Translations under genes and position numbers: made by a program
Notes under the pieces: model-generated
Told to the model about the DNA's origin: nothing
The model's database searches: none
The model's input: only the letters and a program-made list of their open reading frames with translations
Assembly (NCBI GenBank): GCA_910574195.1
Contig: CAJTBF010000001.1
Span: 310,001-374,000, forward strand
DNA: 64,000 bases
Source: Lachnospiraceae bacterium
GTDB taxonomy: Bacteria > Bacillota > Clostridia > Lachnospirales > Lachnospiraceae
Reading direction: 5' to 3'
Shown here: positions 1 to 64,000 of the stretch, one piece after another
How the letters are laid out: each line of letters opens with the position of its first letter
Numbering within the stretch: position 1 is the first letter of the stretch

Positions 1-65
1 GCCTCCTTGCGTCATTTTTTACGTGCACTTTAGGATTCTGACCTCGCAGTACACACCATGTTCAT

Positions 66-94
66 ATTGTACTAAATTTCTACATTTATTACAA
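66..94 (-). promoter_or_regulatory. Leftward promoter for a gene beyond the left edge
   Basis: On the minus strand TTGTAA and TACAAT are separated by exactly 17 bp. An AAGGAGG ribosome site lies at positions 2-8 on the same strand, so a leftward gene should start a few bases outside the window. The first 311 bases hold no gene of their own. They carry this promoter and the tyrA promoter facing away from each other. Confidence 0.6.
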
Positions 95-248
95 CTCTTT
101 TATAAATATTTCACAACTTTTCTGCGATCATTCTATGGTATTTGTCTCTGTTGAATCATGTCCTCACGAAATACGCCAGACTGCGCATTCCTGAGCCGTG
201 AAAAGTATTATCTGTCTCTTACAGAGGGAACCCGACACAGGTTTCCAC

Positions 249-277
249 TTGCAGCAGACCGTTTAAAATGCTAAAAT
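249..277 (+). promoter_or_regulatory. Probable tyrA promoter
   Basis: TTGCAG and TAAAAT are spaced 17 bp apart and end 34 bp before the tyrA start codon. The ribosome site AAAGGA follows. No attenuator or T-box leader was recognised in this short leader. Confidence 0.5.
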
Positions 278-311
278 GTCTGTATTGCAAAAGCAGAAAG
301 GATTTTGAACT

Positions 312-1409
312 ATGTCTGAAAAGAAAATCGGATTCATAGGACTGGGACTGATCGGCGGCTCCATCGCAAAAGCAATCCGGCAATATTATCCTGCCTGGAA
401 GATCCTGGCCTTTGATAAAAATAAAGAAACGCTGGCGCTGGCCGTACAGGAAGGAACTATTCATACCTCCTGTTCTTCTATTGACGAACATTTCCGGGAC
501 TGTGCCTACATTTTTCTGTGTGCCCCTATTTCCTATAATACCGCTTATTTAAGTCAGCTCAAAGAGTATCTGGGGCCGGACTGTATCCTGACAGATGTAG
601 GCAGCGTGAAAACATCCATCCATGAAGAAGTGACCGCATTGGGATTAGAAGAGTATTTTATCGGCGGCCATCCTATGGCAGGTTCCGAAAAAAGCGGATT
701 TATCAATGCAAAAGCGCATCTGATCGAAAACGCATATTACATTCTGACACCGTCTGCCATGGTTTCCGAAGAAAAGTTATCCGCATATCGTACTTTCGTG
801 GAATCGCTGAAAGCCCTTCCCATCATACTGGACTATCGGGAGCACGACTACGTCACAGGCACGATCAGTCATTTACCACACATTCTTGCGGCCAGCCTGG
901 TCAATTTCGTTCGGAACACAGATACCAAGGAGGAATTGATGAAACATCTTGCCGCAGGCGGTTTTAAAGATATTACACGCATTGCCTCTTCCTCTCCGAT
1001 TATGTGGCAGCAGATCTGCTTAAAAAATAAAGAACATCTCTCACACATTCTTGGAGCATATATCCGGACATTGCAGCAGACAAAAGAATGGGTGGATACC
1101 GGAGAAGAAACCGCTCTTTATTCCATGTTCGAGACTTCCCGCGATTATCGGAATTCCATGCCCAACAGCTCCTGCGGTCCCATCAAAAAACAATATGCCG
1201 TATACTGTGATATCATTGACGAGGCCGGAGGAATCGCCACCATCGCCACCATTCTGGCAAGTAATCTGATCAATATCAAAAACATCGGCATTATTCACAA
1301 CCGGGAATTCGAGGAAGGAGTTCTGCGAATTGAATTTTATGAAGAAGAGGCTTCTGTGAGGGCCGCCGCACTTCTGAAAAAATACCGGTATATTGTCTAT
1401 GAAATTTAA
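312..1409 (+). CDS. tyrA: Prephenate dehydrogenase with C-terminal ACT domain
   Basis: Oxidises and decarboxylates prephenate to 4-hydroxyphenylpyruvate in tyrosine synthesis, in the cytosol. The N-terminal Rossmann motif GLGLIGGS is at residues 10-17. The family motifs GGHPMAG and SHLPH, which carry active-site histidines, follow. From about residue 295 the sequence has the pattern of an ACT domain, so feedback control by tyrosine is likely (inference). The length of 365 residues fits Gram-positive TyrA proteins with an ACT tail. The start is supported by an AAAGGA site about nine bases upstream. aroA follows on the same strand after 127 bp that contain a small hairpin repeat, so the two are probably co-transcribed. 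Confidence 0.95.
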   Translation: MSEKKIGFIGLGLIGGSIAKAIRQYYPAWKILAFDKNKETLALAVQEGTIHTSCSSIDEHFRDCAYIFLCAPISYNTAYLSQLKEYLGPDCILTDVGSVKTSIHEEVTALGLEEYFIGGHPMAGSEKSGFINAKAHLIENAYYILTPSAMVSEEKLSAYRTFVESLKALPIILDYREHDYVTGTISHLPHILAASLVNFVRNTDTKEELMKHLAAGGFKDITRIASSSPIMWQQICLKNKEHLSHILGAYIRTLQQTKEWVDTGEETALYSMFETSRDYRNSMPNSSCGPIKKQYAVYCDIIDEAGGIATIATILASNLINIKNIGIIHNREFEEGVLRIEFYEEEASVRAAALLKKYRYIVYEI

Positions 1410-1430
1410 AAGACATTGAAACATTTGGCT

Positions 1431-1461
1431 GTAACAGTCCAGCCTTCGGCTCCCCTGTTAC
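1431..1461. repeat. GTAACAG...CTGTTAC hairpin repeat
   Basis: GTAACAG at 1431 pairs with CTGTTAC at 1455, and an inner AGCC-TTC-GGCT hairpin lies between them. The same arrangement recurs at the right end of the branched element at 51908-52051. It separates tyrA from aroA and has no U-run, so it is probably not a terminator. Confidence 0.6.
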
Positions 1462-1536
1462 ATTACGCTTCGCCAGAGGCAGATATTTACTTGAAAAAAC
1501 GAAAACTTTTGTTCCAGGAAAGGACGGAATCATAGT

Positions 1537-2838
1537 ATGGATACCATAGAATTGACAAATATTACAGGATTGCGCGGAGAAGTCCGAGTGCCGGGAGACA
1601 AATCCATCTCTCACCGCAGCGTCATGCTTGGCGCCATTGCACAGGGCATCACAGAAGTCTCTCATTTTTTACAGGGGGCAGACTGCCTTGCCACCATCGA
1701 CTGTTTTCGCCGGATGGGAATTGAAGTGGAACACAGACAGACTTCTCTTGTAATCCACGGAAGAGGACTGCACGGATTACACGCTCCCACAGAACTTTTA
1801 AATGTAGGCAACAGCGGCACTACCACCCGGCTTCTATCCGGTATTCTGTCCGGGCAGCCTTTTGATTCCAAATTATCCGGAGATGAATCCCTCAATTCCC
1901 GCCCCATGAAGCGGATTATCGAACCGCTTACCCAAATGGGCGCCAATATTTCCAGTATTCTTCGAAACGACTGCGCACCGCTCTATATCACGCCGGGACA
2001 TCTGCATGGGATCCACTATACTTCTCCCGTAGCTTCCGCACAGGTAAAATCCTGTGTTTTACTGGCCGGATTGTACGCGGACGGAGAAACTTCCGTAACG
2101 GAACCCAGTCTGTCACGAAACCATACCGAACTGATGCTTCGGGAATTTGGAGCCGATTTACAATCCACACTCCTGCCGGGAAGTTCAAAGGCCACCGCTG
2201 CAATTCGTCCCTGCACAGAACTTTACGGTCAGAAAATTACTGTGCCTGGAGATATTTCCTCGGCGGCTTATTTTCTGGCGGCCGGACTGCTGGTTCCGGA
2301 CTCGGAAATTTTGATCAAAAATGTAGGAATCAACCCTACCCGCGCCGGCATCCTGAACGTCTGCAACGCAATGGGCGGAAATCTGACCGTTCTAAATGAA
2401 CGAACACAGGGCGGGGAACCAACCGCCGATCTTCTGGTCTCTACGAGCCGACTGCACGGAACCACCATTGAAGGCGAAATCATTCCTACATTAATCGACG
2501 AGATTCCGATCATTGCTATCATGGCCGCTATGGCAGAGGGGACCACCATCATCCGGAATGCCGCAGAATTAAAAGTCAAGGAAACGGACCGCATCGAGAC
2601 CATTACCGATAACTTACGGGCTATGGGGTGTTCCGTCACCCCCACAGAAGACGGCATGATCATTCAGGGAAAGGAAAAACTTCATGGCGCCACCATTCAC
2701 ACGCTTCTCGATCACCGGATTGCCATGGCGTTCAGCATTGCGGCGCTGGTGGCCGACGGAACTACGAAGATCTTAAACAGCCACTGCGTGGATGTCTCCT
2801 ATCCCGCTTTTTATGACACATTTGAAGAATTACTGTAA
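1537..2838 (+). CDS. aroA: 3-phosphoshikimate 1-carboxyvinyltransferase (EPSP synthase)
   Basis: Transfers the enolpyruvyl group of PEP to shikimate-3-phosphate, the sixth step of chorismate synthesis. Family signatures are all present: GDKSISHRS near the N-terminus, LNVGNSGTTTRLLSG, a KETDRI stretch and DHRIAMAF near the C-terminus. The length of 433 residues is normal for the two-domain inverse alpha/beta barrel. It lies 127 bp behind tyrA and is followed by a good intrinsic terminator, so the two probably form the tail of an aromatic amino acid transcript. Nothing in the sequence looks damaged. Confidence 0.97.
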   Translation: MDTIELTNITGLRGEVRVPGDKSISHRSVMLGAIAQGITEVSHFLQGADCLATIDCFRRMGIEVEHRQTSLVIHGRGLHGLHAPTELLNVGNSGTTTRLLSGILSGQPFDSKLSGDESLNSRPMKRIIEPLTQMGANISSILRNDCAPLYITPGHLHGIHYTSPVASAQVKSCVLLAGLYADGETSVTEPSLSRNHTELMLREFGADLQSTLLPGSSKATAAIRPCTELYGQKITVPGDISSAAYFLAAGLLVPDSEILIKNVGINPTRAGILNVCNAMGGNLTVLNERTQGGEPTADLLVSTSRLHGTTIEGEIIPTLIDEIPIIAIMAAMAEGTTIIRNAAELKVKETDRIETITDNLRAMGCSVTPTEDGMIIQGKEKLHGATIHTLLDHRIAMAFSIAALVADGTTKILNSHCVDVSYPAFYDTFEELL

Positions 2839-2859
2839 AGAGTGCCTTTGGTATCTTCG

Positions 2860-2897
2860 CTCCCTGCCTCTCCTTGAGAAGGCCGGGAGTTTTTGTT
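2860..2897 (+). terminator. aroA terminator
   Basis: CTCCC at 2860 pairs with GGGAG at 2885, with further pairing inside (GCCT with AGGC), followed directly by TTTTTGTTG. It lies 22 bp after the aroA stop and just before the end of the convergent DUF1905 gene. Confidence 0.8.
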
Positions 2898-2913
2898 GTC
2901 CTCTCTTCCCGTT

Positions 2914-3201
2914 TTATCCCCACTCCCTAACAGTTACCAGAACCCGATCCCCCGGTTGTTTCCCTATCTTTGAACGAATGTCTTTCCGTATCCCTATAAT
3001 ATAGCAGACGCTCCCATCCTCATTCTTTACGCCCATGTTCACAATACTGCCGTCATACTTCTCCCCGTCAAATGTAACATGTACTTTTACCCGGCCACAT
3101 CCAAATTCTTTCCTGATATCATAGGGGAAAACAACATAAGCGCCGCCCTTTTTCCCGGCTTCATAGATCAAAGCTTGGTATTCATACACTCTCTTGTTCA
3201 C
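2914..3201 (-). CDS. DUF1905 family small protein
   Basis: A 95-residue protein with the pattern of DUF1905, a small beta-barrel-like family. Hallmarks seen are the AYVVFPYDIRKEFG stretch, the VHVTFDGEKYDGS strand pair, and an IGIRKDIRSKIGKQPGD segment near the end. Its biochemical role is unknown. The GTG start at 3201 is preferred because GGAGG lies seven bases upstream of it. An ATG 18 bases earlier would put the ribosome site inside the gene. It converges on aroA and lies downstream of folBK, but nothing ties it functionally to folate. Confidence 0.8.
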   Translation of the reverse strand: MNKRVYEYQALIYEAGKKGGAYVVFPYDIRKEFGCGRVKVHVTFDGEKYDGSIVNMGVKNEDGSVCYIIGIRKDIRSKIGKQPGDRVLVTVREWG

Positions 3202-3250
3202 TTCCACTCCTCCATACAATCTGTTTCATATTAGTATATCCATCCGGGCA

Positions 3251-4063
3251 TTATTCCAATTCTTCCAGCATCTCCCGAACCGTTTTTCCATATACCGGAT
3301 GCCGCTTATAGGGCGCGATATCATGAAGCGGTTCCAACACAAACTTCCTCTTCTGCATCTCCACATGTGGAATACAAAGTTTTTCGGACTCCAAAACCAG
3401 ATCATCATAAAAAAGCACATCCAGATCCAGTGTCCGCGGGCCCCAATGGATTGTTCTTTCTCTGCCCGCGGCCTGTTCCAGCGCCTGCAATGCCTCCAGC
3501 AGTTCCTCCGGTGTCAGAAGCGTACGCAATTCCAGACAGGCATTCAAAAAATCATCCTGTTCTTTCACACCATACGGCGGCGTCATATAATAGTTGGACA
3601 CTTTTTCCACCCGTGCCAGAGGAAGTTGATTCAAAGAAGCTACCGCATCTTCCAGATACCGTTTCTTTTCGCCCAGATTGGAGCCGAGCGCGATATAGGC
3701 AGTATGCCACTGCCGTAAAATCTCCACGGAAACCGTTTCCAGAGGAAGCCCGATGGGAGCCCATGGTTTTTTTATTTCCAGCTCTATTTTCTCCAGACGA
3801 GGGATCGAAAGCAGTAATTCTTCCGCCAGACTTTCTGCCGCACGTTCCAGAAGCTGACAGGTATGTATTCTCATATACGCGTCGATGGACTGGCAAACCT
3901 CCCCATAATGAATGGACGCAGTCAAATCGTCCGTTTTTCCCGCTTTCCTCGTATCCGTATATAATACCGCCGACACCAGAAATTTTTGTCCCAGTATATT
4001 TTCCTCTGGAAAAACACCATGTTTCGCAAAAATTTCCAGATTTTTAATTATAATTTTGTCCAA
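3251..4063 (-). CDS. folBK: Bifunctional dihydroneopterin aldolase / HPPK
   Basis: Fusion of FolB (cleaves dihydroneopterin to 6-hydroxymethyl-dihydropterin) and FolK (pyrophosphorylates that product), so two consecutive folate steps sit in one chain. FolB covers about the first 115 residues. FolK begins at YIALGSNLGEKK and carries WGPRTLDLDVLFYDD, whose aspartates bind magnesium. The TTG at 4063 is chosen because LDKIIIKNLEIF there matches the usual FolB N-terminus and AGGTGAAG lies just upstream. The ATG 66 bases earlier falls inside a decayed copy of the 66-bp repeat. It is the last gene of the leftward fol operon. Confidence 0.9.
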   Translation of the reverse strand: MDKIIIKNLEIFAKHGVFPEENILGQKFLVSAVLYTDTRKAGKTDDLTASIHYGEVCQSIDAYMRIHTCQLLERAAESLAEELLLSIPRLEKIELEIKKPWAPIGLPLETVSVEILRQWHTAYIALGSNLGEKKRYLEDAVASLNQLPLARVEKVSNYYMTPPYGVKEQDDFLNACLELRTLLTPEELLEALQALEQAAGRERTIHWGPRTLDLDVLFYDDLVLESEKLCIPHVEMQKRKFVLEPLHDIAPYKRHPVYGKTVREMLEELE

Positions 4064-4091
4064 TTCTTCACCTGCTCTCTTCCTATTAATC

Positions 4092-4260
4092 CATATCCCT
4101 GTGGCATTCCGTATATAAGTGCTTCCCACGGGCGGACAGCTGCTGCCATCTGTTAAAGTATACTTTGATGGATAGCGTTAGCTGGCCACTCGCCCAAAGG
4201 CATCCCTTATTTCATGTATTTCGCACAGGCGGACACTCCGTGTCCGACAAGGTGTACAAC
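4092..4260. repeat. Decayed copies of the 66-bp cloverleaf repeat
   Basis: Between folP and folBK lie two or more damaged units of the repeat family described at 16478-16608. The first reads GGCATTCCGTATAT...GTGCTTCCCACG...AAAGTATACTTT. The second has GGCATCCC, TTTCGCAC and the GGACACTCCGTGTCC hairpin. The right part overlaps the end of folP and encodes its last 14 residues. The left part supplies the false upstream ATG of folBK. Confidence 0.75.
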
Positions 4261-5054
4261 ACCGCCTCCGCCATCCGGATTGCCCGGATATTCGCTTTCA
4301 CATCATGTACCCGCACAAACGCATATCTGCTTAATACGGCCAGCACCGTAGTGACCAGTGTTCCCTCTTCCCTCTGGTTCACAGGAAGATCCAGCGTCCG
4401 GCCGATCACGGATTTTCTGGAAGCGCCCAGAAGCAGTGGAAAACCCAGACCGCGCAGCGCATCCAACCCGCGCAGCATCGCCAGATTTTGCTCATACGTT
4501 TTCCCAAATCCAATCCCCGGATCCAGCAAAATTTTTTCGCCGGAAATTCCGGCCCTCCGAGCCAAATCCACACTTTGCCGCAGATCCGCCTGCACTTCTG
4601 CCAGAAAATCCGTATATTCTGTCCGATTCCGATTGTGCATCAGACAACATGCCGCGCCGGACTTTGCAATCACTGCTGCCATCTCGTCCTCATATTTCAG
4701 CCCCCAGATATCGTTGACCAGATCCGCCCCCGCCTCCAGTGCAATCCGGGCGACTTTACTTTTATAGGTATCCACCGAAACCGGCGCATCAAAACGCGCT
4801 TTCAGTCCTTCAATCACCGGCGCTACCCGCAATGCCTCTTCCTCAGCCGAAATCGGAACGTGTCCCGGTCGGGTGGACTCTCCTCCCACATCCAGAATCG
4901 CGGCTCCTTCCCGGAGCATCTCCTCTGCATGGTAATACGCCTCGTCCAATTGATAAAAACGGCCGCCATCTGAAAAAGAATCCGGCGTCACGTTCAGAAT
5001 CCCCATAATATAAGTATGGTGTTCTGTGTCAAATGTCTTTTCCCCAATCTGCAT
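4212..5054 (-). CDS. folP: Dihydropteroate synthase
   Basis: Joins p-aminobenzoate to hydroxymethyl-dihydropterin pyrophosphate and is the sulfonamide target. The substrate-loop motif NVTPDSFSDGG near residue 22 and DVGGESTRPG are both intact. DPGIGFGKT and a C-terminal RVHDVKANIRAI are typical of the family. Starts at an ATG with AGGAGG ten bases upstream. The normal family end is near AIRMAEAVL. The final YTLSDTECPPVRNT is encoded by the intergenic repeat, so an insertion seems to have replaced the native stop. The tail is unlikely to touch the barrel active site (inference). Confidence 0.96.
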   Translation of the reverse strand: MQIGEKTFDTEHHTYIMGILNVTPDSFSDGGRFYQLDEAYYHAEEMLREGAAILDVGGESTRPGHVPISAEEEALRVAPVIEGLKARFDAPVSVDTYKSKVARIALEAGADLVNDIWGLKYEDEMAAVIAKSGAACCLMHNRNRTEYTDFLAEVQADLRQSVDLARRAGISGEKILLDPGIGFGKTYEQNLAMLRGLDALRGLGFPLLLGASRKSVIGRTLDLPVNQREEGTLVTTVLAVLSRYAFVRVHDVKANIRAIRMAEAVLYTLSDTECPPVRNT

Positions 5055-5129
5055 ACACTTTCCTCCTGCTTCTCCTCTTCTTTGCTCCCGTCCACAATTT
5101 TTACTCCGTTATGAAAAAAGTGACATGCT

Positions 5130-5621
5130 TCATAACACAATGGAACAGTTCTTTTTTTCCGGACTCCAGTTACATGCCGCTTCACTCTCACAGGCAAAAC
5201 AATTCCGGGAACGTTTATCACTGACATAGAGAAGTTCCTCCAATGGCTCCATCCCTTCCCGCTCTCTGCGATGTCCCCGGATTGCCCGTATCATCTGACG
5301 TTTCTCTTCCCCGGAGAATGCTTCCCCGGGCAGCTCTGCAAAAATCTGTTCCGCAATTCGGGCAGATGCCTCTTCATGAGGAACCCCGTCCGTATACTGC
5401 TCGTACTTCCCAATATCATGCAGCAATGCCGCCGCATAGATTACTTCCTTTCGAATCCCCAGATTCCTCTCCAGATTGAGAATGTATGCAATCCGGGCCA
5501 CCGCCAGCAAATGTTCCATCTGATGACAGCAAAACTTTCGTCCATGCTCCGCCTGCTTTAACTTCTCATAATATGCAACATACAATGGATGCTTTCGGAT
5601 CATTTCCACTTCTTTTCCCAT
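5130..5621 (-). CDS. HD-domain phosphohydrolase-like protein in the folate operon
   Basis: A 163-residue HD-superfamily protein. The metal-binding pattern is visible as CHQMEHLLAVARIA followed by AALLHDIGKY (the HD pair), then HEEASARIAE. The start at 5621 is the first ATG consistent with the fold and is preceded by AAAGGAGG and GGAGAAAC. A longer reading frame runs back into folE and is not used. The tail is cysteine-rich (CFACESEAAC...NC). It sits between folE and folP with short gaps, so it is translated with the folate genes. A pterin-phosphate or nucleotide-clearing role is plausible but not shown. Confidence 0.85.
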   Translation of the reverse strand: MGKEVEMIRKHPLYVAYYEKLKQAEHGRKFCCHQMEHLLAVARIAYILNLERNLGIRKEVIYAAALLHDIGKYEQYTDGVPHEEASARIAEQIFAELPGEAFSGEEKRQMIRAIRGHRREREGMEPLEELLYVSDKRSRNCFACESEAACNWSPEKKNCSIVL

Positions 5622-5665
5622 GTTTCTCCGGAATCCTCCTTTGCTGCTTTTCAAAAAACCATCTG

Positions 5666-6223
5666 TCAGTCTCGAATCATTTGATAGAATGTCTGTACCC
5701 ATTTGGAATCTTCCTGGAACAATCCCCGTCTTGCCGTCGTTACGGTCCGGGTACCCGGCTTTTTGATTCCGCGCATGGTCATACACATATGTTCCGCTTC
5801 CACCAGCACCATCACTCCCTTAGGATGCAGGTGTTCCATCAGCGCATCCGCAATCTGGGCGGTCAGCCGTTCCTGAATCTGCGGTCTTCTGGCATAAACC
5901 TCAACCGTTCTCGCCAATTTGCTCAAACCTGCCACCTTTCCGTCGGGAAGATACGCAATCTGCACTTTTCCGTAAAAAGGAAGCAGATGATGCTCACAGG
6001 TGGAATACAGTGGAATCTCTTTTTCCACCACAATCTCGCAGGAATCTACCGGAAATGTTTTTCGCAGATGTACTCCTGCGTCTTCTTCCATTCCTCCATA
6101 GATCTCCTCATACATCCGCGCAACTCTCTTTGGCGTCTCCTGCAGTCCCTCCCGGTCCGGGTCCTCCCCGATTCCTTCCAGCAAAAGACGGACCGCCCGC
6201 TCTATTTTCTCCTGATCTACCAT
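5666..6223 (-). CDS. folE: GTP cyclohydrolase I
   Basis: Opens GTP to 7,8-dihydroneopterin triphosphate, the entry step of folate synthesis. The zinc-site motif [11 protein letters not shown] and the later [16 protein letters not shown] segment provide the cysteine and histidine ligands expected of the type IA enzyme. The length of 185 residues matches the family. The ribosome site GGAAGGGAAGAG precedes the ATG. It follows folC by 122 bp and precedes the HD gene, consistent with a single leftward transcript folC-folE-HD-folP-folBK. Confidence 0.97.
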
Positions 6224-6345
6224 GTCACTCTTCCCTTCCTGCCGGCTGAAACAACAACTCTCTACCCGCTCTTTCTCTGTTCCCTTGCATCCTTCTCATC
6301 CCGCCGACTGCGTAATCCGCTGTCCGGCAAAGATAGGGCACCCCC

Positions 6346-7674
6346 CTACCCGTCTGTCATTCGCTTCACTTCCGCTTTCACCTTTCCCAAATACGACAGA
6401 GAACCGCATGCCAGTATCACATCCTCTTCCCGCGCCTCTTGTAATGCAAGCGAAACGGCAGCGGATATGTTCCCCGCCGCCTGAACTTCTCCCACACAAA
6501 ACGGAAGGAACGCCTCCTTCAGCTCTTCCGCCGGAAGTCCCCGCTTTTGATCCGGCAGATTCACCGTATAGATCTGCTTTGCCAGCGGCGCCAGGATCTC
6601 CGCCATCCGTCTGTATTCCTTATCCCGGAACACGCCCATAATCAGAAACAACTGCCGTCCCGGAAAATACCGCTCCACAGATTCCCGCAGACGCTTTACC
6701 GCATCTACATTATGCGCTCCGTCAATCAAAAATGCTGGTTTCTGCACAATACCGGTAAACCTGCCGGGCCATTCTGCCCTTGCGAAACCGTCCCGTACTG
6801 CCGCGGATGAAACCGGAAGACGGCGGACCGCCTCCAGCGCCGTCACCGCATTGTCCACCTGATAACAGCCTGTCATCCCCATTCGGAACTGCATCCTGCC
6901 GCTTTCTTCGTCGTCTTTTGCTTCCTTTCCCGGATTCCTGTTCGAAAAGGGGTAGGAAAACAAAAGCTCTCTGTAATTCTCTTCCAAAAGTACCGCCTGC
7001 TCCGGCCGGGCAAATACCAGAGCACACTCCTTATGTTCTGCCTGCTCTTTTAATACCCGGCATACTTCCGGCTGCTGCGCCGCCGAGACGACCACGCACC
7101 CCGGCTTGATGATTCCGGCTTTTTTCTGCGCGATCTCTTCCAGCGAATCCCCCAAAAATCCCATATGATCACGGCTGATCGTTGTAAACACGGCAATTTC
7201 CGTATTCGCCACCACGTTCGTCGCATCCAGATCCCCGCCCAGTCCGGTCTCCAATACGACATAATCACATTTCTTTTTACAGAAATACAAAAAAGCTACT
7301 GCGGTCTCTATCTCAAAAACAGTCGGACTGGATATTCCTCTTGTCTCCATACGCACAATAGCTTTCTGAACTTCCTCAATCAGTTCTGCAAATTCCGTTT
7401 TCGAAATCCACACTCCATCAATCTGCATTCTCTCCAGATCGGAAAATACAGCCGGAGAAGTATATCTCCCCGTTTTAAAACCTGCCTCGCTCAAAACCGA
7501 TGAGACAAGCGCAAGCACCGATCCTTTCCCGTTCGTTCCTGCAATGTGGATGAACCGGAGTTTCTCCTGTGGATCCCCCAATTCTGCCAGCAGTTCCCGA
7601 ACCACATCCAAGCCAAGTACACTTCCGTATTTCGACATCTCGTCCAAATATACCCTTGCTTCTTTATAGGTCAC
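6346..7674 (-). CDS. folC: Folylpolyglutamate synthase / dihydrofolate synthase
   Basis: ATP-dependent ligase that adds glutamate to dihydropteroate and then to folates. The P-loop GTNGKGSV lies near residue 48. SRDHMGFLGDSLEEIAQKKAGI and the C-terminal IDGAHNVDAVKRL are Mur-ligase-type FolC signatures. The 442 residues are full length. The start is a GTG at 7674, since the family-like MTYKEARVYL begins there and no upstream ATG fits. It is the first gene of the folate operon. The region upstream holds a large branched palindrome rather than an obvious promoter. Confidence 0.95.
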   Translation of the reverse strand: MTYKEARVYLDEMSKYGSVLGLDVVRELLAELGDPQEKLRFIHIAGTNGKGSVLALVSSVLSEAGFKTGRYTSPAVFSDLERMQIDGVWISKTEFAELIEEVQKAIVRMETRGISSPTVFEIETAVAFLYFCKKKCDYVVLETGLGGDLDATNVVANTEIAVFTTISRDHMGFLGDSLEEIAQKKAGIIKPGCVVVSAAQQPEVCRVLKEQAEHKECALVFARPEQAVLLEENYRELLFSYPFSNRNPGKEAKDDEESGRMQFRMGMTGCYQVDNAVTALEAVRRLPVSSAAVRDGFARAEWPGRFTGIVQKPAFLIDGAHNVDAVKRLRESVERYFPGRQLFLIMGVFRDKEYRRMAEILAPLAKQIYTVNLPDQKRGLPAEELKEAFLPFCVGEVQAAGNISAAVSLALQEAREEDVILACGSLSYLGKVKAEVKRMTDG

Positions 7675-7728
7675 GTCTCTTTCGTTCCCTTCTGTCTTTT
7701 CTCTCTTTTTGTTTCTTTCCCTCGAAAA

Positions 7729-7905
7729 TGAACAGTAACATCATATCATTCCTGTTCACACCCTACGGGCACGTACAGTAATGGCCGCCAGCCCATTTGA
7801 AGTTGCTTTTGTCAAGGGGCTGGCGGCTATCCCGACGGAACATATATCCTCCGTCACCAGGCAGCACAGTGCCTGATGCGGTGTGAACAGTAACATCATA
7901 TCACT
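7729..7905. repeat. Branched palindromic element with three internal hairpins
   Basis: TGTTCACACC at 7753 pairs perfectly with GGTGTGAACA at 7880. Inside are three clean hairpins: 7784-7827 (GCCGCCAGCCC with its complement), 7834-7855 (GACGGA/TCCGTC) and 7858-7875 (CAGGCA/TGCCTG). The 20-mer TGAACAGTAACATCATATCA occurs at both ends (from 7729 and from 7885) as a direct repeat. This fills the folC-gntR gap of about 450 bp together with the gntR promoter. No ORF in it looks real. Confidence 0.7.
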
Positions 7906-7934
7906 TCTTCCCCGTTCCTACAAGATATTTTTTC

Positions 7935-7963
7935 TTGACTTTCTGTTCCGCGCATGGTATATT
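7935..7963 (+). promoter_or_regulatory. Promoter of the GntR-ABC operon
   Basis: TTGACT and TATATT are spaced 17 bp apart. Just downstream is an AT-rich partial dyad (CTGTACTATTA...TAATACACT), which is a reasonable operator for the YtrA-type repressor encoded next (inference). The leader to the TTG start is about 160 nt. Confidence 0.65.
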
Positions 7964-8130
7964 AACTGTACTATTACTGATAATACACTATATATTCTTT
8001 CATTGTACCATACAAAAAACCGGACGCCGACAGTTTTTCTGTATACTGTGGCATGCGAAAAGACGAACGCGGCGGCTTTTTCTCGCACTTCACATACAAA
8101 AATCCCGCATCATCACAAGGAGGTCCCCCA

Positions 8131-8505
8131 TTGATCACAATTGATTATCAAAGCCGTGCTCCGCTTTACGAGCAGATCGTGGAAAAATTTCAGATGCTGA
8201 TCCTGACAGGCGCGCTGCCGCCCGGCAGTCAGATGCCTTCCGTCCGCTCGCTGGCCCTGGAACTTTCCATCAATCCGAACACCATTCAGAAAGCTTTCGC
8301 ACTTCTGGAACAGCAGGGTTATATTTTCCCGATAAAAGGGAAGGGCAGTTTTGTCGCGGAAAACGATCGTCTGATTATACAGAAACGGGAAAACTGTCTG
8401 TTAAAGCTGGAGGCTCTGCTGCGCCATGCAAGGGAAATCGGCGTACCGAAAGCCGACTGTACGGCGCTGCTCACCCGCATTTATCACCAGGAGGTTGCCC
8501 TATGA
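8131..8505 (+). CDS. YtrA-type GntR family regulator
   Basis: A 124-residue regulator with an N-terminal winged helix (residues about 10-75, including SVRSLALELSINPNTIQKAFALLEQQGYI) and a short helical tail, the YtrA subfamily layout. The TTG at 8131 is chosen because AAGGAGG sits eight bases upstream and ITIDYQSRAPLYEQIVEKF is the usual subfamily start. The ATG 78 bases earlier precedes the ribosome site. It overlaps the ATPase gene by ATGA, so translation is coupled. Members usually repress their own ABC operon in response to cell-envelope stress; that role is inferred here. Confidence 0.92.
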   Translation: MITIDYQSRAPLYEQIVEKFQMLILTGALPPGSQMPSVRSLALELSINPNTIQKAFALLEQQGYIFPIKGKGSFVAENDRLIIQKRENCLLKLEALLRHAREIGVPKADCTALLTRIYHQEVAL

Positions 8506-9404
8506 TCGAATTAAAACAAGTCACAAAATCTTTTCAAAATATTCCGGCCCTGGAACAGATCACCGCGTCCATACAGGAGGGGCTGATCTTTGGTCTTCTG
8601 GGCAGCAACGGCGCCGGAAAAAGTACGCTTCTGCGTCTTGTCAGCGGAGTTCTGAAGCCGGACTGCGGAACCATCACGCTGGACGGATCTCCCATCTTTG
8701 AAAATCCTCCCGTTAAAGAGCAGTTCTGTTTTTTATCGGACACCGTCACTTATTTTCCGAATGCTACTCCTGCCTCCATGGGGCGGTATTATGCACTCCT
8801 ATATCCCTCTTTTTGCCAGAATACATTCCATCGTCTTCTGAAAAAATTCGGCATTGCGGAAAATCAAAAGCTGCAGACTTTCTCCAAAGGCCGGAAAAAA
8901 CAGTTTTCTCTTCTTCTCGGTCTGTGTACGGGGACGAAATATCTACTCTGCGACGAAACCTTTGACGGATTGGATCCCGTTGCACGGCAGGCCGTCAAAA
9001 GCCTGTTTGCCGCCGAATTATTGAAGCGGGACTTCACCCCCATTATTGCTTCTCATAATCTGCGGGAACTGGAAGATATCTGCGACTGCGTCGGTCTTCT
9101 TCACCGTGGAAAGCTTTTATTTGCCTCGGATCTGGACACGATGAAATGCAGCCTTTGTAAGATGCAGTGTGTCATTCCCGATCCTGCCGCGGAAGAGCAG
9201 CTTTTATCGGAACTGTCCGTCCTGCAATATGAAAAAACAGGTTCTCTTCTCACCATGACTGCCCGCGGTTCCAGAACAGACATCCTGGAAGCCGTTCATC
9301 AGAAAAATCCTCTCTTCGCAGAGGTACTACCCTTGTCACTGGAAGAAATTTTTATCAGCGAAATGGAGGTAACCGGCTATGACATCAAAGACCTCATTCA
9401 ATAA
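8502..9404 (+). CDS. ABC transporter ATP-binding protein
   Basis: A 300-residue ATPase with Walker A GSNGAGKS near residue 38, a degenerate signature region FSKGRKKQFSL in place of LSGGQ, Walker B YLLCDETFDGLDP, and the H-loop ASHNL. The C-terminal 80 residues are a variable domain. It pairs with the permease whose start overlaps its end by 26 bp, and with the GntR gene upstream, as in YtrA/YtrB-type units. The weakened LSGGQ motif is common in this group of exporters. The substrate is unknown. Confidence 0.93.
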   Translation: MIELKQVTKSFQNIPALEQITASIQEGLIFGLLGSNGAGKSTLLRLVSGVLKPDCGTITLDGSPIFENPPVKEQFCFLSDTVTYFPNATPASMGRYYALLYPSFCQNTFHRLLKKFGIAENQKLQTFSKGRKKQFSLLLGLCTGTKYLLCDETFDGLDPVARQAVKSLFAAELLKRDFTPIIASHNLRELEDICDCVGLLHRGKLLFASDLDTMKCSLCKMQCVIPDPAAEEQLLSELSVLQYEKTGSLLTMTARGSRTDILEAVHQKNPLFAEVLPLSLEEIFISEMEVTGYDIKDLIQ

Positions 9405-11574
9405 GCACCTCAAAGAAAATATCCGACACCGTGGATGGCTGGCGGCCGTCTCCTGGATTCTGCTGTTTTTGACCGGCCCCGTCTATACGATGCTGACCTG
9501 GGAATCTCGTTTTTCTGATATGAATCCGAATTCTTTTCCCGGTTACGGACAATCTCTTTTACAGTCTTTCCCCGGCGTACTCAATGGAAAAAGCGCTCTT
9601 CCGCTGGCCGCCGTCATTTTCTTACTGGCCCTTTTCTGCGCAGTCACCGGATTTTCCTATCTGGATTCCACGGAAAAGGTAGACTTTTACCACAGTCTTC
9701 CCCTCACAAGAAGTACCTGGTTTGGAATCTCTTACATGAGCGGTCTTCTGCTCTTTCTGGTTCCTTATCTTGTCACTGCCTCTTGTACGCTGTTGCTCGG
9801 ATTCGCAAAACACCTGCTCTCCATCACCATTTTACCGGACTGCTGTCTGGCAATTCTGGGTGGAATACTGGGTTTTCTGGTAATTTATCATGTCACAATC
9901 CTGGCCATGATGCTGACCGGGAAACTGATCACCGGTGTACTGGCTGCATTGACGATCTCTGTCTACGCGGATATGGTCGAACATCTGATTCGCCAGCTTG
10001 CCGCCAGCTTTTTTGATACCTATTCTGCCAGTTCCTTTCAGGTCTTGTACGCCATAAGCGATTATCTTTCTCCTTTCGGCCTGTTTAGGCTGCTTTTGGA
10101 GCGGAGTGCCTCTGTTTCCTCTGCCTCCGGTATCTTCCCGGCCTCCGGCTGGGTAAGTACTCCTTTCGCTTCCGGAACGTTTTCACAGTCCTCTGTTTCC
10201 ATGGGTGGATCTCTTCTCTTGATTTTCCTGGGCGCACTTCTGTTTTTGATTGTACTGGCTTCAATTTCCCTCTGGCTGTACCGCCATCGCCCGTCAGAAG
10301 CCGCCGAAAATGCACTGGCTTACCCAGGAACTGCGCCGTTTATTAAAATTTTAGTCACCATTCCTACTGCCCTGTACATCGGACCGTTGATGATTTCCCA
10401 GTACAACAGTGATACCCGCTGGATTATTCCCATCAGTATTCTGTCCGCCATACTGTTGTGCGGAATTATTGAATTCATCTATTACCTGGATCTACGGAAA
10501 CTGTTTTTCGGATACCGTTCTTCCATGCTTTCCATTTTTGGTGTTATGGGGATCCTGTGTATTCTGGAATTTGATCTGTTTGGCTATGACCAGTGGCTTC
10601 CGCAGACCGGCTCCGTAAAAGAAATGGCAATTTTCACAGATAATTTTTCGGAGTATTTTTCCTATATTCCGGCTTCTTATCTCCGGATACATGCCCTGGA
10701 TACTTCCTGGAACCGTTCCACTCTGACGAAAGAATACGCCCCTTTGTACCGGCTTGCAAAAGAGGGGATTGAAAATGCGGAAAATGGCATCACACCGGAA
10801 CAGATCAGAAAAGAAGATGTTTCCGACAATTATCTTGTTGCGACCATGCAATTTCAAACCGGAAAACATTCTTCCGCTTTCCGTACTTATGCACTGGAAA
10901 AAACACACGTCCTGGAAGCATTGGATGAGCTCTGCCAGGACGAGGAATACCGAAAAAGTTTGTTCCCGTTTTTCCAGTTGAGTTCCGAAGATATTCTGAA
11001 TATTTCCCTTATGGACATTTACAGTGATCCTTTGACACTGGATCTGTCTTTGGAAGAACGAGCCGCTCTTTTGGAGGCTTATGAAAAGGATCTGTTGAAT
11101 GCAGATCTGCCGGATATGCAGAACACGCTGCCTGTCGGAGAATTGGTCATTGAGATTCCCGAATATGAGGAAGGGGGACTTCCGGCCTCGTCCCATTCCG
11201 GTTACCGGAATTCCATTCCCGGCTTTTACCTCTATCGTGATTATCGGAACACACTTTCCTTACTGGAAAAATATGGATATTCCCTGCGCACAAAAATCCA
11301 GACAGAAGACGTTGTTTCTATGCTTTTAACCGAAAGCAGCGCACAAAAAGCAGACGACGCCATTTATGGAGATGTTTCTTATTCTTCTGTCTATGAGAAT
11401 TCCAATGAACGGCTGATCACGGATCCGGAAGAAATCACGGAAATTCTGACGCGGATTCAATATCCTTCCGGCAGATTACTGGGCCGGGACACCAACGCCG
11501 CCTATTCCGTTGAAATCATGCTGAAAGGAATTCCCGGATCACATTATTATACTTTGTCAGACAGTATAAGCTGA
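9379..11574 (+). CDS. Large ABC permease with extracytoplasmic-type domain
   Basis: A 731-residue permease. The first half holds about ten hydrophobic segments of the ABC-2 kind. From about residue 410 the chain becomes soluble and acidic, resembling the long C-terminal domain of clostridial YtrA-linked permeases. GGAGG lies about ten bases before the ATG, and the gene overlaps the ATPase gene by 26 bp. The last residues HYYTLSDSIS and the stop come from the 66-bp repeat that follows, the same ending as two other genes here. The substrate is not predictable. Cell-envelope stress export is a guess from the neighbours. Confidence 0.85.
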   Translation: MTSKTSFNKHLKENIRHRGWLAAVSWILLFLTGPVYTMLTWESRFSDMNPNSFPGYGQSLLQSFPGVLNGKSALPLAAVIFLLALFCAVTGFSYLDSTEKVDFYHSLPLTRSTWFGISYMSGLLLFLVPYLVTASCTLLLGFAKHLLSITILPDCCLAILGGILGFLVIYHVTILAMMLTGKLITGVLAALTISVYADMVEHLIRQLAASFFDTYSASSFQVLYAISDYLSPFGLFRLLLERSASVSSASGIFPASGWVSTPFASGTFSQSSVSMGGSLLLIFLGALLFLIVLASISLWLYRHRPSEAAENALAYPGTAPFIKILVTIPTALYIGPLMISQYNSDTRWIIPISILSAILLCGIIEFIYYLDLRKLFFGYRSSMLSIFGVMGILCILEFDLFGYDQWLPQTGSVKEMAIFTDNFSEYFSYIPASYLRIHALDTSWNRSTLTKEYAPLYRLAKEGIENAENGITPEQIRKEDVSDNYLVATMQFQTGKHSSAFRTYALEKTHVLEALDELCQDEEYRKSLFPFFQLSSEDILNISLMDIYSDPLTLDLSLEERAALLEAYEKDLLNADLPDMQNTLPVGELVIEIPEYEEGGLPASSHSGYRNSIPGFYLYRDYRNTLSLLEKYGYSLRTKIQTEDVVSMLLTESSAQKADDAIYGDVSYSSVYENSNERLITDPEEITEILTRIQYPSGRLLGRDTNAAYSVEIMLKGIPGSHYYTLSDSIS

Positions 11575-11696
11575 CCGCCGCCTCATCAAAGGCATTCGTT
11601 ACAGGATGTCCGAATGGGGATACTTTGTCGGACATGAATGGTCCACTCGTACAAAGCACGTCAGATGCAGGAAACCCGAATGGAGATACTTTGGAA
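11549..11696. repeat. Two decayed units of the 66-bp repeat (reverse orientation)
   Basis: Contains TATACTTTGTC, GGCATTCGTTACAGGATGTCCGAATGG, GTCCACTCGTACAAAGCAC and a second ACCCGAATGGAGATACTTTGG, in the orientation opposite to the 18541 copy. The first 26 bases encode the tail of the ABC permease. Confidence 0.75.
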
Positions 11697-11709
11697 TCAC
11701 ATGGTATGA

Positions 11710-11768
11710 AAAAAGGAGAAGTATCGCTCTCTGTACTTTCAGAGTATGATACTTCTCCTTTTTCAAAT
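11710..11768 (+). terminator. Terminator of the GntR-ABC operon
   Basis: A 16-bp perfect stem (AAAAAGGAGAAGTATC at 11710 with its complement ending at 11763) is capped by an inner CTCT/CAGAG stem. The terminal T-run lies in the 3' arm. It is symmetric enough to work in both directions, serving also the leftward gene at 11798. Confidence 0.75.
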
Positions 11769-11797
11769 CTCGTGATACCGAAAAGGAATCCCTTCCC

Positions 11798-12172
11798 TCA
11801 TCCTTTCTTATTCAAAGAATTGGGATAGTGCTCCATCTCATCTGACTGGGCTTTCATGGATTCCCCAAAACTAATATAACCGGCCACCGCCATCCGGCGC
11901 TTTGCCGCACACTCTTCGGGAGATTCTTCTTCTATCTTCTGATAAATCTCCACGACTTGCGGCTCTTCCTGACGTCCTATATCCGGAACAGACATATAGG
12001 AAGGCTGGATGGACACATCATCCTCCCACTCTTCCCGCGGTTTTTCCATCGCGGTCTGCATCCCTTCCCGCTCCTGCCGCTGACGCAGCCACTGGGTATT
12101 CAATTCCATTGCCTTTATGTAACGTTGAAGTGAATCCGCATTAAACCCGTCCTCCGGCTTGATAACGTTCAT
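11798..12172 (-). CDS. Hypothetical acidic protein
   Basis: A 124-residue hydrophilic protein, rich in Glu, Gln and Met, with no signal peptide or membrane segment. AAGGAGG lies nine bases before the ATG at 12172, so it is a real gene. No family was recognised. It lies 139 bp downstream of the phosphatase gene on the same strand and could be the last gene of the hydrogenase-phosphatase transcript. The C-terminal half contains a possible helix around CAAKRRMAVAGYISFGESMKA. Confidence 0.6.
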   Translation of the reverse strand: MNVIKPEDGFNADSLQRYIKAMELNTQWLRQRQEREGMQTAMEKPREEWEDDVSIQPSYMSVPDIGRQEEPQVVEIYQKIEEESPEECAAKRRMAVAGYISFGESMKAQSDEMEHYPNSLNKKG

Positions 12173-12310
12173 TCCCTTCCGCCTCCTTCATGGCATTTCC
12201 CCACATGCCTCATATTTTTATATCGGCAAAAACACACTTTTCTTAACCCCTTCACAAAATGATCACAATATTGGAGTATTCCTTTACGGAAATCCGAAAA
12301 AATTCCTGTT

Positions 12311-13486
12311 TTAATAATATTTCACCCGGACATTCCTGCCCATCTTTTCCGCCACATTTTTTAACTGCTCTACCAGATTCATCCGTACACTCAGATCAAA
12401 CGTCAATTCGGAATTCTGATGGGCCTCATTCATCGCTGTCCCTACAAACAAATTCAGTTCCGTACACTCTTCTATAATCAGTTTCGCCAATTTGGAAGCG
12501 CCATTGTTGGCGTCCAACTCATCAAAGAAATCCGCATCAAATTCGTCATTTTCATACCGTTTCAACAATTTCAATGCTTTCCCCATCGTCAGGACGCCTT
12601 CCGTCACCAGATCCAAGCCCTCAATCACTGCCATGGGCGGGACATCCGGATCATTGTGATCCACCCTGGTCACAATGTCCTTTCGAAGAACACGGGCGGC
12701 AATATTGGCGCTGGTGCCGCCGGATACCACCTTTTTCCCTTCCATATGCATGAAATCATGCATTACTTTCTCATCATCCTCTTTGTTCTTCGGCGGCCCG
12801 GTAAACAGATTCACCACTCTGCGTTCAATCACCCTGGCCACCGCCACCGTCGTATCATCTCCCGGTTTCTGGATATACAATTCGTCGCACGCCTGGCTTA
12901 ACATGGCCGCCAGCCGGGACGCCGACAGTGTCTTTTTCGTACATTTTACGGTATATTCCGCCATATTTTCCCAGGTCCATCCCTGCAGATCCAGAATCTC
13001 TCCCGCCCCCGCATAGATCACCCCGTCGCTCATCAGTACAAAGCAATCGTTCTTCTGCACCTGAAAACGATACTCGTGTATCTTCTTTCCCTCAATCTCT
13101 CTTGTCTCATATGGATAGTCCACAATCTTTCCATTGCGGACAAATACACAGCCCGGATTGTCATATTCTACCAGATAAGCCTCTTTATTATGAAAAATCT
13201 GCAGAATACTAAAGGTTGCATAGGCCACCTTTCTTACCTGGCAGATCGGCAAAGTCTTTGCGATTGTTTCCACGCAGGATTCAATTCTCGCCCCCTCATA
13301 CAGCATCGTTGCCAGAATCTTCGAAGTCAGCGTCGCCAGAATATTTGCCTTGACTCCGCTTCCCATACCGTCTGCCAGAATTACGATATCCGAATCTTCT
13401 GTCTTGACGATCTCCACCTTATCTCCACATAATTCTTCTTCATGTTTATTCAAACTTTTCCAAGCTACATCGATACTTACACTCAT
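12311..13486 (-). CDS. SpoIIE-family serine phosphatase linked to the sensory hydrogenase
   Basis: A 391-residue protein. Residues 1-215 form a PP2C/SpoIIE phosphatase: LADGMGSG with the metal-binding Asp, VLMSDGV and the closing GDDTTVAV. The C-terminal half is a separate domain of unknown role. The ATG at 13486 is preceded by GGAGAGGAAA; an ATG 93 bases upstream has no such site. It follows the PAS-containing [FeFe] hydrogenase on the same strand. Sensory (group C) hydrogenases are known to be encoded next to phosphatases or kinases, so it probably relays the hydrogen signal by dephosphorylating a protein partner (inference). Confidence 0.9.
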   Translation of the reverse strand: MSVSIDVAWKSLNKHEEELCGDKVEIVKTEDSDIVILADGMGSGVKANILATLTSKILATMLYEGARIESCVETIAKTLPICQVRKVAYATFSILQIFHNKEAYLVEYDNPGCVFVRNGKIVDYPYETREIEGKKIHEYRFQVQKNDCFVLMSDGVIYAGAGEILDLQGWTWENMAEYTVKCTKKTLSASRLAAMLSQACDELYIQKPGDDTTVAVARVIERRVVNLFTGPPKNKEDDEKVMHDFMHMEGKKVVSGGTSANIAARVLRKDIVTRVDHNDPDVPPMAVIEGLDLVTEGVLTMGKALKLLKRYENDEFDADFFDELDANNGASKLAKLIIEECTELNLFVGTAMNEAHQNSELTFDLSVRMNLVEQLKNVAEKMGRNVRVKYY

Positions 13487-13642
13487 TTTCCTCTCCGATT
13501 CTTCCCGTTCCACATCCCATTCACACCACAGGTACACTCCGGCATGAACCCACTCCCAGGATCTTCCGTCACTTTTCAACCCCTCCGCATGCGCCCGGTA
13601 ACGGTTTCCTTCTCAGTTCGTTTCTCTCCGGTACACTACATT

Positions 13643-13780
13643 GCATGAATAATTGAGTAAATATCACTCGCTGTTTACACCACCGCTGCGTGGGAGCCAG
13701 TCAACGATGCTGCCCGGCATCGCCTCCGCCTTGCGCTGTCGTAAACATCAGACGCTATTTACTTCGGAAGAAATACAGCG
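13643..13780. repeat. Intergenic palindrome-rich element with TTTACTTCGG motif
   Basis: This stretch between the hydrogenase and phosphatase genes reads TTGCATGAATAATTGAGTAAATATC, then several inverted arms including GATGCTGCCCGGCATC, then GCTATTTACTTCGGAAG. A related TTGCATGAATTCCGAAGTAAAC...ATATTTACTCGG stretch occurs at 38092-38142. It looks like a third, weakly conserved repeat family. Confidence 0.45.
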
Positions 13781-13818
13781 ACGTACTAATACAACGCTGC
13801 ATTCATTCCAAAAATGTA

Positions 13819-15531
13819 CTAATCTTCCTCCTCATTCAGAATCGAGTTCCGCAGCTTTGTCAACGTCACTTTCGTCTCCGCCGTTGTCTCTCCCAGAAGT
13901 CCCGCGATCTCCTGCGCCACCGTCATCTGCTTGTCAATGACTTTTTGTGCCATCTCCATAGTTTCCACTTTCAGATTATAATGCTGCTCTTTGCGCTTCT
14001 CCTCCCTGGTCACATCCTGGAATGTCACCAGCACAGACTCTAAATTCTCGATATAGACAATGGTTTCTTTCACCGTCATCCGGCCATGCTCCAACTGGAG
14101 TTTCTTTCCCATCACCGGTTCTTTCGTCCGCAGTGTCTCCTCAATATCCTCCGCTTCCATGAATTCAAATATGTAACGGGTAAGCGCTTCTTCCTTCCCT
14201 ACTCCCAATAACTCCTGCCCTTTTTTATTGCATTCCCGAATCCGCAGTTCTCCGTCCACAATGAAAATCATACTGGGCGTCACATCCATGACTACATTGG
14301 ACATCGACTCTGCCTGTGTCAGCGCATAGGGCATACACATGGAAAGTTCCGCCTTATTCTGAAATACGGCGACCGCCTTTTCCCGACAGGTTGTATAACC
14401 ACAGGCCCCGCAGTTCAGTTCATCTTCCGGAGTATACTTTCCGACCGACCGCAGGATCTGCCGGATCTCTTCCTCGGTAGGGTAAGCGTCCCGCACTCCG
14501 CGATCCGAAAAAGTCTTCTCCAGTTCCTCGGTACGCATCTCCGGCAGCTCGCGAAACGCTTTATGGGAAACTTCTTTTTCAATCTTAATCTTTGCTTTTA
14601 TGTAAGAGGTATTCCACCTTGCAGACGCCGGGCCCTTCGTACAGCCGCCCTCACAGATATTTGCCTCGATAAAGCAATGTTCCAGCTCGCCTTTCTGCAT
14701 ACATTCCAGCATCTCCATACAATTGGCCAGTCCGTCCACGTATACTTTATGGTAAGTATCGGCTTCTTCCTCCGCAATAACGGACTGTACCACCCCGCCG
14801 CTGATGGGATACAGACGGTTGATTTTCGGATCGGGATTTCCCATCGGTTTCTCTGTACACTCCCGGATTGCAATCCCTGCCTCCTCCAGCCAGATTGCCA
14901 GTTCCTCAAATGTCAGTATGGCGTCGATGGCTCCGGACACCCGCTCATCCCCGATGGCTTCCTGTTTTTTCGCAATACATGGCCCTAAAAATACTACTTT
15001 TGCCTCTTCCCCGTACAGCTTTTTGATATAGCGTCCGTGCGCAATCATTGGGGAAACGACGGGCGCCATAAGCTTCGCACAATCCGGATAATACTTCTCG
15101 ATCAGATCGTTCACACTGGGACAGCAGGTCGTAATGATATTGGGCATGGTATTTTCACGGATCAGCCGCTTATATTCTTCCGTCACCATAGCGGCCCCTT
15201 CTGCCGTTTCCCGTACTTCAAAAAATCCCAGTTTCAGCAGTGCATCCACCACCTGTCCGGGATGGTCGAATTCCAGCACGCCAATATAGGACGGTGCAAT
15301 GGATACCACCGTCTTTTCTCCCTGGCGTAAAAACCGCTTCACCCGCTCCATATCACTGGCAAACGTCTTTGCATTCTGAGGGCAGACCTCCAGACAACGC
15401 CCGCAGTTGATACAATGGTCTTTCAAAATACGAGCCTGCTCATCCTGCACTGCAATCGCTTTTACCATACAATTCCGTACACATTTGTAGCAATGGCGGC
15501 ACTTCGCATCTTTAAAATCAATTACTTTCAT
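13819..15531 (-). CDS. Sensory [FeFe] hydrogenase with PAS domain (group C type)
   Basis: A 570-residue protein. Domains in order: two [4Fe-4S] clusters (C11, C14, C17, C21, then CINCGRCLEVCP); the H-cluster domain with TTCCPS, FLGPCIAKKQEA and ICEGGC as the three ligand motifs; an extra Fe-S motif LNCGACGYTTC; and a C-terminal PAS domain ending in TFQDVTREE plus a helical tail. The methionine of the usual MPC motif is replaced by Gly, as in sensory rather than catalytic enzymes. The start at 15531 has AGAGGAAAG upstream. The 30 residues before it would be encoded by a decayed MITE. It pairs with the phosphatase at 12311. Confidence 0.92.
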   Translation of the reverse strand: MKVIDFKDAKCRHCYKCVRNCMVKAIAVQDEQARILKDHCINCGRCLEVCPQNAKTFASDMERVKRFLRQGEKTVVSIAPSYIGVLEFDHPGQVVDALLKLGFFEVRETAEGAAMVTEEYKRLIRENTMPNIITTCCPSVNDLIEKYYPDCAKLMAPVVSPMIAHGRYIKKLYGEEAKVVFLGPCIAKKQEAIGDERVSGAIDAILTFEELAIWLEEAGIAIRECTEKPMGNPDPKINRLYPISGGVVQSVIAEEEADTYHKVYVDGLANCMEMLECMQKGELEHCFIEANICEGGCTKGPASARWNTSYIKAKIKIEKEVSHKAFRELPEMRTEELEKTFSDRGVRDAYPTEEEIRQILRSVGKYTPEDELNCGACGYTTCREKAVAVFQNKAELSMCMPYALTQAESMSNVVMDVTPSMIFIVDGELRIRECNKKGQELLGVGKEEALTRYIFEFMEAEDIEETLRTKEPVMGKKLQLEHGRMTVKETIVYIENLESVLVTFQDVTREEKRKEQHYNLKVETMEMAQKVIDKQMTVAQEIAGLLGETTAETKVTLTKLRNSILNEEED

Positions 15532-15569
15532 CTGTTCTTTCCTCTCAATCTGCTCTTTTCTCCTGCTCC

Positions 15570-15632
15570 AGAGCGTGTTCAAAAATTCATTCCTGTCATC
15601 TGTCAAGAAAGCAATTTTCAAACAGGCTTTAA
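15570..15632. repeat. Decayed copy of the 84-bp MITE
   Basis: AGAGCGTGTTCAAAAATTC, ATTCCT, GAAAGCAATTTTCAAACAGG match the reverse complement of the intact element at 44033-44116, with the centre shortened. It lies directly upstream of the hydrogenase and creates an artificial N-terminal extension of that reading frame. Confidence 0.75.
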
Positions 15633-16078
15633 TCTTTCAAAAATACGATCTGTTCCCCATATTCCCGCTCCGTCAAAGTCAGTTCTCCATTCTCCAAACT
15701 ATACTCATAGGAACCTTCCAGCATCCCGGCATCGGAAAAATCTCCTTCTGTCTCCATCGTCTCCTCGTCCGCCTGTGCCTCCCTTTTTGATGCATCTGTA
15801 TACAAAGTCAATGTTTTGGTGTCTTTCTCTATGCGATACTGCATCTCTACCTCTTCCGGATCCTTTTCTTCTTCCGGCCATCCAAGTACCACACTTCCAT
15901 TTCCCTTAATCGTCATCATCAGATCTGTGTCCTGTGAACTCCACCGCCCCTCCAACGGATTCCCGGTAAATACCCGGTATCCGAAAAAAGCAGCAATACA
16001 GACAATCAAAACCGACGACACGGTGATTGCTGTCCTCCAAAGCATACTTCTTTTTTTCTCATCCTTTTCCGCAATCAT
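15629..16078 (-). CDS. Membrane-anchored lipocalin-like hypothetical protein
   Basis: A 149-residue protein with a basic N-terminus, one membrane segment (about residues 13-36) and an exported beta-rich domain. That domain opens with NPLEGRWSSQDTDLMMTI and closes with GSYEYSLENGELTLTE, a pattern common in small lipocalin-like clostridial proteins. AAAGGAAG precedes the ATG. Its stop abuts the decayed MITE in front of the hydrogenase gene. The function is unknown, and a link to hydrogen sensing is only positional. Confidence 0.7.
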   Translation of the reverse strand: MIAEKDEKKRSMLWRTAITVSSVLIVCIAAFFGYRVFTGNPLEGRWSSQDTDLMMTIKGNGSVVLGWPEEEKDPEEVEMQYRIEKDTKTLTLYTDASKREAQADEETMETEGDFSDAGMLEGSYEYSLENGELTLTEREYGEQIVFLKD

Positions 16079-16165
16079 ATCACGACTTCCTTTCTGCTGC
16101 CTGTTCCTAAGCAGATGTTATAGGGTGCGGCGGCATGTTCTCTGGTTTTCTCCTGACATCCTCCC

Positions 16166-16280
16166 AGGACCATACCTGATTGAACGGCGTTAGCCGTCCA
16201 ATCGTACGAAGCACATCAAATACAGGATACCCGAATGGGTATACCTAATTGGACATTAATCGTCCGGATATACATTTTTG
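16166..16280. repeat. 66-bp repeat, reverse orientation
   Basis: GAACGGCGTTAGCCGTCC, TCGTACGAAGCAC, CAAATACAGGATACCCGAATGGG and TATACCTAATTGGAC match the family consensus. The third hairpin here is an ACGGC/GCCGT stem. It lies in the long gene-free stretch 16079-16902, which otherwise holds the tandem copy below and a hairpin at 16729. Confidence 0.85.
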
Positions 16281-16477
16281 CACCCGCTTCATCAAATAGT
16301 AGAATATGCATCCTTTTCTTCTATTATACAATCTCCGTCAATATTTTTCTATCCCCAAAATGCAGAAAACCCGCTTTATACTGTCATTTTGAACCGCCAT
16401 TTTCAACCGGACAAAGATTCCCTCCAGGAAAGCGAGTAAATAATCCGACAACTCTTTGTTCTCCCCCTCATATTTCT

Positions 16478-16608
16478 GCACGAGCGTCCACTCGTGCGAA
16501 GCACCTCAAATACGGGATGCCCGGATGGGTATACCTTGTTGGACGCAAAGCGTCCACTCGTGCGAAGCACCTCCGATACGGGATGCCCGAACGGGTATAG
16601 CACTTGAA
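16478..16608. repeat. Tandem pair of 66-bp cloverleaf repeats (reference copy)
   Basis: Two head-to-tail units of 66 bp. Each has GTGCGAAGCAC, CGGGATGCCCG and the shared GGACGCAAAGCGTCC hairpin. Read on the minus strand a unit gives CGGG-CAT-CCCG, GTGC-TTC-GCAC and GGACGC-TTT-GCGTCC hairpins between TATACCC and AAGGTATA ends, so single strands could fold as a cloverleaf. This is the best-preserved copy in the window. Confidence 0.9.
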
Positions 16609-16728
16609 ATGGAAGAAATACATTCTTCTTCCCGGTATGCTGACACAAAGGAACATGGATGATTATAACATGAGCCCGATACGGACGCCAGTCTTGTATT
16701 TTTTCCCTTTTTATGGTATTATCAATAA

Positions 16729-16768
16729 TAGAAAAGAAAGCGGAAAAACCGCTTTCTTTTCTATTTTT
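16729..16768 (+). terminator. Strong orphan terminator-like hairpin
   Basis: TAGAAAAGAAAGCGG at 16729 pairs perfectly with its complement ending at 16763, with an AAAAA loop, followed by TTTTTCC. No rightward gene precedes it, so it may end a small transcript or act on read-through. Confidence 0.55.
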
Positions 16769-16902
16769 CCTATTCTTATTAAAGATTCCAAAAAACTGCC
16801 GGCAGACACTGTTTCAAATACTGCGGCATTCAAAAGGGCTGCCGCTGACAATCTTTTCAAATACAAAACGGAACATCAAAATTCTGTTGCAAAACCTCCA
16901 TG

Positions 16903-17412
16903 TTAGGAAAAAATCCCTGCAAGCACTCCGTAAGACAATACCGTCATCAAAAAGGCCGCCAGAAATACTCCCAGCACAACCGCCGGGAACGCCTTTCGAA
17001 ATCGAATTCCCAGCAAAGCGGCAATCAAAGATCCCGTCCAGGCGCCGGTTCCCGGAAGCGGAATTCCCACAAACAATACCAGGCCCCAAAATTCATATTT
17101 TTCAATTTTAGAACTCTTGCTCATTGCCTTTTTTTCCAGCTTTTCTACCAGTGGCCGAAATACTTTCGTCCCTTTCATCCAATCAAAAATCTTCGTGATC
17201 AACAACAGGATAAACGGGATCGGGATCAAATTCCCTATGATACAGATCGGCAGCGCTTCCCACATCGGGATATCCAGCACGGCGGGGCCGGCTGCAATCA
17301 GTCCTCCCCGCAATTCCAGAATCGGCACCATGGAAACCAGAAATACAATCATTTCTTTTCCCACTTTCCCACTTAAATTTTCCACAAACCAGCCAATTAA
17401 TGCTTCTTTCAT
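16903..17412 (-). CDS. Small multidrug export family protein (COG2426)
   Basis: A 169-residue integral membrane protein. It has the family signature VSMVPILELRGGLIAAGPAV, then GNLIPIPFILLLI and FVGIPLPGTGAWTGSLIAALLGI, with about four to five membrane helices. The family name suggests export of small compounds, but its transport function is poorly established. Its ATG overlaps the hisC stop by four bases (ATGA), so it is translated with hisC. The link to histidine synthesis is positional only. Confidence 0.85.
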   Translation of the reverse strand: MKEALIGWFVENLSGKVGKEMIVFLVSMVPILELRGGLIAAGPAVLDIPMWEALPICIIGNLIPIPFILLLITKIFDWMKGTKVFRPLVEKLEKKAMSKSSKIEKYEFWGLVLFVGIPLPGTGAWTGSLIAALLGIRFRKAFPAVVLGVFLAAFLMTVLSYGVLAGIFS

Positions 17413-18482
17413 AATATTAAATGCGACTCCTCTTCCATATAATCCCTCAGACAGTCAAACAACTGCTGCATCTCCTCTTTTGTCCCTATGGTGATCCGCA
17501 GATAATCCGCAATCCGCTCCGTATCCCAATGGCGCACATAGATGTTTTTTTGTTTCAACATCTCGAACAGCTCCCTGCCTGTATAGGCCGGATGTCTCGC
17601 AAAAATAAAATTCGCTCTGGGATCCGGAAACACAAATCCCAATCCGGCAAGTTCCTTCTTTGCCCATTCCCTTGTCTCCAGAATGGTTTTCGTGGTACGG
17701 ACGAAATACTCCTGATCTTTTACCGCCTCCACCCCGCAGACAAGCGCAGTCTGATCCATGGTATAGGAATTAAAGGAATATTTTACATCGTTCAGATAGC
17801 GAATCAACCTGGGATTGCTAATGGCATATCCGATCCGCATGCCCGCCATAGAACGGGCTTTGGAGAAGGTCTGAACCACGATCAGGTTTTCATATTTTGC
17901 AATCAATTCCATTGCCGATCTTCCCGCGAAATCCACATAGGCTTCATCCACAATCACAATGACGTCCTGATTTTCCCGGATGATTTCTTCCACCACGTCC
18001 AATTCTTCATAAATCGCCGTCGGCGCATTGGGATTCGGAAAAATAATCCCGCCGTTTTCCCTCTTATAATCGTCCTTCACAATCCGAAACTCTGCATCCA
18101 GCTTCGGACACTCATAAGGAATCCGATAAAGTTCCGCCCAGACCTTATAAAAGGAATAGGTTACATCCGGGAAGAGAACGGGTTTTTCCGAATTGAAAAA
18201 TGTCAGGAAACACATGGACAGTACGTCGTCCGATCCCACTCCCACAAACACCTGCTCCGGCTCTACGTGGTAATATTCCGCCAATGCCTCCACCAACCCC
18301 CCTGACGTGGGATCCGGATACAGACGGAACCGTTCTGTATCTATCTTTTGCAATGCCTCCCTCACCTTCGGGGACGGCGGATATGGATTTTCATTGGTAT
18401 TCAGCTTGACTACTTTATTCTGAGGCTGTTCCCCCGGCACGTAGGGCACCACTTTACGGATATTTTTTTCAAATGCTTTCAT
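17409..18482 (-). CDS. hisC: Histidinol-phosphate aminotransferase
   Basis: PLP enzyme that converts imidazole-acetol phosphate plus glutamate to histidinol phosphate. Seen are NTNENPYPPSP near residue 24, the IVDEAYVDF segment with the PLP-binding Asp and Tyr, and TFSKARSMAGMRIGY with the Schiff-base lysine. The ATG at 18482 is preceded by AGAGGACGA. An ATG 93 bases upstream lies in repeat DNA and is rejected. No other his gene is in the window. HisC can also serve tyrosine and phenylalanine transamination in related organisms. Confidence 0.95.
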   Translation of the reverse strand: MKAFEKNIRKVVPYVPGEQPQNKVVKLNTNENPYPPSPKVREALQKIDTERFRLYPDPTSGGLVEALAEYYHVEPEQVFVGVGSDDVLSMCFLTFFNSEKPVLFPDVTYSFYKVWAELYRIPYECPKLDAEFRIVKDDYKRENGGIIFPNPNAPTAIYEELDVVEEIIRENQDVIVIVDEAYVDFAGRSAMELIAKYENLIVVQTFSKARSMAGMRIGYAISNPRLIRYLNDVKYSFNSYTMDQTALVCGVEAVKDQEYFVRTTKTILETREWAKKELAGLGFVFPDPRANFIFARHPAYTGRELFEMLKQKNIYVRHWDTERIADYLRITIGTKEEMQQLFDCLRDYMEEESHLIL

Positions 18483-18540
18483 TCTCGTCCTCTTTTCTCT
18501 TCTGCGAATTCTCTTCTTCCATCCCTGTTGGTTCGTACAC

Positions 18541-18730
18541 CCCGCGTCTAGTGTATTGGACACGAACGGAAACACTGCGTCCGATAAGGCATATCATCGG
18601 GGTATCCCGTATTTGATGTGCTTCGCACGAGTGGACACTTCGTGTCCAATGAAGCATACCCACAAGACAGTCCCCATTGCATGCCCTTCGGGCGGGCGGT
18701 CAGCTAACACTGTCCGATAAGGCATACTCT
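18541..18730. repeat. Two units of the 66-bp repeat (forward orientation)
   Basis: The first unit has GGTATCCCGTATTTGATG, GTGCTTCGCAC, and GGACACTTCGTGTCC. The second has GCATGCCCTTCGGGCGGG, where the middle hairpin is GCCC-TTC-GGGC instead of GTGC-TTC-GCAC, and GTCAGCTAACACTGTCC. The last 31 bases encode the tail of the aminotransferase gene at 18700. Confidence 0.9.
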
Positions 18731-19905
18731 TTCGCCAGTTCTTTGAACTTTGGCAGGGAATTTACGATTGTCTCATACGCCACACAGTAAGCAAGTCTTA
18801 CATATCCCGGGCAGCCAAAAGAACTTCCCGGCACAAGCAGGAGATGGTACTTCTTCGCCTCCGCACAGAATGCTTTCTCATCTTCCACCGGAGACTTCAC
18901 AAAAAGATAAAACGCCCCCTGCGGTTTGATGCATGTAAACCCGCACTCTTTCAACCCCTGATATAATGCTTCTCTGTTTCTGTCATAAAAAGAAATATCT
19001 GTCTTCTCGTTGATACATTTGGCAACGACCTTCTGCTGCAGCGTAGGGGCATTCACAAATCCCAGAATTCGTGTCGCCACATTGGCGGCTGCCTGCACTT
19101 CCTCACTTTCGCACACTTCATCCGGAATAACCAGGTATCCAATCCGTTCTCCCGGCAAAGACAACGATTTGCTGTAAGAATACCCTACAATGGTGTTGGC
19201 ATAGTATTTTGTCAGATAGGGCACCTTCGCACCGTCGTAAACCAATTCCCGGTAAGGTTCATCTGAAATCAAATAAATCTGCGTTCCATATTCCTGCTGC
19301 TTCGCTTCCAGGATGGCCGCCAGCTTTTGAATCGTCTCCTCTGAATACACGACTCCCGTTGGATTATTGGGCGTATTCACAATCACCGCTTTCGTCTTTG
19401 ACGTAATTTTCCGTTCAAATTCATCCAGTTTCGGCTGGAAATCCACCGTATTCGGTGAGATCTCCACCAGAACGCCGTCATAATTACTCGTATAAGAACG
19501 GTATTCCCCAAAATACGGAGCAAATACAATCACCTCATCGCCGGGATTCAGCAGCGTCTTTAAAATCACATTCAGTCCGCCTGCCGCGCCCACCGTCATC
19601 ACGATATTCTTTCCTGCAAACTGCGTTCCAAAACGTGCATTCAAGGACTCTGCTACCGCCGCGCGTACATCCGCATAACCGGAATTACTGTTTGTGTAAC
19701 CGTGAAGCGCCACCGGATCATTCTCTTCCAACAATTCCACAATGGCATCTTTCACTGCTTCCGGAGCCGGCACATTCGGGTTGCCCAGGCTGAAATCATA
19801 TACATTCTCGGCTCCGTAGATCTCCGCCATCCGGTTGCCCTCCTCAAACATGGCGCGGATTGCCGAACTGTTTGCTACCATCTGCTTCATTTTCTCTGCT
19901 ATCAT
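18700..19905 (-). CDS. Class I/II aminotransferase (aspartate-type)
   Basis: A 401-residue fold-type I PLP enzyme. NTPNNPTGVVY, LISDEPYRELVYDG and GYSYSKSLSLPGERIGY (Schiff-base lysine) are intact, as is the C-terminal substrate-carboxylate Arg region VRLAYCVAYE. AAGGAGC precedes the ATG. The substrate cannot be told apart between aspartate and aromatic or branched amino acids. The last residues EYALSDSVS and the stop come from the adjoining repeat, matching the tail of the ABC permease ending at 11574. The DUF2156 gene precedes it by 35 bp and is probably co-transcribed. Confidence 0.93.
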   Translation of the reverse strand: MIAEKMKQMVANSSAIRAMFEEGNRMAEIYGAENVYDFSLGNPNVPAPEAVKDAIVELLEENDPVALHGYTNSNSGYADVRAAVAESLNARFGTQFAGKNIVMTVGAAGGLNVILKTLLNPGDEVIVFAPYFGEYRSYTSNYDGVLVEISPNTVDFQPKLDEFERKITSKTKAVIVNTPNNPTGVVYSEETIQKLAAILEAKQQEYGTQIYLISDEPYRELVYDGAKVPYLTKYYANTIVGYSYSKSLSLPGERIGYLVIPDEVCESEEVQAAANVATRILGFVNAPTLQQKVVAKCINEKTDISFYDRNREALYQGLKECGFTCIKPQGAFYLFVKSPVEDEKAFCAEAKKYHLLLVPGSSFGCPGYVRLAYCVAYETIVNSLPKFKELAKEYALSDSVS

Positions 19906-19940
19906 GTTCTTTGCTCCTTCTTCTCATCCATCTCTGTCTT

Positions 19941-20852
19941 TTACTCGGTTTCCGCCTCTTTTACGTTTCCCTTTTCCACCAGAAACACCGGCCGGTAAGA
20001 CAGCTTTGCCTTACGCAGACCTTCCGCCCCCGTATCCTCTTCCCGGTTCACATAAAGGAAGTCCCGGCATTCATGTTCCACGAACTGCTGATTGATCATG
20101 GAGTAGGCTCCCTCTACTTCCGCAAACGCTTTTTCAATATGCACCACGAAGGTATCGGAGCAAACCGGTTCCCCCAACGTGAAAGCCACCACTTTTCCGT
20201 CCACACGGAGTACACCCCCTCTTAGTTCCAACTCTTCGAACAGACGCAGCGCATTCATAGTCACACAGATCTCACTGCGTTTGTGCGGATCTTCCTCACA
20301 GCCATTCTGGTCTCTCCACTGCAATGCCATCTGAAAGCAATCTTCCACGTTGTCCCTTGTCATCACCTCGTAGGACCAGCGGTCCTCATATAACGCTTTG
20401 AACTTGTTGATGTGGTTTCGCTTTCCATGAAGCTTTTTCCCGGACAAAGTCGCCAGCTTCTCAGACTCATAGATATAATCGGCGCTGTCCCTGTCGTACT
20501 CGATCTGGAATCTGCCCGGATACCATTCCTCTAACTGTGTAAAATTATCCGGCGTCAGATTATACATCCGAAACGGTTTCTCACGCTCCTTACAATATTT
20601 TAACAGCCATTCGATTGCCCTTTGTACATCGAGAGCCTCCCCCGCCGGATAAGCAAAGGACAAATGTGTCTCATCCTCGCTTTTAAATAACAACGCATTC
20701 TCTACAATCGCCCATTTCACCGGATACTGCCGGGACCACAGATATACATTGGCAAAGGTCCGTTCACAGCTCCTGCTTGTGTGATGTTTAAAATACCGGG
20801 TTATGATGTCCTTATCTTCCAATTCTGCTCGCTTAAACTGTATCTCTTCCAT
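19941..20852 (-). CDS. DUF2156 (phosphatidylglycerol lysyltransferase C-terminal-like) protein
   Basis: A 303-residue soluble protein with the double GNAT-like fold of DUF2156. Seen are FANVYLWSRQY near residue 38, LSGKKLHGKRNHINKF, and FLYVNREEDTGAEGLRKAKLSYRP near the end. In MprF this domain transfers aminoacyl groups to lipid, but here there is no membrane flippase part, so the acceptor is unknown. It lies 35 bp ahead of the aminotransferase gene. About 100 bp upstream is the terminator of the candidate RNA at 20952-21077, which may be a regulatory leader of this gene. Confidence 0.82.
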   Translation of the reverse strand: MEEIQFKRAELEDKDIITRYFKHHTSRSCERTFANVYLWSRQYPVKWAIVENALLFKSEDETHLSFAYPAGEALDVQRAIEWLLKYCKEREKPFRMYNLTPDNFTQLEEWYPGRFQIEYDRDSADYIYESEKLATLSGKKLHGKRNHINKFKALYEDRWSYEVMTRDNVEDCFQMALQWRDQNGCEEDPHKRSEICVTMNALRLFEELELRGGVLRVDGKVVAFTLGEPVCSDTFVVHIEKAFAEVEGAYSMINQQFVEHECRDFLYVNREEDTGAEGLRKAKLSYRPVFLVEKGNVKEAETE

Positions 20853-20951
20853 GTCTGATTTTCTTTGTATTTTCCTCTCTTCCTGGTTTTTATCTTCTTT
20901 TTATTATGCCTGATCAAAACTGCCGTATGCTTCCCACATAACAGAAACAAC

Positions 20952-21077
20952 AAAAAAACCTCCCTTTCCTTTTCCTGCCATCAAATCAAAAAGTCAACCT
21001 GCTTTTTTCGATGGACCCCGGGGAGGCTTTGATCTGTTCCTGGCACAATCAAACGCCTGACCGCGATTTTTGTGCCT
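20952..21077 (-). ncRNA. Candidate small RNA or leader attenuator, about 125 nt
   Basis: A promoter (21082-21110) is followed seven bases later by GGCACAA, which pairs with TTGTGCC at 21042-21048. A second, internally paired region (CCATC...GATGG) lies inside a GCCTCCC/GGGAGG stem that ends in a run of seven T, a typical terminator. The RNA would start on the first base of its 5' hairpin. It matches no riboswitch or housekeeping RNA I know. It may be a free sRNA or the leader of the DUF2156-aminotransferase operon. Confidence 0.6.
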
Positions 21078-21081
21078 ATTT

Positions 21082-21110
21082 ATTGTACCAAGATTTTCCT
21101 GAGATTACAA
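21082..21110 (-). promoter_or_regulatory. Promoter of the candidate small RNA
   Basis: TTGTAA and TACAAT with exactly 17 bp between, reading leftward. The same hexamer pair and spacing occur at 66-94 and 35241-35269. TTGTA and TACAA are complementary, so the site is also a dyad. Confidence 0.65.
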
Positions 21111-21159
21111 GGAAAAATTTTTCCGGCGCCTGATACATTGTAAACTGTAATTAAAATAA

Positions 21160-22209
21160 CTACAATTTCTTTTTCATTGTATCCTGTACATTGCCAAAAT
21201 TTTTCGCATATTTCGCCATAAATTCTTCTTTTCGCTCCGGCTTCAACTTGAAAAGGAACACAGACAACTCGTCCGCTCCCGGATTTTTCGGCAGCGCAAG
21301 CTGCTCTTCGGAATCTCTCTTGTATTCCCTGTTCAAAATTCCCTGCACGTAATCACAGTACAGATTACAGATATAAGCACTGATTACGGATGCCAGAGAA
21401 ACCGCCATAATCTTAAAGTCCGCTTTGACCGTCATAAATACATGGGTTGGGTCTATTGCAGAATCGCCGGAAGACAGTTCTCTTTTGAAATCTTCTATTT
21501 CCTGTTCTTTTCCGTCATAAAAATCGTCCACCACAATCATACTGCCGGGATTTCTCTTATAAACTTCCCTTAATACCTGCAGATGCGCCTCTTTTATCAC
21601 ATCATTTTTATTTTCTCCGTTTTCATAGCATCTTCTGTTATATTCTTCATTTGTAATAATTCTTGTAACAAAACGATCCGTACATAAAAGCGTCTTATCC
21701 TTGATTTCCTCCCAACAGTCGATACCGGTAACCTCTTTTCCAATCGAAGGAATCTTCCTGGAAATCCGCTTGGAATCATCCACTCCCATCCCGATAAATC
21801 TTCTTATTTCATTTTCCGCCCCAACGTATGCGGCCGTGACCACCAGGTTTTTAAAGGTTTCCCCATTGCCGGTCTCGTCACTCCCGATGGTCTGATGATG
21901 AAAATTCAATTCCGCAATGGACGGGGCATCTGCTTTTGATTCTTCCACAGGCTCCCTGTTGAGACGCATATCTTTTTCACGCAGCTCCTGGTAATCCCTC
22001 TCCCGGCCCTGCAAAAAGATTGTAACTTTTTTCCCTTCTTTATCTTTGTATACCCGAATATCACTTTTATCTTCAAACTGATAATACCGCTCCACATAGA
22101 TCTCTTTCTCTCCCGGCGGAGTTTTATAGTCTTTATACTTTTCTTCCAGACAGTCCAATATTTCGTCTTTCGCCGTCGGTACAAATGAAAAATCCGTTCT
22201 TTCTGTCAT
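21160..22209 (-). CDS. RNase HIII-like ribonuclease
   Basis: A 349-residue protein of the RNase HII/HIII group, which cuts RNA in RNA:DNA hybrids. The catalytic motif GSDETGNGE places D111 and E112. Further acids are D228/D229 in VVDDFYDG and the Asp of KADFKIMAVSLASVIS. The N-terminal part (IRVYKDKEGKKVTIFLQG) resembles the TBP-like substrate domain of RNase HIII. The ATG at 22209 has TGGAGG upstream. It is divergent enough to be a paralogue rather than the housekeeping enzyme. It is transcribed divergently from the HBD-AAA-protease gene, which carries another hybrid-binding domain. Confidence 0.85.
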   Translation of the reverse strand: MTERTDFSFVPTAKDEILDCLEEKYKDYKTPPGEKEIYVERYYQFEDKSDIRVYKDKEGKKVTIFLQGRERDYQELREKDMRLNREPVEESKADAPSIAELNFHHQTIGSDETGNGETFKNLVVTAAYVGAENEIRRFIGMGVDDSKRISRKIPSIGKEVTGIDCWEEIKDKTLLCTDRFVTRIITNEEYNRRCYENGENKNDVIKEAHLQVLREVYKRNPGSMIVVDDFYDGKEQEIEDFKRELSSGDSAIDPTHVFMTVKADFKIMAVSLASVISAYICNLYCDYVQGILNREYKRDSEEQLALPKNPGADELSVFLFKLKPERKEEFMAKYAKNFGNVQDTMKKKL

Positions 22210-22272
22210 TCGTTCTTTCCTCCAAATTCCGATTGTGCTTTCTCGTTCTTCGTGCCCGGTAAACATGAGATC

Positions 22273-22301
22273 ATTCTATCATCGGAGGTGTTGCACGTCA
22301 A
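22273..22301 (-). promoter_or_regulatory. Promoter of the RNase HIII-like gene
   Basis: TTGACG and TAGAAT with 17 bp between, ending 64 bp before the start codon at 22209. A near-consensus sigma-70 type promoter. Confidence 0.75.
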
Positions 22302-22337
22302 GGAAAGAAACACAGGAAAAACCATGTGATCGAGCAT

Positions 22338-22400
22338 GCCAAAACGGTGGGAACAAAGACGGATACCTTCCCCTTACCACCACATCGTTTTGGCTTGACA
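22338..22400 (+). promoter_or_regulatory. Inverted repeat abutting a TTGACA box before the HBD-AAA-protease gene
   Basis: GCCAAAACG at 22338 is repeated in inverse as CGTTTTGGC at 22386-22394, and TTGACA follows at once (22395-22400). No perfect -10 is seen at 17 bp. The inverted repeat next to the -35 box could be an operator or a transcribed hairpin. It lies in the shared divergent control region. Confidence 0.45.
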
Positions 22401-22486
22401 TAATTCATACGTTATGCAAAAATTAGGATATTACATACACCAAACTCCAAAGAAAATGACCAAAAAGGCCAGGAAAGGGACACTAC

Positions 22487-25400
22487 ATGAAGAAAAAAAT
22501 ATATGCCGTGAGAAGAGGACGTACTCCCGGCATTTACTATGTATGGAAAGAAACGGAACAACAGGTGAAGGGATTCAGTCATGCGGAATACCGCAGCTTT
22601 ACGTACATGACAGAACGGGAACACGAAGACGAAACGGTGGAGATGAGCCTTGCCTATGCGTTAAAACAGGCAAAAGCATACTTAGGCGCAATCCCGGAAA
22701 TACCGGAACAGGAAGAAGCACATACAGGCACAAATACCAAAGTGCCGGAGCAGACAGAAGTACATGCAGAGACAAGTACCGAAGCGCCGGAGCAGGAAGA
22801 AGCACATGCAGGCACAAGTACCGAAATACCGGAACAGGCGGAAGCACATACAGGGACAGGCACCGAAACGCCGGAGCAGGCAGAAGCATATATAGATGCA
22901 GACACGGAAGTATCGGAACAGGAAAGGGATCCTTACCATGCAATTGAAAAAGAGGTCATAAAAAGGGAGGCGGCATCAGACTCCCATCAAGAGATTCTGG
23001 AGCTGGCCCGTCTGAAACCGGATGCTTATGGGAATTCCCCCTGGGTTGCAGCTCTTTTAAAATGTGTGGCAGATAAGGACTCCTTTGTAAACTCACAGAC
23101 ATATACCGGCCGCTATTCCTGTACTTCACTTTATACCGCGCTGCTCTACCTGATATTGGATGACGATAAACTATTATATACCTATCAAAGACGTGTGCCG
23201 GGGTTTGATACAGACGACGACTGTATACAGAACATATGGCACGAATCGGAAGATTATACCCGGTTAAAAAAACGTTTCGACCGCTATAAAATGGAAGCCA
23301 TTGATTTACCGGAAGTTCTCTGTCGAAATCAGACAAAAGCAAAAGCAGACGGGCAGGCCGATGTCGTCCTTGGAACACCCTCCAAATCCTACCTGGCCAT
23401 GAAACGGTTTATCAAACAGGGCCAGCACACGGTTATGGGATTATATAGGGAACTTGTGAGAAATCCGGTGTACCGGCAGGAGCTTTTAAAAATATCCGGT
23501 CCTTTCCGAAATCCGGATTTGGAGACAAACCTTCCCTCAAAAACGACCGAAGAAACAACGGCCTCCATGCAGGATCTCATTATGCAGACTTCCGCCGTCG
23601 GTATCGCATTAAAAAGTAAAGTCATCGGACAAAATGACGTGATTGATAAATTGGAAGAGTCCTATTTCCATACGGAAAAAATAGCAAATGCCGGCAGGAA
23701 AAAGAAGGGGCCCAGAAGCGTATACCTGTTCGCAGGCCCGCCGGGTGTGGGAAAAACCTTTATTGCGGAAATTATGGCTCATACGCTGAACATTCCTTAC
23801 AAACGTTTTGATATGTCCGCCTATTCCCATCCCAGTTCCGCCGAGGAACTGATTGGTATTTCCAATTTCTGGAATAAGGCAAAACCCGGTGTATTAACAG
23901 ACTTTGTGCGGGAAAATCCCCGATGTATCCTGCTGTTTGACGAAATCGAAAAGGCATGCAGAGACGTCATTCTGCTCTTTCTCCAGATCCTGGATGAAGG
24001 CAAATGTTTTGACCGGTTCCATGATGAAAATATCGATTTTGGAAACACCATGATTATCCTCACCACGAATGCGGGAAAACAACTCTATCAGGATGCCGGA
24101 AATGAAAACCTGACACTGCTGCCGGATACCGTCATCCTGGACGCCTTAAAAAAGGACACGAATCCTCATTCCGACGTGCCCTTCTTCCCGCCTGAGATTG
24201 TTTCAAGAATGTCTTCCCATACCATTCTTATGTTCAATCATCTGCGGGCGGACGCCATTCTCAAAATTATAACTGCAGATTTGGACAAACAACTGAAACT
24301 GTCAAAAGAAACCTATGGATACGATATCGAAGACGGAAAAGAAACGCTGGCCGCCACCGCGCTGTACTCTATGGGCGGGAATCCGGATGCCAGAAACGCC
24401 ACCGTACTCGCCGGAAAACTCATTGACCGGGGACTCCATGCATTCCTGACTCTGACTGAGGAAAAACTGGGACTGGACTGGCGCAACCGCATCCGAAAAA
24501 TCACATGGGAACACGATTTTTCCGGAGCCTCCGACGAAATCCGGCAGTTCTATTTTGGAGAAAAAGATTGTGTCATCGCAATCTTCGGACAAACTGAAAA
24601 AATCAATGCAGGAATATTCACAAAAAACAATGTACAGATAAAGGCTACCACGAATCCGGAAGAATTTTTACAAATCATCCGAAAGGAACCGGTTATTCTG
24701 GCTGCAGTGGATTATGAATATGGCCGGAAGGAAAAGGAGCGCGGCTTAAGTATTACAGACAGCCTGACTGAGGGCAGCCGTATATTTTCCTATCTGAAAA
24801 AGGAATATGAAGAGACCATTCCGGTATATCTCTTATATGGAGATAATGGATATTCCTATTCCCAGAGAGAAAAAGATGAACTCTGCCGCTGCGGCGCGCA
24901 AGGGTTCCTCCAGCAGGAAAATATTCAGATCGAACTTCTGAAAGCCTATACGGATCTCTGCTGCCAGCAAACCATGGAAACCCTGTCCCTGCGGCATCAG
25001 AGACTTACCTATGACCTGAGAAATGAACTGGATGAAACGCAAAAATCCGGCAGAATCGTTTTCTGCAATTTCAAACTGGAATCTTCTGTTGAAGCGGAAG
25101 ATAAAGACCTTTTGCTGTCGGCAGATATGCGGCCGGATAAACACTGGGATGATATTTTCGTATCGGACGATGTAAAGAAAGAACTGGAATTCTTTATCGA
25201 TTTTCTCAAAAATCCAAAAGAATATATCCAAAAAGGCGTCCGGATTCCAAAAGGCGTATTGATGTACGGGCCTGCCGGGACCGGAAAAACCTCGCTCGCA
25301 AAAGTGGTCGCCGCAGAATCGGACGTAAGTTTCCTGGAAATCGGTGCGGACACACTGCGGACCAGAGGGGCCGACGAAGTCCGCCGTGTCTTCCGTACTG

Positions 25401-26398
25401 CCAGGAAGTATGCGCCGGCAGTACTGTTTCTGGATGAGGTGGACGCCATTGGCGCGGACCGGCAGCAGGCCGTCGGCAATATTGCCCTGAACACACTGTT
25501 GACAGAAATGGACGGATTCAAAAGGGTAGACGACAAACCGATCTTCATCATGGCGGCGACAAACTTAGTCCATCAGATCGATCCCGCGCTTCTGAGACGT
25601 TTTGACAGGACGTTCGAGATCCGGCTTCCGAACGACAAGGGACGAAAATGGATGCTGAAGCGGCTGCTTGGCATACACAGTACAATGTTTCAAATTTCGG
25701 ATAAAGAAATTGACAGTATTACCGACCGGTCGGCCGGAATGAATTTTGCTCAGATGGAAAACATCATCGAAACGGCATTGCGGGAAGCCATCCGTGCCGA
25801 TAAACCGGTAGACGATACCTTGTTAGATGAAACTTTTGAAAAATGTAATCTTGGAGAAGCAAGAGAAACCGGTTCGTTGGAAGTGATGAAACGCACCGCA
25901 TACCACGAGTCAGGTCACGCTTTGGTTCAACTGTTTCACAAAAAAATTCCGGATTATATGAGCGTTGTGGCAAGAAGCCAATTCGGGGGATATGTGCGGA
26001 GAAAAAGCACTCCCGATGAATACTTTACAAAAGAATCGCTGCTGGAGAGAATCCGGGAACTGCTCGGAGGGCGGGCCGCGGAAATCGTATGCGGATACGG
26101 TCTCACGTGCGGCGCCTCCAACGATCTGAAATGTGCGACGGAACTTGCGTCAGATATGGTGTGCAATTACGGCATGTACCAGGAAGAGATCGGACTTGCC
26201 GTCATTTCCGAAAAAGAACTGGCCTGTCATGAGAAGGCAAAGAATCTGGTGAATCAGATTTTATCCGAACAATTGCAGGAAGCAATGACCATTATCGGCC
26301 ATCACAAAGACGCTCTGGAACGGCTGGTCAACGCCGTAATGGACAGTGAGAAAAAATATCTCACGAAAAAAGAAATTGAAGCGGCTTATCGCGGGTAG
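22487..26398 (+). CDS. Hybrid-binding domain, ClpB-like AAA, receiver-like and FtsH-type AAA-M41 protease fusion
   Basis: A 1303-residue protein. Residues 4-45 match the RNase H1 N-terminal hybrid-binding domain (YAVRRGRTPGIYYVW, VKGF). Residues 72-141 are five 14-residue Glu/Thr-rich repeats. The first AAA module is ClpA/B-like (Walker A 417-424 GPPGVGKT, D485-E486). A receiver-like segment precedes a second, FtsH-like AAA (Walker A 928-935 GPAGTGKT, D983-E984, RRFDR finger). An M41 peptidase follows with H1140-E-S-G-H1144 and D1213 as zinc ligands, all intact. There is no membrane segment, unlike true FtsH. AAAGGG precedes the ATG. It is divergent from the RNase HIII-like gene. I know of no described system of this composition. 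Confidence 0.9.
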   Translation: MKKKIYAVRRGRTPGIYYVWKETEQQVKGFSHAEYRSFTYMTEREHEDETVEMSLAYALKQAKAYLGAIPEIPEQEEAHTGTNTKVPEQTEVHAETSTEAPEQEEAHAGTSTEIPEQAEAHTGTGTETPEQAEAYIDADTEVSEQERDPYHAIEKEVIKREAASDSHQEILELARLKPDAYGNSPWVAALLKCVADKDSFVNSQTYTGRYSCTSLYTALLYLILDDDKLLYTYQRRVPGFDTDDDCIQNIWHESEDYTRLKKRFDRYKMEAIDLPEVLCRNQTKAKADGQADVVLGTPSKSYLAMKRFIKQGQHTVMGLYRELVRNPVYRQELLKISGPFRNPDLETNLPSKTTEETTASMQDLIMQTSAVGIALKSKVIGQNDVIDKLEESYFHTEKIANAGRKKKGPRSVYLFAGPPGVGKTFIAEIMAHTLNIPYKRFDMSAYSHPSSAEELIGISNFWNKAKPGVLTDFVRENPRCILLFDEIEKACRDVILLFLQILDEGKCFDRFHDENIDFGNTMIILTTNAGKQLYQDAGNENLTLLPDTVILDALKKDTNPHSDVPFFPPEIVSRMSSHTILMFNHLRADAILKIITADLDKQLKLSKETYGYDIEDGKETLAATALYSMGGNPDARNATVLAGKLIDRGLHAFLTLTEEKLGLDWRNRIRKITWEHDFSGASDEIRQFYFGEKDCVIAIFGQTEKINAGIFTKNNVQIKATTNPEEFLQIIRKEPVILAAVDYEYGRKEKERGLSITDSLTEGSRIFSYLKKEYEETIPVYLLYGDNGYSYSQREKDELCRCGAQGFLQQENIQIELLKAYTDLCCQQTMETLSLRHQRLTYDLRNELDETQKSGRIVFCNFKLESSVEAEDKDLLLSADMRPDKHWDDIFVSDDVKKELEFFIDFLKNPKEYIQKGVRIPKGVLMYGPAGTGKTSLAKVVAAESDVSFLEIGADTLRTRGADEVRRVFRTARKYAPAVLFLDEVDAIGADRQQAVGNIALNTLLTEMDGFKRVDDKPIFIMAATNLVHQIDPALLRRFDRTFEIRLPNDKGRKWMLKRLLGIHSTMFQISDKEIDSITDRSAGMNFAQMENIIETALREAIRADKPVDDTLLDETFEKCNLGEARETGSLEVMKRTAYHESGHALVQLFHKKIPDYMSVVARSQFGGYVRRKSTPDEYFTKESLLERIRELLGGRAAEIVCGYGLTCGASNDLKCATELASDMVCNYGMYQEEIGLAVISEKELACHEKAKNLVNQILSEQLQEAMTIIGHHKDALERLVNAVMDSEKKYLTKKEIEAAYRG
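22700..22924 (+). repeat. Coding 42-bp tandem repeat
   Basis: Five units of 14 codons (pattern PEQxEAHxGTxTE) plus a partial sixth, forming an acidic linker between the hybrid-binding domain and the AAA part. The units differ by substitutions only, so the frame is kept. Copy number may vary between strains. Confidence 0.9.
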
Positions 26399-26410
26399 GG
26401 AATGTTATAA

Positions 26411-26455
26411 AGCCACACTGCCGGAGGCAAAACCTCCGGCAGTGTGGCTGAAAAT
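26411..26455 (+). terminator. Hairpin ending the HBD-AAA-protease transcript
   Basis: AGCCACACTGCCGGAGG pairs perfectly with its complement over 17 bp with a CAAAA loop, 12 bp after the stop codon. The T-run follows only after about ten bases (ACTTTTT), so it is a strong stem but not a textbook terminator. Confidence 0.7.
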
Positions 26456-26461
26456 GATACT

Positions 26462-26570
26462 TTTTCGGACATCCCGCATGGAACGTCCTGCGTGGATACC
26501 CTATTGAGCGCAAAACGTCTGTTGATACAAAGCACTTCGGATACGGAATATCCGGAGGATATATCGAACA
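26462..26570. repeat. Decayed 66-bp repeat units (reverse orientation)
   Basis: CGGACATCCCGCATGG, GGATACCCTATTG, ACAAAGCACTTCGGATACGGAATATCCGG and GGATATATCG follow the family pattern with many changes. The rest of the 240-bp gap to 26638 is featureless AT-rich DNA. Confidence 0.6.
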
Positions 26571-26637
26571 TTCTCTGCTCCATAGATAATTTGTCATCTG
26601 CCTGAATTTTCCCATTCCAAATGAATAATTACTATAT

Positions 26638-28068
26638 CTAATAAAGCATGATGTCACTAAAAATATACTCCGAATTACGACCGCCTATATTATCTGCATA
26701 ATCACTGTTAAGGTAAATTATTATCTTCCCTTCCACAGCCGATAAATCCAGTACATACTGATGCCACTCATCGTCTATTTCAGAATAACTTATAGAAACT
26801 TCATTTATTTTCTTATTATTCTCGTTAAATACACATATCATAGATTGACCATGATCGGAAACCTTTTTACCATAGACAACTAAATAATTACGTTTTCCAA
26901 TAGAGTCAACCGTTATTTTCGCGCCGATATATTCTGTGGTATTTATATAATCTGGTACACTGATTTCACTCCCTGATTCCCTTTGTAAATTTCCAACGCA
27001 GCGAACTCCCTTTTTTCCATCATATTGTTTTTCAACGAATTCTGCATTTGAGAGTTCCACTTTCGAATTCTTATGAACTAACAAATCGATCGGTTCCACT
27101 TCCCGTATCTCCTCATTCATTAACGTAGCAGCATAGAAATCATTTTCGTAATCTACCTGCCTGTTCAGGCTTCCATAATCAAAATTTAAATAAAGCTCTA
27201 GCTCCTCCTCCAGATACTGTTGATAATTATCTTTTGTCAGTCTGTATTTGTTATCACGCATACATTCAAGCATATAGCTGTTGACCCATATTCCATAATG
27301 TAGTAAATCCTTATAATTGTTAATATCCGTAGTAATGTCGCCAATTCCATTGAAGGAGAATAGTTTGATATTTTCATGTTCAAGAATCAATTCTATAATA
27401 TACTGCTCCGCTTCTACTTGCTGATATATCTTACCATTATCAACAAGAGATTGATACCAGATTACACTATACGGAGTAAAGAAGTAATAGAATTCAACCT
27501 CTGGATATTCGTCTGCAAGCGACGTAACATTTCGCGTGATATTTTCTTTTATTGTTTCTCTTAAATCATCCGTCAAGTGTACTGGCTTGCCAGGAGGATT
27601 CACCTCAATACCATCTGGAGAAAGAGTTTTTATACCAAATGTATAATTATTATACTGCCATCTCGAATATTCATCAAAGGAGGTAATCCCCGGAGCAAAG
27701 TTCTCTCTATCATTTGACCACGCCATTGCATATGCCCTGCCAAAAATCACGTCCTTATTAAAAAGGTATTTTACATCATTAAATGGATTCTCATCATACA
27801 AATATGTTGGATATGTGCCTAAATCCGTCCTCATAACATACGCATTATCCAAAAACCGCCCTGTATCCAGTCCTCTCACTATAAGTCTCAGATCAGAATT
27901 ATACGTAAGCGCAACCTTTAAATTATCATTTACTTCTTTGTAGCTTCCACCAGCATAACAAACTTTAATAGAGTTTACGCCAAAAATTTTATCCAGCTCT
28001 GTTTTCTTAAAGTTTTCTGCCATAGACGTTCCTGTTATCAAGGCATTATAATTAAAATGTTTCGTAAT
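26638..28068 (-). pseudogene. 5'-truncated SGNH-like surface polysaccharide protein
   Basis: The open frame carries ITGTSMAENF, the Ser-containing block I of an SGNH-type family often found in clostridial polysaccharide loci, then FVERGLDTGRFLDN-like and YDENPFNDVKYLFNKDVI stretches and a beta-rich C-terminal domain. In-frame codons upstream of the first ATG (28041) read RITKHFNYNAL, matching the family, but stop at a TAA next to the palindrome at 28071-28116. No ribosome site or signal/membrane N-terminus remains. The DNA is clearly more AT-rich than its neighbours, suggesting acquired DNA. It is most likely a non-expressed remnant. Confidence 0.7.
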
Positions 28069-28070
28069 TC

Positions 28071-28116
28071 GTTAGTGTATAATTATTATTGGCAGAGATA
28101 GGAATTATACACTAAC
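28071..28116. repeat. 14-bp perfect inverted repeat at the truncation point
   Basis: GTTAGTGTATAATT at 28071-28084 and its exact complement at 28103-28116, with an 18-base centre. It lies exactly where the upstream part of the preceding pseudogene is lost, so it may mark an insertion or deletion joint. It lacks a T-run. Confidence 0.75.
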
Positions 28117-28145
28117 TCCGGATACATGACATCCCTTTTTGTAAT

Positions 28146-30929
28146 CTATCTTTGCCATTTCTCCATTCTTAATAACTCTCCGCCTTCTACTTCTACTATA
28201 ATCGCCCCATTTTCCTGTGTTGAATATATCTTACTTCCAACATCCGCAAGCCTCTTTATCGTTTCCTGATGCGGATGCCCATACCGATTCTCTTGTCCCG
28301 CCGATATGAGTGCATAAGCAGGCTGTACCTGATGAAGGAATTCTTCGGTTGACGAATTCTTCGAACCATGATGCGCCACTTTCAATACTTCCCACTCACA
28401 GCCCTCATACTGTTCTTCTAATGTCTTTGTAAGCTGCATTTCTCCTTCCCCCTCTACATCCCCAGTTAAAAGCATGTCGAACTCTCCATACTGCACAGCC
28501 AATACCATAGATGCCTCGTTACCTGACTCCAGCCCTGTACTGCCTGTTCCCGGCACAGCATTCTCCTGCCATGATTCGGCATCCTCTGATCTTATTCCCA
28601 CATCCCCCGGCTGTATACATGTGATCACCATCTCCCCTTCTTTAATACTCTGTCCCGGTTCTATCACCACTACGCGGATTCCATGATTCCTTGCTTTTCC
28701 TGCCAATTCTTCTAAGGCCTCATCCCACATCTCCTTCGCCGGCAGAACCAATGTCCCAATCCTCACACCGACATCCTGTCTCTCAATCAGTTCTTCCACA
28801 CCGTTCATATGATCGCTGTCGCCATGGGATATTAGCACATAATCAAGTTTGCCGACTCCCTGTGACTTTAAGAATGGTTCCAGCCTGTACTGCCCCACCT
28901 TTTTCACATCACTGCTCCCGCCATCTACCAGATAGGTATTACCCTTCGGTCCTTTCATGAAGATTCCATCTCCCTGCCCCACATCCAGGACCGCCGTTGT
29001 AAGTTTCCCTGCCTCTCCAAAACGGATACTTAAAATCATAATCCCCACTGCCCACAGAAAAAACACAGCAATTGGTTTCTTTTTCCTGTTTTTACTATCC
29101 CTGCTAAACTCAATCTGATCAATTGACGCCACATTACCGTTAAAACTTCCAGATTGAGCCTCTTTTTGTCCCCTTTGATTCCCCCGATTTCGCAAATCCG
29201 CATGATTACCTTTTTCCCTCTGCTCTTTTTGCATCTCTTGCATCTTTATTGATAAGATCATATATCTCAACAAAATCAGCCCTAAAAACATAATCCCATA
29301 ATATACCGCAATCTGCCACATATCAGGTCTACCGATCACAAGTCTCGCTCCCGGCAGACCAAGCGTTATCTCACAGCTCATTTTATAAATCCACAAAATT
29401 TTGCTGCACATCCAAAACAGTACAGCGGATACAGGCACAAGCCAAAGCGCAAACACACTTCCAATCATCCCCAAAAATAATAATACGGACATTAACGGGA
29501 TGACAACGAGATTCAGAATAAAAGAATACAGCGGAAATTCATAGAAATAACAGAGCTGAATCGGAAAGAGGATCAGATTGATACCCATACTTGCCATCAA
29601 TCCCTTGAAAATTCCTTTCCAAACATGTTCCCACACTTCCCTTAAATATATAAACAGAGAATGTTCTTTCCTGTTCCGCCGCAAAGAACTCTGTACCCCT
29701 GCCTTCCCGCTGCCCAACATTCGCACAAAACTGCTATATGAAACATTTGTGCTGCGCGATGCATGTACGGACATCTTTTCTTGTACGATCATCCTTGTCT
29801 TCAGCTTCTGTCCATTACTGCGCAATGTATGGATGGATATGTCTTCCTGCACCACCGGCACTACTGCCAGAATTGCCGCCACCGCTCCAAAGGACAGCCA
29901 GAATCCTCCGTCATACAGGCTGAGCGGCTGCCACAGCAACACCGCAACCGCCGCCGTAGAAAGCGCTGTCGGCGCATCATAGTGCCGTCCGGCCATATCT
30001 GCTCCTACCCGGAACAGAAACATCACCAGCGCCCGGATCACAGATACCGTAAATCCGATCATTAGAATATATAATACCAAAAATAGGATCCCCAATATTC
30101 CGCCGGCAAAGTAAGAACCGGTAAACCTCCGCAAAACCTGATACATCCCAATCCCGATAAAAGACAGATGCAGTCCGGAAATGGCCAGGATATGTCCGAT
30201 TCCGCCTTTCTGGTATAGTTCTTTCACCTCCGGATCCAAACCGTTTTTCTCTCCTAACAAAATGGCGCTCATACTGTTTCCGGCTTCCTCCCCAAGAAAT
30301 TCGATCAGAAGTTCTCTCCAACGGCTGCGCACCACACACAGGTTCTCGCGAAAACTCCGGACTTGTCTCTTTGCAATTTTCACTTCATCTGCCCAGATAC
30401 AGGCACGGATCCCCTGCCTCTGATAATAGAATTCCTGATCAAAATTTCCCGGATTCCTGGCGCTTTCAAAATAATCGACCTTCCCCTTCACAGAGATCTG
30501 ATTCCCAATTTCAATCTTTTGCGCTCCTTCTGTTTCTATTCCCTCTGTTTGTTCCCCTTCCGTTTGTATCTCTTTTGTTTGTGTTCTTTCCGTTTGTAAT
30601 TTCTCTGCTTTTGTTTTCTTCGTTTCCGTTCTCTCTGTTTGTAGCTTTTTTGTTTGTGATTTTTCCTGTTTGACATATACAAGAATTTTAGACTCTTTTA
30701 GAATTTGATCGTTTAGACAGACCTGATTGTCTGTCAGATAATATACCTGAACGTTTGCTTTCTCCTCTCTGAGAGATACCGTCCCCTTAAGTTCTATGTT
30801 TGTTCCCTTTTCCACCGCAAGTTCCAGCGCAGAAGACTTCCCGTCTTTCCCGCCTCGAAATCCTGCCGTCAGAACGATCTGGACTCCCAAAAGCAAAACC
30901 ATCCCCAGGCACCATGGTCTTTTCACCAT
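28146..30929 (-). CDS. comEC: ComEC/Rec2 DNA uptake channel with metallo-beta-lactamase domain
   Basis: A 927-residue membrane protein. In order: an N-terminal membrane segment, an OB-like extracytoplasmic domain, the Competence domain (SAILLGEKNGLDPEVKELYQKGGIGH, LAISGLHLSFIG), several membrane helices, and a C-terminal MBL domain with DVGQGDG and ISHGDSDHMNG metal ligands. It imports single-stranded DNA during transformation. The OB region holds a low-complexity insertion of QTERTETKK/EGEQTEGIET type repeats. GAAAGGCG precedes the ATG. It is last in a leftward comEA-RR-HK-gerMN-comEC series. Intact metal ligands argue that it is functional. Confidence 0.93.
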   Translation of the reverse strand: MVKRPWCLGMVLLLGVQIVLTAGFRGGKDGKSSALELAVEKGTNIELKGTVSLREEKANVQVYYLTDNQVCLNDQILKESKILVYVKQEKSQTKKLQTERTETKKTKAEKLQTERTQTKEIQTEGEQTEGIETEGAQKIEIGNQISVKGKVDYFESARNPGNFDQEFYYQRQGIRACIWADEVKIAKRQVRSFRENLCVVRSRWRELLIEFLGEEAGNSMSAILLGEKNGLDPEVKELYQKGGIGHILAISGLHLSFIGIGMYQVLRRFTGSYFAGGILGILFLVLYILMIGFTVSVIRALVMFLFRVGADMAGRHYDAPTALSTAAVAVLLWQPLSLYDGGFWLSFGAVAAILAVVPVVQEDISIHTLRSNGQKLKTRMIVQEKMSVHASRSTNVSYSSFVRMLGSGKAGVQSSLRRNRKEHSLFIYLREVWEHVWKGIFKGLMASMGINLILFPIQLCYFYEFPLYSFILNLVVIPLMSVLLFLGMIGSVFALWLVPVSAVLFWMCSKILWIYKMSCEITLGLPGARLVIGRPDMWQIAVYYGIMFLGLILLRYMILSIKMQEMQKEQREKGNHADLRNRGNQRGQKEAQSGSFNGNVASIDQIEFSRDSKNRKKKPIAVFFLWAVGIMILSIRFGEAGKLTTAVLDVGQGDGIFMKGPKGNTYLVDGGSSDVKKVGQYRLEPFLKSQGVGKLDYVLISHGDSDHMNGVEELIERQDVGVRIGTLVLPAKEMWDEALEELAGKARNHGIRVVVIEPGQSIKEGEMVITCIQPGDVGIRSEDAESWQENAVPGTGSTGLESGNEASMVLAVQYGEFDMLLTGDVEGEGEMQLTKTLEEQYEGCEWEVLKVAHHGSKNSSTEEFLHQVQPAYALISAGQENRYGHPHQETIKRLADVGSKIYSTQENGAIIVEVEGGELLRMEKWQR

Positions 30930-30954
30930 ATATAACGCCTTTCATTTCTCTGAA

Positions 30955-31130
30955 ATTCCCTTGACTGCTTCTCTATTTCTCTGTTTCTTTCTATTTTCCT
31001 GCTTCTCTCTATTTCTCTCTTCTTTCTATTTTCCTGCTTCTCTCTATTTCTTTGCCTCTTTCTATTTTCCTGTTTCTCTCTATTTCTCTGCTTCTCCCTA
31101 TTTCCCTGTTTTTCCATTCGGCTCGCTATT
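30955..31130 (-). repeat. Strand-biased pyrimidine/purine tract with 18-bp period
   Basis: About 175 bp of nearly pure C/T on the + strand, built from degenerate 18-bp units such as CTCTCTATTTCTCTG and TTTCTATTTTCCTG. Read leftward it is an open frame of 64 codons (30923-31117, NRE-KQ repeats) whose stop overlaps the comEC start. It lies in the 277-bp gap between gerMN and comEC. Confidence 0.75.
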
Positions 31131-31206
31131 TTTTGTCCTTCTCCCTCTCCTTTTTCTCACCGTTTCCTTTCCTTTGCTTTTCTGTATGTTTCCACTCCCT
31201 TTTTTC

Positions 31207-32151
31207 TCAATCGGAAGGCTCTTCTGTCTCTTCCTCTTCCTCCCAGCTCAAATCTCTGGACAAAGGCTGAGAAAGATCCACGGTTTCCTGATACATTACA
31301 CTTTTTTCTCCATTAACCGTGATCTGCACTTTTCCCGCGGAGGTTCCCTCCACCAGCGAATTGACAATGGAATAAATAGCAATTTCCGGGCGGATATCAT
31401 ATACACTGTTTAAAAATTCCGCATCAAAATTCACATAACAGATTCCGTCTTTCATCGTCGCACCCAGAAGTGCCGCGTCCGGATTCACCGTCGGAAATGC
31501 ACCGCTCTTCGGTCCGCTCATCAATTTTTCCATAATCAGCTTTTCCTTGGAAATGTTACTGTTATACTTCACATCCATCTGCTGACTGACCAGCTTACTT
31601 CCGTCCTCATTGGCAAAATATAGTGTTAATGTGGTTTTCTCATAAGAACTGGGAGAAGCGCCGGTGCTCTGTACAAAATCATCTTCATTCATCACGCCCA
31701 ACGGTTTTCCGGCCTCATTTCTTAAAATTTCCTGTTCCACCGTAATACAGACTCCGCTAATCTCTTCCTGGCGCGTCAAAGATCGTACTATGGCAGCGCG
31801 CGTCAATTTTTCTTTTAGAGCAGGCATTTCCAGGTATGCCGCATTAAAATCAAGATAGACGATGGCATGCTCCATTCGCCACGCATCCACCTTTACATCC
31901 TCTGGAATTGCCGGCATATAGGAAAGATCTTCCGCCGGCTTTGAAAGGCCGTTCAAAATCGAACTCACTGTTTCCTCCGGACTGTTTCGGACTATTTCAT
32001 ATTCCACCTCCACCAATCCGGTACCTTCACTGTTCAGACAATAAATGCACTCTGTACCCGAAACCGGTTTTGCTTTTTTCGCACAGGCCGAAAGCAGACA
32101 CAGACTGATCCCGAGAATCCCCAAACAGATCTTCATTCCCCTTTTCTTCAT
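31207..32151 (-). CDS. Lipoprotein with two GerMN domains
   Basis: A 314-residue lipoprotein. The signal peptide ends at the lipobox LLSAC near residue 22. Two GerMN domains follow: the first spans about residues 35-165 (VEYEIVRNSPEETVSSILNGL, VDAWRMEHAIVYLDF) and the second about 175-290 (LTLYFANEDGSKLV, GICYVNFDAEFL). GerMN is a cell-wall-linked domain found in sporulation and germination proteins. AAAGGAGC precedes the ATG. It lies between the sensor kinase and comEC genes on the same strand. The acidic C-terminus (EEEEETEEPSD) is unusual but harmless. Confidence 0.9.
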   Translation of the reverse strand: MKKRGMKICLGILGISLCLLSACAKKAKPVSGTECIYCLNSEGTGLVEVEYEIVRNSPEETVSSILNGLSKPAEDLSYMPAIPEDVKVDAWRMEHAIVYLDFNAAYLEMPALKEKLTRAAIVRSLTRQEEISGVCITVEQEILRNEAGKPLGVMNEDDFVQSTGASPSSYEKTTLTLYFANEDGSKLVSQQMDVKYNSNISKEKLIMEKLMSGPKSGAFPTVNPDAALLGATMKDGICYVNFDAEFLNSVYDIRPEIAIYSIVNSLVEGTSAGKVQITVNGEKSVMYQETVDLSQPLSRDLSWEEEEETEEPSD

Positions 32152-32301
32152 CTGCTCACGCTCCTTTCTGTTTGCAGTACAGCTTCCTGCCTTTTTTATT
32201 CCTTACTTCCACTGTCTTATCCGTCCCCGGACATCCCGTAATACAGTCTTCCCGATGGAATCAAAAGGACAATATCGCAAAATATCGCAAGTCTCAAACA
32301 C

Positions 32302-33789
32302 TCACACCGACACATAAATTAACGGAACCCGGATGGTAAAGGTCGTCCCCTCTCCGTAGTTACTGTATACTTTGATCGAACCTCTGTGCACGATCACCGC
32401 GTTTCTTGCAATGGCAAGTCCCAGACCGGTTCCTCCGATCTCCCGGGAATGGGATTTATCTACCCGGTAAAAACGTTCAAAAATATGATCCTGATCTTCT
32501 TTTGGAATACCGATCCCGGAATCCGCCACTTTTACATAGAAGAATTTATGATCCGCATTCAAGGATACACGGACCCATCCATTCTCATGATTATATTTGA
32601 TTGCATTCTCCACCAGATTGGAAATCGCCAGCGTCATTTTTACTTCATCGATCTCCGCCGTCACCGGCCGGAAGCTCTCCAGCACAACTTCCACATTCTT
32701 TCTCTCTGCAATCGGTTTCAGACGCTTTAAAATCAATTCCAGCAGTTCATTGATATTTCCCGGCTTGATATTCAGGTTCTGGGCTGTCTTATCCATTTTT
32801 ACCAGTGTGAGAAGATCATTGATAATATCCGTCTCCCGGTCGATCTCTTTGGCAATATCCTCCATAAATTCCTGATATAATTCCACCGGAACCTGCTCCT
32901 GAATCAGCAGGGAATCCGCCAATACTTTCATGGAAGCCAGAGGCGTCTTCAACTCGTGAGAAACATTTGAAACAAATTCTTCCCTGGAATCATCCACCAT
33001 CTTCAATCTGGCCCGCATTTTATTAAACGCCTCGGAGATCTGCTTTGTCTCCAGATACGTATCCACGTGCAGTTCCTCATTCTCATATCCTTCCGTAATG
33101 CTCCGGATCCGCTCCGTAATCCTGCGCAGAGGAAGCACAATTCGATAAGCAACCAATACCGAAAAGGCCAGTACCAAAACAATAATGATACAAAAAACAA
33201 TCCTGCCTTTCGCATAAAAACTCTGCAGTGTATCTTCAATCGTATCCGTCGAAACACTTGCCAGCATCACACCATTTATCTGTTCTGTTCCGTTCTTTGT
33301 AATCGGCGAAGTCACTTCAATATATCGATTGTTTTTATCATAATAATTGGTACTCACTCCCTGCATACATCGTATGACATTCTCGGAGACAATCGTTTTT
33401 CCCTCATCCAGAGAATACGTGTCCTTGATCACCGTCAGCTCTTTATTGACGATCATCACACGCCCATTGTAAATATTGGTCAATTGTGTTAGATTTGCAT
33501 TGATAACTTCGGATGAATTATCCTCCAGATAATTGTAATTATTCATCTGATCACATAGAATTGTACACTGACTCTGTATATCCGCTGTGCGCAGAGATAC
33601 CGCTCTGGACTCATATGCTTTCAGAATGCTGACATAAGCCGCTGCTCCCGACAGTATCCCCGTGCACAAAATAACCAATATAATACAGAACCACAGACTT
33701 TTTATGACTTTCTCTTTGACATGAAAAAAAATCTTAACCTTTGAAATAATAACCCACTCCCCACTTCGTATGCACATACCGGGGTTCAC
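32302..33789 (-). CDS. Two-component sensor histidine kinase (WalK/PhoR-like)
   Basis: A 495-residue kinase with two membrane segments (about residues 30-53 and 195-218) that frame a PAS-like extracytoplasmic sensor. A HAMP linker follows, then the H-box FVSNVSHELKTPLASMKVLADS, the N-box LVENAIKYN, DSGIGIPKED and GGTGLGLAIA. The reading frame overlaps the end of the response regulator gene by 56 bp. No clear ribosome site marks the start, so a later start is possible. Partner of the regulator at 33734. The WalK-like build suggests control of cell-wall turnover, but the link with com genes is unusual. Confidence 0.93.
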   Translation of the reverse strand: MNPGMCIRSGEWVIISKVKIFFHVKEKVIKSLWFCIILVILCTGILSGAAAYVSILKAYESRAVSLRTADIQSQCTILCDQMNNYNYLEDNSSEVINANLTQLTNIYNGRVMIVNKELTVIKDTYSLDEGKTIVSENVIRCMQGVSTNYYDKNNRYIEVTSPITKNGTEQINGVMLASVSTDTIEDTLQSFYAKGRIVFCIIIVLVLAFSVLVAYRIVLPLRRITERIRSITEGYENEELHVDTYLETKQISEAFNKMRARLKMVDDSREEFVSNVSHELKTPLASMKVLADSLLIQEQVPVELYQEFMEDIAKEIDRETDIINDLLTLVKMDKTAQNLNIKPGNINELLELILKRLKPIAERKNVEVVLESFRPVTAEIDEVKMTLAISNLVENAIKYNHENGWVRVSLNADHKFFYVKVADSGIGIPKEDQDHIFERFYRVDKSHSREIGGTGLGLAIARNAVIVHRGSIKVYSNYGEGTTFTIRVPLIYVSV

Positions 33790-34423
33790 TCGGATTCAGT
33801 TCCACTTTCTCCCGCAATCTTCTGATATGTACATCTACCGTTCTTGCATCTCCCGGATAGTCGTTTCCCCAGACAAGATTCAGCAGATTCTCCCTGCTGT
33901 ACACCTTATTGGGATTTGTCGCAAGGAGTTCCAGTACGTCAAATTCCTTTGCCGTCAGATTGATCTCCCGCTCTCCGATAAATACTCTGCGTCCCTCGCA
34001 GTCAATCTTCATTGTACCTTTTACAAGAATCGTACTCTGCGGGATCTCTTCCTTCCGCGCGGTTCTGCGCATGATCGCCTTGATCCTTGCTTTTACTTCC
34101 AGAATATTGAACGGCTTGGTAATATAATCATCTGCCCCATACTCCAGCCCCAGAATCTTATCCATATCTTCACTCTTTGCCGTCAGCATCACCACCGGCA
34201 TATCGGAAAACTCCCGGATCTGCTGGCAAACTTCGAATCCATCCAGCTTCGGCAGCATTACGTCAAGAAGCACCAGATCATACTCGCATTTTTTCGCATA
34301 GGCAAGCGCTTCTTCCCCGTCATACGCGCAATCCACCTGCATATTATCCTGCTCCAGACTGAAACGGATCCCTTTCACGATTAATTTTTCATCATCTACT
34401 ACCAAGATCTTTTTCCTGTCCAT
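33734..34423 (-). CDS. OmpR/PhoB-family response regulator
   Basis: A 229-residue regulator. The receiver domain has DDE near residues 10-12, the phosphorylated Asp in LVLLDVMLPKLDG, a Thr in VMLTAKS and the Lys of YITKPF. The C-terminal winged helix contains LTAKEFDVLELLATNPNKVYSRENLL and TVDVHIRRLREKV. The sequence closely fits the WalR/YycF type. AAAGGTAG precedes the ATG. It lies 13 bp after comEA and overlaps the kinase, so comEA, regulator and kinase are one transcript. Confidence 0.95.
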   Translation of the reverse strand: MDRKKILVVDDEKLIVKGIRFSLEQDNMQVDCAYDGEEALAYAKKCEYDLVLLDVMLPKLDGFEVCQQIREFSDMPVVMLTAKSEDMDKILGLEYGADDYITKPFNILEVKARIKAIMRRTARKEEIPQSTILVKGTMKIDCEGRRVFIGEREINLTAKEFDVLELLATNPNKVYSRENLLNLVWGNDYPGDARTVDVHIRRLREKVELNPSEPRYVHTKWGVGYYFKG

Positions 34424-34436
34424 ATTAATCTACCTT

Positions 34437-35189
34437 TTAGCCCCCTGCATTTACTGTAATCCCGTCCTTAATCTTTTGAAACACTCCGTCTTTGATCCCA
34501 TCCACCTTCTTCAAATCTTCAATACTGGTAAACGGTCCGTTTGTTTCCCGATAAGAAATGATACTCTCCGCTCTGGTATCACCGATTCCGCTTAATGTTT
34601 TCAACTCTTCCTTTGAAGCAGTATTGAGATTCACTTTTCTCTCCACAGACGGACTCTTTGCTGCGCTGCCCGCATCCGTACCTGTTCCTTCTTCCGGCAG
34701 AACCGGAGAGATTCTTCCGTCCAAAAATGCAGCCGGATCCTGACTTACCTCTTCTTCTGTCGGCACATAGATCTGTTCTCCATCCACCGCGGGACGCGCC
34801 TGATTCACATATTCCTCCGCCGCTTCTTCCGTTACGCCTCCGGCGCAGGCAAGCGCCTGATATACCCGTCCTCCTGCTTCCAGCTCATACACACCCGGCC
34901 TCTGTACGGCCCCGCATACATCTACGAATATGGGATTCTCTTCCGTTTTCTCTTCCCCCGGATTCTCCGGCACTTCCCTCTCCCCTGTACCGTCCGCTTC
35001 CCTCTCCCGGGAGATCTTCTCTTCTGATAAGTGTTTCTCGCTCTGTTCTGTATCTTCCGAATCTGGTACAGTCTCCGCCTGTTCCGGAATATATGTCTCC
35101 AGCCCGTCGGCTTCTTCCCTTTTACAGCCGGAAAATATCATACAAAAAACCAGCAGACAGGCTGCCGCTTTTCTTTTTCTGACAATCAT
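34437..35189 (-). CDS. comEA: ComEA-type helix-hairpin-helix lipoprotein
   Basis: A 250-residue protein. The N-terminal signal ends at FSGC, a lipobox, so it is probably lipid-anchored rather than held by a membrane helix. An acidic linker (residues 25-85) is followed by an SLBB domain (FVDVCGAVQRPGVYELEAGGRV) and two helix-hairpin-helix motifs at the C-terminus (LNTASKEELKTLSGIGDTRAE, IEDLKKVDGIKDG) that bind double-stranded DNA. GAGGAAAG precedes the ATG. As the first gene of the run that ends in comEC, it should hand DNA to that channel. Confidence 0.93.
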   Translation of the reverse strand: MIVRKRKAAACLLVFCMIFSGCKREEADGLETYIPEQAETVPDSEDTEQSEKHLSEEKISREREADGTGEREVPENPGEEKTEENPIFVDVCGAVQRPGVYELEAGGRVYQALACAGGVTEEAAEEYVNQARPAVDGEQIYVPTEEEVSQDPAAFLDGRISPVLPEEGTGTDAGSAAKSPSVERKVNLNTASKEELKTLSGIGDTRAESIISYRETNGPFTSIEDLKKVDGIKDGVFQKIKDGITVNAGG

Positions 35190-35240
35190 TCTCTTTCCTC
35201 ACAGCGAAATCGCTGCAAGCCCCTTTGGTCAGACATTCTT

Positions 35241-35269
35241 ATTGTAACGAATTCATGTCAAAATTACAA
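35241..35269 (-). promoter_or_regulatory. Promoter of the comEA operon
   Basis: TTGTAA and TACAAT with 17 bp between, reading leftward, ending 51 bp before comEA. ATTGTAA and TTACAAT flank it as a dyad, as at 66-94 and 21082-21110. Confidence 0.65.
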
Positions 35270-35326
35270 TAGATATTTACAAATTTGTTACGGAATAAAC
35301 GAGACTGTGAAATTCTGATCCTGACG

Positions 35327-35761
35327 CTACCGCCTCCACTGAAAAATCGCAATCCCCACAAGCGCCAATGCCAAACCGCCTGCTTTCACCCAATCCCACG
35401 GAACTTTCTCGGTTCCGAACATACCGAACAGTTCGATCACATATGCCACAGTCAATTGAGCAATTACAATCAGCAATGCCGCTCGGGCCGGTCCCAGTAC
35501 GGACATACTCTGAATCACCGTCCATGTAATCCCTGCGCCGATTACCCCGCCCAGCAACATATACCGGGGTTCCACCCTGGCAATGGAGGACAGATCATCC
35601 CGTCCCATGACCACCCACATCACCGCACATACCGCAAATGCACTGAGCTGCACCCATGCGTTGGATACCCACATTCCCGTTGTTTTCGTGACCTGTGTAT
35701 TAAAAACACCCTGCACACTCATTAATGCACCGGATAAAAGTGCAATCAAAAAACCAGCCAT
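35327..35761 (-). CDS. DMT-superfamily transporter, YdcZ type
   Basis: A 144-residue integral membrane protein with five hydrophobic segments, the half-size DMT_YdcZ (DUF606) layout. Typical stretches are LLSGALMSVQGVFNTQV at the N-terminus and LLIVIAQLTVAYVIELFG. GGAGG lies ten bases before the ATG. Such half-size proteins probably work as dimers. The substrate is unknown. It is separated from argD by a repeat remnant and stands as a single leftward gene. Confidence 0.9.
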   Translation of the reverse strand: MAGFLIALLSGALMSVQGVFNTQVTKTTGMWVSNAWVQLSAFAVCAVMWVVMGRDDLSSIARVEPRYMLLGGVIGAGITWTVIQSMSVLGPARAALLIVIAQLTVAYVIELFGMFGTEKVPWDWVKAGGLALALVGIAIFQWRR

Positions 35762-35899
35762 ATTCCATACCTCCTCTACATGGATAATATGTACAACCGA
35801 CTGGTTTTTTATTCTTTACAGTTCGAAAGCACACCAATAAAATTCTTGCATACGTACGGGAAATCCGACACTGGCAACTTTTCCGCATACTGTGCTTAT

Positions 35900-35930
35900 T
35901 AAACTACTAATGTCCAACAAAGCATGATAT
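35900..35930. repeat. Fragment of the 66-bp repeat
   Basis: CTAATGTCCAACAAAGCATGATATTC keeps only the TGTCCAACAAAG end of a unit. It follows the argD stop closely. Confidence 0.5.
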
Positions 35931-37115
35931 TCAAAACGTCAATGCTTTTTCCAGTTTTTCGATCATCTCGTCGATATGCTTCTCTTCCACAATCAAGGGC
36001 GGAAGAAGGCGTACCACATTTCCCTCCGCTGAAATCACCAGCAGTCCCTCTTCCAAAGCTTTTTGATGAATTTCTGCAAATGGTCTCGTGACCACCAACC
36101 CCTGCATCAGCCCTTTTCCTCTGCGCTCCACCACACAGTCCAGTCTTTTCACCAGTTCGTCCAACCGCTGAATCAAATAGGGACTGACTTGCTTCACATG
36201 CTCTACAATCTGCTCTTTTTCAAAAATTTCCATCACCTTGCCGACTGCCATACAGGCCAGTGGATTCCCCCCGTAAGTGGTTCCGTGATCTCCCGGTTTC
36301 AGGGAACTTTCCGCCACTTTTTCCGTCACCGCGAAAGCGCCCACCGGGATTCCGTTTCCGATGGCCTTTGCCATCGTCAAAATATCCGGTTTTACACCGT
36401 AACCCTGCCATGCAAACATGGTTCCGGTACGTCCGCAGCCACATTGTATTTCATCACAGATCATCAGAATATCCTGGGCGTCACAAAGATTTCGAATTCC
36501 CTCCATGAATTCCCGGGAGGCGGGACGAATCCCTCCTTCCCCCTGCACCGGTTCCAGAATGATGGCGCAGGTCTTCTCATTGACCAACGCTTTCACACTG
36601 TCCAGATCATTATAGACGGCAAAACGCACACCGGGGAACAGCGGTTCAAACGGTTCCCGGTACTCTGCGTGCCCGGTCACGGACACAGCCCCAACGGTCC
36701 TTCCATGAAAGGCATGTTCCATGGCAATGATCTCGTACCGTCCGGATTGCTTTGTCCATGCATATTTCCGCGCCGCTTTCAGCGCTCCTTCCACGGCCTC
36801 CGCCCCGCTGTTCGTAAAAAACACCTTATCCATTCCACAGGCGGACGCCAGCGCTTTTGCGGCCTTGCCGCAGTTTTCATGATAATACAAGTTGGACGTA
36901 TGACACAATTTATCAATCTGTGCCTTCAACGCCTCATTCAGTTCCACATTTCCGTAACCCAGCCCTGTTACACCGATTCCCGCCGCAAAGTCCAGATACT
37001 GCTTTCCGTCCGTATCATACAGATACATTCCTTCGCCATGATCCAATGTCACGGGAAACCGATTATAAATATGCAGAAGGTTTTGCTCTGCCTCCTGAAT
37101 TTTATGATTCACCAT
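35931..37115 (-). CDS. argD: Acetylornithine aminotransferase
   Basis: PLP enzyme that makes N-acetylornithine from N-acetylglutamate semialdehyde. The 394 residues show the class III signature [19 protein letters not shown], the Schiff-base Lys in [16 protein letters not shown] and [10 protein letters not shown]. Its start overlaps the argB stop by 14 bp, with AGCAGGT upstream. It is the last gene of argC-GNAT-argJ-argB-argD. The enzyme may also act on succinyl-diaminopimelate in lysine synthesis, as in other bacteria. Confidence 0.96.
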
Positions 37116-38004
37116 GATAATACCTGCTTTCTTTTTTATTTAATATAGCGGTTCCAATTCCTTTATTCGTAAAAATCTCCAGCAACAGACAATGCGGAAT
37201 TCTGCCGTCCAGAATATGTACGCGGGAAACACCGTTCTCAATGGCATCAATACAATTGGCCAGTTTAGGAAGCATACCGCCTCCGATATACCCTTCCTTC
37301 ATTAGTTTCTGCGCCTCTTCCACCCAAAGCTCCGAAATTAATGTTTTCGAATCTGCCGGATCTTTGTATACGCCTTCAATATCTGTCAGAAATGCCAGCT
37401 TCTCCGCCTTCACCGCGCGCGCAATGGCGCAGGCCGCATCGTCCGCATTAATATTATAAGTATGATATTCCTCATCCATACCGACCGGACATACCACCGG
37501 AAGAAAATCTTTTTCCAGGAGATCAAATAAAATAGAAGCATTAACCTTTTTGACCTCGCCTACAAATCCGATGTCCTGCCCTTCGGAATATTTTTTCTCC
37601 ACCTGCAGTAGCGCTCCGTCCTTTCCACTGATCCCGATGGCGCGCACTCCAAGACTTTCCACAAGCTGCACCAGACTTTTATTTACTTTTCCAAGCACCA
37701 TCTCCGCCACTTCCATGGTGTCTTCGTCTGTCACACGCAAACCGTTGATGAACTTAGGCTCCATTCCGACTTTTCCCACCCAGCGGCTGATCTCCTTTCC
37801 GCCTCCATGTACGATAATCGGTTTGAAACCGACCAGTTTCAGCAATGTCACATCTTCGATCACCTGTTTCTTCAATTCCTCGTCCACCATGGCGCTGCCG
37901 CCATACTTCACGACAATGATTTTTCGATTAAAACGCTGAATATAAGGAAGCGCTTCAATCAGTACCTGTGCCTTATCCAGATATTGCTGCATATTTTGAT
38001 TCAT
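37102..38004 (-). CDS. argB: Acetylglutamate kinase
   Basis: Phosphorylates N-acetylglutamate, the committed and usually arginine-inhibited step. The 300 residues contain VKYGGSAM near residue 33, [11 protein letters not shown], and [14 protein letters not shown] of the amino acid kinase fold. The ATG at 38004 is preceded by TGGAGGAAAG. An ATG 15 bases earlier lies within that ribosome site and is rejected. The N-terminal helix ([18 protein letters not shown]) is like that of the hexameric, arginine-sensitive enzymes, so feedback inhibition is likely (inference). Confidence 0.96.
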
Positions 38005-38029
38005 GATTCTTTCCTCCATTCAATCTGAT

Positions 38030-38212
38030 TGAACACGAAGCGTCCGCCCGCGCAAAATACATTCAAAATCGGTGCACCCTGACACGTCATTGCATGAATT
38101 CCGAAGTAAACAACAAACGATATTTACTCGGTTATTCATACCTTATTGGACGGCGCTAGCCGTCCACTCGTGCGAAGCACATCAAATACGGAATGCCCGG
38201 ATGGGTATGCAA
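38030..38212. repeat. 66-bp repeat and a TTTAC-type palindrome between argJ and argB
   Basis: A clean reverse unit spans 38147-38212 (GGACGGCGCTAGCCGTCC, GTGCGAAGCAC, CGGAATGCCCG, GGGTATGC). Upstream of it at 38092-38142 is an ATGAATTCCGAAGTAAA...TTTACTCGGTTATTCAT palindrome related to the element at 13643. A fragment with GAAGCGTCCGCCCGCGC lies at 38038. All sit inside the arg operon without breaking a gene. Confidence 0.85.
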
Positions 38213-38219
38213 TGATGTA

Positions 38220-39443
38220 CTAACTCCGGTAGTCCGCATTGATTTCGATATATTTATGTGTCAGATCGCACCCCCATGCAGCGGCCTGGGCGGTCCCTTC
38301 CTTGATGTCCGCCGTCACCGTCACTTCCGGACAGGAAAGGATCCCCGTCGCCCTCTCCTCCGAAAAATCCAGAGCCACGCCATCTTGAATGATCTGCAGT
38401 TTTCCCGCCGCGCTTTCGAAATACAGATCCACCTTTTCCGGATCGAACACAGCGCCGGAATATCCCATAGCGCAGAGGATTCTTCCCCAGTTGGCATCGT
38501 GCCCGGCAATAGCTGCTTTGGTCAGATTGGAACATACAATGGACTTTGCCAGTACCTTTGCCTGTTCTTTTGTCTTTGCACCTACAATCTTTGCCTCAAA
38601 TAATGCAGTGGCTCCTTCCCCGTCGCCGGCCATTTTTTTCGCCAGCGTCTCATTTACATAATGCAGCGCTTCCACAAACTTCTTATATTCTGCCGTGTTG
38701 CACCGGATCTTCTCATTCTTTGCCATCCCGTTGGCCAAAAGCAATAGCGTATCATTGGTGGAGGTGTCTCCATCCACAGAAATCATATTGAACGTGTCCT
38801 GTACGTCCTTTTGCAATGCTTTTCTTAACGCTTTTCTGGAAATCGCCGCATCCGTCGTCACAAAGGCAAGCATCGTACACATGTTAGGATGAATCATTCC
38901 CGAACCCTTTGCCATGCCGCCGATAGTCACTTTTTTTCCGCCGATTTCCAGACAAACCGCCACTTCTTTTTCCCTGGTGTCGGTCGTCATAATCGCCTTC
39001 GCAGCCTGGGTTCCCTGCTCCGAAGCTCCGCCCAATTTTCCTGCCAGTACTTCCACACCGGCTTTCAGCTTTTCATTGGGAAGGGGCATCCCGATCACTC
39101 CCGTAGAACCGATCAGCACGCCGGACGGATCCACCTCCAAAACCTCTGCCGCCTTTTTGGCTGTTTCCCTGCAGCTTTGCATTCCCTCTGCTCCGGTACA
39201 GGCGTTGGCAATCCCGGAATTTACAATCACTACCTGCGATTTTACGCCGCTTTCCACTACTTCCCGGTCCCATTTTACCGGCGCCGCTTTTACCACATTT
39301 GTAGTAAAAACTCCCGCCACTTTGCACGGTTTCTCACTATAAATCATTGCCATATCCGTGCGGTTCTCATATTTGATTCCCATTGCGGCCGCTGCGGCCC
39401 GGAATCCCTTCGCTGCGGTTACCCCGCCTTTGATCACTTCCAT
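38220..39443 (-). CDS. argJ: Bifunctional ornithine acetyltransferase / N-acetylglutamate synthase
   Basis: Moves the acetyl group from acetylornithine to glutamate, making the arginine pathway cyclic. The 407-residue precursor should cut itself before the Thr in MIHPNMCTMLAFVTTDA, giving alpha and beta chains; the catalytic Thr is intact. GSTGVIG and the C-terminal SCPEVTVTADI are family motifs. The ATG at 39443 has AAGGAGG at ideal distance. An upstream ATG 78 bases away lies before it. ArgA is not needed if this enzyme also uses acetyl-CoA, which the sequence cannot prove. Confidence 0.96.
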   Translation of the reverse strand: MEVIKGGVTAAKGFRAAAAAMGIKYENRTDMAMIYSEKPCKVAGVFTTNVVKAAPVKWDREVVESGVKSQVVIVNSGIANACTGAEGMQSCRETAKKAAEVLEVDPSGVLIGSTGVIGMPLPNEKLKAGVEVLAGKLGGASEQGTQAAKAIMTTDTREKEVAVCLEIGGKKVTIGGMAKGSGMIHPNMCTMLAFVTTDAAISRKALRKALQKDVQDTFNMISVDGDTSTNDTLLLLANGMAKNEKIRCNTAEYKKFVEALHYVNETLAKKMAGDGEGATALFEAKIVGAKTKEQAKVLAKSIVCSNLTKAAIAGHDANWGRILCAMGYSGAVFDPEKVDLYFESAAGKLQIIQDGVALDFSEERATGILSCPEVTVTADIKEGTAQAAAWGCDLTHKYIEINADYRS

Positions 39444-39583
39444 CCGCAAAACCTCCTTCTTCTTTGTTCTCATCAATCCTCTCGGGTTGTTTGCCCTCTG
39501 TTTCAAATTATATTTATACACCCATCACGCATTTCTCTCCATAATACGAGAATTGTGAATCATGAGTAAGTAATTTCAAGTTC

Positions 39584-39685
39584 TCATACTTCGCTTGCGC
39601 CAGTAAGTTTTATTACTTCATCCGACAACTTTGACGTATCGGCAATCGCCCATAGGGCAATATGAGTATCCAGCAATATCTTCAT
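39584..39685 (-). pseudogene. Truncated PIN-domain toxin (VapC-like)
   Basis: A 33-codon frame starts two bases after the antitoxin stop and reads MKILLDTHIALWAIADTSKL, the standard N-terminus of PIN toxins with the first catalytic Asp. It then ends at a TGA after GASEV, where about 130 residues are expected. No continuation was found before argJ. It is a dead remnant of the toxin of the adjoining antitoxin. Confidence 0.8.
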
Positions 39686-39687
39686 TC

Positions 39688-40023
39688 CTATTTCACCCCA
39701 AACATTTCTGCTATCTCATCATTGCTTTCATCAATGTCATCCGGAATCTTATACCCATCCGGGCATCCCGTATTTGATATGCTTCGCACGAGTGGACACT
39801 TCGTGTCCAACAAAGTATACTTTCCATTTGCAATTCCCAATGTCCGTTTTGTATCGGTGGTTGATAAGTGCATGGTAAAAGGCATTCCTCTGTCTACTAC
39901 ACTTTGTTTTGCAAATATTCTTACTGCTTCTGCAAAAGATGTTCCAAGCTGTTTATACAATAGCTCTACTTGCTCTTTTAACTCCGCATCCATTCTTACT
40001 TGTAAAGTTGCCTCTTTAGCCAT
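39688..40023 (-). CDS. RelB/DinJ-type antitoxin with an in-frame repeat insertion
   Basis: A 111-residue protein. Residues 1-50 (KEATLQVRMDAELKEQVELL, GTSFAEAVRIFAKQ) form the ribbon-helix-helix of RelB/DinJ antitoxins. After IANGKY a stretch of 22 residues (TLLDTK...NTGCPDGY) is encoded by a complete 66-bp cloverleaf repeat. The native tail then resumes at KIPDDIDESNDEIAEMFG. Taking out 66 bp restores a normal antitoxin tail. The TAT codon is present on both sides, as for a duplicated target. AAAGGAGG and a good promoter are present, so it may still be expressed though its toxin is lost. Confidence 0.85.
   Translation of the reverse strand: MAKEATLQVRMDAELKEQVELLYKQLGTSFAEAVRIFAKQSVVDRGMPFTMHLSTTDTKRTLGIANGKYTLLDTKCPLVRSISNTGCPDGYKIPDDIDESNDEIAEMFGVK
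39751..39820. repeat. 66-bp repeat inserted inside the antitoxin gene
   Basis: ATACCCATCCGGGCATCCCG, GTATTTGATATGCTTCGCACG, GGACACTTCGTGTCC and AACAAAGTATAC form an intact unit. It is bounded by ATA/TAT on both sides and is a multiple of three long, so the host frame stays open. Confidence 0.9.
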
Positions 40024-40048
40024 AATAAACGCCTCCTTTTGTAATACA

Positions 40049-40077
40049 ATTATAATACTAATGTCTTACTTTTTCAA
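40049..40077 (-). promoter_or_regulatory. Promoter of the antitoxin gene
   Basis: TTGAAA and TATAAT are 17 bp apart, 25 bp ahead of the start at 40023. The AAAGGAGG ribosome site lies between. Confidence 0.75.
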
Positions 40078-40116
40078 TTCCTATTATCTTTTTTGTATTC
40101 CCACCACGGAATTTTC

Positions 40117-40153
40117 GTTACTATGAGCAGCCTTCCAGGCCATGAATAGTAAC
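40117..40153. repeat. GTTACTAT/ATAGTAAC hairpin with GCCT-TCC-AGGC core
   Basis: An 8-bp outer stem encloses an inner GCCTTCCAGGC hairpin, the same plan as the 1431-1461 element but with different outer bases. Confidence 0.5.
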
Positions 40154-40264
40154 AAATTTCTATGATTCTCAGGACGTTTCTATATGGAACAGATACATCT
40201 TATAAAGCCGCACTACTGAGTTTTAGCATCCAATAAATATACCACATTTTTGCGAAAAATAGTC

Positions 40265-40475
40265 AGGACAGAAATACTTGCGTATCAGAACCTCTCAAAA
40301 AGCGTCAGCGCGGGGCGAGTTTTTTCGAGTTTAGCGTCTGTTACGTTTTTTGCGAAGCGAAAGCGGGATGATGTAGGCAAGTATTTCTGCCCTGGCGGAC
40401 AACTGTTTTTTGTCCGGCAAGCTACTTTATTGGACGCGAAATACCTTAGATGCAGGATGCCCGAATGGAATACTA
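40265..40475. repeat. Long imperfect palindrome followed by a decayed 66-bp repeat
   Basis: GGACAGAAATACTTGC at 40265 pairs with GCAAGTATTTCTGCCC at 40378 (15 of 16). Between them are GCGTCAGCG and TTTTTTCGAG stretches. A GGACAACTGTTTTTTGTCC hairpin follows at 40399. A reverse 66-bp repeat remnant (CTTTATTGGACGCG, ATGCAGGATGCCCGAATGG) ends the region. No gene is seen in 40024-40477. Confidence 0.55.
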
Positions 40476-40477
40476 TG

Positions 40478-40927
40478 CTATGACGCTTCGTTAAATGCCG
40501 TAATATTCTCTTTATTCAGCACAAAATCATAATAATTCAAATCCAGACGTTCCGTCCATCCGATCGTATTCCAAAATGCATTGCCAATATCATTTTTCGT
40601 AAATGCAATCAGAGACACCTTGCTGATCTGCTCTTTGCGAAGCGCCTCCATAGCATGCACCACCATGGCTTTTCCGATTCCCCGTCTGCGAAAATCCTCC
40701 CGGACACAGACATGATACAGACATCCTCTCCGCCCGTCATGACCGCAGAGAATACTTCCGACGATCTCTCCGTCCTCCTCTGCCACCACGCTGGTCGTGG
40801 GATTTCGCCTCAGAAAACGGGCCACGCCCTCTCTGGAATCATCAATGCTGCGGATTCCAAATCCCTGAATCGTCATCCAAAGTGCATAGACGTTGTCATA
40901 ATCCCCGATCTCCATTGTTCGTATCAC
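40478..40927 (-). CDS. GNAT family N-acetyltransferase
   Basis: A 149-residue acetyltransferase. The acetyl-CoA site is VREDFRRRGIGKAMV with the RRxGxG/A loop. The opening IRTMEIGDYDNVYALW and the WNTIGWTERLDLNYYDF end are typical. The GTG at 40927 is chosen because GGAGGAGG lies nine bases upstream. An ATG 39 bases earlier would place that site inside the gene. It lies 70 bp after argC on the same strand, so it is read with the arg genes. The substrate is unknown. Acetylation in arginine synthesis is possible but not supported by any specific residue. Confidence 0.88.
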   Translation of the reverse strand: MIRTMEIGDYDNVYALWMTIQGFGIRSIDDSREGVARFLRRNPTTSVVAEEDGEIVGSILCGHDGRRGCLYHVCVREDFRRRGIGKAMVVHAMEALRKEQISKVSLIAFTKNDIGNAFWNTIGWTERLDLNYYDFVLNKENITAFNEAS

Positions 40928-40996
40928 GACACATTTCCTCCTCCGTTTCGAACCTCCATTTTCCAAATCAATCTTATACTGCTTTTATTCTTCCTT

Positions 40997-42037
40997 TTAT
41001 GGGAACATAGGAACCAGATCCAGTCCTTCCGCTTCCTCCAATCCGAACAGTAGATTCATATTCTGTACCGCCTGTCCCGCCGCTCCCTTCACCAGATTAT
41101 CGAGAGCGCCCATCAGAATGATTCTTCCGGTACGGGGATCGATTTTAAAATTCACATCCACATAGTTACTGCCCTCCACCCATTTTGTTTCCGGACAGGC
41201 ATCCTTTTCCAACACACGGATAAACTTTTCTCTTCCATAATACTTCTCATAAATAGTCCGTACTTCTTCCTCACAGACTTCTCTTGTCAACTTCGCATAT
41301 TCGGTTACAAGAATTCCCCGGTTCATAGGAACCAGATGGGGTGTGAAATTCAACAGGACTTTTTCCCCGGATGCATAGCCAAGCTGCTCCTCGATTTCGG
41401 GGGTATGCCGGTGCGTGGCAACACCATAAGCCTTCATATTCTCATTGACCTCACAGAACAGATTGGGAACTTTCGCTCCCCTTCCCGCGCCGGAAGTCCC
41501 CGACTTTGCGTCAATAATCAATGTACTCATATCAATGAGTCCTTCTTTTGCCAACGGATATGCCGTCAGAATGGAACAGGTCGTATAGCATCCCGGATTG
41601 GCAATCAAACGCGCTCCTTTGACTCTCTCCCGGTTGACCTCACATAATCCGTACACTGCTTCCTCGATAAACTGTGGACTGGGATGGGGAATCCCATACC
41701 ATTTTTCATACACAGACACGTCTTTGATTCGAAAATCCGCACTCAGGTCAACGATTTTTACCTTCGACAAAATCTCCTCATTCACCAGAGACGCGCATAG
41801 CCCCTGGGGCGTCGCCGTAAAGATGACGTCCACCTCATCTGCAAGAGCTTTCATATTATCATCCATGCAGACCGCGTCCACAATCTGAAACAGATTCCGG
41901 TAAACCGAAGCATATTGCTGTTCAATATAACTTCTGGAACCATACCATTTGATTTCCGCCTGTTTATGCGCAGTCAGAATCCGAACCAGTTCTCCGCCCG
42001 CATATCCGGTTGCTCCAATAATTCCCACCTTAATCAT
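40997..42037 (-). CDS. argC: N-acetyl-gamma-glutamyl-phosphate reductase
   Basis: NADPH-dependent reduction of acetylglutamyl phosphate to the semialdehyde. GATGYAGGEL at the N-terminus binds the cofactor. IANPGCYTTC holds the catalytic Cys, and HRHTPEIEEQLG holds the His region. The 346 residues are full length. The ATG at 42037 is preferred to the one nine bases earlier because AAAGGGA is then about ten bases upstream. It is the first gene of the arg operon, behind a promoter overlapped by ArgR-like palindromes. Confidence 0.95.
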   Translation of the reverse strand: MIKVGIIGATGYAGGELVRILTAHKQAEIKWYGSRSYIEQQYASVYRNLFQIVDAVCMDDNMKALADEVDVIFTATPQGLCASLVNEEILSKVKIVDLSADFRIKDVSVYEKWYGIPHPSPQFIEEAVYGLCEVNRERVKGARLIANPGCYTTCSILTAYPLAKEGLIDMSTLIIDAKSGTSGAGRGAKVPNLFCEVNENMKAYGVATHRHTPEIEEQLGYASGEKVLLNFTPHLVPMNRGILVTEYAKLTREVCEEEVRTIYEKYYGREKFIRVLEKDACPETKWVEGSNYVDVNFKIDPRTGRIILMGALDNLVKGAAGQAVQNMNLLFGLEEAEGLDLVPMFP

Positions 42038-42280
42038 CTGTCTCATTCCCTTTCTTCTTTAATTGCCTGCCTTCTCTCAACTTATGTCCGGCCAAAACCG
42101 TACTTATCATATACCTCTTTTTTCCGGATGTAAAGAATTTTGTGTATACCAAGTAATCCGTACAGAAAATCTGTTACATTTCACACCCACGCCAGTTATC
42201 CAAAACGATTTCATACAATCCGATGTGAAAAGTACCGAAAATTTTCCACCGTCATCTTTTCCACATACTGTGGTATCAGA

Positions 42281-42330
42281 AAAGACTTGCATAATTATAC
42301 ATCTTTTGTGCATATTATGCAAGTCTTTTT
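42281..42330 (-). promoter_or_regulatory. Arg operon promoter with overlapping ArgR-like palindromes
   Basis: Reading leftward, TTGCAT (42317-42322) and TATAAT (42294-42299) are 17 bp apart. Each hexamer lies in an 18-bp AT-rich near-palindrome (ACTTGCATAATATGCAC and ATGTATAATTATGCAAGT), like ARG boxes of Gram-positive bacteria. The two also pair with each other over about 15 bp, giving a stem that could end the tetR transcript. The leader to argC is about 250 nt, with no other gene in it. Confidence 0.7.
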
Positions 42331-42399
42331 TATTCTTCTTACATACCTGTGGCAGGAAAATTGACAGCTACATTGTTACATTACTTCTGTGGTACACAT

Positions 42400-43065
42400 T
42401 CATCCCATATATAACTGCACCATCATTCCGTTTAAGAAAATCTGAAGTTCTTCCAGAAAGCTGGTTCGAAAATCCATCTGAAACAGCGGGAGTTCTTCAC
42501 AGTCTACCGCCTGACGGACTACCTCGGACGGATTGGCCATCTGATAGGTTCCGGCAAGCAAAGCCAGACAGTGCAGTAGAAATCTGGCGCCGTCTCCCTC
42601 TTTAAAATAAACGACTTTTTCATCCAGAGTTTCGCCCAGTTGGCAGATCTCATCATGCAGCGTTCTTTTATAACTGACAGCCTGCTCATAGCCTGCATTC
42701 TGCTCTAATACGGTCGTCGCCGTTACCAGTAATCGAATCAGAAGATTTCGGCTTAAAAATGTACGATCCAACAACTCCAACAGTTCCCTGCCCCCGACTC
42801 CATTCCCGCTGTGTTCCATCAAAAGAAACTGGATCTTCTGATACCATGCGTCAAATTCCTGCATCGCCAGCTCCAGGAACAAGTCCTCTTTTGATTCAAA
42901 ATATAAAAATACGGATCCTTTTCCCAAACCGGTTCTCTTCGCAATATCCAAAATCTTTACAGACGCGAAATCCGATTCTGAAAATAATTCTCTGGCAGCG
43001 TCCAGGATCTTCTGCCTCCGCTCCTGCTTCTGTTCCCGGGTAATTGCCCGCCTGAAATCTCCCAT
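42400..43065 (-). CDS. TetR family regulator
   Basis: A 221-residue regulator. The N-terminal helix-turn-helix reads ILDAARELFSESDFASVKILDIAKRTGLGKGSVFLYFESKEDL, an excellent TetR motif. The remaining 150 residues form the variable ligand domain. AGGTGAGAG precedes the ATG. No transporter lies beside it, so its target may be its own promoter or a distant gene. A TGACT-CTC-AGTCA palindrome lies in the divergent region. It is separated from argC by the arg promoter stem. Confidence 0.93.
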   Translation of the reverse strand: MGDFRRAITREQKQERRQKILDAARELFSESDFASVKILDIAKRTGLGKGSVFLYFESKEDLFLELAMQEFDAWYQKIQFLLMEHSGNGVGGRELLELLDRTFLSRNLLIRLLVTATTVLEQNAGYEQAVSYKRTLHDEICQLGETLDEKVVYFKEGDGARFLLHCLALLAGTYQMANPSEVVRQAVDCEELPLFQMDFRTSFLEELQIFLNGMMVQLYMG

Positions 43066-43101
43066 TCTCTCACCTGCTTTCTTCTTGAAATTTATTTTAA
43101 A

Positions 43102-43114
43102 TGACTCTCAGTCA
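43102..43114. promoter_or_regulatory. Probable TetR operator
   Basis: TGACT and AGTCA are separated by CTC, 37 bp upstream of tetR and in the gap shared with the rightward gene at 43236. It resembles operators of AcrR/FadR-type TetR proteins. The assignment rests on position and symmetry. Confidence 0.5.
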
Positions 43115-43235
43115 CATGTCAATATTTTTTAAAAGCCTTCTATACTTTTTAAGAAGGACAGCGTATAATGATGTCAGAAACCAATTGAAAGTTGTAGAAT
43201 TCTTTTTGAAGATCGTGAAGACAGGAGTGAATCGT

Positions 43236-43856
43236 ATGAGTAATAAATTATATGAGCGCTATCAAACGTGTTGTATGGAGCTGGAGCAAAAGATGAAGAA
43301 GTATCAGGGGAGCAGCGAAGATGCAAAAAAACTTCGGGGAGCGCTCGCTACGGAATTATTAAAACAGGAAATTGACAGTTATTTGAACTATTATAATAAA
43401 TCATTCAAAGTTTCGGCAGCGAATTCGTATATTGCAGGTTCAAAGTTTGAATATGATTTGCTTTTAGTAAAAGAGAATGCATGTCCATTTATGGGGTTAC
43501 TGTATTCTCCGGAAGATGTGATTGGTATAATTGAATGCAAAGCAGGCGGATTGTTTGATGTAAATAAGGACACAGATCATATAGCAACGGTCGTGAACTG
43601 CGCACAGAAGATCAATCCCCATATCCGATTTGGGTATATTACCATGAGTGAAAATGTACCGGTAAATTCCTATCATAGAAATGGGAAACCTACAGTAAGA
43701 CATTGGGACTTAACCGTAGAATATTTAGATCAGAAGATCCAATGTCCAAATATAAATTATGCTGTGACATTACATAAAGGGAATACATTATGCGATGAAG
43801 GCTTAGACGAAGAATTTAAAGATTTTATAGAATTTTTCATTAAGGAAGCGGAATAA
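43236..43856 (+). CDS. Orphan PD-(D/E)XK nuclease-like protein
   Basis: A 206-residue soluble protein of no named function. A helical N-terminus (residues 1-45) leads to FEYDLLLVKENACPF and, 22 residues later, VIGIIECKAGG, the spacing and motif (D...E-x-K) of a PD-(D/E)XK nuclease core. The DUF6602-like group is the nearest I recall. The ATG at 43236 has AGGAG nine bases upstream; the frame extends further but lacks such a site. Codon use is more AT-rich than in its neighbours, hinting at transfer. No methylase or partner is next to it. A defence role is a guess. Confidence 0.65.
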   Translation: MSNKLYERYQTCCMELEQKMKKYQGSSEDAKKLRGALATELLKQEIDSYLNYYNKSFKVSAANSYIAGSKFEYDLLLVKENACPFMGLLYSPEDVIGIIECKAGGLFDVNKDTDHIATVVNCAQKINPHIRFGYITMSENVPVNSYHRNGKPTVRHWDLTVEYLDQKIQCPNINYAVTLHKGNTLCDEGLDEEFKDFIEFFIKEAE

Positions 43857-43910
43857 ATCCGCATATTTAAGTTCACAGCATAACATGGTTTGTGTTTTTG
43901 GTAAAAATCC

Positions 43911-43970
43911 CTCCTTTTTGATAAGAATCAGGATAGAACAATTCTTATGGAAAAGGAGTATTTTTATTGT
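43911..43970 (+). terminator. Terminator after the nuclease-like gene
   Basis: CTCCTTTTTGATAAGAAT at 43911 pairs with ATTCTTATGGAAAAGGAG ending at 43958, then TATTTTTATTG. It ends a transcript from 43236. Confidence 0.75.
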
Positions 43971-44032
43971 CTGTCTTTCTGTTCCCTCTATATAAAATAC
44001 AACGCAGGATTGACATTTCCCCCTTGCGATGT

Positions 44033-44116
44033 TAGAGTGTGTTTGAAAATTGCTTTCTGCAAGATGCTGTCCCAATTTGCACCAGATTTTAGGAATGAAT
44101 TTTCAAACACACTCTA
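44033..44116. mobile_element. 84-bp MITE with 19-bp perfect terminal inverted repeats
   Basis: TAGAGTGTGTTTGAAAATT and its exact complement bound a 46-bp centre. The element starts and ends in TA, as expected for IS630/mariner-type targets. A decayed relative lies at 15570-15632. No transposase is in the window. Confidence 0.8.
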
Positions 44117-44153
44117 GCTTGTAAGAAAGAAATTCCACATAAGGAGCTCTCCC

Positions 44154-45113
44154 ATGCAGCAGCCACAGCCTACCACCCTGAAAGAACACCCACACGGTAC
44201 AGAATCTTTCCCCTGCGCAATCTACCGGACTTCTTCCCCCAAAAAAGGCACCCTTGTCAAACATCACTGGCACGAAGAAGTGGAGATTCTCTATTTTTCC
44301 GGCGGAGAATTCCGTCTGGAAATCAATATGGAATCTTTTCCCGTTCACTCGGAATGCCTGTATTTCATCAATCCGGGAGAATTACACAGTATTATAAAAG
44401 AGCGTTCCGGCAGTTATAAGGAAGACGCCGTTGTCTTTTCTCCTCGTATCATCTGTTTCGATCTGTATGATACCGCGCAGATTCAATTGATCCGGCCCAT
44501 CCTCAATGGGAAAATGTTGTTTCCCCGCTGTATTTTTCCGAAACATGCCGCCTTTTCTCCGATCCGGGACGCGTTTCTGGATATGATGCATTCTTTCGAC
44601 CGTACCTATGCAGAAGGATGTTTCAAAGAATCTCCCCCATCCTCCAAAAACGTCGCTGAACATCTGGCCGGACAGTTGTATATTAAATCTTCCCTGCTTC
44701 GGATTCTGGCTGTACTTTCTGACTTCCAGATGTTTACCCCTACGGAAAAGGGGTCTGACAAACGAATTGAAAGCATTAAAACCGCATTGACTTACATCCG
44801 GGAAAATTATAAAGAAAAGATCTATATTTCTGATCTTGCCGGACAGGTAAACTTAAATGAACAGTATTTCTGTCGTTTTTTTAAAAAGGCCATCGGCCGT
44901 TCTCCTATGGAATACATCAACGAATATCGGATCAAGCAATCTCTGCGCCTGTTGGAAGAAACGGAATATTCTGTGACGGAAGTCTGTCTGGAATGCGGTT
45001 ATCATAATCTGGGAAATTTTCTTCGGGAATTTCGAAAGCACACAGGCACCACACCGCTGCAATACCGCAGGCGCCTCCTGGAAGCAGGCGCACTGGATTC
45101 CAAAAAGTCATAA
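44154..45113 (+). CDS. AraC family regulator with cupin domain
   Basis: A 319-residue regulator. Residues about 30-100 form an AraC-type cupin (HHWHEEVEILYFSGGEF, LYFINPGELHSI). The C-terminal 100 residues carry two helix-turn-helix motifs (ISDLAGQVNLNEQYFCRFFKKAIGRSPMEYI and VTEVCLECGYHNLGNFLREFRKHTGTTP). AAGGAGC precedes the ATG. It directly precedes two GH13 glucosidase genes on the same strand, so sugar-responsive activation of those genes is the likely role. Confidence 0.92.
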   Translation: MQQPQPTTLKEHPHGTESFPCAIYRTSSPKKGTLVKHHWHEEVEILYFSGGEFRLEINMESFPVHSECLYFINPGELHSIIKERSGSYKEDAVVFSPRIICFDLYDTAQIQLIRPILNGKMLFPRCIFPKHAAFSPIRDAFLDMMHSFDRTYAEGCFKESPPSSKNVAEHLAGQLYIKSSLLRILAVLSDFQMFTPTEKGSDKRIESIKTALTYIRENYKEKIYISDLAGQVNLNEQYFCRFFKKAIGRSPMEYINEYRIKQSLRLLEETEYSVTEVCLECGYHNLGNFLREFRKHTGTTPLQYRRRLLEAGALDSKKS

Positions 45114-45140
45114 TTTCGTAGTTTTTAATCAAATAACTGT

Positions 45141-45169
45141 AAGACATTTTTTTCCACCTCTCTTATAAT
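45141..45169 (+). promoter_or_regulatory. Promoter of the GH13 glucosidase genes
   Basis: A consensus TATAAT at 45164 is 17 bp after AAGACA, a weak -35. A good -10 with a poor -35 suits an activator-dependent promoter, in keeping with the AraC gene next to it. Confidence 0.55.
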
Positions 45170-45214
45170 AAGCTGCAGATACAAAATCTGCCGGAAAGAA
45201 AGTGAGGTATCCTT

Positions 45215-46903
45215 ATGACAAAAAAATGGTGGCACGATAAAGTCGCATATCAGATTTATCCGAAAAGTTTTTATGATTCCAACGGAGACGGGATCGGAGA
45301 TATTCCCGGCATCATTCAGAAACTGGATTATCTGCAGGATCTGGGCGTCGATATTCTCTGGCTTTCTCCCTGCTACTGCTCTCCTCTGGCAGATCAGGGA
45401 TATGACATCTCCGACTATTATAACATTGATCCTCGTTTCGGTACGATGGAAGATATGGACCGTCTCATCGCGGAGGCAAAAAAACGGAATATGTATATTC
45501 TAATGGATCTGGTCGTCAATCACTGTTCCGACGAACATGAATGGTTTCAAAAAGCCTGTGAAGATCCGGATGGGAAATATGGCCGTTTCTTCTATTTAAA
45601 AGAGAAAAACGCGGAGAAACCACCTACCAACTGGCGTTCCTATTTTGGGGGTTCAGTATGGGAGGACCTTCCCGGTACGAACAGGCAGTATCTCCATGTA
45701 TTTCATAAAAAGCAACCGGATCTGAACTGGGAAAATCCGGAACTGCGCGAAGAAATTTTCCGCAACATTAACTGGTGGCTGGAAAAAGGTCTGGCCGGAT
45801 TTCGAATTGACGCCATCATCAATATCAAAAAAGCGCTGCCTTTCCGGGATTATGCCCCGGATCGGGAGGACGGCCTGTGCAGCGTCGGTACCATGCTGAA
45901 GGAAGCCCGGGGGATCGGGGAATTTCTGGGAGAAATGCGCGACCGCACATTCCGGAAATACGATGCATTTTCCGTCGGCGAAGTGTTTAATGAAAAACCG
46001 GAAGAACTGCCGGATTTCATCGGAGAACACGGTTACTTCTCCAGTATGTTTGACTTTAACGAAGCCATTTTCGGACAGAGCGAAAAAGGCTGGTATGACA
46101 GCCGGCCCATTACTCCGGATGATTACAAACATTGCTGTTTTATTGCCCAGGCAAAGACCGGTTCCATCGGTTTTTTGTCCAATATTATTGAAAACCATGA
46201 CGAACCCCGCGGCGTCAGCCGCTATATCCCGGAGGAAGACTGCTGTACAGAAAGCAAAACAATGCTGGCCGCGCTGAATTTCATGCTGCGTGGAATTCCC
46301 TTCCTCTACCAGGGACAGGAACTTGGCATGGAAAACATGTCCTTCTCTTCCATCGAGGAGATCGACGACATTTCCTCCCAGGATGAATATCAGGTCGCTT
46401 TGCAGGCAGGTTTGACTCCAAAAGAAGCGCTTCGTGTTGTTTCCAAATACAGCCGGGATAATGCGCGCACCCCCATGCAGTGGTCAGACAAACCTCATGC
46501 CGGTTTTACCACCGGCACTCCATGGCTGAAAGTGAATCCCAATTATGTTTCCATCAACGCCGCCTCGCAGCAGAGGGATCCGGATTCCGTATGGAACTTC
46601 TATAAAAAATTAATTGCGTTGCGGAAAAATCCGCTCTATAAAGAAACCATCGTGTACGGTACGCTGGAACCGGTCTGGGAGGAACGGCACAATCTCATGG
46701 CTTACTACCGAAAGGGAGACCGCACCCTGTTGATCATCGGAAATTATCAGAGAGAGGAACAATCCGTAGTATTGCCAAAGAACGCAAATCAAACAGAATC
46801 TGGGCATTCTTACAACATACTATTGAACAACTATCCTGACATCCACATAGAAGATGATTCGATTCATTTGTATGGATATCAGGTATTGATTCTGGAACTA
46901 TAA
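45215..46903 (+). CDS. GH13 alpha-glucosidase (oligo-1,6-glucosidase type)
   Basis: A 562-residue cytosolic enzyme that hydrolyses short alpha-glucans such as isomaltose or maltose. The catalytic triad is visible as GFRIDAI (nucleophile Asp), SVGEVFN (acid Glu) and IIENHDEPR (Asp). MDLVVNHCSDEHEWF holds conserved region I. There is no signal peptide. The length fits subfamily GH13_31. It shares about half its residues with the next gene, so the two arose by duplication or serve different linkages. GTGAGG precedes the ATG. Confidence 0.94.
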   Translation: MTKKWWHDKVAYQIYPKSFYDSNGDGIGDIPGIIQKLDYLQDLGVDILWLSPCYCSPLADQGYDISDYYNIDPRFGTMEDMDRLIAEAKKRNMYILMDLVVNHCSDEHEWFQKACEDPDGKYGRFFYLKEKNAEKPPTNWRSYFGGSVWEDLPGTNRQYLHVFHKKQPDLNWENPELREEIFRNINWWLEKGLAGFRIDAIINIKKALPFRDYAPDREDGLCSVGTMLKEARGIGEFLGEMRDRTFRKYDAFSVGEVFNEKPEELPDFIGEHGYFSSMFDFNEAIFGQSEKGWYDSRPITPDDYKHCCFIAQAKTGSIGFLSNIIENHDEPRGVSRYIPEEDCCTESKTMLAALNFMLRGIPFLYQGQELGMENMSFSSIEEIDDISSQDEYQVALQAGLTPKEALRVVSKYSRDNARTPMQWSDKPHAGFTTGTPWLKVNPNYVSINAASQQRDPDSVWNFYKKLIALRKNPLYKETIVYGTLEPVWEERHNLMAYYRKGDRTLLIIGNYQREEQSVVLPKNANQTESGHSYNILLNNYPDIHIEDDSIHLYGYQVLILEL

Positions 46904-46987
46904 CAAATACTTTTTTTAAGTCAAATCCCTCGTAGCAGACTACGGAGCATGAAAGCGGAAATAAATCAGAGAAAGGATGAACAAAAC

Positions 46988-48655
46988 ATGAAAAAGACGT
47001 GGTGGAAAGAGGCAGTAATTTATCAGATTTATCCCCGCAGTTTTATGGACAGCAACGGGGACGGGATCGGAGATTTAAAAGGAATTACCGGAAAGCTGGA
47101 TTATCTGAAATATCTGGGAATTGATGTGATATGGATGTCCCCCGTCTACCAGTCCCCCAACGATGACAATGGATATGATATCAGTGATTACCAGGCCATT
47201 ATGGCAGACTTCGGTACCATGGAAGATTTCGAAGAACTGCTGGCAGGCGCTCATAAACGGGGAATCAAAATTGTCATGGACCTGGTGGTAAACCATACGT
47301 CCGACGAACACAAATGGTTCGTGGAAAGCCGCAAATCCAAGGAAAATAAATACCAGGACTACTATATCTGGCGGGAGGGAAAAGATGCCCAAACACCGCC
47401 CAACAACTGGGGATCCTGTTTTGGCGGTTCTGCATGGCAGTATGAAAAGGGGACGGACATGTACTATCTGCATCTCTTTTCCAAAAAGCAACCGGACTTA
47501 AACTGGGATAATCCAAACGTACGCCAGGAAATCTTTGATATGATGACCTGGTGGTGCGAAAAAGGCATCGACGGTTTCCGCATGGATGTGATCAGTCTGA
47601 TTTCCAAAACAAAGGAAATGCCGGACGGTGAACTGGCAGGACTCTATGGCAGATATGATCCTTACTGCGTGCACGGTCCCAATGTACACAACTATCTCCG
47701 GGAAATGAATCAGAAAGTTCTGTCAAAATACGATCTTCTGACTGTCGGCGAAACACCGGGCGTCACACCGGAACTGGCAAAACAATACGCCGGAGAAGAT
47801 ACCCATGAACTGAATATGGTTTTCCAGTTCGAACATGTGGAAGGGGACGGAATCTACGGAAAATGGACGGACCAAAAGCCTTCTCTTCACCGCCTGAAGA
47901 AAATCTTCTCCCGCTGGCAGACGGAATTGTATGATACCGCATGGAACAGCCTGTTCTGGGATAACCACGACCAGCCAAGAGCCGTATCCCGTTTTGGAGA
48001 CGACCGTCCCGCCTATCGGGAGGCTTCCGCAAAAATGCTGGCCACCTGCCTCCATATGATGCAGGGTTCCCCCTATATCTATCAGGGAGAGGAACTGGGA
48101 ATGACCAACTATCCGTTCCAAAGTCCTCAGGATTTCCGGGACATCGAAAGCATCAACGCCTATCGGGAATGGTGTGAAAGCGGCCGGCTATCCCATGAAG
48201 AATTCTGGCCATGTATCACCCACAAAAGCCGGGATAACGCCAGAACCCCCATGCAGTGGGACAACACTGCCCAGGCCGGTTTTACCACCGGCACTCCCTG
48301 GATTGCCGTGAATCCAAACTATAAGGAAATCAACGCCAAGGCCGAGACAGCCGATCCGGATTCCGTATTCCATTATTACAAAAAACTGATTGCGCTGCGG
48401 AAACAATACCCGGTTATCGTATACGGAAAATATGAACTGCTTCTGGAGGACCACGAAACACTTTATACTTATACAAGAACATTGGAGCAGGAAAAACTCC
48501 TGATCGTCTGCAATTTTTCCGATCAGGAAACCCATTTTACCGTCCCGGAAGAGTTTGCCCATGCTTCCTGTCTGATCTCCAACAAAGACAGAGACTATGA
48601 CAAAGCGGAAATGATGCTCCGGCCCTATGAGGCATTCGTTCTGTATAAAAAGTGA
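46988..48655 (+). CDS. Second GH13 alpha-glucosidase
   Basis: A 555-residue paralogue of the gene before it. The triad is GFRMDVI, TVGETPG and FWDNHDQPR, with region I MDLVVNHTSDEHKWF. The valine/threonine pattern after region I and the GETPG motif are typical of the oligo-1,6-glucosidase and dextran glucosidase group. The ATG at 46988 has AAAGGA upstream; an ATG 39 bases earlier does not. No signal peptide is seen, so its substrates must enter by a transporter that is not in this window. Confidence 0.94.
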   Translation: MKKTWWKEAVIYQIYPRSFMDSNGDGIGDLKGITGKLDYLKYLGIDVIWMSPVYQSPNDDNGYDISDYQAIMADFGTMEDFEELLAGAHKRGIKIVMDLVVNHTSDEHKWFVESRKSKENKYQDYYIWREGKDAQTPPNNWGSCFGGSAWQYEKGTDMYYLHLFSKKQPDLNWDNPNVRQEIFDMMTWWCEKGIDGFRMDVISLISKTKEMPDGELAGLYGRYDPYCVHGPNVHNYLREMNQKVLSKYDLLTVGETPGVTPELAKQYAGEDTHELNMVFQFEHVEGDGIYGKWTDQKPSLHRLKKIFSRWQTELYDTAWNSLFWDNHDQPRAVSRFGDDRPAYREASAKMLATCLHMMQGSPYIYQGEELGMTNYPFQSPQDFRDIESINAYREWCESGRLSHEEFWPCITHKSRDNARTPMQWDNTAQAGFTTGTPWIAVNPNYKEINAKAETADPDSVFHYYKKLIALRKQYPVIVYGKYELLLEDHETLYTYTRTLEQEKLLIVCNFSDQETHFTVPEEFAHASCLISNKDRDYDKAEMMLRPYEAFVLYKK

Positions 48656-48709
48656 TTCTTTGCATGAAAGAAAACAGCATCTATTCGTTCCGGATACACA
48701 GCCAGAAAA

Positions 48710-48800
48710 ACGGTTGTATTTTACAGGAAGAGCCATCCGTTTGAAATGGCTCGGATAGGGACTCCCCAAAAGGAGTCCTCTGCAAAATACAACCGTCTTC
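48710..48800. terminator. Three-way-junction hairpin between convergent genes
   Basis: A 13-bp perfect outer stem (ACGGTTGTATTTT at 48710, complement ending 48796) encloses two full hairpins: GAGCCAT/ATGGCTC (48730-48752) and GGACTCC/GGAGTCC (48759-48778). On the minus strand the outer stem ends in CCGTTTTTC, so it can stop copA transcripts. On the plus strand it is followed by CTTCTTTTC. It probably ends both the glucosidase and copper operons. Confidence 0.7.
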
Positions 48801-48827
48801 TTTTCTGCCTCTTTTTGACACAAATGA

Positions 48828-49037
48828 TCAGGAAATACTCAATACCTTATAATCCTTGTCTTCTACCGTCTTTTTCAATACCTCTTCCGAAATCTCTGCG
48901 CCAAGTGTCACAACTGCCGTACCGGCTTCATAGCTGACCTCCGCCTGTTCTACCTCCGGAAGCGCTTCCAGACATTTTTTTACCGTTGCCTCACAGTGTC
49001 CGCACATCATCCCTTCAATTTTCATCGTTTTTGTCAT
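48828..49037 (-). CDS. copZ: Internal copper chaperone product inside copA
   Basis: In frame with the end of copA, an ATG at 49037 is preceded by GGAGGG with a seven-base gap, the ideal spacing. Translation from here gives a 69-residue protein, the usual CopZ size, with GMMCGHC as the copper site and the full beta-alpha-beta-beta-alpha-beta HMA length. The linker just upstream has A7 (49064-49070); loss of one A would put a TAA stop directly after it. Separate CopZ from the fused message is thus strongly suggested, though not proven. Confidence 0.65.
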
Positions 49038-51350
49038 TGTCGTTCCCTCCTGCTTTCTTTTTATTTTTTTATCTTTCCCTGCATCATGCACCCGAAACCA
49101 GTTCAGGCGCAGTGCATTCGTTACCACACAGAAACTGGACAGACTCATAGCTGCCGCTCCAAACATCGGATTCAATTTCCAGCCCAGAAGCGGATACCAG
49201 ACTCCCGCTGCCAGCGGAATCCCTATCACATTATAGAAAAATGCCCAGAACAAATTCTCATGAATATTCCTTAAAGTTGCCCGGCTTAGGCGAATGGCTG
49301 CCGGTACGTCGCGCAGACGGCTCTTCATCAGCACGACGTCCGCCGCGTCAATGGCAATATCCGTGCCCGCTCCGATGGCGATTCCCATATCCGCCCGTGT
49401 CAAAGCCGGCGCATCGTTGATTCCGTCCCCCACCATTGCCGTCTTTCCTTTCTGTTTGAGCGCGCGGATCACACTTTCCTTCCCGTCCGGCAGCACGCCG
49501 GCGATGACCTCGTCCACGCCTGCCTGCCGTCCGATTGCTTTTGCCGTCCGTTCATTGTCCCCGGTCAGCATTACCACGCGGATCCCCATATTCTGGAGTT
49601 CTTTTACCGCCTGGGGGCTATCCTCCTTGATCACATCGGCCACGGCAATAATCCCGGTCAACTGAACGTCACGTGCGAAAAACAACGGCGTCTTTCCTTC
49701 CTCCGCCAGACGCTCCGCCTCTTTTTCCATTTCATCCGGTACCTGCGCCCGCTCCCGGATAAATTTCAGATTTCCCCCCAGCAATTTACTGGAATCGCCT
49801 GCCAAAACGGCCGACAACCCGTTCCCCGGCAATGCTTGAAACTGCGTCACCTCTTCCGCTTCCAATCCGCGTTTCTCCGCCTCCGCCAGAATGGCTTTTG
49901 CCAGAGGATGTTCGCTTTTGCGCTCTAAGGCATAGGCCGTCTGCAAAAGCGCTTCCCCGGAAACTCCGTCCACCGGAACCAGGTCTGTCACCTTTGGTTC
50001 CCCACTGGTGATGGTTCCGGTTTTATCCAGCGCGACAATCTCTGTCTTTCCTGTCTCTTCCAGGGATACTGCCGTCTTGAACATGATTCCGTTTTTGGCG
50101 CCCATCCCATTGCCCACCATGATGGCGACAGGCGTCGCAAGCCCCAGCGCGCAGGGACAACTGATCACCAGAACCGAAATCCCTCTCGCCAGTGCAAATC
50201 CAATCCCCTCCCCTGCCAGAAGCCAGGCAAAAATAGTCAAAACCGCTACCGCAATTACAGCGGGCACAAACACGCCGGATACCTTATCTGCCACTTTGGC
50301 GATGGGGGCTTTTGTCGCCGCCGCATCGCTGACCATCTGGATAATCTGGGAAAGCGTGGTATCCTCCCCTACACGGGTTGCCACACACTGCAAAAATCCG
50401 GACTGATTCAACGTAGCCGCGGATACCATATCCCCTTCCGCCTTGTCCACCGGAATACTTTCCCCCGTCAGGGCTGATTCATTGATCGCACTGCTGCCCT
50501 CGAGAATCCTGCCGTCCACCGGAATATTCTCTCCAGGACGCACCACAAAAATGTCCCCTTTTTGCACCTGGGAAACCGGCACTTCCACCTCCGCGCCTTC
50601 CCGCAGAATCACCGCATTTTTGGGCGCAAGCTTCATCAGATTTTTTATTGCATCTGTGGTTTTTCCTTTGGAGCGCGCCTCCAGCATCTTTCCCACGGTA
50701 ATCAATGTGAGAATCATAGCGGCCGATTCAAAATAGAACTCATGCATATAGGACATCACGCCCGCCGGATCTCCCCTGTACTGTGCGTCCGTCATGGCAA
50801 ACAGGGCATAGGTACTATATCCAAACGCCGCTCCCGCTCCCAGAGCAACCAACGTATCCATATTCGGCGCCCCATGCAGCAGACTCCGGAATCCACTGAT
50901 GAAAAACTTCTGATTGACTACCATCACAATCCCGGTCAATATGAGCTGAATCAGCCCCATAGCCACATGATTCCCTTCCAAAACCGCAGGAACGGGCCAA
51001 TTCCACATCATATGCCCCATAGAGACATACATCAAAGGAACCAGAAATAGCAGAGATGCCGCCAGGCGCTGCTTCAATACCGGTGTCTCCCGGTCTTTCA
51101 GCATCTCTTCCTCTGCCGCCCGACTTTTTTCACCGTCTGCCCTGCCCTCTGTTCCTTTTTGTGACGCGCCGTATCCCGCCTTCTCCACCGCGGCAATTAC
51201 TTCTGCCGCAGGAGCCGTCCCTTCAATTCCCATCGTATTCGTCAGCAGACTGACGGAACACGAAGTAACGCCCGGAACCTTCGCTACCGCTTTTTCTACC
51301 CTGGCGCTGCAGGCGGCGCAGCTCATACCGGTCACTGTATATTGTTCCAT
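48828..51350 (-). CDS. copA: Copper-exporting P1B-type ATPase fused to a CopZ domain
   Basis: An 840-residue copper pump of the cytoplasmic membrane. The N-terminal metal domain has GMSCAAC (C11, C14). Eight membrane helices include the CPC motif ([12 protein letters not shown]), and the soluble domain has [11 protein letters not shown] and [10 protein letters not shown]. After the last helix a short basic linker leads to a second metal domain (GMMCGHC) from residue 772, which is a complete CopZ chaperone. Before that residue lie a ribosome site and a run of seven A, so free CopZ and shortened CopA are both possible products. It follows csoR on one transcript. Confidence 0.96.
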
Positions 51351-51389
51351 ATCACTCTCTCCCTTCTTTCTTCTTCCTCCAGTGAACCT

Positions 51390-51692
51390 TTACTTCATCA
51401 GCTTCTGAAGTGTTACCACCAGTTCGTCCACCGTCTCTTCTCTGCCGGCCCGGATATCCTCGGCCACACAGGTCCGGATATGATTTGCCAGAAGCACTTT
51501 ATTAAAACTGTTCAACGCCGCGTTCACCGCTGATACCTGTATCAGGATATCGGTACAATACGCATCGTTCTCCAACATCCTGCGAATTCCCCGCACCTGC
51601 CCTTCAATCCGGTTCAGACGATGAATCAGATCCGTATATTCCTTATCCGTTCGTTCCTTTGTCTTATGACAGCATTCCTTTTTTTCTTCCAT
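51390..51692 (-). CDS. csoR: Copper-sensing repressor CsoR
   Basis: A 100-residue all-helical repressor that leaves DNA when it binds Cu(I). The copper ligands are present at C46 (NDAYCTDIL), H71 and C75 (NHIRTC). The N-terminal helix RLNRIEGQVRGIRRML is the family hallmark. Two extra Cys and a His (ECCHK) near the start are additional. It stands first in the operon, 39 bp ahead of copA. A matching operator lies at 51850-51878. Confidence 0.96.
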   Translation of the reverse strand: MEEKKECCHKTKERTDKEYTDLIHRLNRIEGQVRGIRRMLENDAYCTDILIQVSAVNAALNSFNKVLLANHIRTCVAEDIRAGREETVDELVVTLQKLMK

Positions 51693-51744
51693 TCTATTCC
51701 TCCACGCACTTTTCTACCCTATCTCAAAACAGAACATAAATACG

Positions 51745-51825
51745 TGTATCCATCCAGACATCCTGTATCTGATATACTTCGCACAAGTGGACGGCCACAG
51801 CCATCCGATAAGATATACCCATCTA
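51745..51825. repeat. 66-bp repeat (forward, diverged)
   Basis: GTATCCATCCAGACATCCTG, TATACTTCGCACAAGTGGAC and GCCATCCGATAAGATATACCC. The first hairpin is degraded, and the third reads GGACGGCCACAGCCATCC. It lies between csoR and its promoter, inside the leader. Confidence 0.75.
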
Positions 51826-51849
51826 TTGTTCTTTCCAGATCTCTTTTGT

Positions 51850-51878
51850 ATTATATACCCTCACGGGGTATATTGCAA
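51850..51878 (-). promoter_or_regulatory. CsoR-controlled promoter of csoR-copA
   Basis: Reading leftward, TTGCAA and TATAAT are 17 bp apart. The spacer is filled by TATACCCCGTGAGGGTATA, a near-perfect GC-centred palindrome of the CsoR box type. Bound CsoR would block polymerase directly. The transcript then runs through a repeat before csoR. Confidence 0.85.
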
Positions 51879-51907
51879 CTATTTTTTCTGATAAACGATA
51901 CATTTTG

Positions 51908-52051
51908 GTAACAGTTCAGACTGCAACTGTGCACTTGCTGCGCAGTTGGCAGCCAGTAGTGCCACGCAGCCATGAATCCGCCCCTTTGCCATAGGCAAAC
52001 TTTTCATGGGGCGGATTTACGTAACAGTGAGGCCGAAGGCTGAACTGTTAC
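51908..52051. repeat. Branched palindrome with alternative pairing
   Basis: GTAACAGTTCAG at 51908 pairs perfectly with CTGAACTGTTAC ending at 52051. Inner hairpins include AACTG...CAGTT (51925-51947) and ATCCGCCCC...GGGGCGGAT (51975-52016) with TTTGCC/GGCAAA at its tip. A second GTAACAGT at 52021 competes for the same right arm, giving two exclusive folds. It fills the csoR-mrp gap with the repeats on either side. Confidence 0.7.
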
Positions 52052-52076
52052 ACATTTTGTAATAGTTCATTACATT

Positions 52077-52125
52077 TCACGAGCGGACAGCTACCGCTGT
52101 CCAACAAAGCATACCCATCCAGTCA
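52077..52125. repeat. Partial 66-bp repeat
   Basis: CACGAGCGGACAGCTACCGCTGTCC and AACAAAGCATACCCATCC: the third hairpin here is GGACAGC-TACC-GCTGTCC, another variant of the stem. Confidence 0.7.
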
Positions 52126-52140
52126 TTCAATACAGGTATA

Positions 52141-52197
52141 AAAAAAGAAACGGGATACCGTTCCACTGATAAACTTCACGGCAGACCCCCGTTTCTT
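52141..52197 (-). terminator. mrp terminator
   Basis: Reading leftward, AAGAAACGGG pairs with CCCGTTTCTT and the stem ends in a run of T (CTTTTTTTAT). An inner GCCGTG/ACGGT pairing supports it. It lies 26 bp after the mrp stop. Confidence 0.75.
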
Positions 52198-52222
52198 CTT
52201 ATTCTTTTCTTATAAAAGAACC

Positions 52223-53056
52223 TCAAAATAATTCTTCTACTTCCAGATAGGGATTATCCGCCTCATAGAATCTTTCCTCTTCCACCATCTCTGCAATGGC
52301 AGGATCAATCGGCATTTTCCCCAGAACCGGAACTTCCAGTTCCCCGGCAATCTTCTCAATCTGGCTCTCGCCAAATACTTTCAGTTCCTTTCCACAGTCA
52401 GGACATTTCACATAACTGTAATTCTCCACGATTCCAAGAACCGGAATATTCATCTGTTTTGCCATATGATACGCCTTCTTCACAATCATCTGTACCAGAT
52501 CCTGGGGAGAAGTCACAATCACCACTCCATCCAACGGAAGAGACTGGAATACGGTAAGCGGTACATCCCCGGTTCCCGGAGGCATGTCCACAAACAAATA
52601 ATCCAGATCATCCCAGATCACATCCGACCAGAATTGCTTCACCACGCCTGCAAGAATCGGCCCCCGCCAGATCACGGGCGCATTCTCATCCTCCAAAAGC
52701 AGATTGACAGACATAATTCTTGTCTCGTCTTTTGCGATACAGGGGAAAATTCCTTCCTCACTTCCCTTTGCCATCCCATGAATCCCATACATCTTAGGAA
52801 TGGACGGGCCGGTAATATCTGCATCCAGAATCCCAACCTGATACCCTTTTTCTCTCATTTTACGGGCAAGAGACGCCGTCACAAGAGATTTTCCGACTCC
52901 TCCCTTTCCGCTGATCACTCCAATTACCTTTTTCACATGGGAATATGCATTTGCCGGAGCTCTCAAGTCCTCTTTCTTACTCTCACAATGATCCGCATGG
53001 GCACATCCTGCACAGGACTCTTCTGTGCATCCATTACTGCGGTTCTCTTCTGCCAT
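52223..53056 (-). CDS. Mrp/NBP35-family Fe-S cluster carrier ATPase
   Basis: A 277-residue P-loop ATPase that carries and delivers iron-sulfur clusters. The deviant Walker A GKGGVGKS is at residues 50-57, LFVDMPPGTGDVPLT is the switch motif, and the bridging pair is CPDC. An extra N-terminal cysteine cluster (C10, C15, C18, C24) resembles the NBP35 type. TAGGTGA precedes the ATG. It stands alone between the copper operon and the ABC exporter genes. In this anaerobe it could serve hydrogenase and other Fe-S enzymes. Confidence 0.93.
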   Translation of the reverse strand: MAEENRSNGCTEESCAGCAHADHCESKKEDLRAPANAYSHVKKVIGVISGKGGVGKSLVTASLARKMREKGYQVGILDADITGPSIPKMYGIHGMAKGSEEGIFPCIAKDETRIMSVNLLLEDENAPVIWRGPILAGVVKQFWSDVIWDDLDYLFVDMPPGTGDVPLTVFQSLPLDGVVIVTSPQDLVQMIVKKAYHMAKQMNIPVLGIVENYSYVKCPDCGKELKVFGESQIEKIAGELEVPVLGKMPIDPAIAEMVEEERFYEADNPYLEVEELF

Positions 53057-53197
53057 ACCATTTCACCTACGCTTTCCTTCAATTTCACAGAATACGGAAC
53101 TCCCGTCACCGGCGGCCCACATACTCTAGTAATTATAATCCTGTGTATGATACGATAACACCTTATCATAATCCGAATCGCTTTGCAAGTGGTCGGT

Positions 53198-54358
53198 TCA
53201 CACCCGTCCTTTTTTCCATTTTGCCAACGCAAGCACCACACAGATCAACGCCGCGGCAAATACAAGCTGGATCCCGATTCCTTCCAGAATCTGTCCCCGC
53301 ATGCTCCCCGCCATACCGTCATATTCTACCAGATATTCGTTTACCAGTTCATACCAGTATACCGGAAGAAACTGTGCTACGGTCTTTACACTCTTACTCA
53401 TAACATCCAGCGGGACAAAAGTACCGCATAAAAAGCACATGCCCAGAGTAAGAACATTCACAATTCCATTCAGCTTATTCTGCATATTCTTTCCGCCTAC
53501 CACCATTCCCACCAGATAAGACACGGCCAGAGATACCAGCAGCATTGCCAGGGAATTCAGCAGATAGAATGCCAGTCCGGGACTGCCCGTCATTCGCTTC
53601 CCATACAAAAGAAACGCTGCCAGAATCACAATTCCCCACAGGCCGGCTCCGATCGTTGCCGCTGCCAGCAGCCCTTCCATACTTTGCCTCCGCTGCGAAA
53701 CTGCGGACGCCTGCATTCTTTTCGGCAGATCCCCCTTGTGGAATGCAGAAAGAACATTTCCCATCACATAGCAGAATACCGACAAAAACAAATACGGAAT
53801 ATAACGGAAAAACCATCCGTACGCCGGCATCTCTCCCGCCGTCCCGCTTCCGTCGGTCAATTCCACCCTGGCCGGTTCCAGATCTCCCAATGCCTGTATC
53901 ATTTCTTCCTCCGTCAGTCCGGCCGCATCATACACCCCGGCCATATACAGAAAACTGTTGATCTGCTGATCCACATAAAATGCCGTATAGGAACCCGGTA
54001 CATTCGTAATCTGAAGTTTTTCTCCTCCCTTTACGCAGGCATCGAAAAAATCAGCGGGAATCCGTACAATATACTCTGTATTCCGATAAAATAGTTCCTC
54101 CTGCATCAATGCTTTGTCCTTTTTCATCTTCTTCACTTCATGAAACTGCCGCAGATAATCCTGAAAAGCAGACGAAAAGGCGCCTCCATCCTCATCCACC
54201 ACAGCCACTTTCACACTCTCCGCCTGAAAATTCCCATAATTCCCTTCCTCCGCAAAAGTCTGAAACATCACTGTGATTGCCATAAAAATCCCAAGATACA
54301 TCAGAATCAGGTTCATATTTCGCTTTATAATTCGAAGATATCCTTTATATACTGTCAT
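53198..54358 (-). CDS. ABC-2 type permease (second)
   Basis: A 386-residue permease of the ABC-2/YhgE-like layout: one N-terminal membrane helix, an extracytoplasmic domain of about 160 residues, then five helices (YIPYLFLSVFCYVMG through LVFAAALICVVLALA). AGGAGGG precedes the ATG, which overlaps the previous permease gene by 14 bp. The substrate is unknown. Such paired permeases often export lipids, antibiotics or peptides. Confidence 0.9.
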   Translation of the reverse strand: MTVYKGYLRIIKRNMNLILMYLGIFMAITVMFQTFAEEGNYGNFQAESVKVAVVDEDGGAFSSAFQDYLRQFHEVKKMKKDKALMQEELFYRNTEYIVRIPADFFDACVKGGEKLQITNVPGSYTAFYVDQQINSFLYMAGVYDAAGLTEEEMIQALGDLEPARVELTDGSGTAGEMPAYGWFFRYIPYLFLSVFCYVMGNVLSAFHKGDLPKRMQASAVSQRRQSMEGLLAAATIGAGLWGIVILAAFLLYGKRMTGSPGLAFYLLNSLAMLLVSLAVSYLVGMVVGGKNMQNKLNGIVNVLTLGMCFLCGTFVPLDVMSKSVKTVAQFLPVYWYELVNEYLVEYDGMAGSMRGQILEGIGIQLVFAAALICVVLALAKWKKGRV

Positions 54359-55469
54359 AGCGTTCCCTCCTGATCATAAGAAATGAAGCCAATACCAGCG
54401 CAACGCACATCACTGCCAGCGTAACCATTCCCCGAAGAAACCGCGCCGTGTCGTCGTATACATTGATACAATAAAACGCGTCGCTGATAATGGCCGCCGG
54501 ATTGATACGATTCAAAAACGGCGCGTTTCGTTCCACTACATATTTCATTTCCCCGTTCATCAGGCCGGCGAGAAAGCTGCCGGTCATGGAGACTGCCAGC
54601 AAGATTCCGATTTTTACTCCTTCCTTCATCCTTCCGAAACTTCCCACAAAGATTCCCATTGATACGCCGATCATACTCCCAATCCATGCGATCAGAAGCA
54701 TCTGGGGCATCTTTCCATTGAAATCCAGTTTCAGAACATAACGCAGATACAATAACAATATTATCACATTCAAAAAATGAATCAAAAACGAGGAAATCAT
54801 CTCCGTAAATACCAATTTCAATTTATTGGTTGGGGTAACACACCGTCTGGCCGCCAGCGGCGTTAAATTTGCCTGTATGGAAAGCGCCGCTGCAAATCCG
54901 ATGAATGCGCCATAAAGACAGGCCATTCCGATCAAAGCATAAAAGAACTGCATATTTCCATTGGTGGTTTTTCCGCCGACAGACACTTGTTCTACTTTCT
55001 CCTCATATCGTTCCATCTGTTCGGCAGCCTGGGAAAGCCCCTCCGGATGAAGCCGTGCCACTGTCTGCATCGTCTGTTTCCCGTTCTCGTATTGTTCCAG
55101 AAGCGACTGCAGAATGCTCTCCGAGATTCCGTTCCCGCCCACGGTAAGCACCGGTGTTTCCTTCACACGAAAAATACCGGACACCTTTTTTTCTTTCAGT
55201 GCGGCCGCCGCCTCCTTCTCTGTCATTTTCCGCGTCGTAATCAAAGGAGAATCCCCGGTCTCCATCCGGTCCAGAAATTCCAGAAATACCGGATCCGCCC
55301 CCTCTTCCTCCACCACGGCTGTCGGTACAATCTCAAAATCTTCCTCCTCAATCATACCAAATGCAAAATAGAAAAGCGTGGCCAGAATCAGAGGAAAAAA
55401 TAATGGCCAAAATATCACATTAAATTCCTTCACTTTTACGAAAATATTATATTTCATCAAATGTAACAT
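54345..55469 (-). CDS. ABC-2 type permease (first)
   Basis: A 374-residue permease with the same plan as its neighbour: an N-terminal helix (IFWPLFFPLILATLFYFAFG), an exported domain of about 150 residues, and five C-terminal helices. GGGAGG precedes the ATG. It follows the ATPase gene by 59 bp and overlaps the next permease gene by 14 bp, so the three are one operon. The two permeases probably form a heterodimer. Confidence 0.9.
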   Translation of the reverse strand: MLHLMKYNIFVKVKEFNVIFWPLFFPLILATLFYFAFGMIEEEDFEIVPTAVVEEEGADPVFLEFLDRMETGDSPLITTRKMTEKEAAAALKEKKVSGIFRVKETPVLTVGGNGISESILQSLLEQYENGKQTMQTVARLHPEGLSQAAEQMERYEEKVEQVSVGGKTTNGNMQFFYALIGMACLYGAFIGFAAALSIQANLTPLAARRCVTPTNKLKLVFTEMISSFLIHFLNVIILLLYLRYVLKLDFNGKMPQMLLIAWIGSMIGVSMGIFVGSFGRMKEGVKIGILLAVSMTGSFLAGLMNGEMKYVVERNAPFLNRINPAAIISDAFYCINVYDDTARFLRGMVTLAVMCVALVLASFLMIRRERYDSI

Positions 55470-55528
55470 GTAATCCCTCCCGTCTGTCTATCTCATTCTG
55501 CCAGATCTTTCTTTTGTTCTTTCCGGAT

Positions 55529-56464
55529 TTAATCCCGAAGTTTGGTCCCCGTAATCTCCAGAAATACATCATTCAACGTCGGCAACTCCGAAAACACTCT
55601 TCCAAAAGGAATTTCCTGTTCCTGCAGATAATGCAAAAGCCGAATCAGATTATGTTCCGCCTTCGTACAGCGCACTGTCAGAATCTGCTCCTCATACTCC
55701 ACGGAAAATACATGAGGCAGTTCCCGGACGGAAAGAATCTGCTCCGGTGTCAGTAACACTCCCTCAATCGTAACCGTCTCACCGGTTTTGATCATATTTT
55801 TTAATTCTTCTTTCGTTCCCACTGCAATACTCCTTCCATGGTCCAAAATCGCGATGCGGGTACAGATCTGTTCCACTTCCTCCATATAGTGGGAAGTATA
55901 AATAATGGTGGATCCCTGTCGGTTTAATTCCTGGATCCCCTCCAGAATCCGGTTCCGGCTCTGCGGATCCACCGCCACGGTCGGTTCATCCAAAATAATG
56001 ATTTTCGGCTTATGCGCAATCCCACAGGCAATATTCAGTCTCCGAAGAAGCCCGCCGGAAAGTTTTCCCGGTCTGGTTTTTACAAACTCTTCCAAACCTA
56101 CAAATTGAACCGCTTCTTCCACCAACTGCTTCCTCTTCTCTTTTTCTCTGACATACAGTCCGCAGAAATAGTCAATATTCTCATAAACTGTCAGTTCATC
56201 AAATACGGCCACATTCTGCAGTACAATTCCGATCTGTTGTTTCACCCGGTAATTATCCGGTGTCATCTCTTCCCCCAGAATCCGGATACTTCCCCTGTCA
56301 TATTTCAAAAGTGCAAGCATACAGTTGATGGCCGTCGTCTTCCCGGATCCGTTCGGCCCCAGGAGGCCAAATACCTCTCCCTCCTGAATCTGCAGATTCA
56401 GATGATCCAGCGCCACCAGATTTCCATATCGCTTCACAAGGTTTTCTATTTGAATCATATCCAA
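55529..56464 (-). CDS. ABC transporter ATP-binding protein
   Basis: A 311-residue ATPase of the DrrA/CcmA type: Walker A GPNGSGKT near residue 36, Q-loop, signature KLSGGLLRRLNIACG, Walker B IIILDEPTVAVDP and H-loop TSHYMEEVE. A C-terminal domain of about 85 residues is as in drug and lantibiotic exporters. GGAAGGG precedes the ATG. First gene of the leftward exporter operon, divergent from the two-component system at 56766, which may control it. Confidence 0.95.
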   Translation of the reverse strand: MDMIQIENLVKRYGNLVALDHLNLQIQEGEVFGLLGPNGSGKTTAINCMLALLKYDRGSIRILGEEMTPDNYRVKQQIGIVLQNVAVFDELTVYENIDYFCGLYVREKEKRKQLVEEAVQFVGLEEFVKTRPGKLSGGLLRRLNIACGIAHKPKIIILDEPTVAVDPQSRNRILEGIQELNRQGSTIIYTSHYMEEVEQICTRIAILDHGRSIAVGTKEELKNMIKTGETVTIEGVLLTPEQILSVRELPHVFSVEYEEQILTVRCTKAEHNLIRLLHYLQEQEIPFGRVFSELPTLNDVFLEITGTKLRD

Positions 56465-56485
56465 TCCCTTCCTTTCCTGATTTTT

Positions 56486-56612
56486 CTATCCCGTATTCGA
56501 TGTGCTTCGCACGAGTGGATGCTTTGCGTCCAATTAAGGTATCCCCCTCCGGGCATCCTGCATTGCATGCCCTTTGAGCCAGCGGACAGCATCGCTGTCC
56601 ATTAAAGTATAC
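56486..56612. repeat. Two forward units of the 66-bp repeat
   Basis: First unit: TCCCGTATTCGATG, GTGCTTCGCAC, GGATGCTTTGCGTCC, TTAAGGTATCC. Second unit: CCGGGCATCCTG, TGCATGCCCTTTGAGCC, GGACAGCATCGCTGTCC, TTAAAGTATACTT. It lies between the divergent ABC and two-component genes. The rest of this 301-bp gap shows TATAATAG before the kinase gene and nothing else clear. Confidence 0.9.
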
Positions 56613-56765
56613 TTTCTCTTTTGGTTTTAGATAAGTGTAAACTGTCATCATTTCTATATGACATTTGTCATTCGAACTCGTATTGCATTTTTTCTTTGCC
56701 ACTCTCCCCTTTTTATATTATAATAGATACAGAATCATCGAAACTTACCTGGGGAGTCAGAGATT

Positions 56766-57914
56766 ATGTCTTATTTTGTAGATACCGGTTTTTTATTTCT
56801 ATATTGTATGTTATCCCTCTGGTACACGGCGGTTGACTTGTCGTTTGTATTTGCGTTTCTCTGTACTTTGATTCTCTGTTGTATCTGCTATTTTTCGAAA
56901 CACCCTCTGCTTTGTATGGGACTTTTCCTTCTGTTCCTGGGACTTTCTCTCTGGATCCCTTCTTTTTTCTGCTTCTATCCGGCGGCGGCATATCTTTTTG
57001 TACGAAAAAGATATACCTGGATGGCTCTGGCGTCTGCTATTTTGCTTTTTTTCTACCATATGGCATATATGGGACAAGCCGCCTTTCTCCCCTTGTCCGT
57101 TGGAATGTCCGGTTTCCTTCTGGCTTTTCTTCTTGCCCGCCGTACCATACGGTATGAGCAGCTGGATACCCGGCTTCGGCAAATGCAGGATGACGATCGG
57201 GAATACCAGCTTTTACTTTCCGAAAAGAATCAGTCCATACTGGAAAAGCAGGACTATGAAATCTACGCCGCCACCTTACGGGAGCGAAACCGGATTGCCC
57301 GGGAGATTCACGATAATGTAGGCCATCTTCTCTCCCGTTCCATCCTGCTGCTGGGCGCCGTAAAGACAATGGGAAAACCTCCGGAACTGGAACCACTTTT
57401 GGAGCATCTGGAGCATTCTCTTGCTTCCGCAATGGACAGCATCCGCACCAGTGTACACGATCTTCATGAAGATTCTGTAGATTTGAAAGCTTCCATCCAA
57501 AATCTCATTGCAGAATTTTCCTTTTGTCCGGTTCGCTTCCAATATGACATGAATCCGATGGTTCCCAAACCGGTCCGTTACTGTTTCATCAGTATTACAA
57601 AGGAAGCGCTCTCCAATGTGATAAAACACAGCAATGCCGACCAAGTACAGATTACCATGCAGGAACATCCTGCACTCTATCAATTGTGTATCACAGACAA
57701 CGGAACAAAAACAGTCCTGCACTCTGCCCACGAAAAAGATTCTTTCCAAAAAAACGGAATTGGATTACTCAACATGCAGGAACGTGTGTCGTCTCTGCAT
57801 GGAACGTTTCATTTTACGGCAGATTCCGGATTTCGAATTTTTATTACGATTCCCAAACAGGATTCCCTGTATCTTGAAAAAGGAGTTTTGAAACATGAAC
57901 CTGATTATCATTGA
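56766..57914 (+). CDS. Sensor histidine kinase (HisKA_3/NarL-pair type)
   Basis: A 382-residue kinase. The first 125 residues are hydrophobic with five or six membrane helices and almost no exported loops, so it may sense the membrane itself, as intramembrane-sensing kinases do. The HisKA_3 motif RNRIAREIHDNVGHLLSRS carries the phosphorylated His. The ATPase region has EALSNVIKHS, ITDNG and NGIGLLNMQERV. GGGGAGT precedes the ATG. It overlaps the response regulator gene by 20 bp. Confidence 0.94.
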   Translation: MSYFVDTGFLFLYCMLSLWYTAVDLSFVFAFLCTLILCCICYFSKHPLLCMGLFLLFLGLSLWIPSFFCFYPAAAYLFVRKRYTWMALASAILLFFYHMAYMGQAAFLPLSVGMSGFLLAFLLARRTIRYEQLDTRLRQMQDDDREYQLLLSEKNQSILEKQDYEIYAATLRERNRIAREIHDNVGHLLSRSILLLGAVKTMGKPPELEPLLEHLEHSLASAMDSIRTSVHDLHEDSVDLKASIQNLIAEFSFCPVRFQYDMNPMVPKPVRYCFISITKEALSNVIKHSNADQVQITMQEHPALYQLCITDNGTKTVLHSAHEKDSFQKNGIGLLNMQERVSSLHGTFHFTADSGFRIFITIPKQDSLYLEKGVLKHEPDYH

Positions 57915-58545
57915 CGACGACCCTCTGGTTTCCAGCGCTCTGAAAACGATTCTGGAATCCCAGGCCGATATTACCGTATGTGCTTCCGGTATGGACGGGA
58001 CGGAAGCCATTTCTCTTTATCGCACACACCGCCCGGATATTCTCCTGATGGATATCCGAATGAAACACACAAGCGGACTGGAGGCTACCGCCCAAATTTT
58101 AAAGGAATTTCCAGACGCAAAAATTCTGCTGCTCACCACTTTCTCCGATGACGAATATATCATTCAGGCATTAAAACTCGGCGCCAGGGGATATCTGCTG
58201 AAACAGGATTACGGCAGCATTCTTCCGGCCTTAAAGACAGTATTATCCGGGCAGACCGTCTTTGGAAGTGAAATCATCTCCAAACTGCCCGGACTGATTC
58301 GGCATACAGACGATTTTGATTACGCGGCGTCAGAAATCAACGACCGGGAACGGGAGATCATCCGTCTGGTCGCCAACGGATACAGCAATAAAGAAATTGC
58401 CGCGGAACTGTTTTTAAGCGAAGGAACCATCCGCAATTATTTGAGCGGTATTTTGGATAAACTCCATTTACGTGACCGGACACAGGTTGCCATCTTTTAT
58501 TACCAACATGCACAAGAATACAAAAAAGGAGGACTTTCTATATGA
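57895..58545 (+). CDS. NarL/LuxR-type response regulator
   Basis: A 216-residue regulator. The receiver has IIDDDPLV, the phosphorylated Asp in DILLMDIRM, LLTTFSD and the Lys of GYLLKQ. The C-terminal LuxR helix-turn-helix reads EREIIRLVANGYSNKEIAAELFLSEGTIRNYLSGIL. Its start lies inside the end of the kinase gene. Its stop overlaps the debranching enzyme start by ATGA, an unusual coupling of signalling and glycogen breakdown. The divergent ABC exporter is the more usual target. Confidence 0.94.
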   Translation: MNLIIIDDDPLVSSALKTILESQADITVCASGMDGTEAISLYRTHRPDILLMDIRMKHTSGLEATAQILKEFPDAKILLLTTFSDDEYIIQALKLGARGYLLKQDYGSILPALKTVLSGQTVFGSEIISKLPGLIRHTDDFDYAASEINDREREIIRLVANGYSNKEIAAELFLSEGTIRNYLSGILDKLHLRDRTQVAIFYYQHAQEYKKGGLSI

Positions 58546-60644
58546 ACACATCAGGTGCAGAACTCACACGAATTCACAACGTTCCTCTGGAACCTCTGGA
58601 CGTTATTTCCGGCTTCGAGGTGCGGCCGGGATTTTTCACCTCCCTGGGCGCCACTCTGATTCCCTGCGGCGTCAGCTTTACCATCCAGTCTCAGGGGGCA
58701 ACCTCCTGTGAACTGCTCTTTTTCCATCGGGGAGAGGATACGCCCTTTGCCGTGTTGAAATTCCCGGAGAGCTACCGTATCGGCTATGTCTATTCCATGA
58801 TCGTTTTTAATCTGAATATCGAAGATCTGGAATACGCCTATCGGCTGGACGGTCCCTATGATGAGAAAAAAGGATATCGTTTTGAAGCAGACCGGATTCT
58901 TCTCGATCCTTATGCAAAAGCGGTCACCGGACAGAGCACATGGGGGTGTAACAATAACTACCATCGGGGATACCATGCACGGGTCGTCCGCAGTAACTTC
59001 GACTGGGGCAATATGTACCATGATCCCATTCCCATGGAAGATCTGGTCATCTACGAGACACACGTTCGGGGATTCACCAAAGATCCTTCCTCCGGTGTCC
59101 TGCATCCCGGCACTTTCAACGGACTAAAGGAAAAAATTCCCTATCTGAAACAACTGGGAATCAATGCCGTCGAACTCATGCCGATTTTTGAATTTGATGA
59201 AATGAGAGATACCCGTGTCGTAGACGGAGAAAAACTACTGGACTACTGGGGATATAACCCTGTCTGCTTCTTTGCACCCAACACCAGTTACGCGGCCTTT
59301 TCCGAGGACAATCAGGAAGGGAAGGAGCTAAAATCCCTGATCAAGTGCCTGCATGATAACAATATGGAAGTCATCCTGGATGTGGTGTTCAATCATACGG
59401 CGGAAGGAAATGAAATGGGTCCCTGCTTTTCTTTCAAAGGTCTGGACAATAACATCTATTACCTTCTGACACCGGACGGGCATTACTATAATTTCAGCGG
59501 CTGCGGGAATACTTTGAACTGCAACCACCCTATCGTCCAGCAGATGATCCTGGATTGTCTGCACTACTGGGTAACAGATTACCGTGTGGATGGTTTTCGT
59601 TTCGATCTGGCTTCTATCCTGGGACGAAACGAAGACGGTTCTCCCATGAACCAGCCTCCCCTTTTACGAAGCCTGGCCTTCGATCCGATTCTGGGCAATA
59701 CAAAATTGATTGCAGAGGCATGGGATGCAGGCGGCTTATATCAGGTCGGCTCTTTTCCTTCCTGGAAACGCTGGGCGGAATGGAACGGACGTTACCGGGA
59801 TGATATGCGCCGTTTCCTGAAAGGAGATTGCGGCTGTGCAGGCGCCGCCGCACAGAGAATTATCGGTTCCCCCGATCTGTACGATCCCATTCAGCGCGGT
59901 CCCAACGCCTCCATCAACTTCCTGACCTGCCATGACGGATTTACACTGTACGATCTGTACAGTTATAACGAAAAGCATAACCAGGCAAACGGATGGAATA
60001 ATACGGACGGTACAAATGACAATAACAGTTGGAACTGCGGGGCCGAGGGGGAAACGGAAGCGGAGGATGTCCGCACACTGCGCCGGAGAATGCTGAAAAA
60101 TGCCTGCGCCGTCTTGCTGAGTAGCCGCGGGACTCCGATGTTTCTCTCCGGAGATGAATTCGGGGACACCCGTTTCGGAAACAATAACCCTTATTGTCAG
60201 GACAACCCTATCTCCTGGCTGAACTGGACACTTCTGGAGAAAAACCAGGATCTGTATCAGTTCTTCCGCTACATGATCCAATTCCGGAAAAATCATCCGG
60301 TAATCCGGAAAAATCTGGAAACCAGCACCACCGGATACCCTCATGTCAGTGTACACGGCACCAGACCGGGGGCGCCGGATTACAGTCAGACTTCGCATGT
60401 AATCTGTATCTTATTTGCCGGACATAATCCCGATACAGGAAGGGAAGACCTGGTATATCTTGCCATCAATTCCTACTGGGAATCTGTCTCCCTGACTTTA
60501 CCGCCCCTCTCCAATGATCTAAAATGGAAAGTGGCCGTCAACACCGGGGATCCAAAACAGGTTTGTTTTTCCGGAGAGGAACGCCCGGACGCCGGAATGA
60601 ATATTTCCATCGGTGCAAGATCTGTGATTCTGTTCGAAATTTAA
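58542..60644 (+). CDS. Glycogen debranching enzyme / isoamylase (GH13, GlgX-like)
   Basis: A 700-residue enzyme that cuts alpha-1,6 branches of glycogen or starch. A CBM48 domain (about residues 15-125, ending LDGPYDEKKGYRFEADRILLDPYAKAV) precedes the GH13 barrel. Catalytic motifs are VDGFRFDLAS (Asp), LIAEAWDAGG (Glu) and FLTCHDGFTLYD (Asp). No signal peptide is present, so it acts inside the cell. AAGGAGG precedes the ATG, which overlaps the response regulator stop by four bases. A strong terminator follows. Confidence 0.93.
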   Translation: MNTSGAELTRIHNVPLEPLDVISGFEVRPGFFTSLGATLIPCGVSFTIQSQGATSCELLFFHRGEDTPFAVLKFPESYRIGYVYSMIVFNLNIEDLEYAYRLDGPYDEKKGYRFEADRILLDPYAKAVTGQSTWGCNNNYHRGYHARVVRSNFDWGNMYHDPIPMEDLVIYETHVRGFTKDPSSGVLHPGTFNGLKEKIPYLKQLGINAVELMPIFEFDEMRDTRVVDGEKLLDYWGYNPVCFFAPNTSYAAFSEDNQEGKELKSLIKCLHDNNMEVILDVVFNHTAEGNEMGPCFSFKGLDNNIYYLLTPDGHYYNFSGCGNTLNCNHPIVQQMILDCLHYWVTDYRVDGFRFDLASILGRNEDGSPMNQPPLLRSLAFDPILGNTKLIAEAWDAGGLYQVGSFPSWKRWAEWNGRYRDDMRRFLKGDCGCAGAAAQRIIGSPDLYDPIQRGPNASINFLTCHDGFTLYDLYSYNEKHNQANGWNNTDGTNDNNSWNCGAEGETEAEDVRTLRRRMLKNACAVLLSSRGTPMFLSGDEFGDTRFGNNNPYCQDNPISWLNWTLLEKNQDLYQFFRYMIQFRKNHPVIRKNLETSTTGYPHVSVHGTRPGAPDYSQTSHVICILFAGHNPDTGREDLVYLAINSYWESVSLTLPPLSNDLKWKVAVNTGDPKQVCFSGEERPDAGMNISIGARSVILFEI

Positions 60645-60645
60645 A

Positions 60646-60665
60646 GTCCGATGTCCAACAAAGTA
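60646..60665. repeat. Fragment of the 66-bp repeat
   Basis: GTCCGATGTCCAACAAAGTATA directly after the debranching enzyme stop retains the closing end of a unit. Confidence 0.5.
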
Positions 60666-60666
60666 T

Positions 60667-60730
60667 AAGAAAAGCGGAACCAGAGACATATTCCTTTTGG
60701 AATCTGCCCCGGTTCCGCTTTTCTTTTTTC
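60667..60730 (+). terminator. Terminator of the kinase-regulator-debranching transcript
   Basis: AAGAAAAGCGGAACC at 60667 pairs perfectly with its complement ending at 60725, followed by TTTTTC. An inner TTCC/GGAA hairpin caps it. Confidence 0.9.
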
Positions 60731-60812
60731 TATGTTTACATTCCTTCCGTAACTATTTAACCTATGGCTAAATAGTTACGGAATCCGACCTCTTTGCCGG
60801 CATTGCCCTCTT

Positions 60813-61994
60813 CTATTCTTCCAGTACTTCTTTTACTTTATTCATGAAACCCTTTTTTTTACTCTTTCCTTTTCCCTCTTCCGTCTCCTGGTGCAGGGTA
60901 TTTCCGGAAAGCTGATCGAATTTACGCAGCGCTTCTTTCGCCTCGGCGCTGAGACGGTCCGGTGTCTGAATCACAAGGGTTACATAGTGATCTCCGCGCA
61001 CCTGCGCATTTCGCAGGGAAGGAACCCCTTTGCCTTTCAGCCGAACCTTGGTATCGGTCTTTGTCCCCGGTTTTACGGTATAGATCACTTCCCCGTCCAC
61101 CGTTGGAACCCGGATGTCGCCTCCCAGCGCTGCCTGCGCAAAAGAAATAGGTACTGTGGAAAAAATGTGCATATCCTGCCGCTGCAAAACCGGATGCCGG
61201 GATACATTGACCTCTACCAGAAGATCTCCTCTGGGACCTCCGTTCACACCGGGCTCTCCTTTTTCCCGGATACGAATACTCTGCCCGTTGTCGATTCCCG
61301 CCGGAACGCTGACCTGAATTTTTTTCCGATTTGAAATATATCCGCTTCCGGAACAGGCGGTACACTTTTCCTTTACCACTTTCCCGGTACCGCCGCAGGC
61401 GGAACAGGTCTGTACGTTCTGTACGGTTCCGAAGAAAGACTGGGACGTATACACCACCTGTCCCTTGCCCCCGCACTTGGAACAGGTCTCCGGAGAAGTA
61501 CCCGGTTTTGCACCCGTACCGTTACAGGTCGGACAGGGATCTTTCAGCACCACATCCAGCTCCTTTTCACAGCCGAATACCGCCTCCTCAAACGTAATAC
61601 GGATACTCTTTCTGAGATTGGCTCCCCGCATGGGGCCACTGCCCCCGCGGCCGCTTCTTCTTCCGCCGCCGCCGAACAAATCTCCAAATATATCCCCGAA
61701 TATATCCGTGAAATCCGTGCCGCTGAAATCAAAGCCGCCAAAGCCACCGCCTCCGGCGCCTCCTTCAAACGCGGCGTGTCCAAACTGGTCATACTGCCGG
61801 CGCTTTTCCGGATCACTGAGTACCGCATACGCTTCCGATGCCTCTTTGAATTTCTTTTCCGCCTCGGCATCTCCCGGATTCATATCCGGATGATACTTTT
61901 TGGCCAGAACACGATATGCTTTTTTGATCGCTCCGTCATCCGCATCTTTGCTTATGCCAAGCACTTCATAATAATCTCTTTTTGACTCTGCCAT
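60813..61994 (-). CDS. dnaJ: Chaperone protein DnaJ
   Basis: A 393-residue type I Hsp40. The J domain has HPD in [12 protein letters not shown] Gly/Phe-rich segment (about residues 70-120) follows. The zinc region has four CxxCxGxG repeats ([32 protein letters not shown]), and then come the substrate domains. AAAGGTAG precedes the ATG. It lies 151 bp after dnaK on the same strand with a hairpin between. It stimulates the DnaK ATPase and hands over unfolded proteins. Confidence 0.97.
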
Positions 61995-62051
61995 ACCAAT
62001 CTACCTTTCCTTTGTTTTCCGTCTGTACGGGTATGCCGTTACCCAAAGAAA

Positions 62052-62085
62052 TTCTACGAAACCGGAGCCTTCCGGTTTCGTAGAA
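62052..62085 (-). terminator. Hairpin between dnaK and dnaJ
   Basis: TTCTACGAAACCGGA and its perfect 15-bp complement with a four-base loop. Downstream T content is low, so it more likely attenuates or stabilises the dnaK message than ends it fully, which would lower dnaJ output relative to dnaK (inference). Confidence 0.6.
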
Positions 62086-62145
62086 CCATCCTTCCTCTTG
62101 CCCGGCGTTTGCGCTTCACAGAGGAAACTCTGCTTTTTGCAGGCT

Positions 62146-64000
<1,855 letters not shown>

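Follow-up and report, generated by a model that had tools for sequence, protein, structure and literature searches.

Proteases and nucleases related to parts of the locus reported here have been described in several settings. FtsH is membrane-anchored, the N-domain of Hsp100 motors often chooses their substrates, and in IetAS the protease, IetS, is a separate protein. RNase HIII has a role at transcription-replication conflicts, and hybrid-binding domains (HBDs) may bind dsRNA besides RNA:DNA hybrids. For RNase LS proteins, excerpts of the published work describe fusions involving RNase H plus a viroplasmin domain and TBP-like domains, and suggest the targeting of RNA in DNA-RNA duplexes (PMC3710099). 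RNase HI controls RnlA in both directions, activating RnlA and also enabling its antitoxin, as excerpts of a second paper state (PMC5308261).

Here we describe a gene pair in a 64,000-nucleotide stretch of a Lachnospiraceae genome (the whole stretch is hereafter called the window; related loci and genomes are cited by our own L and G numbers). One gene encodes a 1303-aa protease with an N-terminal HBD and the other an RNase HIII-like nuclease. The protease has the domains listed in Table 1, its catalytic motifs are intact, and in its family it is recurrently linked to RNase H genes of different types, in one case as a fusion. Our best explanation, which we hold with moderate confidence, is that it is an accessory, soluble ATP-dependent protease that is aimed at RNA:DNA hybrids and works with an RNase H. 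Searches of open-access papers turned up no description of an HBD protease and an RNase H as one system.

Architecture of the protease and its nuclease neighbour

Both open reading frames (1303 and 368 aa) were found where the first-pass annotation, made from the sequence alone, had placed them, and its domain assignments were confirmed by profile searches. Specifically, the N-terminal segment that had been read as an RNase H1-type HBD matched PF01693 (2.5e-13; 50.5 bits against a cut-off of 21) and was similar to the solved HBDs 1qhk (1.1e-6) and human 3bsu (3.4e-5). It is the only HBD detected in this genome. The two AAA modules proposed as ClpB-like and FtsH-like were recovered by Pfam as AAA_2 (9.2e-34) and AAA (4.4e-45), respectively, and the claim of an M41 protease with all zinc ligands agrees with a Peptidase_M41 match (3.5e-27) in which the HExxH motif and D1213 are in place. 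No membrane helix was evident in the 1303-aa protein, whose maximum 19-residue mean hydropathy was 1.27 (at aa 481); the rule of thumb for a membrane helix is 1.6, a value that 3 of 18 family proteins reach or exceed (L029a, 1.64 at 202; L039, 1.60 at 624; L037, 1.67 at 177).

Table 1. Features of the gene pair, in window coordinates.
Feature	Position	Strand	Basis or remarks
RNase HIII-like nuclease gene, 368-aa ORF	21160..22266	-	PF01351; catalytic-type residues D130, E131, D247, D283 (368-aa numbering)
Divergent intergenic region	22267..22486	.	Promoter-like sites at 22395-22423 (+) and 22301-22273 (-); imperfect inverted repeat at ~22335-22397
1303-aa protein: HBD - linker - helical domain - ClpB-like AAA+ - REC - FtsH-like AAA+ - M41	22487..26398	+	
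RNase H1-type hybrid-binding domain (HBD, PF01693), aa 4-42	22496..22612	+	Pfam; solved HBDs 1qhk and 3bsu
42-bp tandem-repeat linker joining the HBD to the rest of the protein	22697..22924	+	
All-helical domain	22928..23584	+	Predicted structure, segment aa 148-366
ClpA/ClpB-type AAA+ module, aa 411-575, both Walker motifs intact	23717..24211	+	AAA_2 (Pfam)
Atypical receiver (REC) domain, aa 693-830, with D742 at the acceptor position	24563..24976	+	
FtsH-type AAA+ module, aa 924-1046, pore-loop-1 region shortened	25256..25624	+	AAA (Pfam)
Peptidase M41 domain, aa 1135-1298: H1140-E1141-x-x-H1144 and D1213	25889..26380	+	Pfam

Three features of the protein had not been noted in the first-pass annotation, namely the REC domain, the helical domain at about aa 148-349 and the linker of 42-bp repeats. 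The repeat is present in 4.5 copies (22703-22892), and no comparable insert was found in the proteases of L008 or L010. The helical domain is ordered to about aa 349 in the predicted structure of its segment, and a structural search with it gave no match. The REC domain has the (beta-alpha)5 receiver fold. When its positions were judged from the predicted model, acceptor-position D742 was kept in 17 of 18 family rows. In these rows, strand 1 is not followed by a conserved acidic pair (2 of 13 HBD members have a Glu at 702), nor strand 5 by a conserved Lys. Lying between the two rings, the REC domain is a candidate switch. The HBD occupies the end of the protease at which an Hsp100 N-domain would sit.

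The M41 HExxH motif and the distal Asp were kept in all 17 family rows that extend as far as the peptidase domain (the truncated L038 was excluded from this count, and the L040 contig stops before any M41 position). All 13 HBD members have the Walker motifs of the ClpB-like ring and an aromatic residue at what we take to be its pore-loop position. The pore-loop-1 region of the FtsH-like ring, for which we assumed the position seen in canonical loops, is 3-4 residues shorter in 9 of the 13 HBD members, the 1303-aa protein included, than in the other 4, and this ring may therefore not translocate. The simplest reading is that most of the pulling would be done by the ClpB-like ring.

With regard to the neighbour, the initial reading as a divergent RNase HIII-like nuclease was supported. 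Its sole Pfam match was PF01351 RNase_HII (5.5e-13), and its score against NCBIfam rnhC (49.3 bits) lies so far below the cut-off (161.2) that the protein must be regarded as divergent. Its true start is probably at 22209, which would give 349 aa, because on inspection of the sequence the ATG there follows a GGAGG motif. The four acidic residues listed in Table 1 are kept in 3/3 close relatives and align with D, E, D and E of L115, an RNase HIII that scores above the rnhC cut-off; the third of them aligned with L115 but not with RNase HII sequences. An hhalign comparison with L126, an RNase HIII with DUF3378, gave 98.8% probability over the catalytic part only, and DUF3378 (PF11858), the N-terminal TBP-like domain of RNase HIII, is present in L126 and had no Pfam match in our protein. 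Four of 397 family genomes matched an RNase HIII-like profile at 1e-12: this genome at full score, G084 and G397, each of which encodes an HBD-RNase HIII fusion, and G327, whose RNase HIII carries DUF3378. The closest relatives recovered for the partner nuclease thus include proteins that use an HBD too. In a PF01351 search of the 12 HBD genomes, the divergent HIII-like protein was found only in G000, G001 and G004.

Distribution, genomic context and linkage to RNase H

The distribution of the protease is rare and sporadic. With its N-domain as query, 4 of 61 relatives matched, with 3 of 12 genomes matching in the genus (own genome included). A core-profile search matched 8 of 397 family genomes, own included, of which three had near-full scores (G000, G024 and G334) and five were divergent or weak, as well as 5 of 398 phylum genomes, own included, four of them divergent or weak. 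A receiver-region profile matched 3 of 391 class genomes (own included, one weak), and a pattern scan of one genome per species across 84,980 species returned 10 loci, again counting our own. After removal of duplicates (L024 = L010, L025 = L008, L033 = L009), 13 HBD proteins in 12 genomes remained, own included, with two in L029. Seven loci of non-HBD relatives (L035-L040 and L119) were carried forward, and the weakest matches (G382, G515, G742 and G993) were dropped from the relative set. A tree of 16 proteins, outside which L037, L039, L040 and L119 stand, split the 13 HBD proteins from the 3 non-HBD ones (100/100) and placed the HBD proteins in three subclades. No relative was found in viral or phage collections.

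The layout around the pair differs between genomes. Of the three genomes that have this pair, ours alone shows a divergent arrangement with one short intergenic region, and the control region that the two genes had been proposed to share is thus not conserved in L008 or L010. In L008, the protease and RNase HIII-like genes are 4.7 kb apart with five ORFs between them, and in L010 (source genome 74% complete, in 500 contigs) an ORF that on sequence inspection is tyrosine-recombinase-like separates the two. The promoter-like sites in the intergenic region come from a consensus scan only, which called 17 sites in the scanned 5.9 kb compared with 9.1 in shuffles. The LPG-synthase gene was found in 12/12 genus genomes, and at 6/6 other genus loci fetched (G004 to G007, G009 and G010) the LPG-synthase block was conserved with no pair beside it, at the spot that the pair occupies in our genome, the G007 locus covering just a short stretch on the pair's side of the block. 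In G004, the pair lies among other neighbours on a different contig from its LPG-synthase block, and in G001 it is likewise on a contig with different gene content. The gene pair has stayed together amid different flanks in three genomes of the same genus.

It is possible that such a pair does housekeeping work in the relief of R-loops or transcription-replication conflicts, with no role in immunity; the protease would strip stalled RNA polymerase or crosslinked protein while the RNase H degrades the RNA. Hybrid removal by RNases HII and HIII has been studied in B. subtilis, as excerpts of that work indicate (PMC10197577). Since PF00075 found no RNase HI match in G004 (93% complete), general duties could fall to the HIII-like enzyme in that genome. 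However, the very patchy presence and the differing flanks are unlike those of core repair genes, and our own genome already encodes a separate RNase HII and a canonical-looking RNase HI. We consider the housekeeping explanation unlikely.

The linkage to RNase H was assessed with RNase HI and HII/HIII profiles on 265 ORFs. An RNase H adjoined, lay close to or was fused with the protease in 8 of 12 HBD-protease genomes, compared with 0 of 7 loci of non-HBD relatives, two of which lie on short contigs, where the negative is weak (L038, 4.4 kb; L040, 3.8 kb); Fisher's test gave p = 0.013 with kinship ignored. The first-pass annotation had named two outcomes that would speak against it, namely a pair that does not co-occur in other genomes and an N-terminal segment that does not score as an HBD, and neither came true. 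The co-occurrence stands for the linkage as such but not for one fixed partner, as at least three sequence types were seen (HIII-like, HBD-HI and plain HI). The partner is RNase HIII-like in three genomes (this locus, L008 and L010), an HBD-RNase HI directly downstream in three (L009, L030 and L031), and a plain RNase HI in one (L029), where it overlaps the end of the protease gene. In another (L032), an RNase HI is fused in frame to the protease C-terminus (PF00075, 1.3e-39), although this fusion comes from one metagenome-assembled genome in which the stop codon was possibly lost by assembly error. The ORFs of protease and RNase HI overlap by 8-11 bp in L009, L029 and L031. No RNase H partner was detected in the readable flanks of L026, L027 and L034, and the L028 contig ends just after the M41 motifs, which leaves 11 assessable HBD loci.

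If random placement and one gene per kb are assumed, the chance that an RNase H lies no more than two genes from the protease, to either side, is ~3e-19 for 8/11 loci and ~1.5e-8 for 4/11. For six genes on either side, a span needed by the spacing in L008, which exceeds two genes, the values are 2e-15 and 1e-6. All three HIII-like pairs belong to a single genus and all HBD-HI pairs to a single subclade, and the relatedness of the pair-bearing genomes implies about four independent linkage events, not eight. The RNase HI types are only ~22-31% identical to one another over local stretches of 56-151 aa, a distance that argues for repeated, separate recruitment, and we regard separate recruitments of the RNase HI partners as likely. 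L009, L030 and L031 also carry a separate HBD-only ORF that shares 52-65% identity with the N-terminal ~220 residues of the proteases L029b and L032; we read it as a putative sensor without a motor.

Alternatively, the HBD could be a generic nucleic-acid or protein-interaction tag on an ordinary stress protease, and the linkage to RNase H could reflect co-transfer and not function. This would be consistent with the 3 of 11 assessable HBD loci that lack an RNase H neighbour and with the existence of non-HBD relatives, two of which have YbjN-like neighbours instead (clear in L036, weak in L119). It fits poorly with a linkage that takes in RNase H of different types, includes one in-frame fusion and was seen at 0 of 7 non-HBD loci, and we find it quite improbable.

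Proposed mechanism and role

The explanation we prefer, a hybrid-directed protease working with an RNase H, could proceed as follows. The N-terminal HBD, on its flexible repeat linker, would dock the particle onto an RNA:DNA hybrid, for which an R-loop, a replication primer, or a reverse-transcription or plasmid/phage intermediate are candidates. The ClpB-like ring would then grip and unfold a bound protein, such as RNA polymerase or a replication or mobile-element protein, and hand it via the FtsH-like ring to the peptidase domain. With the RNA strand taken away by the partner RNase H, protein and RNA would both be cleared and the protease freed. We infer hybrid binding, proteolysis, the order of events, the substrates and any role in defence, and the sensing of R-loops with degradation of bound proteins, as originally suggested for this pair, should be taken in the same conditional sense.

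The partner may also have another role, in that the protease could be regulated by the RNase H, as in RnlA-RnlB. In a conflict module of this kind, the protease would be a latent, possibly self-harming effector, the RNase H its activator and/or restrainer, and proteolysis would be set off by hybrids that form as phages or plasmids replicate. In E. coli, RnlA is reported to be stimulated by RNase HI, which also brings the RnlB antitoxin to it (PMC5308261). This precedent makes for a strong alternative in which the RNase H regulates the effector; the exchange of HI-type and HIII-type partners at our loci would parallel the control of RnlA by RNase HI, and the sporadic presence (3/12 genus genomes; three near-full-score matches in 397 family genomes, own included) would suit it. 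On the other hand, no HEPN domain is among the matches listed (25 of 42 Pfam families for the protease; PF01351 alone for the neighbour), the PADLOC matches are generic, and the effector would be a protease, not an RNase. On balance, the RnlA-like module seems to us rather doubtful.

Returning to hybrid-directed proteolysis, the sporadic distribution and the differing flanks favour a conflict role, and the benefit could lie either in defence against mobile DNA or in easing the transcription-replication conflicts of the cell itself. Defence had been raised in the first-pass annotation and found no direct support here: PADLOC gave only generic AAA matches for the protease, none for the RNase HIII-like protein and no known anti-phage system, and the 86 neighbour ORFs showed no consistent defence context. 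Joined to an RNase H, the HBD protease suggests an unrecognised bacterial way to clear or police hybrids. More tentatively, the loci might represent an undescribed class of nucleic-acid-directed proteolysis, in which the hybrid would tell a two-motor AAA+ protease where to act, an exchangeable RNase H would be its partner, and the whole would be a mobile conflict system that erases the protein and RNA of R-loops or of invader replication intermediates.

We know of no earlier bacterial case of ATP-dependent proteolysis directed by an RNA:DNA hybrid; if our reading is true, this would be the first, as far as we know. One small locus would then bring together the biology of R-loops, the regulation of RNase H and protein degradation, and the enzymatic clearing of hybrid-bound proteins by cells would become testable, with the L032 fusion and the partner swapping as a clear experimental entry point.

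Comparison with known systems

The locus resembles RnlA/RNase LS in that the published accounts describe a conflict protein with an HBD joined to RNase H (PMC3710099) and RNase HI as both partner and regulator (PMC5308261). It differs in the effector, which is a HEPN RNase there and an AAA+ M41 protease here. As in FtsH, an FtsH-type AAA+ module precedes an M41 domain that has HExxH and a distal Asp, and TIGR01241 matched aa 882-1289 with 296.7 bits. However, this score is far under the equivalog cut-off of 600, the 1303-aa protein has no evident membrane helix and a shortened pore-loop-1 region, and it adds a ClpB-like module, a REC domain and an HBD. Among the Hsp100 motors, the AAA_2 module aligns with the C-terminal AAA part of ClpA/ClpB models and has the aromatic residue at the presumed pore position, but here the peptidase is within the same chain. 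Clp_N is absent among the matches listed for the 1303-aa protein (25 of 42 Pfam families), and among its relatives only L038 gave a match, which was not significant (E 0.096).

The best PADLOC match was IetA, to the FtsH-like AAA module (9.1e-44). Only the AAA fold is common to the two, as IteA_antiphage reached 143.1 bits against a cut-off of 510, and the protease is fused as M41 in our protein. The neighbour aligns with the catalytic domain of RNase HIII (RnhC) and keeps the four acidic residues, but it falls short of the rnhC cut-off and gave no DUF3378 match in Pfam. To our knowledge, no described kind fits the system as a whole, which we regard as categorically new, although its parts are known and its function is one that we infer.

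Neighbourhood and variants of the HBD protease

The promoter-like -35 site of the window's gene for the HBD protease (the protein with an RNase H1-type hybrid-binding domain, HBD) is overlapped by an imperfect inverted repeat with 13 matches and 3 mismatches, which is a possible regulator site. Downstream, on the opposite strand, is encoded a 467-aa protein for which a Pfam search returned no significant match.

Loci of relatives (L-numbers) vary in architecture and gene content. L029 carries a tandem pair of HBD proteases that flank RNase HI and a PLD-like protein with DUF5710. The 1613-aa version in L009 has a duplicated FtsH-type AAA module (M41 plus three AAA+ modules in total). Of the three loci with a gene for HBD-RNase HI, two (L009 and L030) have next after it an ORF of 229 aa, whose product is calcineurin-like in L009 and similar in appearance in L030. 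Immediately upstream of the L031 protease, which has a receiver of its own, lies a small separate receiver-domain ORF (Response_reg, 1.8e-7). In G024, a family genome, pieces of a second protease-family member were detected (98-aa frame, 85 bits), together with an HBD match that contains an internal TGA. This is probably a decayed copy.

Features of the window, relatives' loci and G024
Location	Feature	Size (aa)
window:22335-22397	inverted repeat	
window:26641-28041	protein gene	467
L009:9436-10110	stand-alone HBD protein	~220
L030:9588-10253	stand-alone HBD protein	~220
L031:11318-11989	stand-alone HBD protein	~220
L009:10127-14968	HBD protease	1613
L009:15773-16462	calcineurin-like protein	229
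L030:8242-8931	similar protein	229
L029:675-10379	tandem protease pair	
L031:5811-6233	receiver ORF	
G024:C4:700-1211	protease pieces	
L036:5072-5988	two YbjN-like genes	
L119:1374-2315	two small genes, one weakly YbjN-like	
L037:1487-5563	helicase-type protein	1358
L124:8329-9273	HBD-RNase HII/HIII fusion	
L125:5955-7064	HBD-RNase HII/HIII fusion	

Possible partners of relatives without the HBD

Two small YbjN-like genes precede protease relatives that lack the HBD in L036 and L119 (the likeness is clear in L036 but weak, and in 1/2 genes, in L119), which suggests that the partner gene changes with the N-domain. Another such relative, in L037, adjoins a protein with helicase-type domains (AAA_11/AAA_12).

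The HBD outside the protease

The stand-alone HBD proteins share 52-65% identity with the N-terminus of the L029b (one of the tandem pair) and L032 (RNase HI-fused) proteases. Judged by sequence, they are sensor-only copies within the protease locus. Among relatives of the window's RNase HIII-like nuclease, single ORFs in L124 and L125 fuse an RNase HII/HIII catalytic domain to an HBD (Pfam profile matches in L124: PF01693, 1.1e-19; PF01351, 1.4e-18). RNase HIII normally carries a TBP-like domain at this position, and in both fusions the HBD occupies its place.
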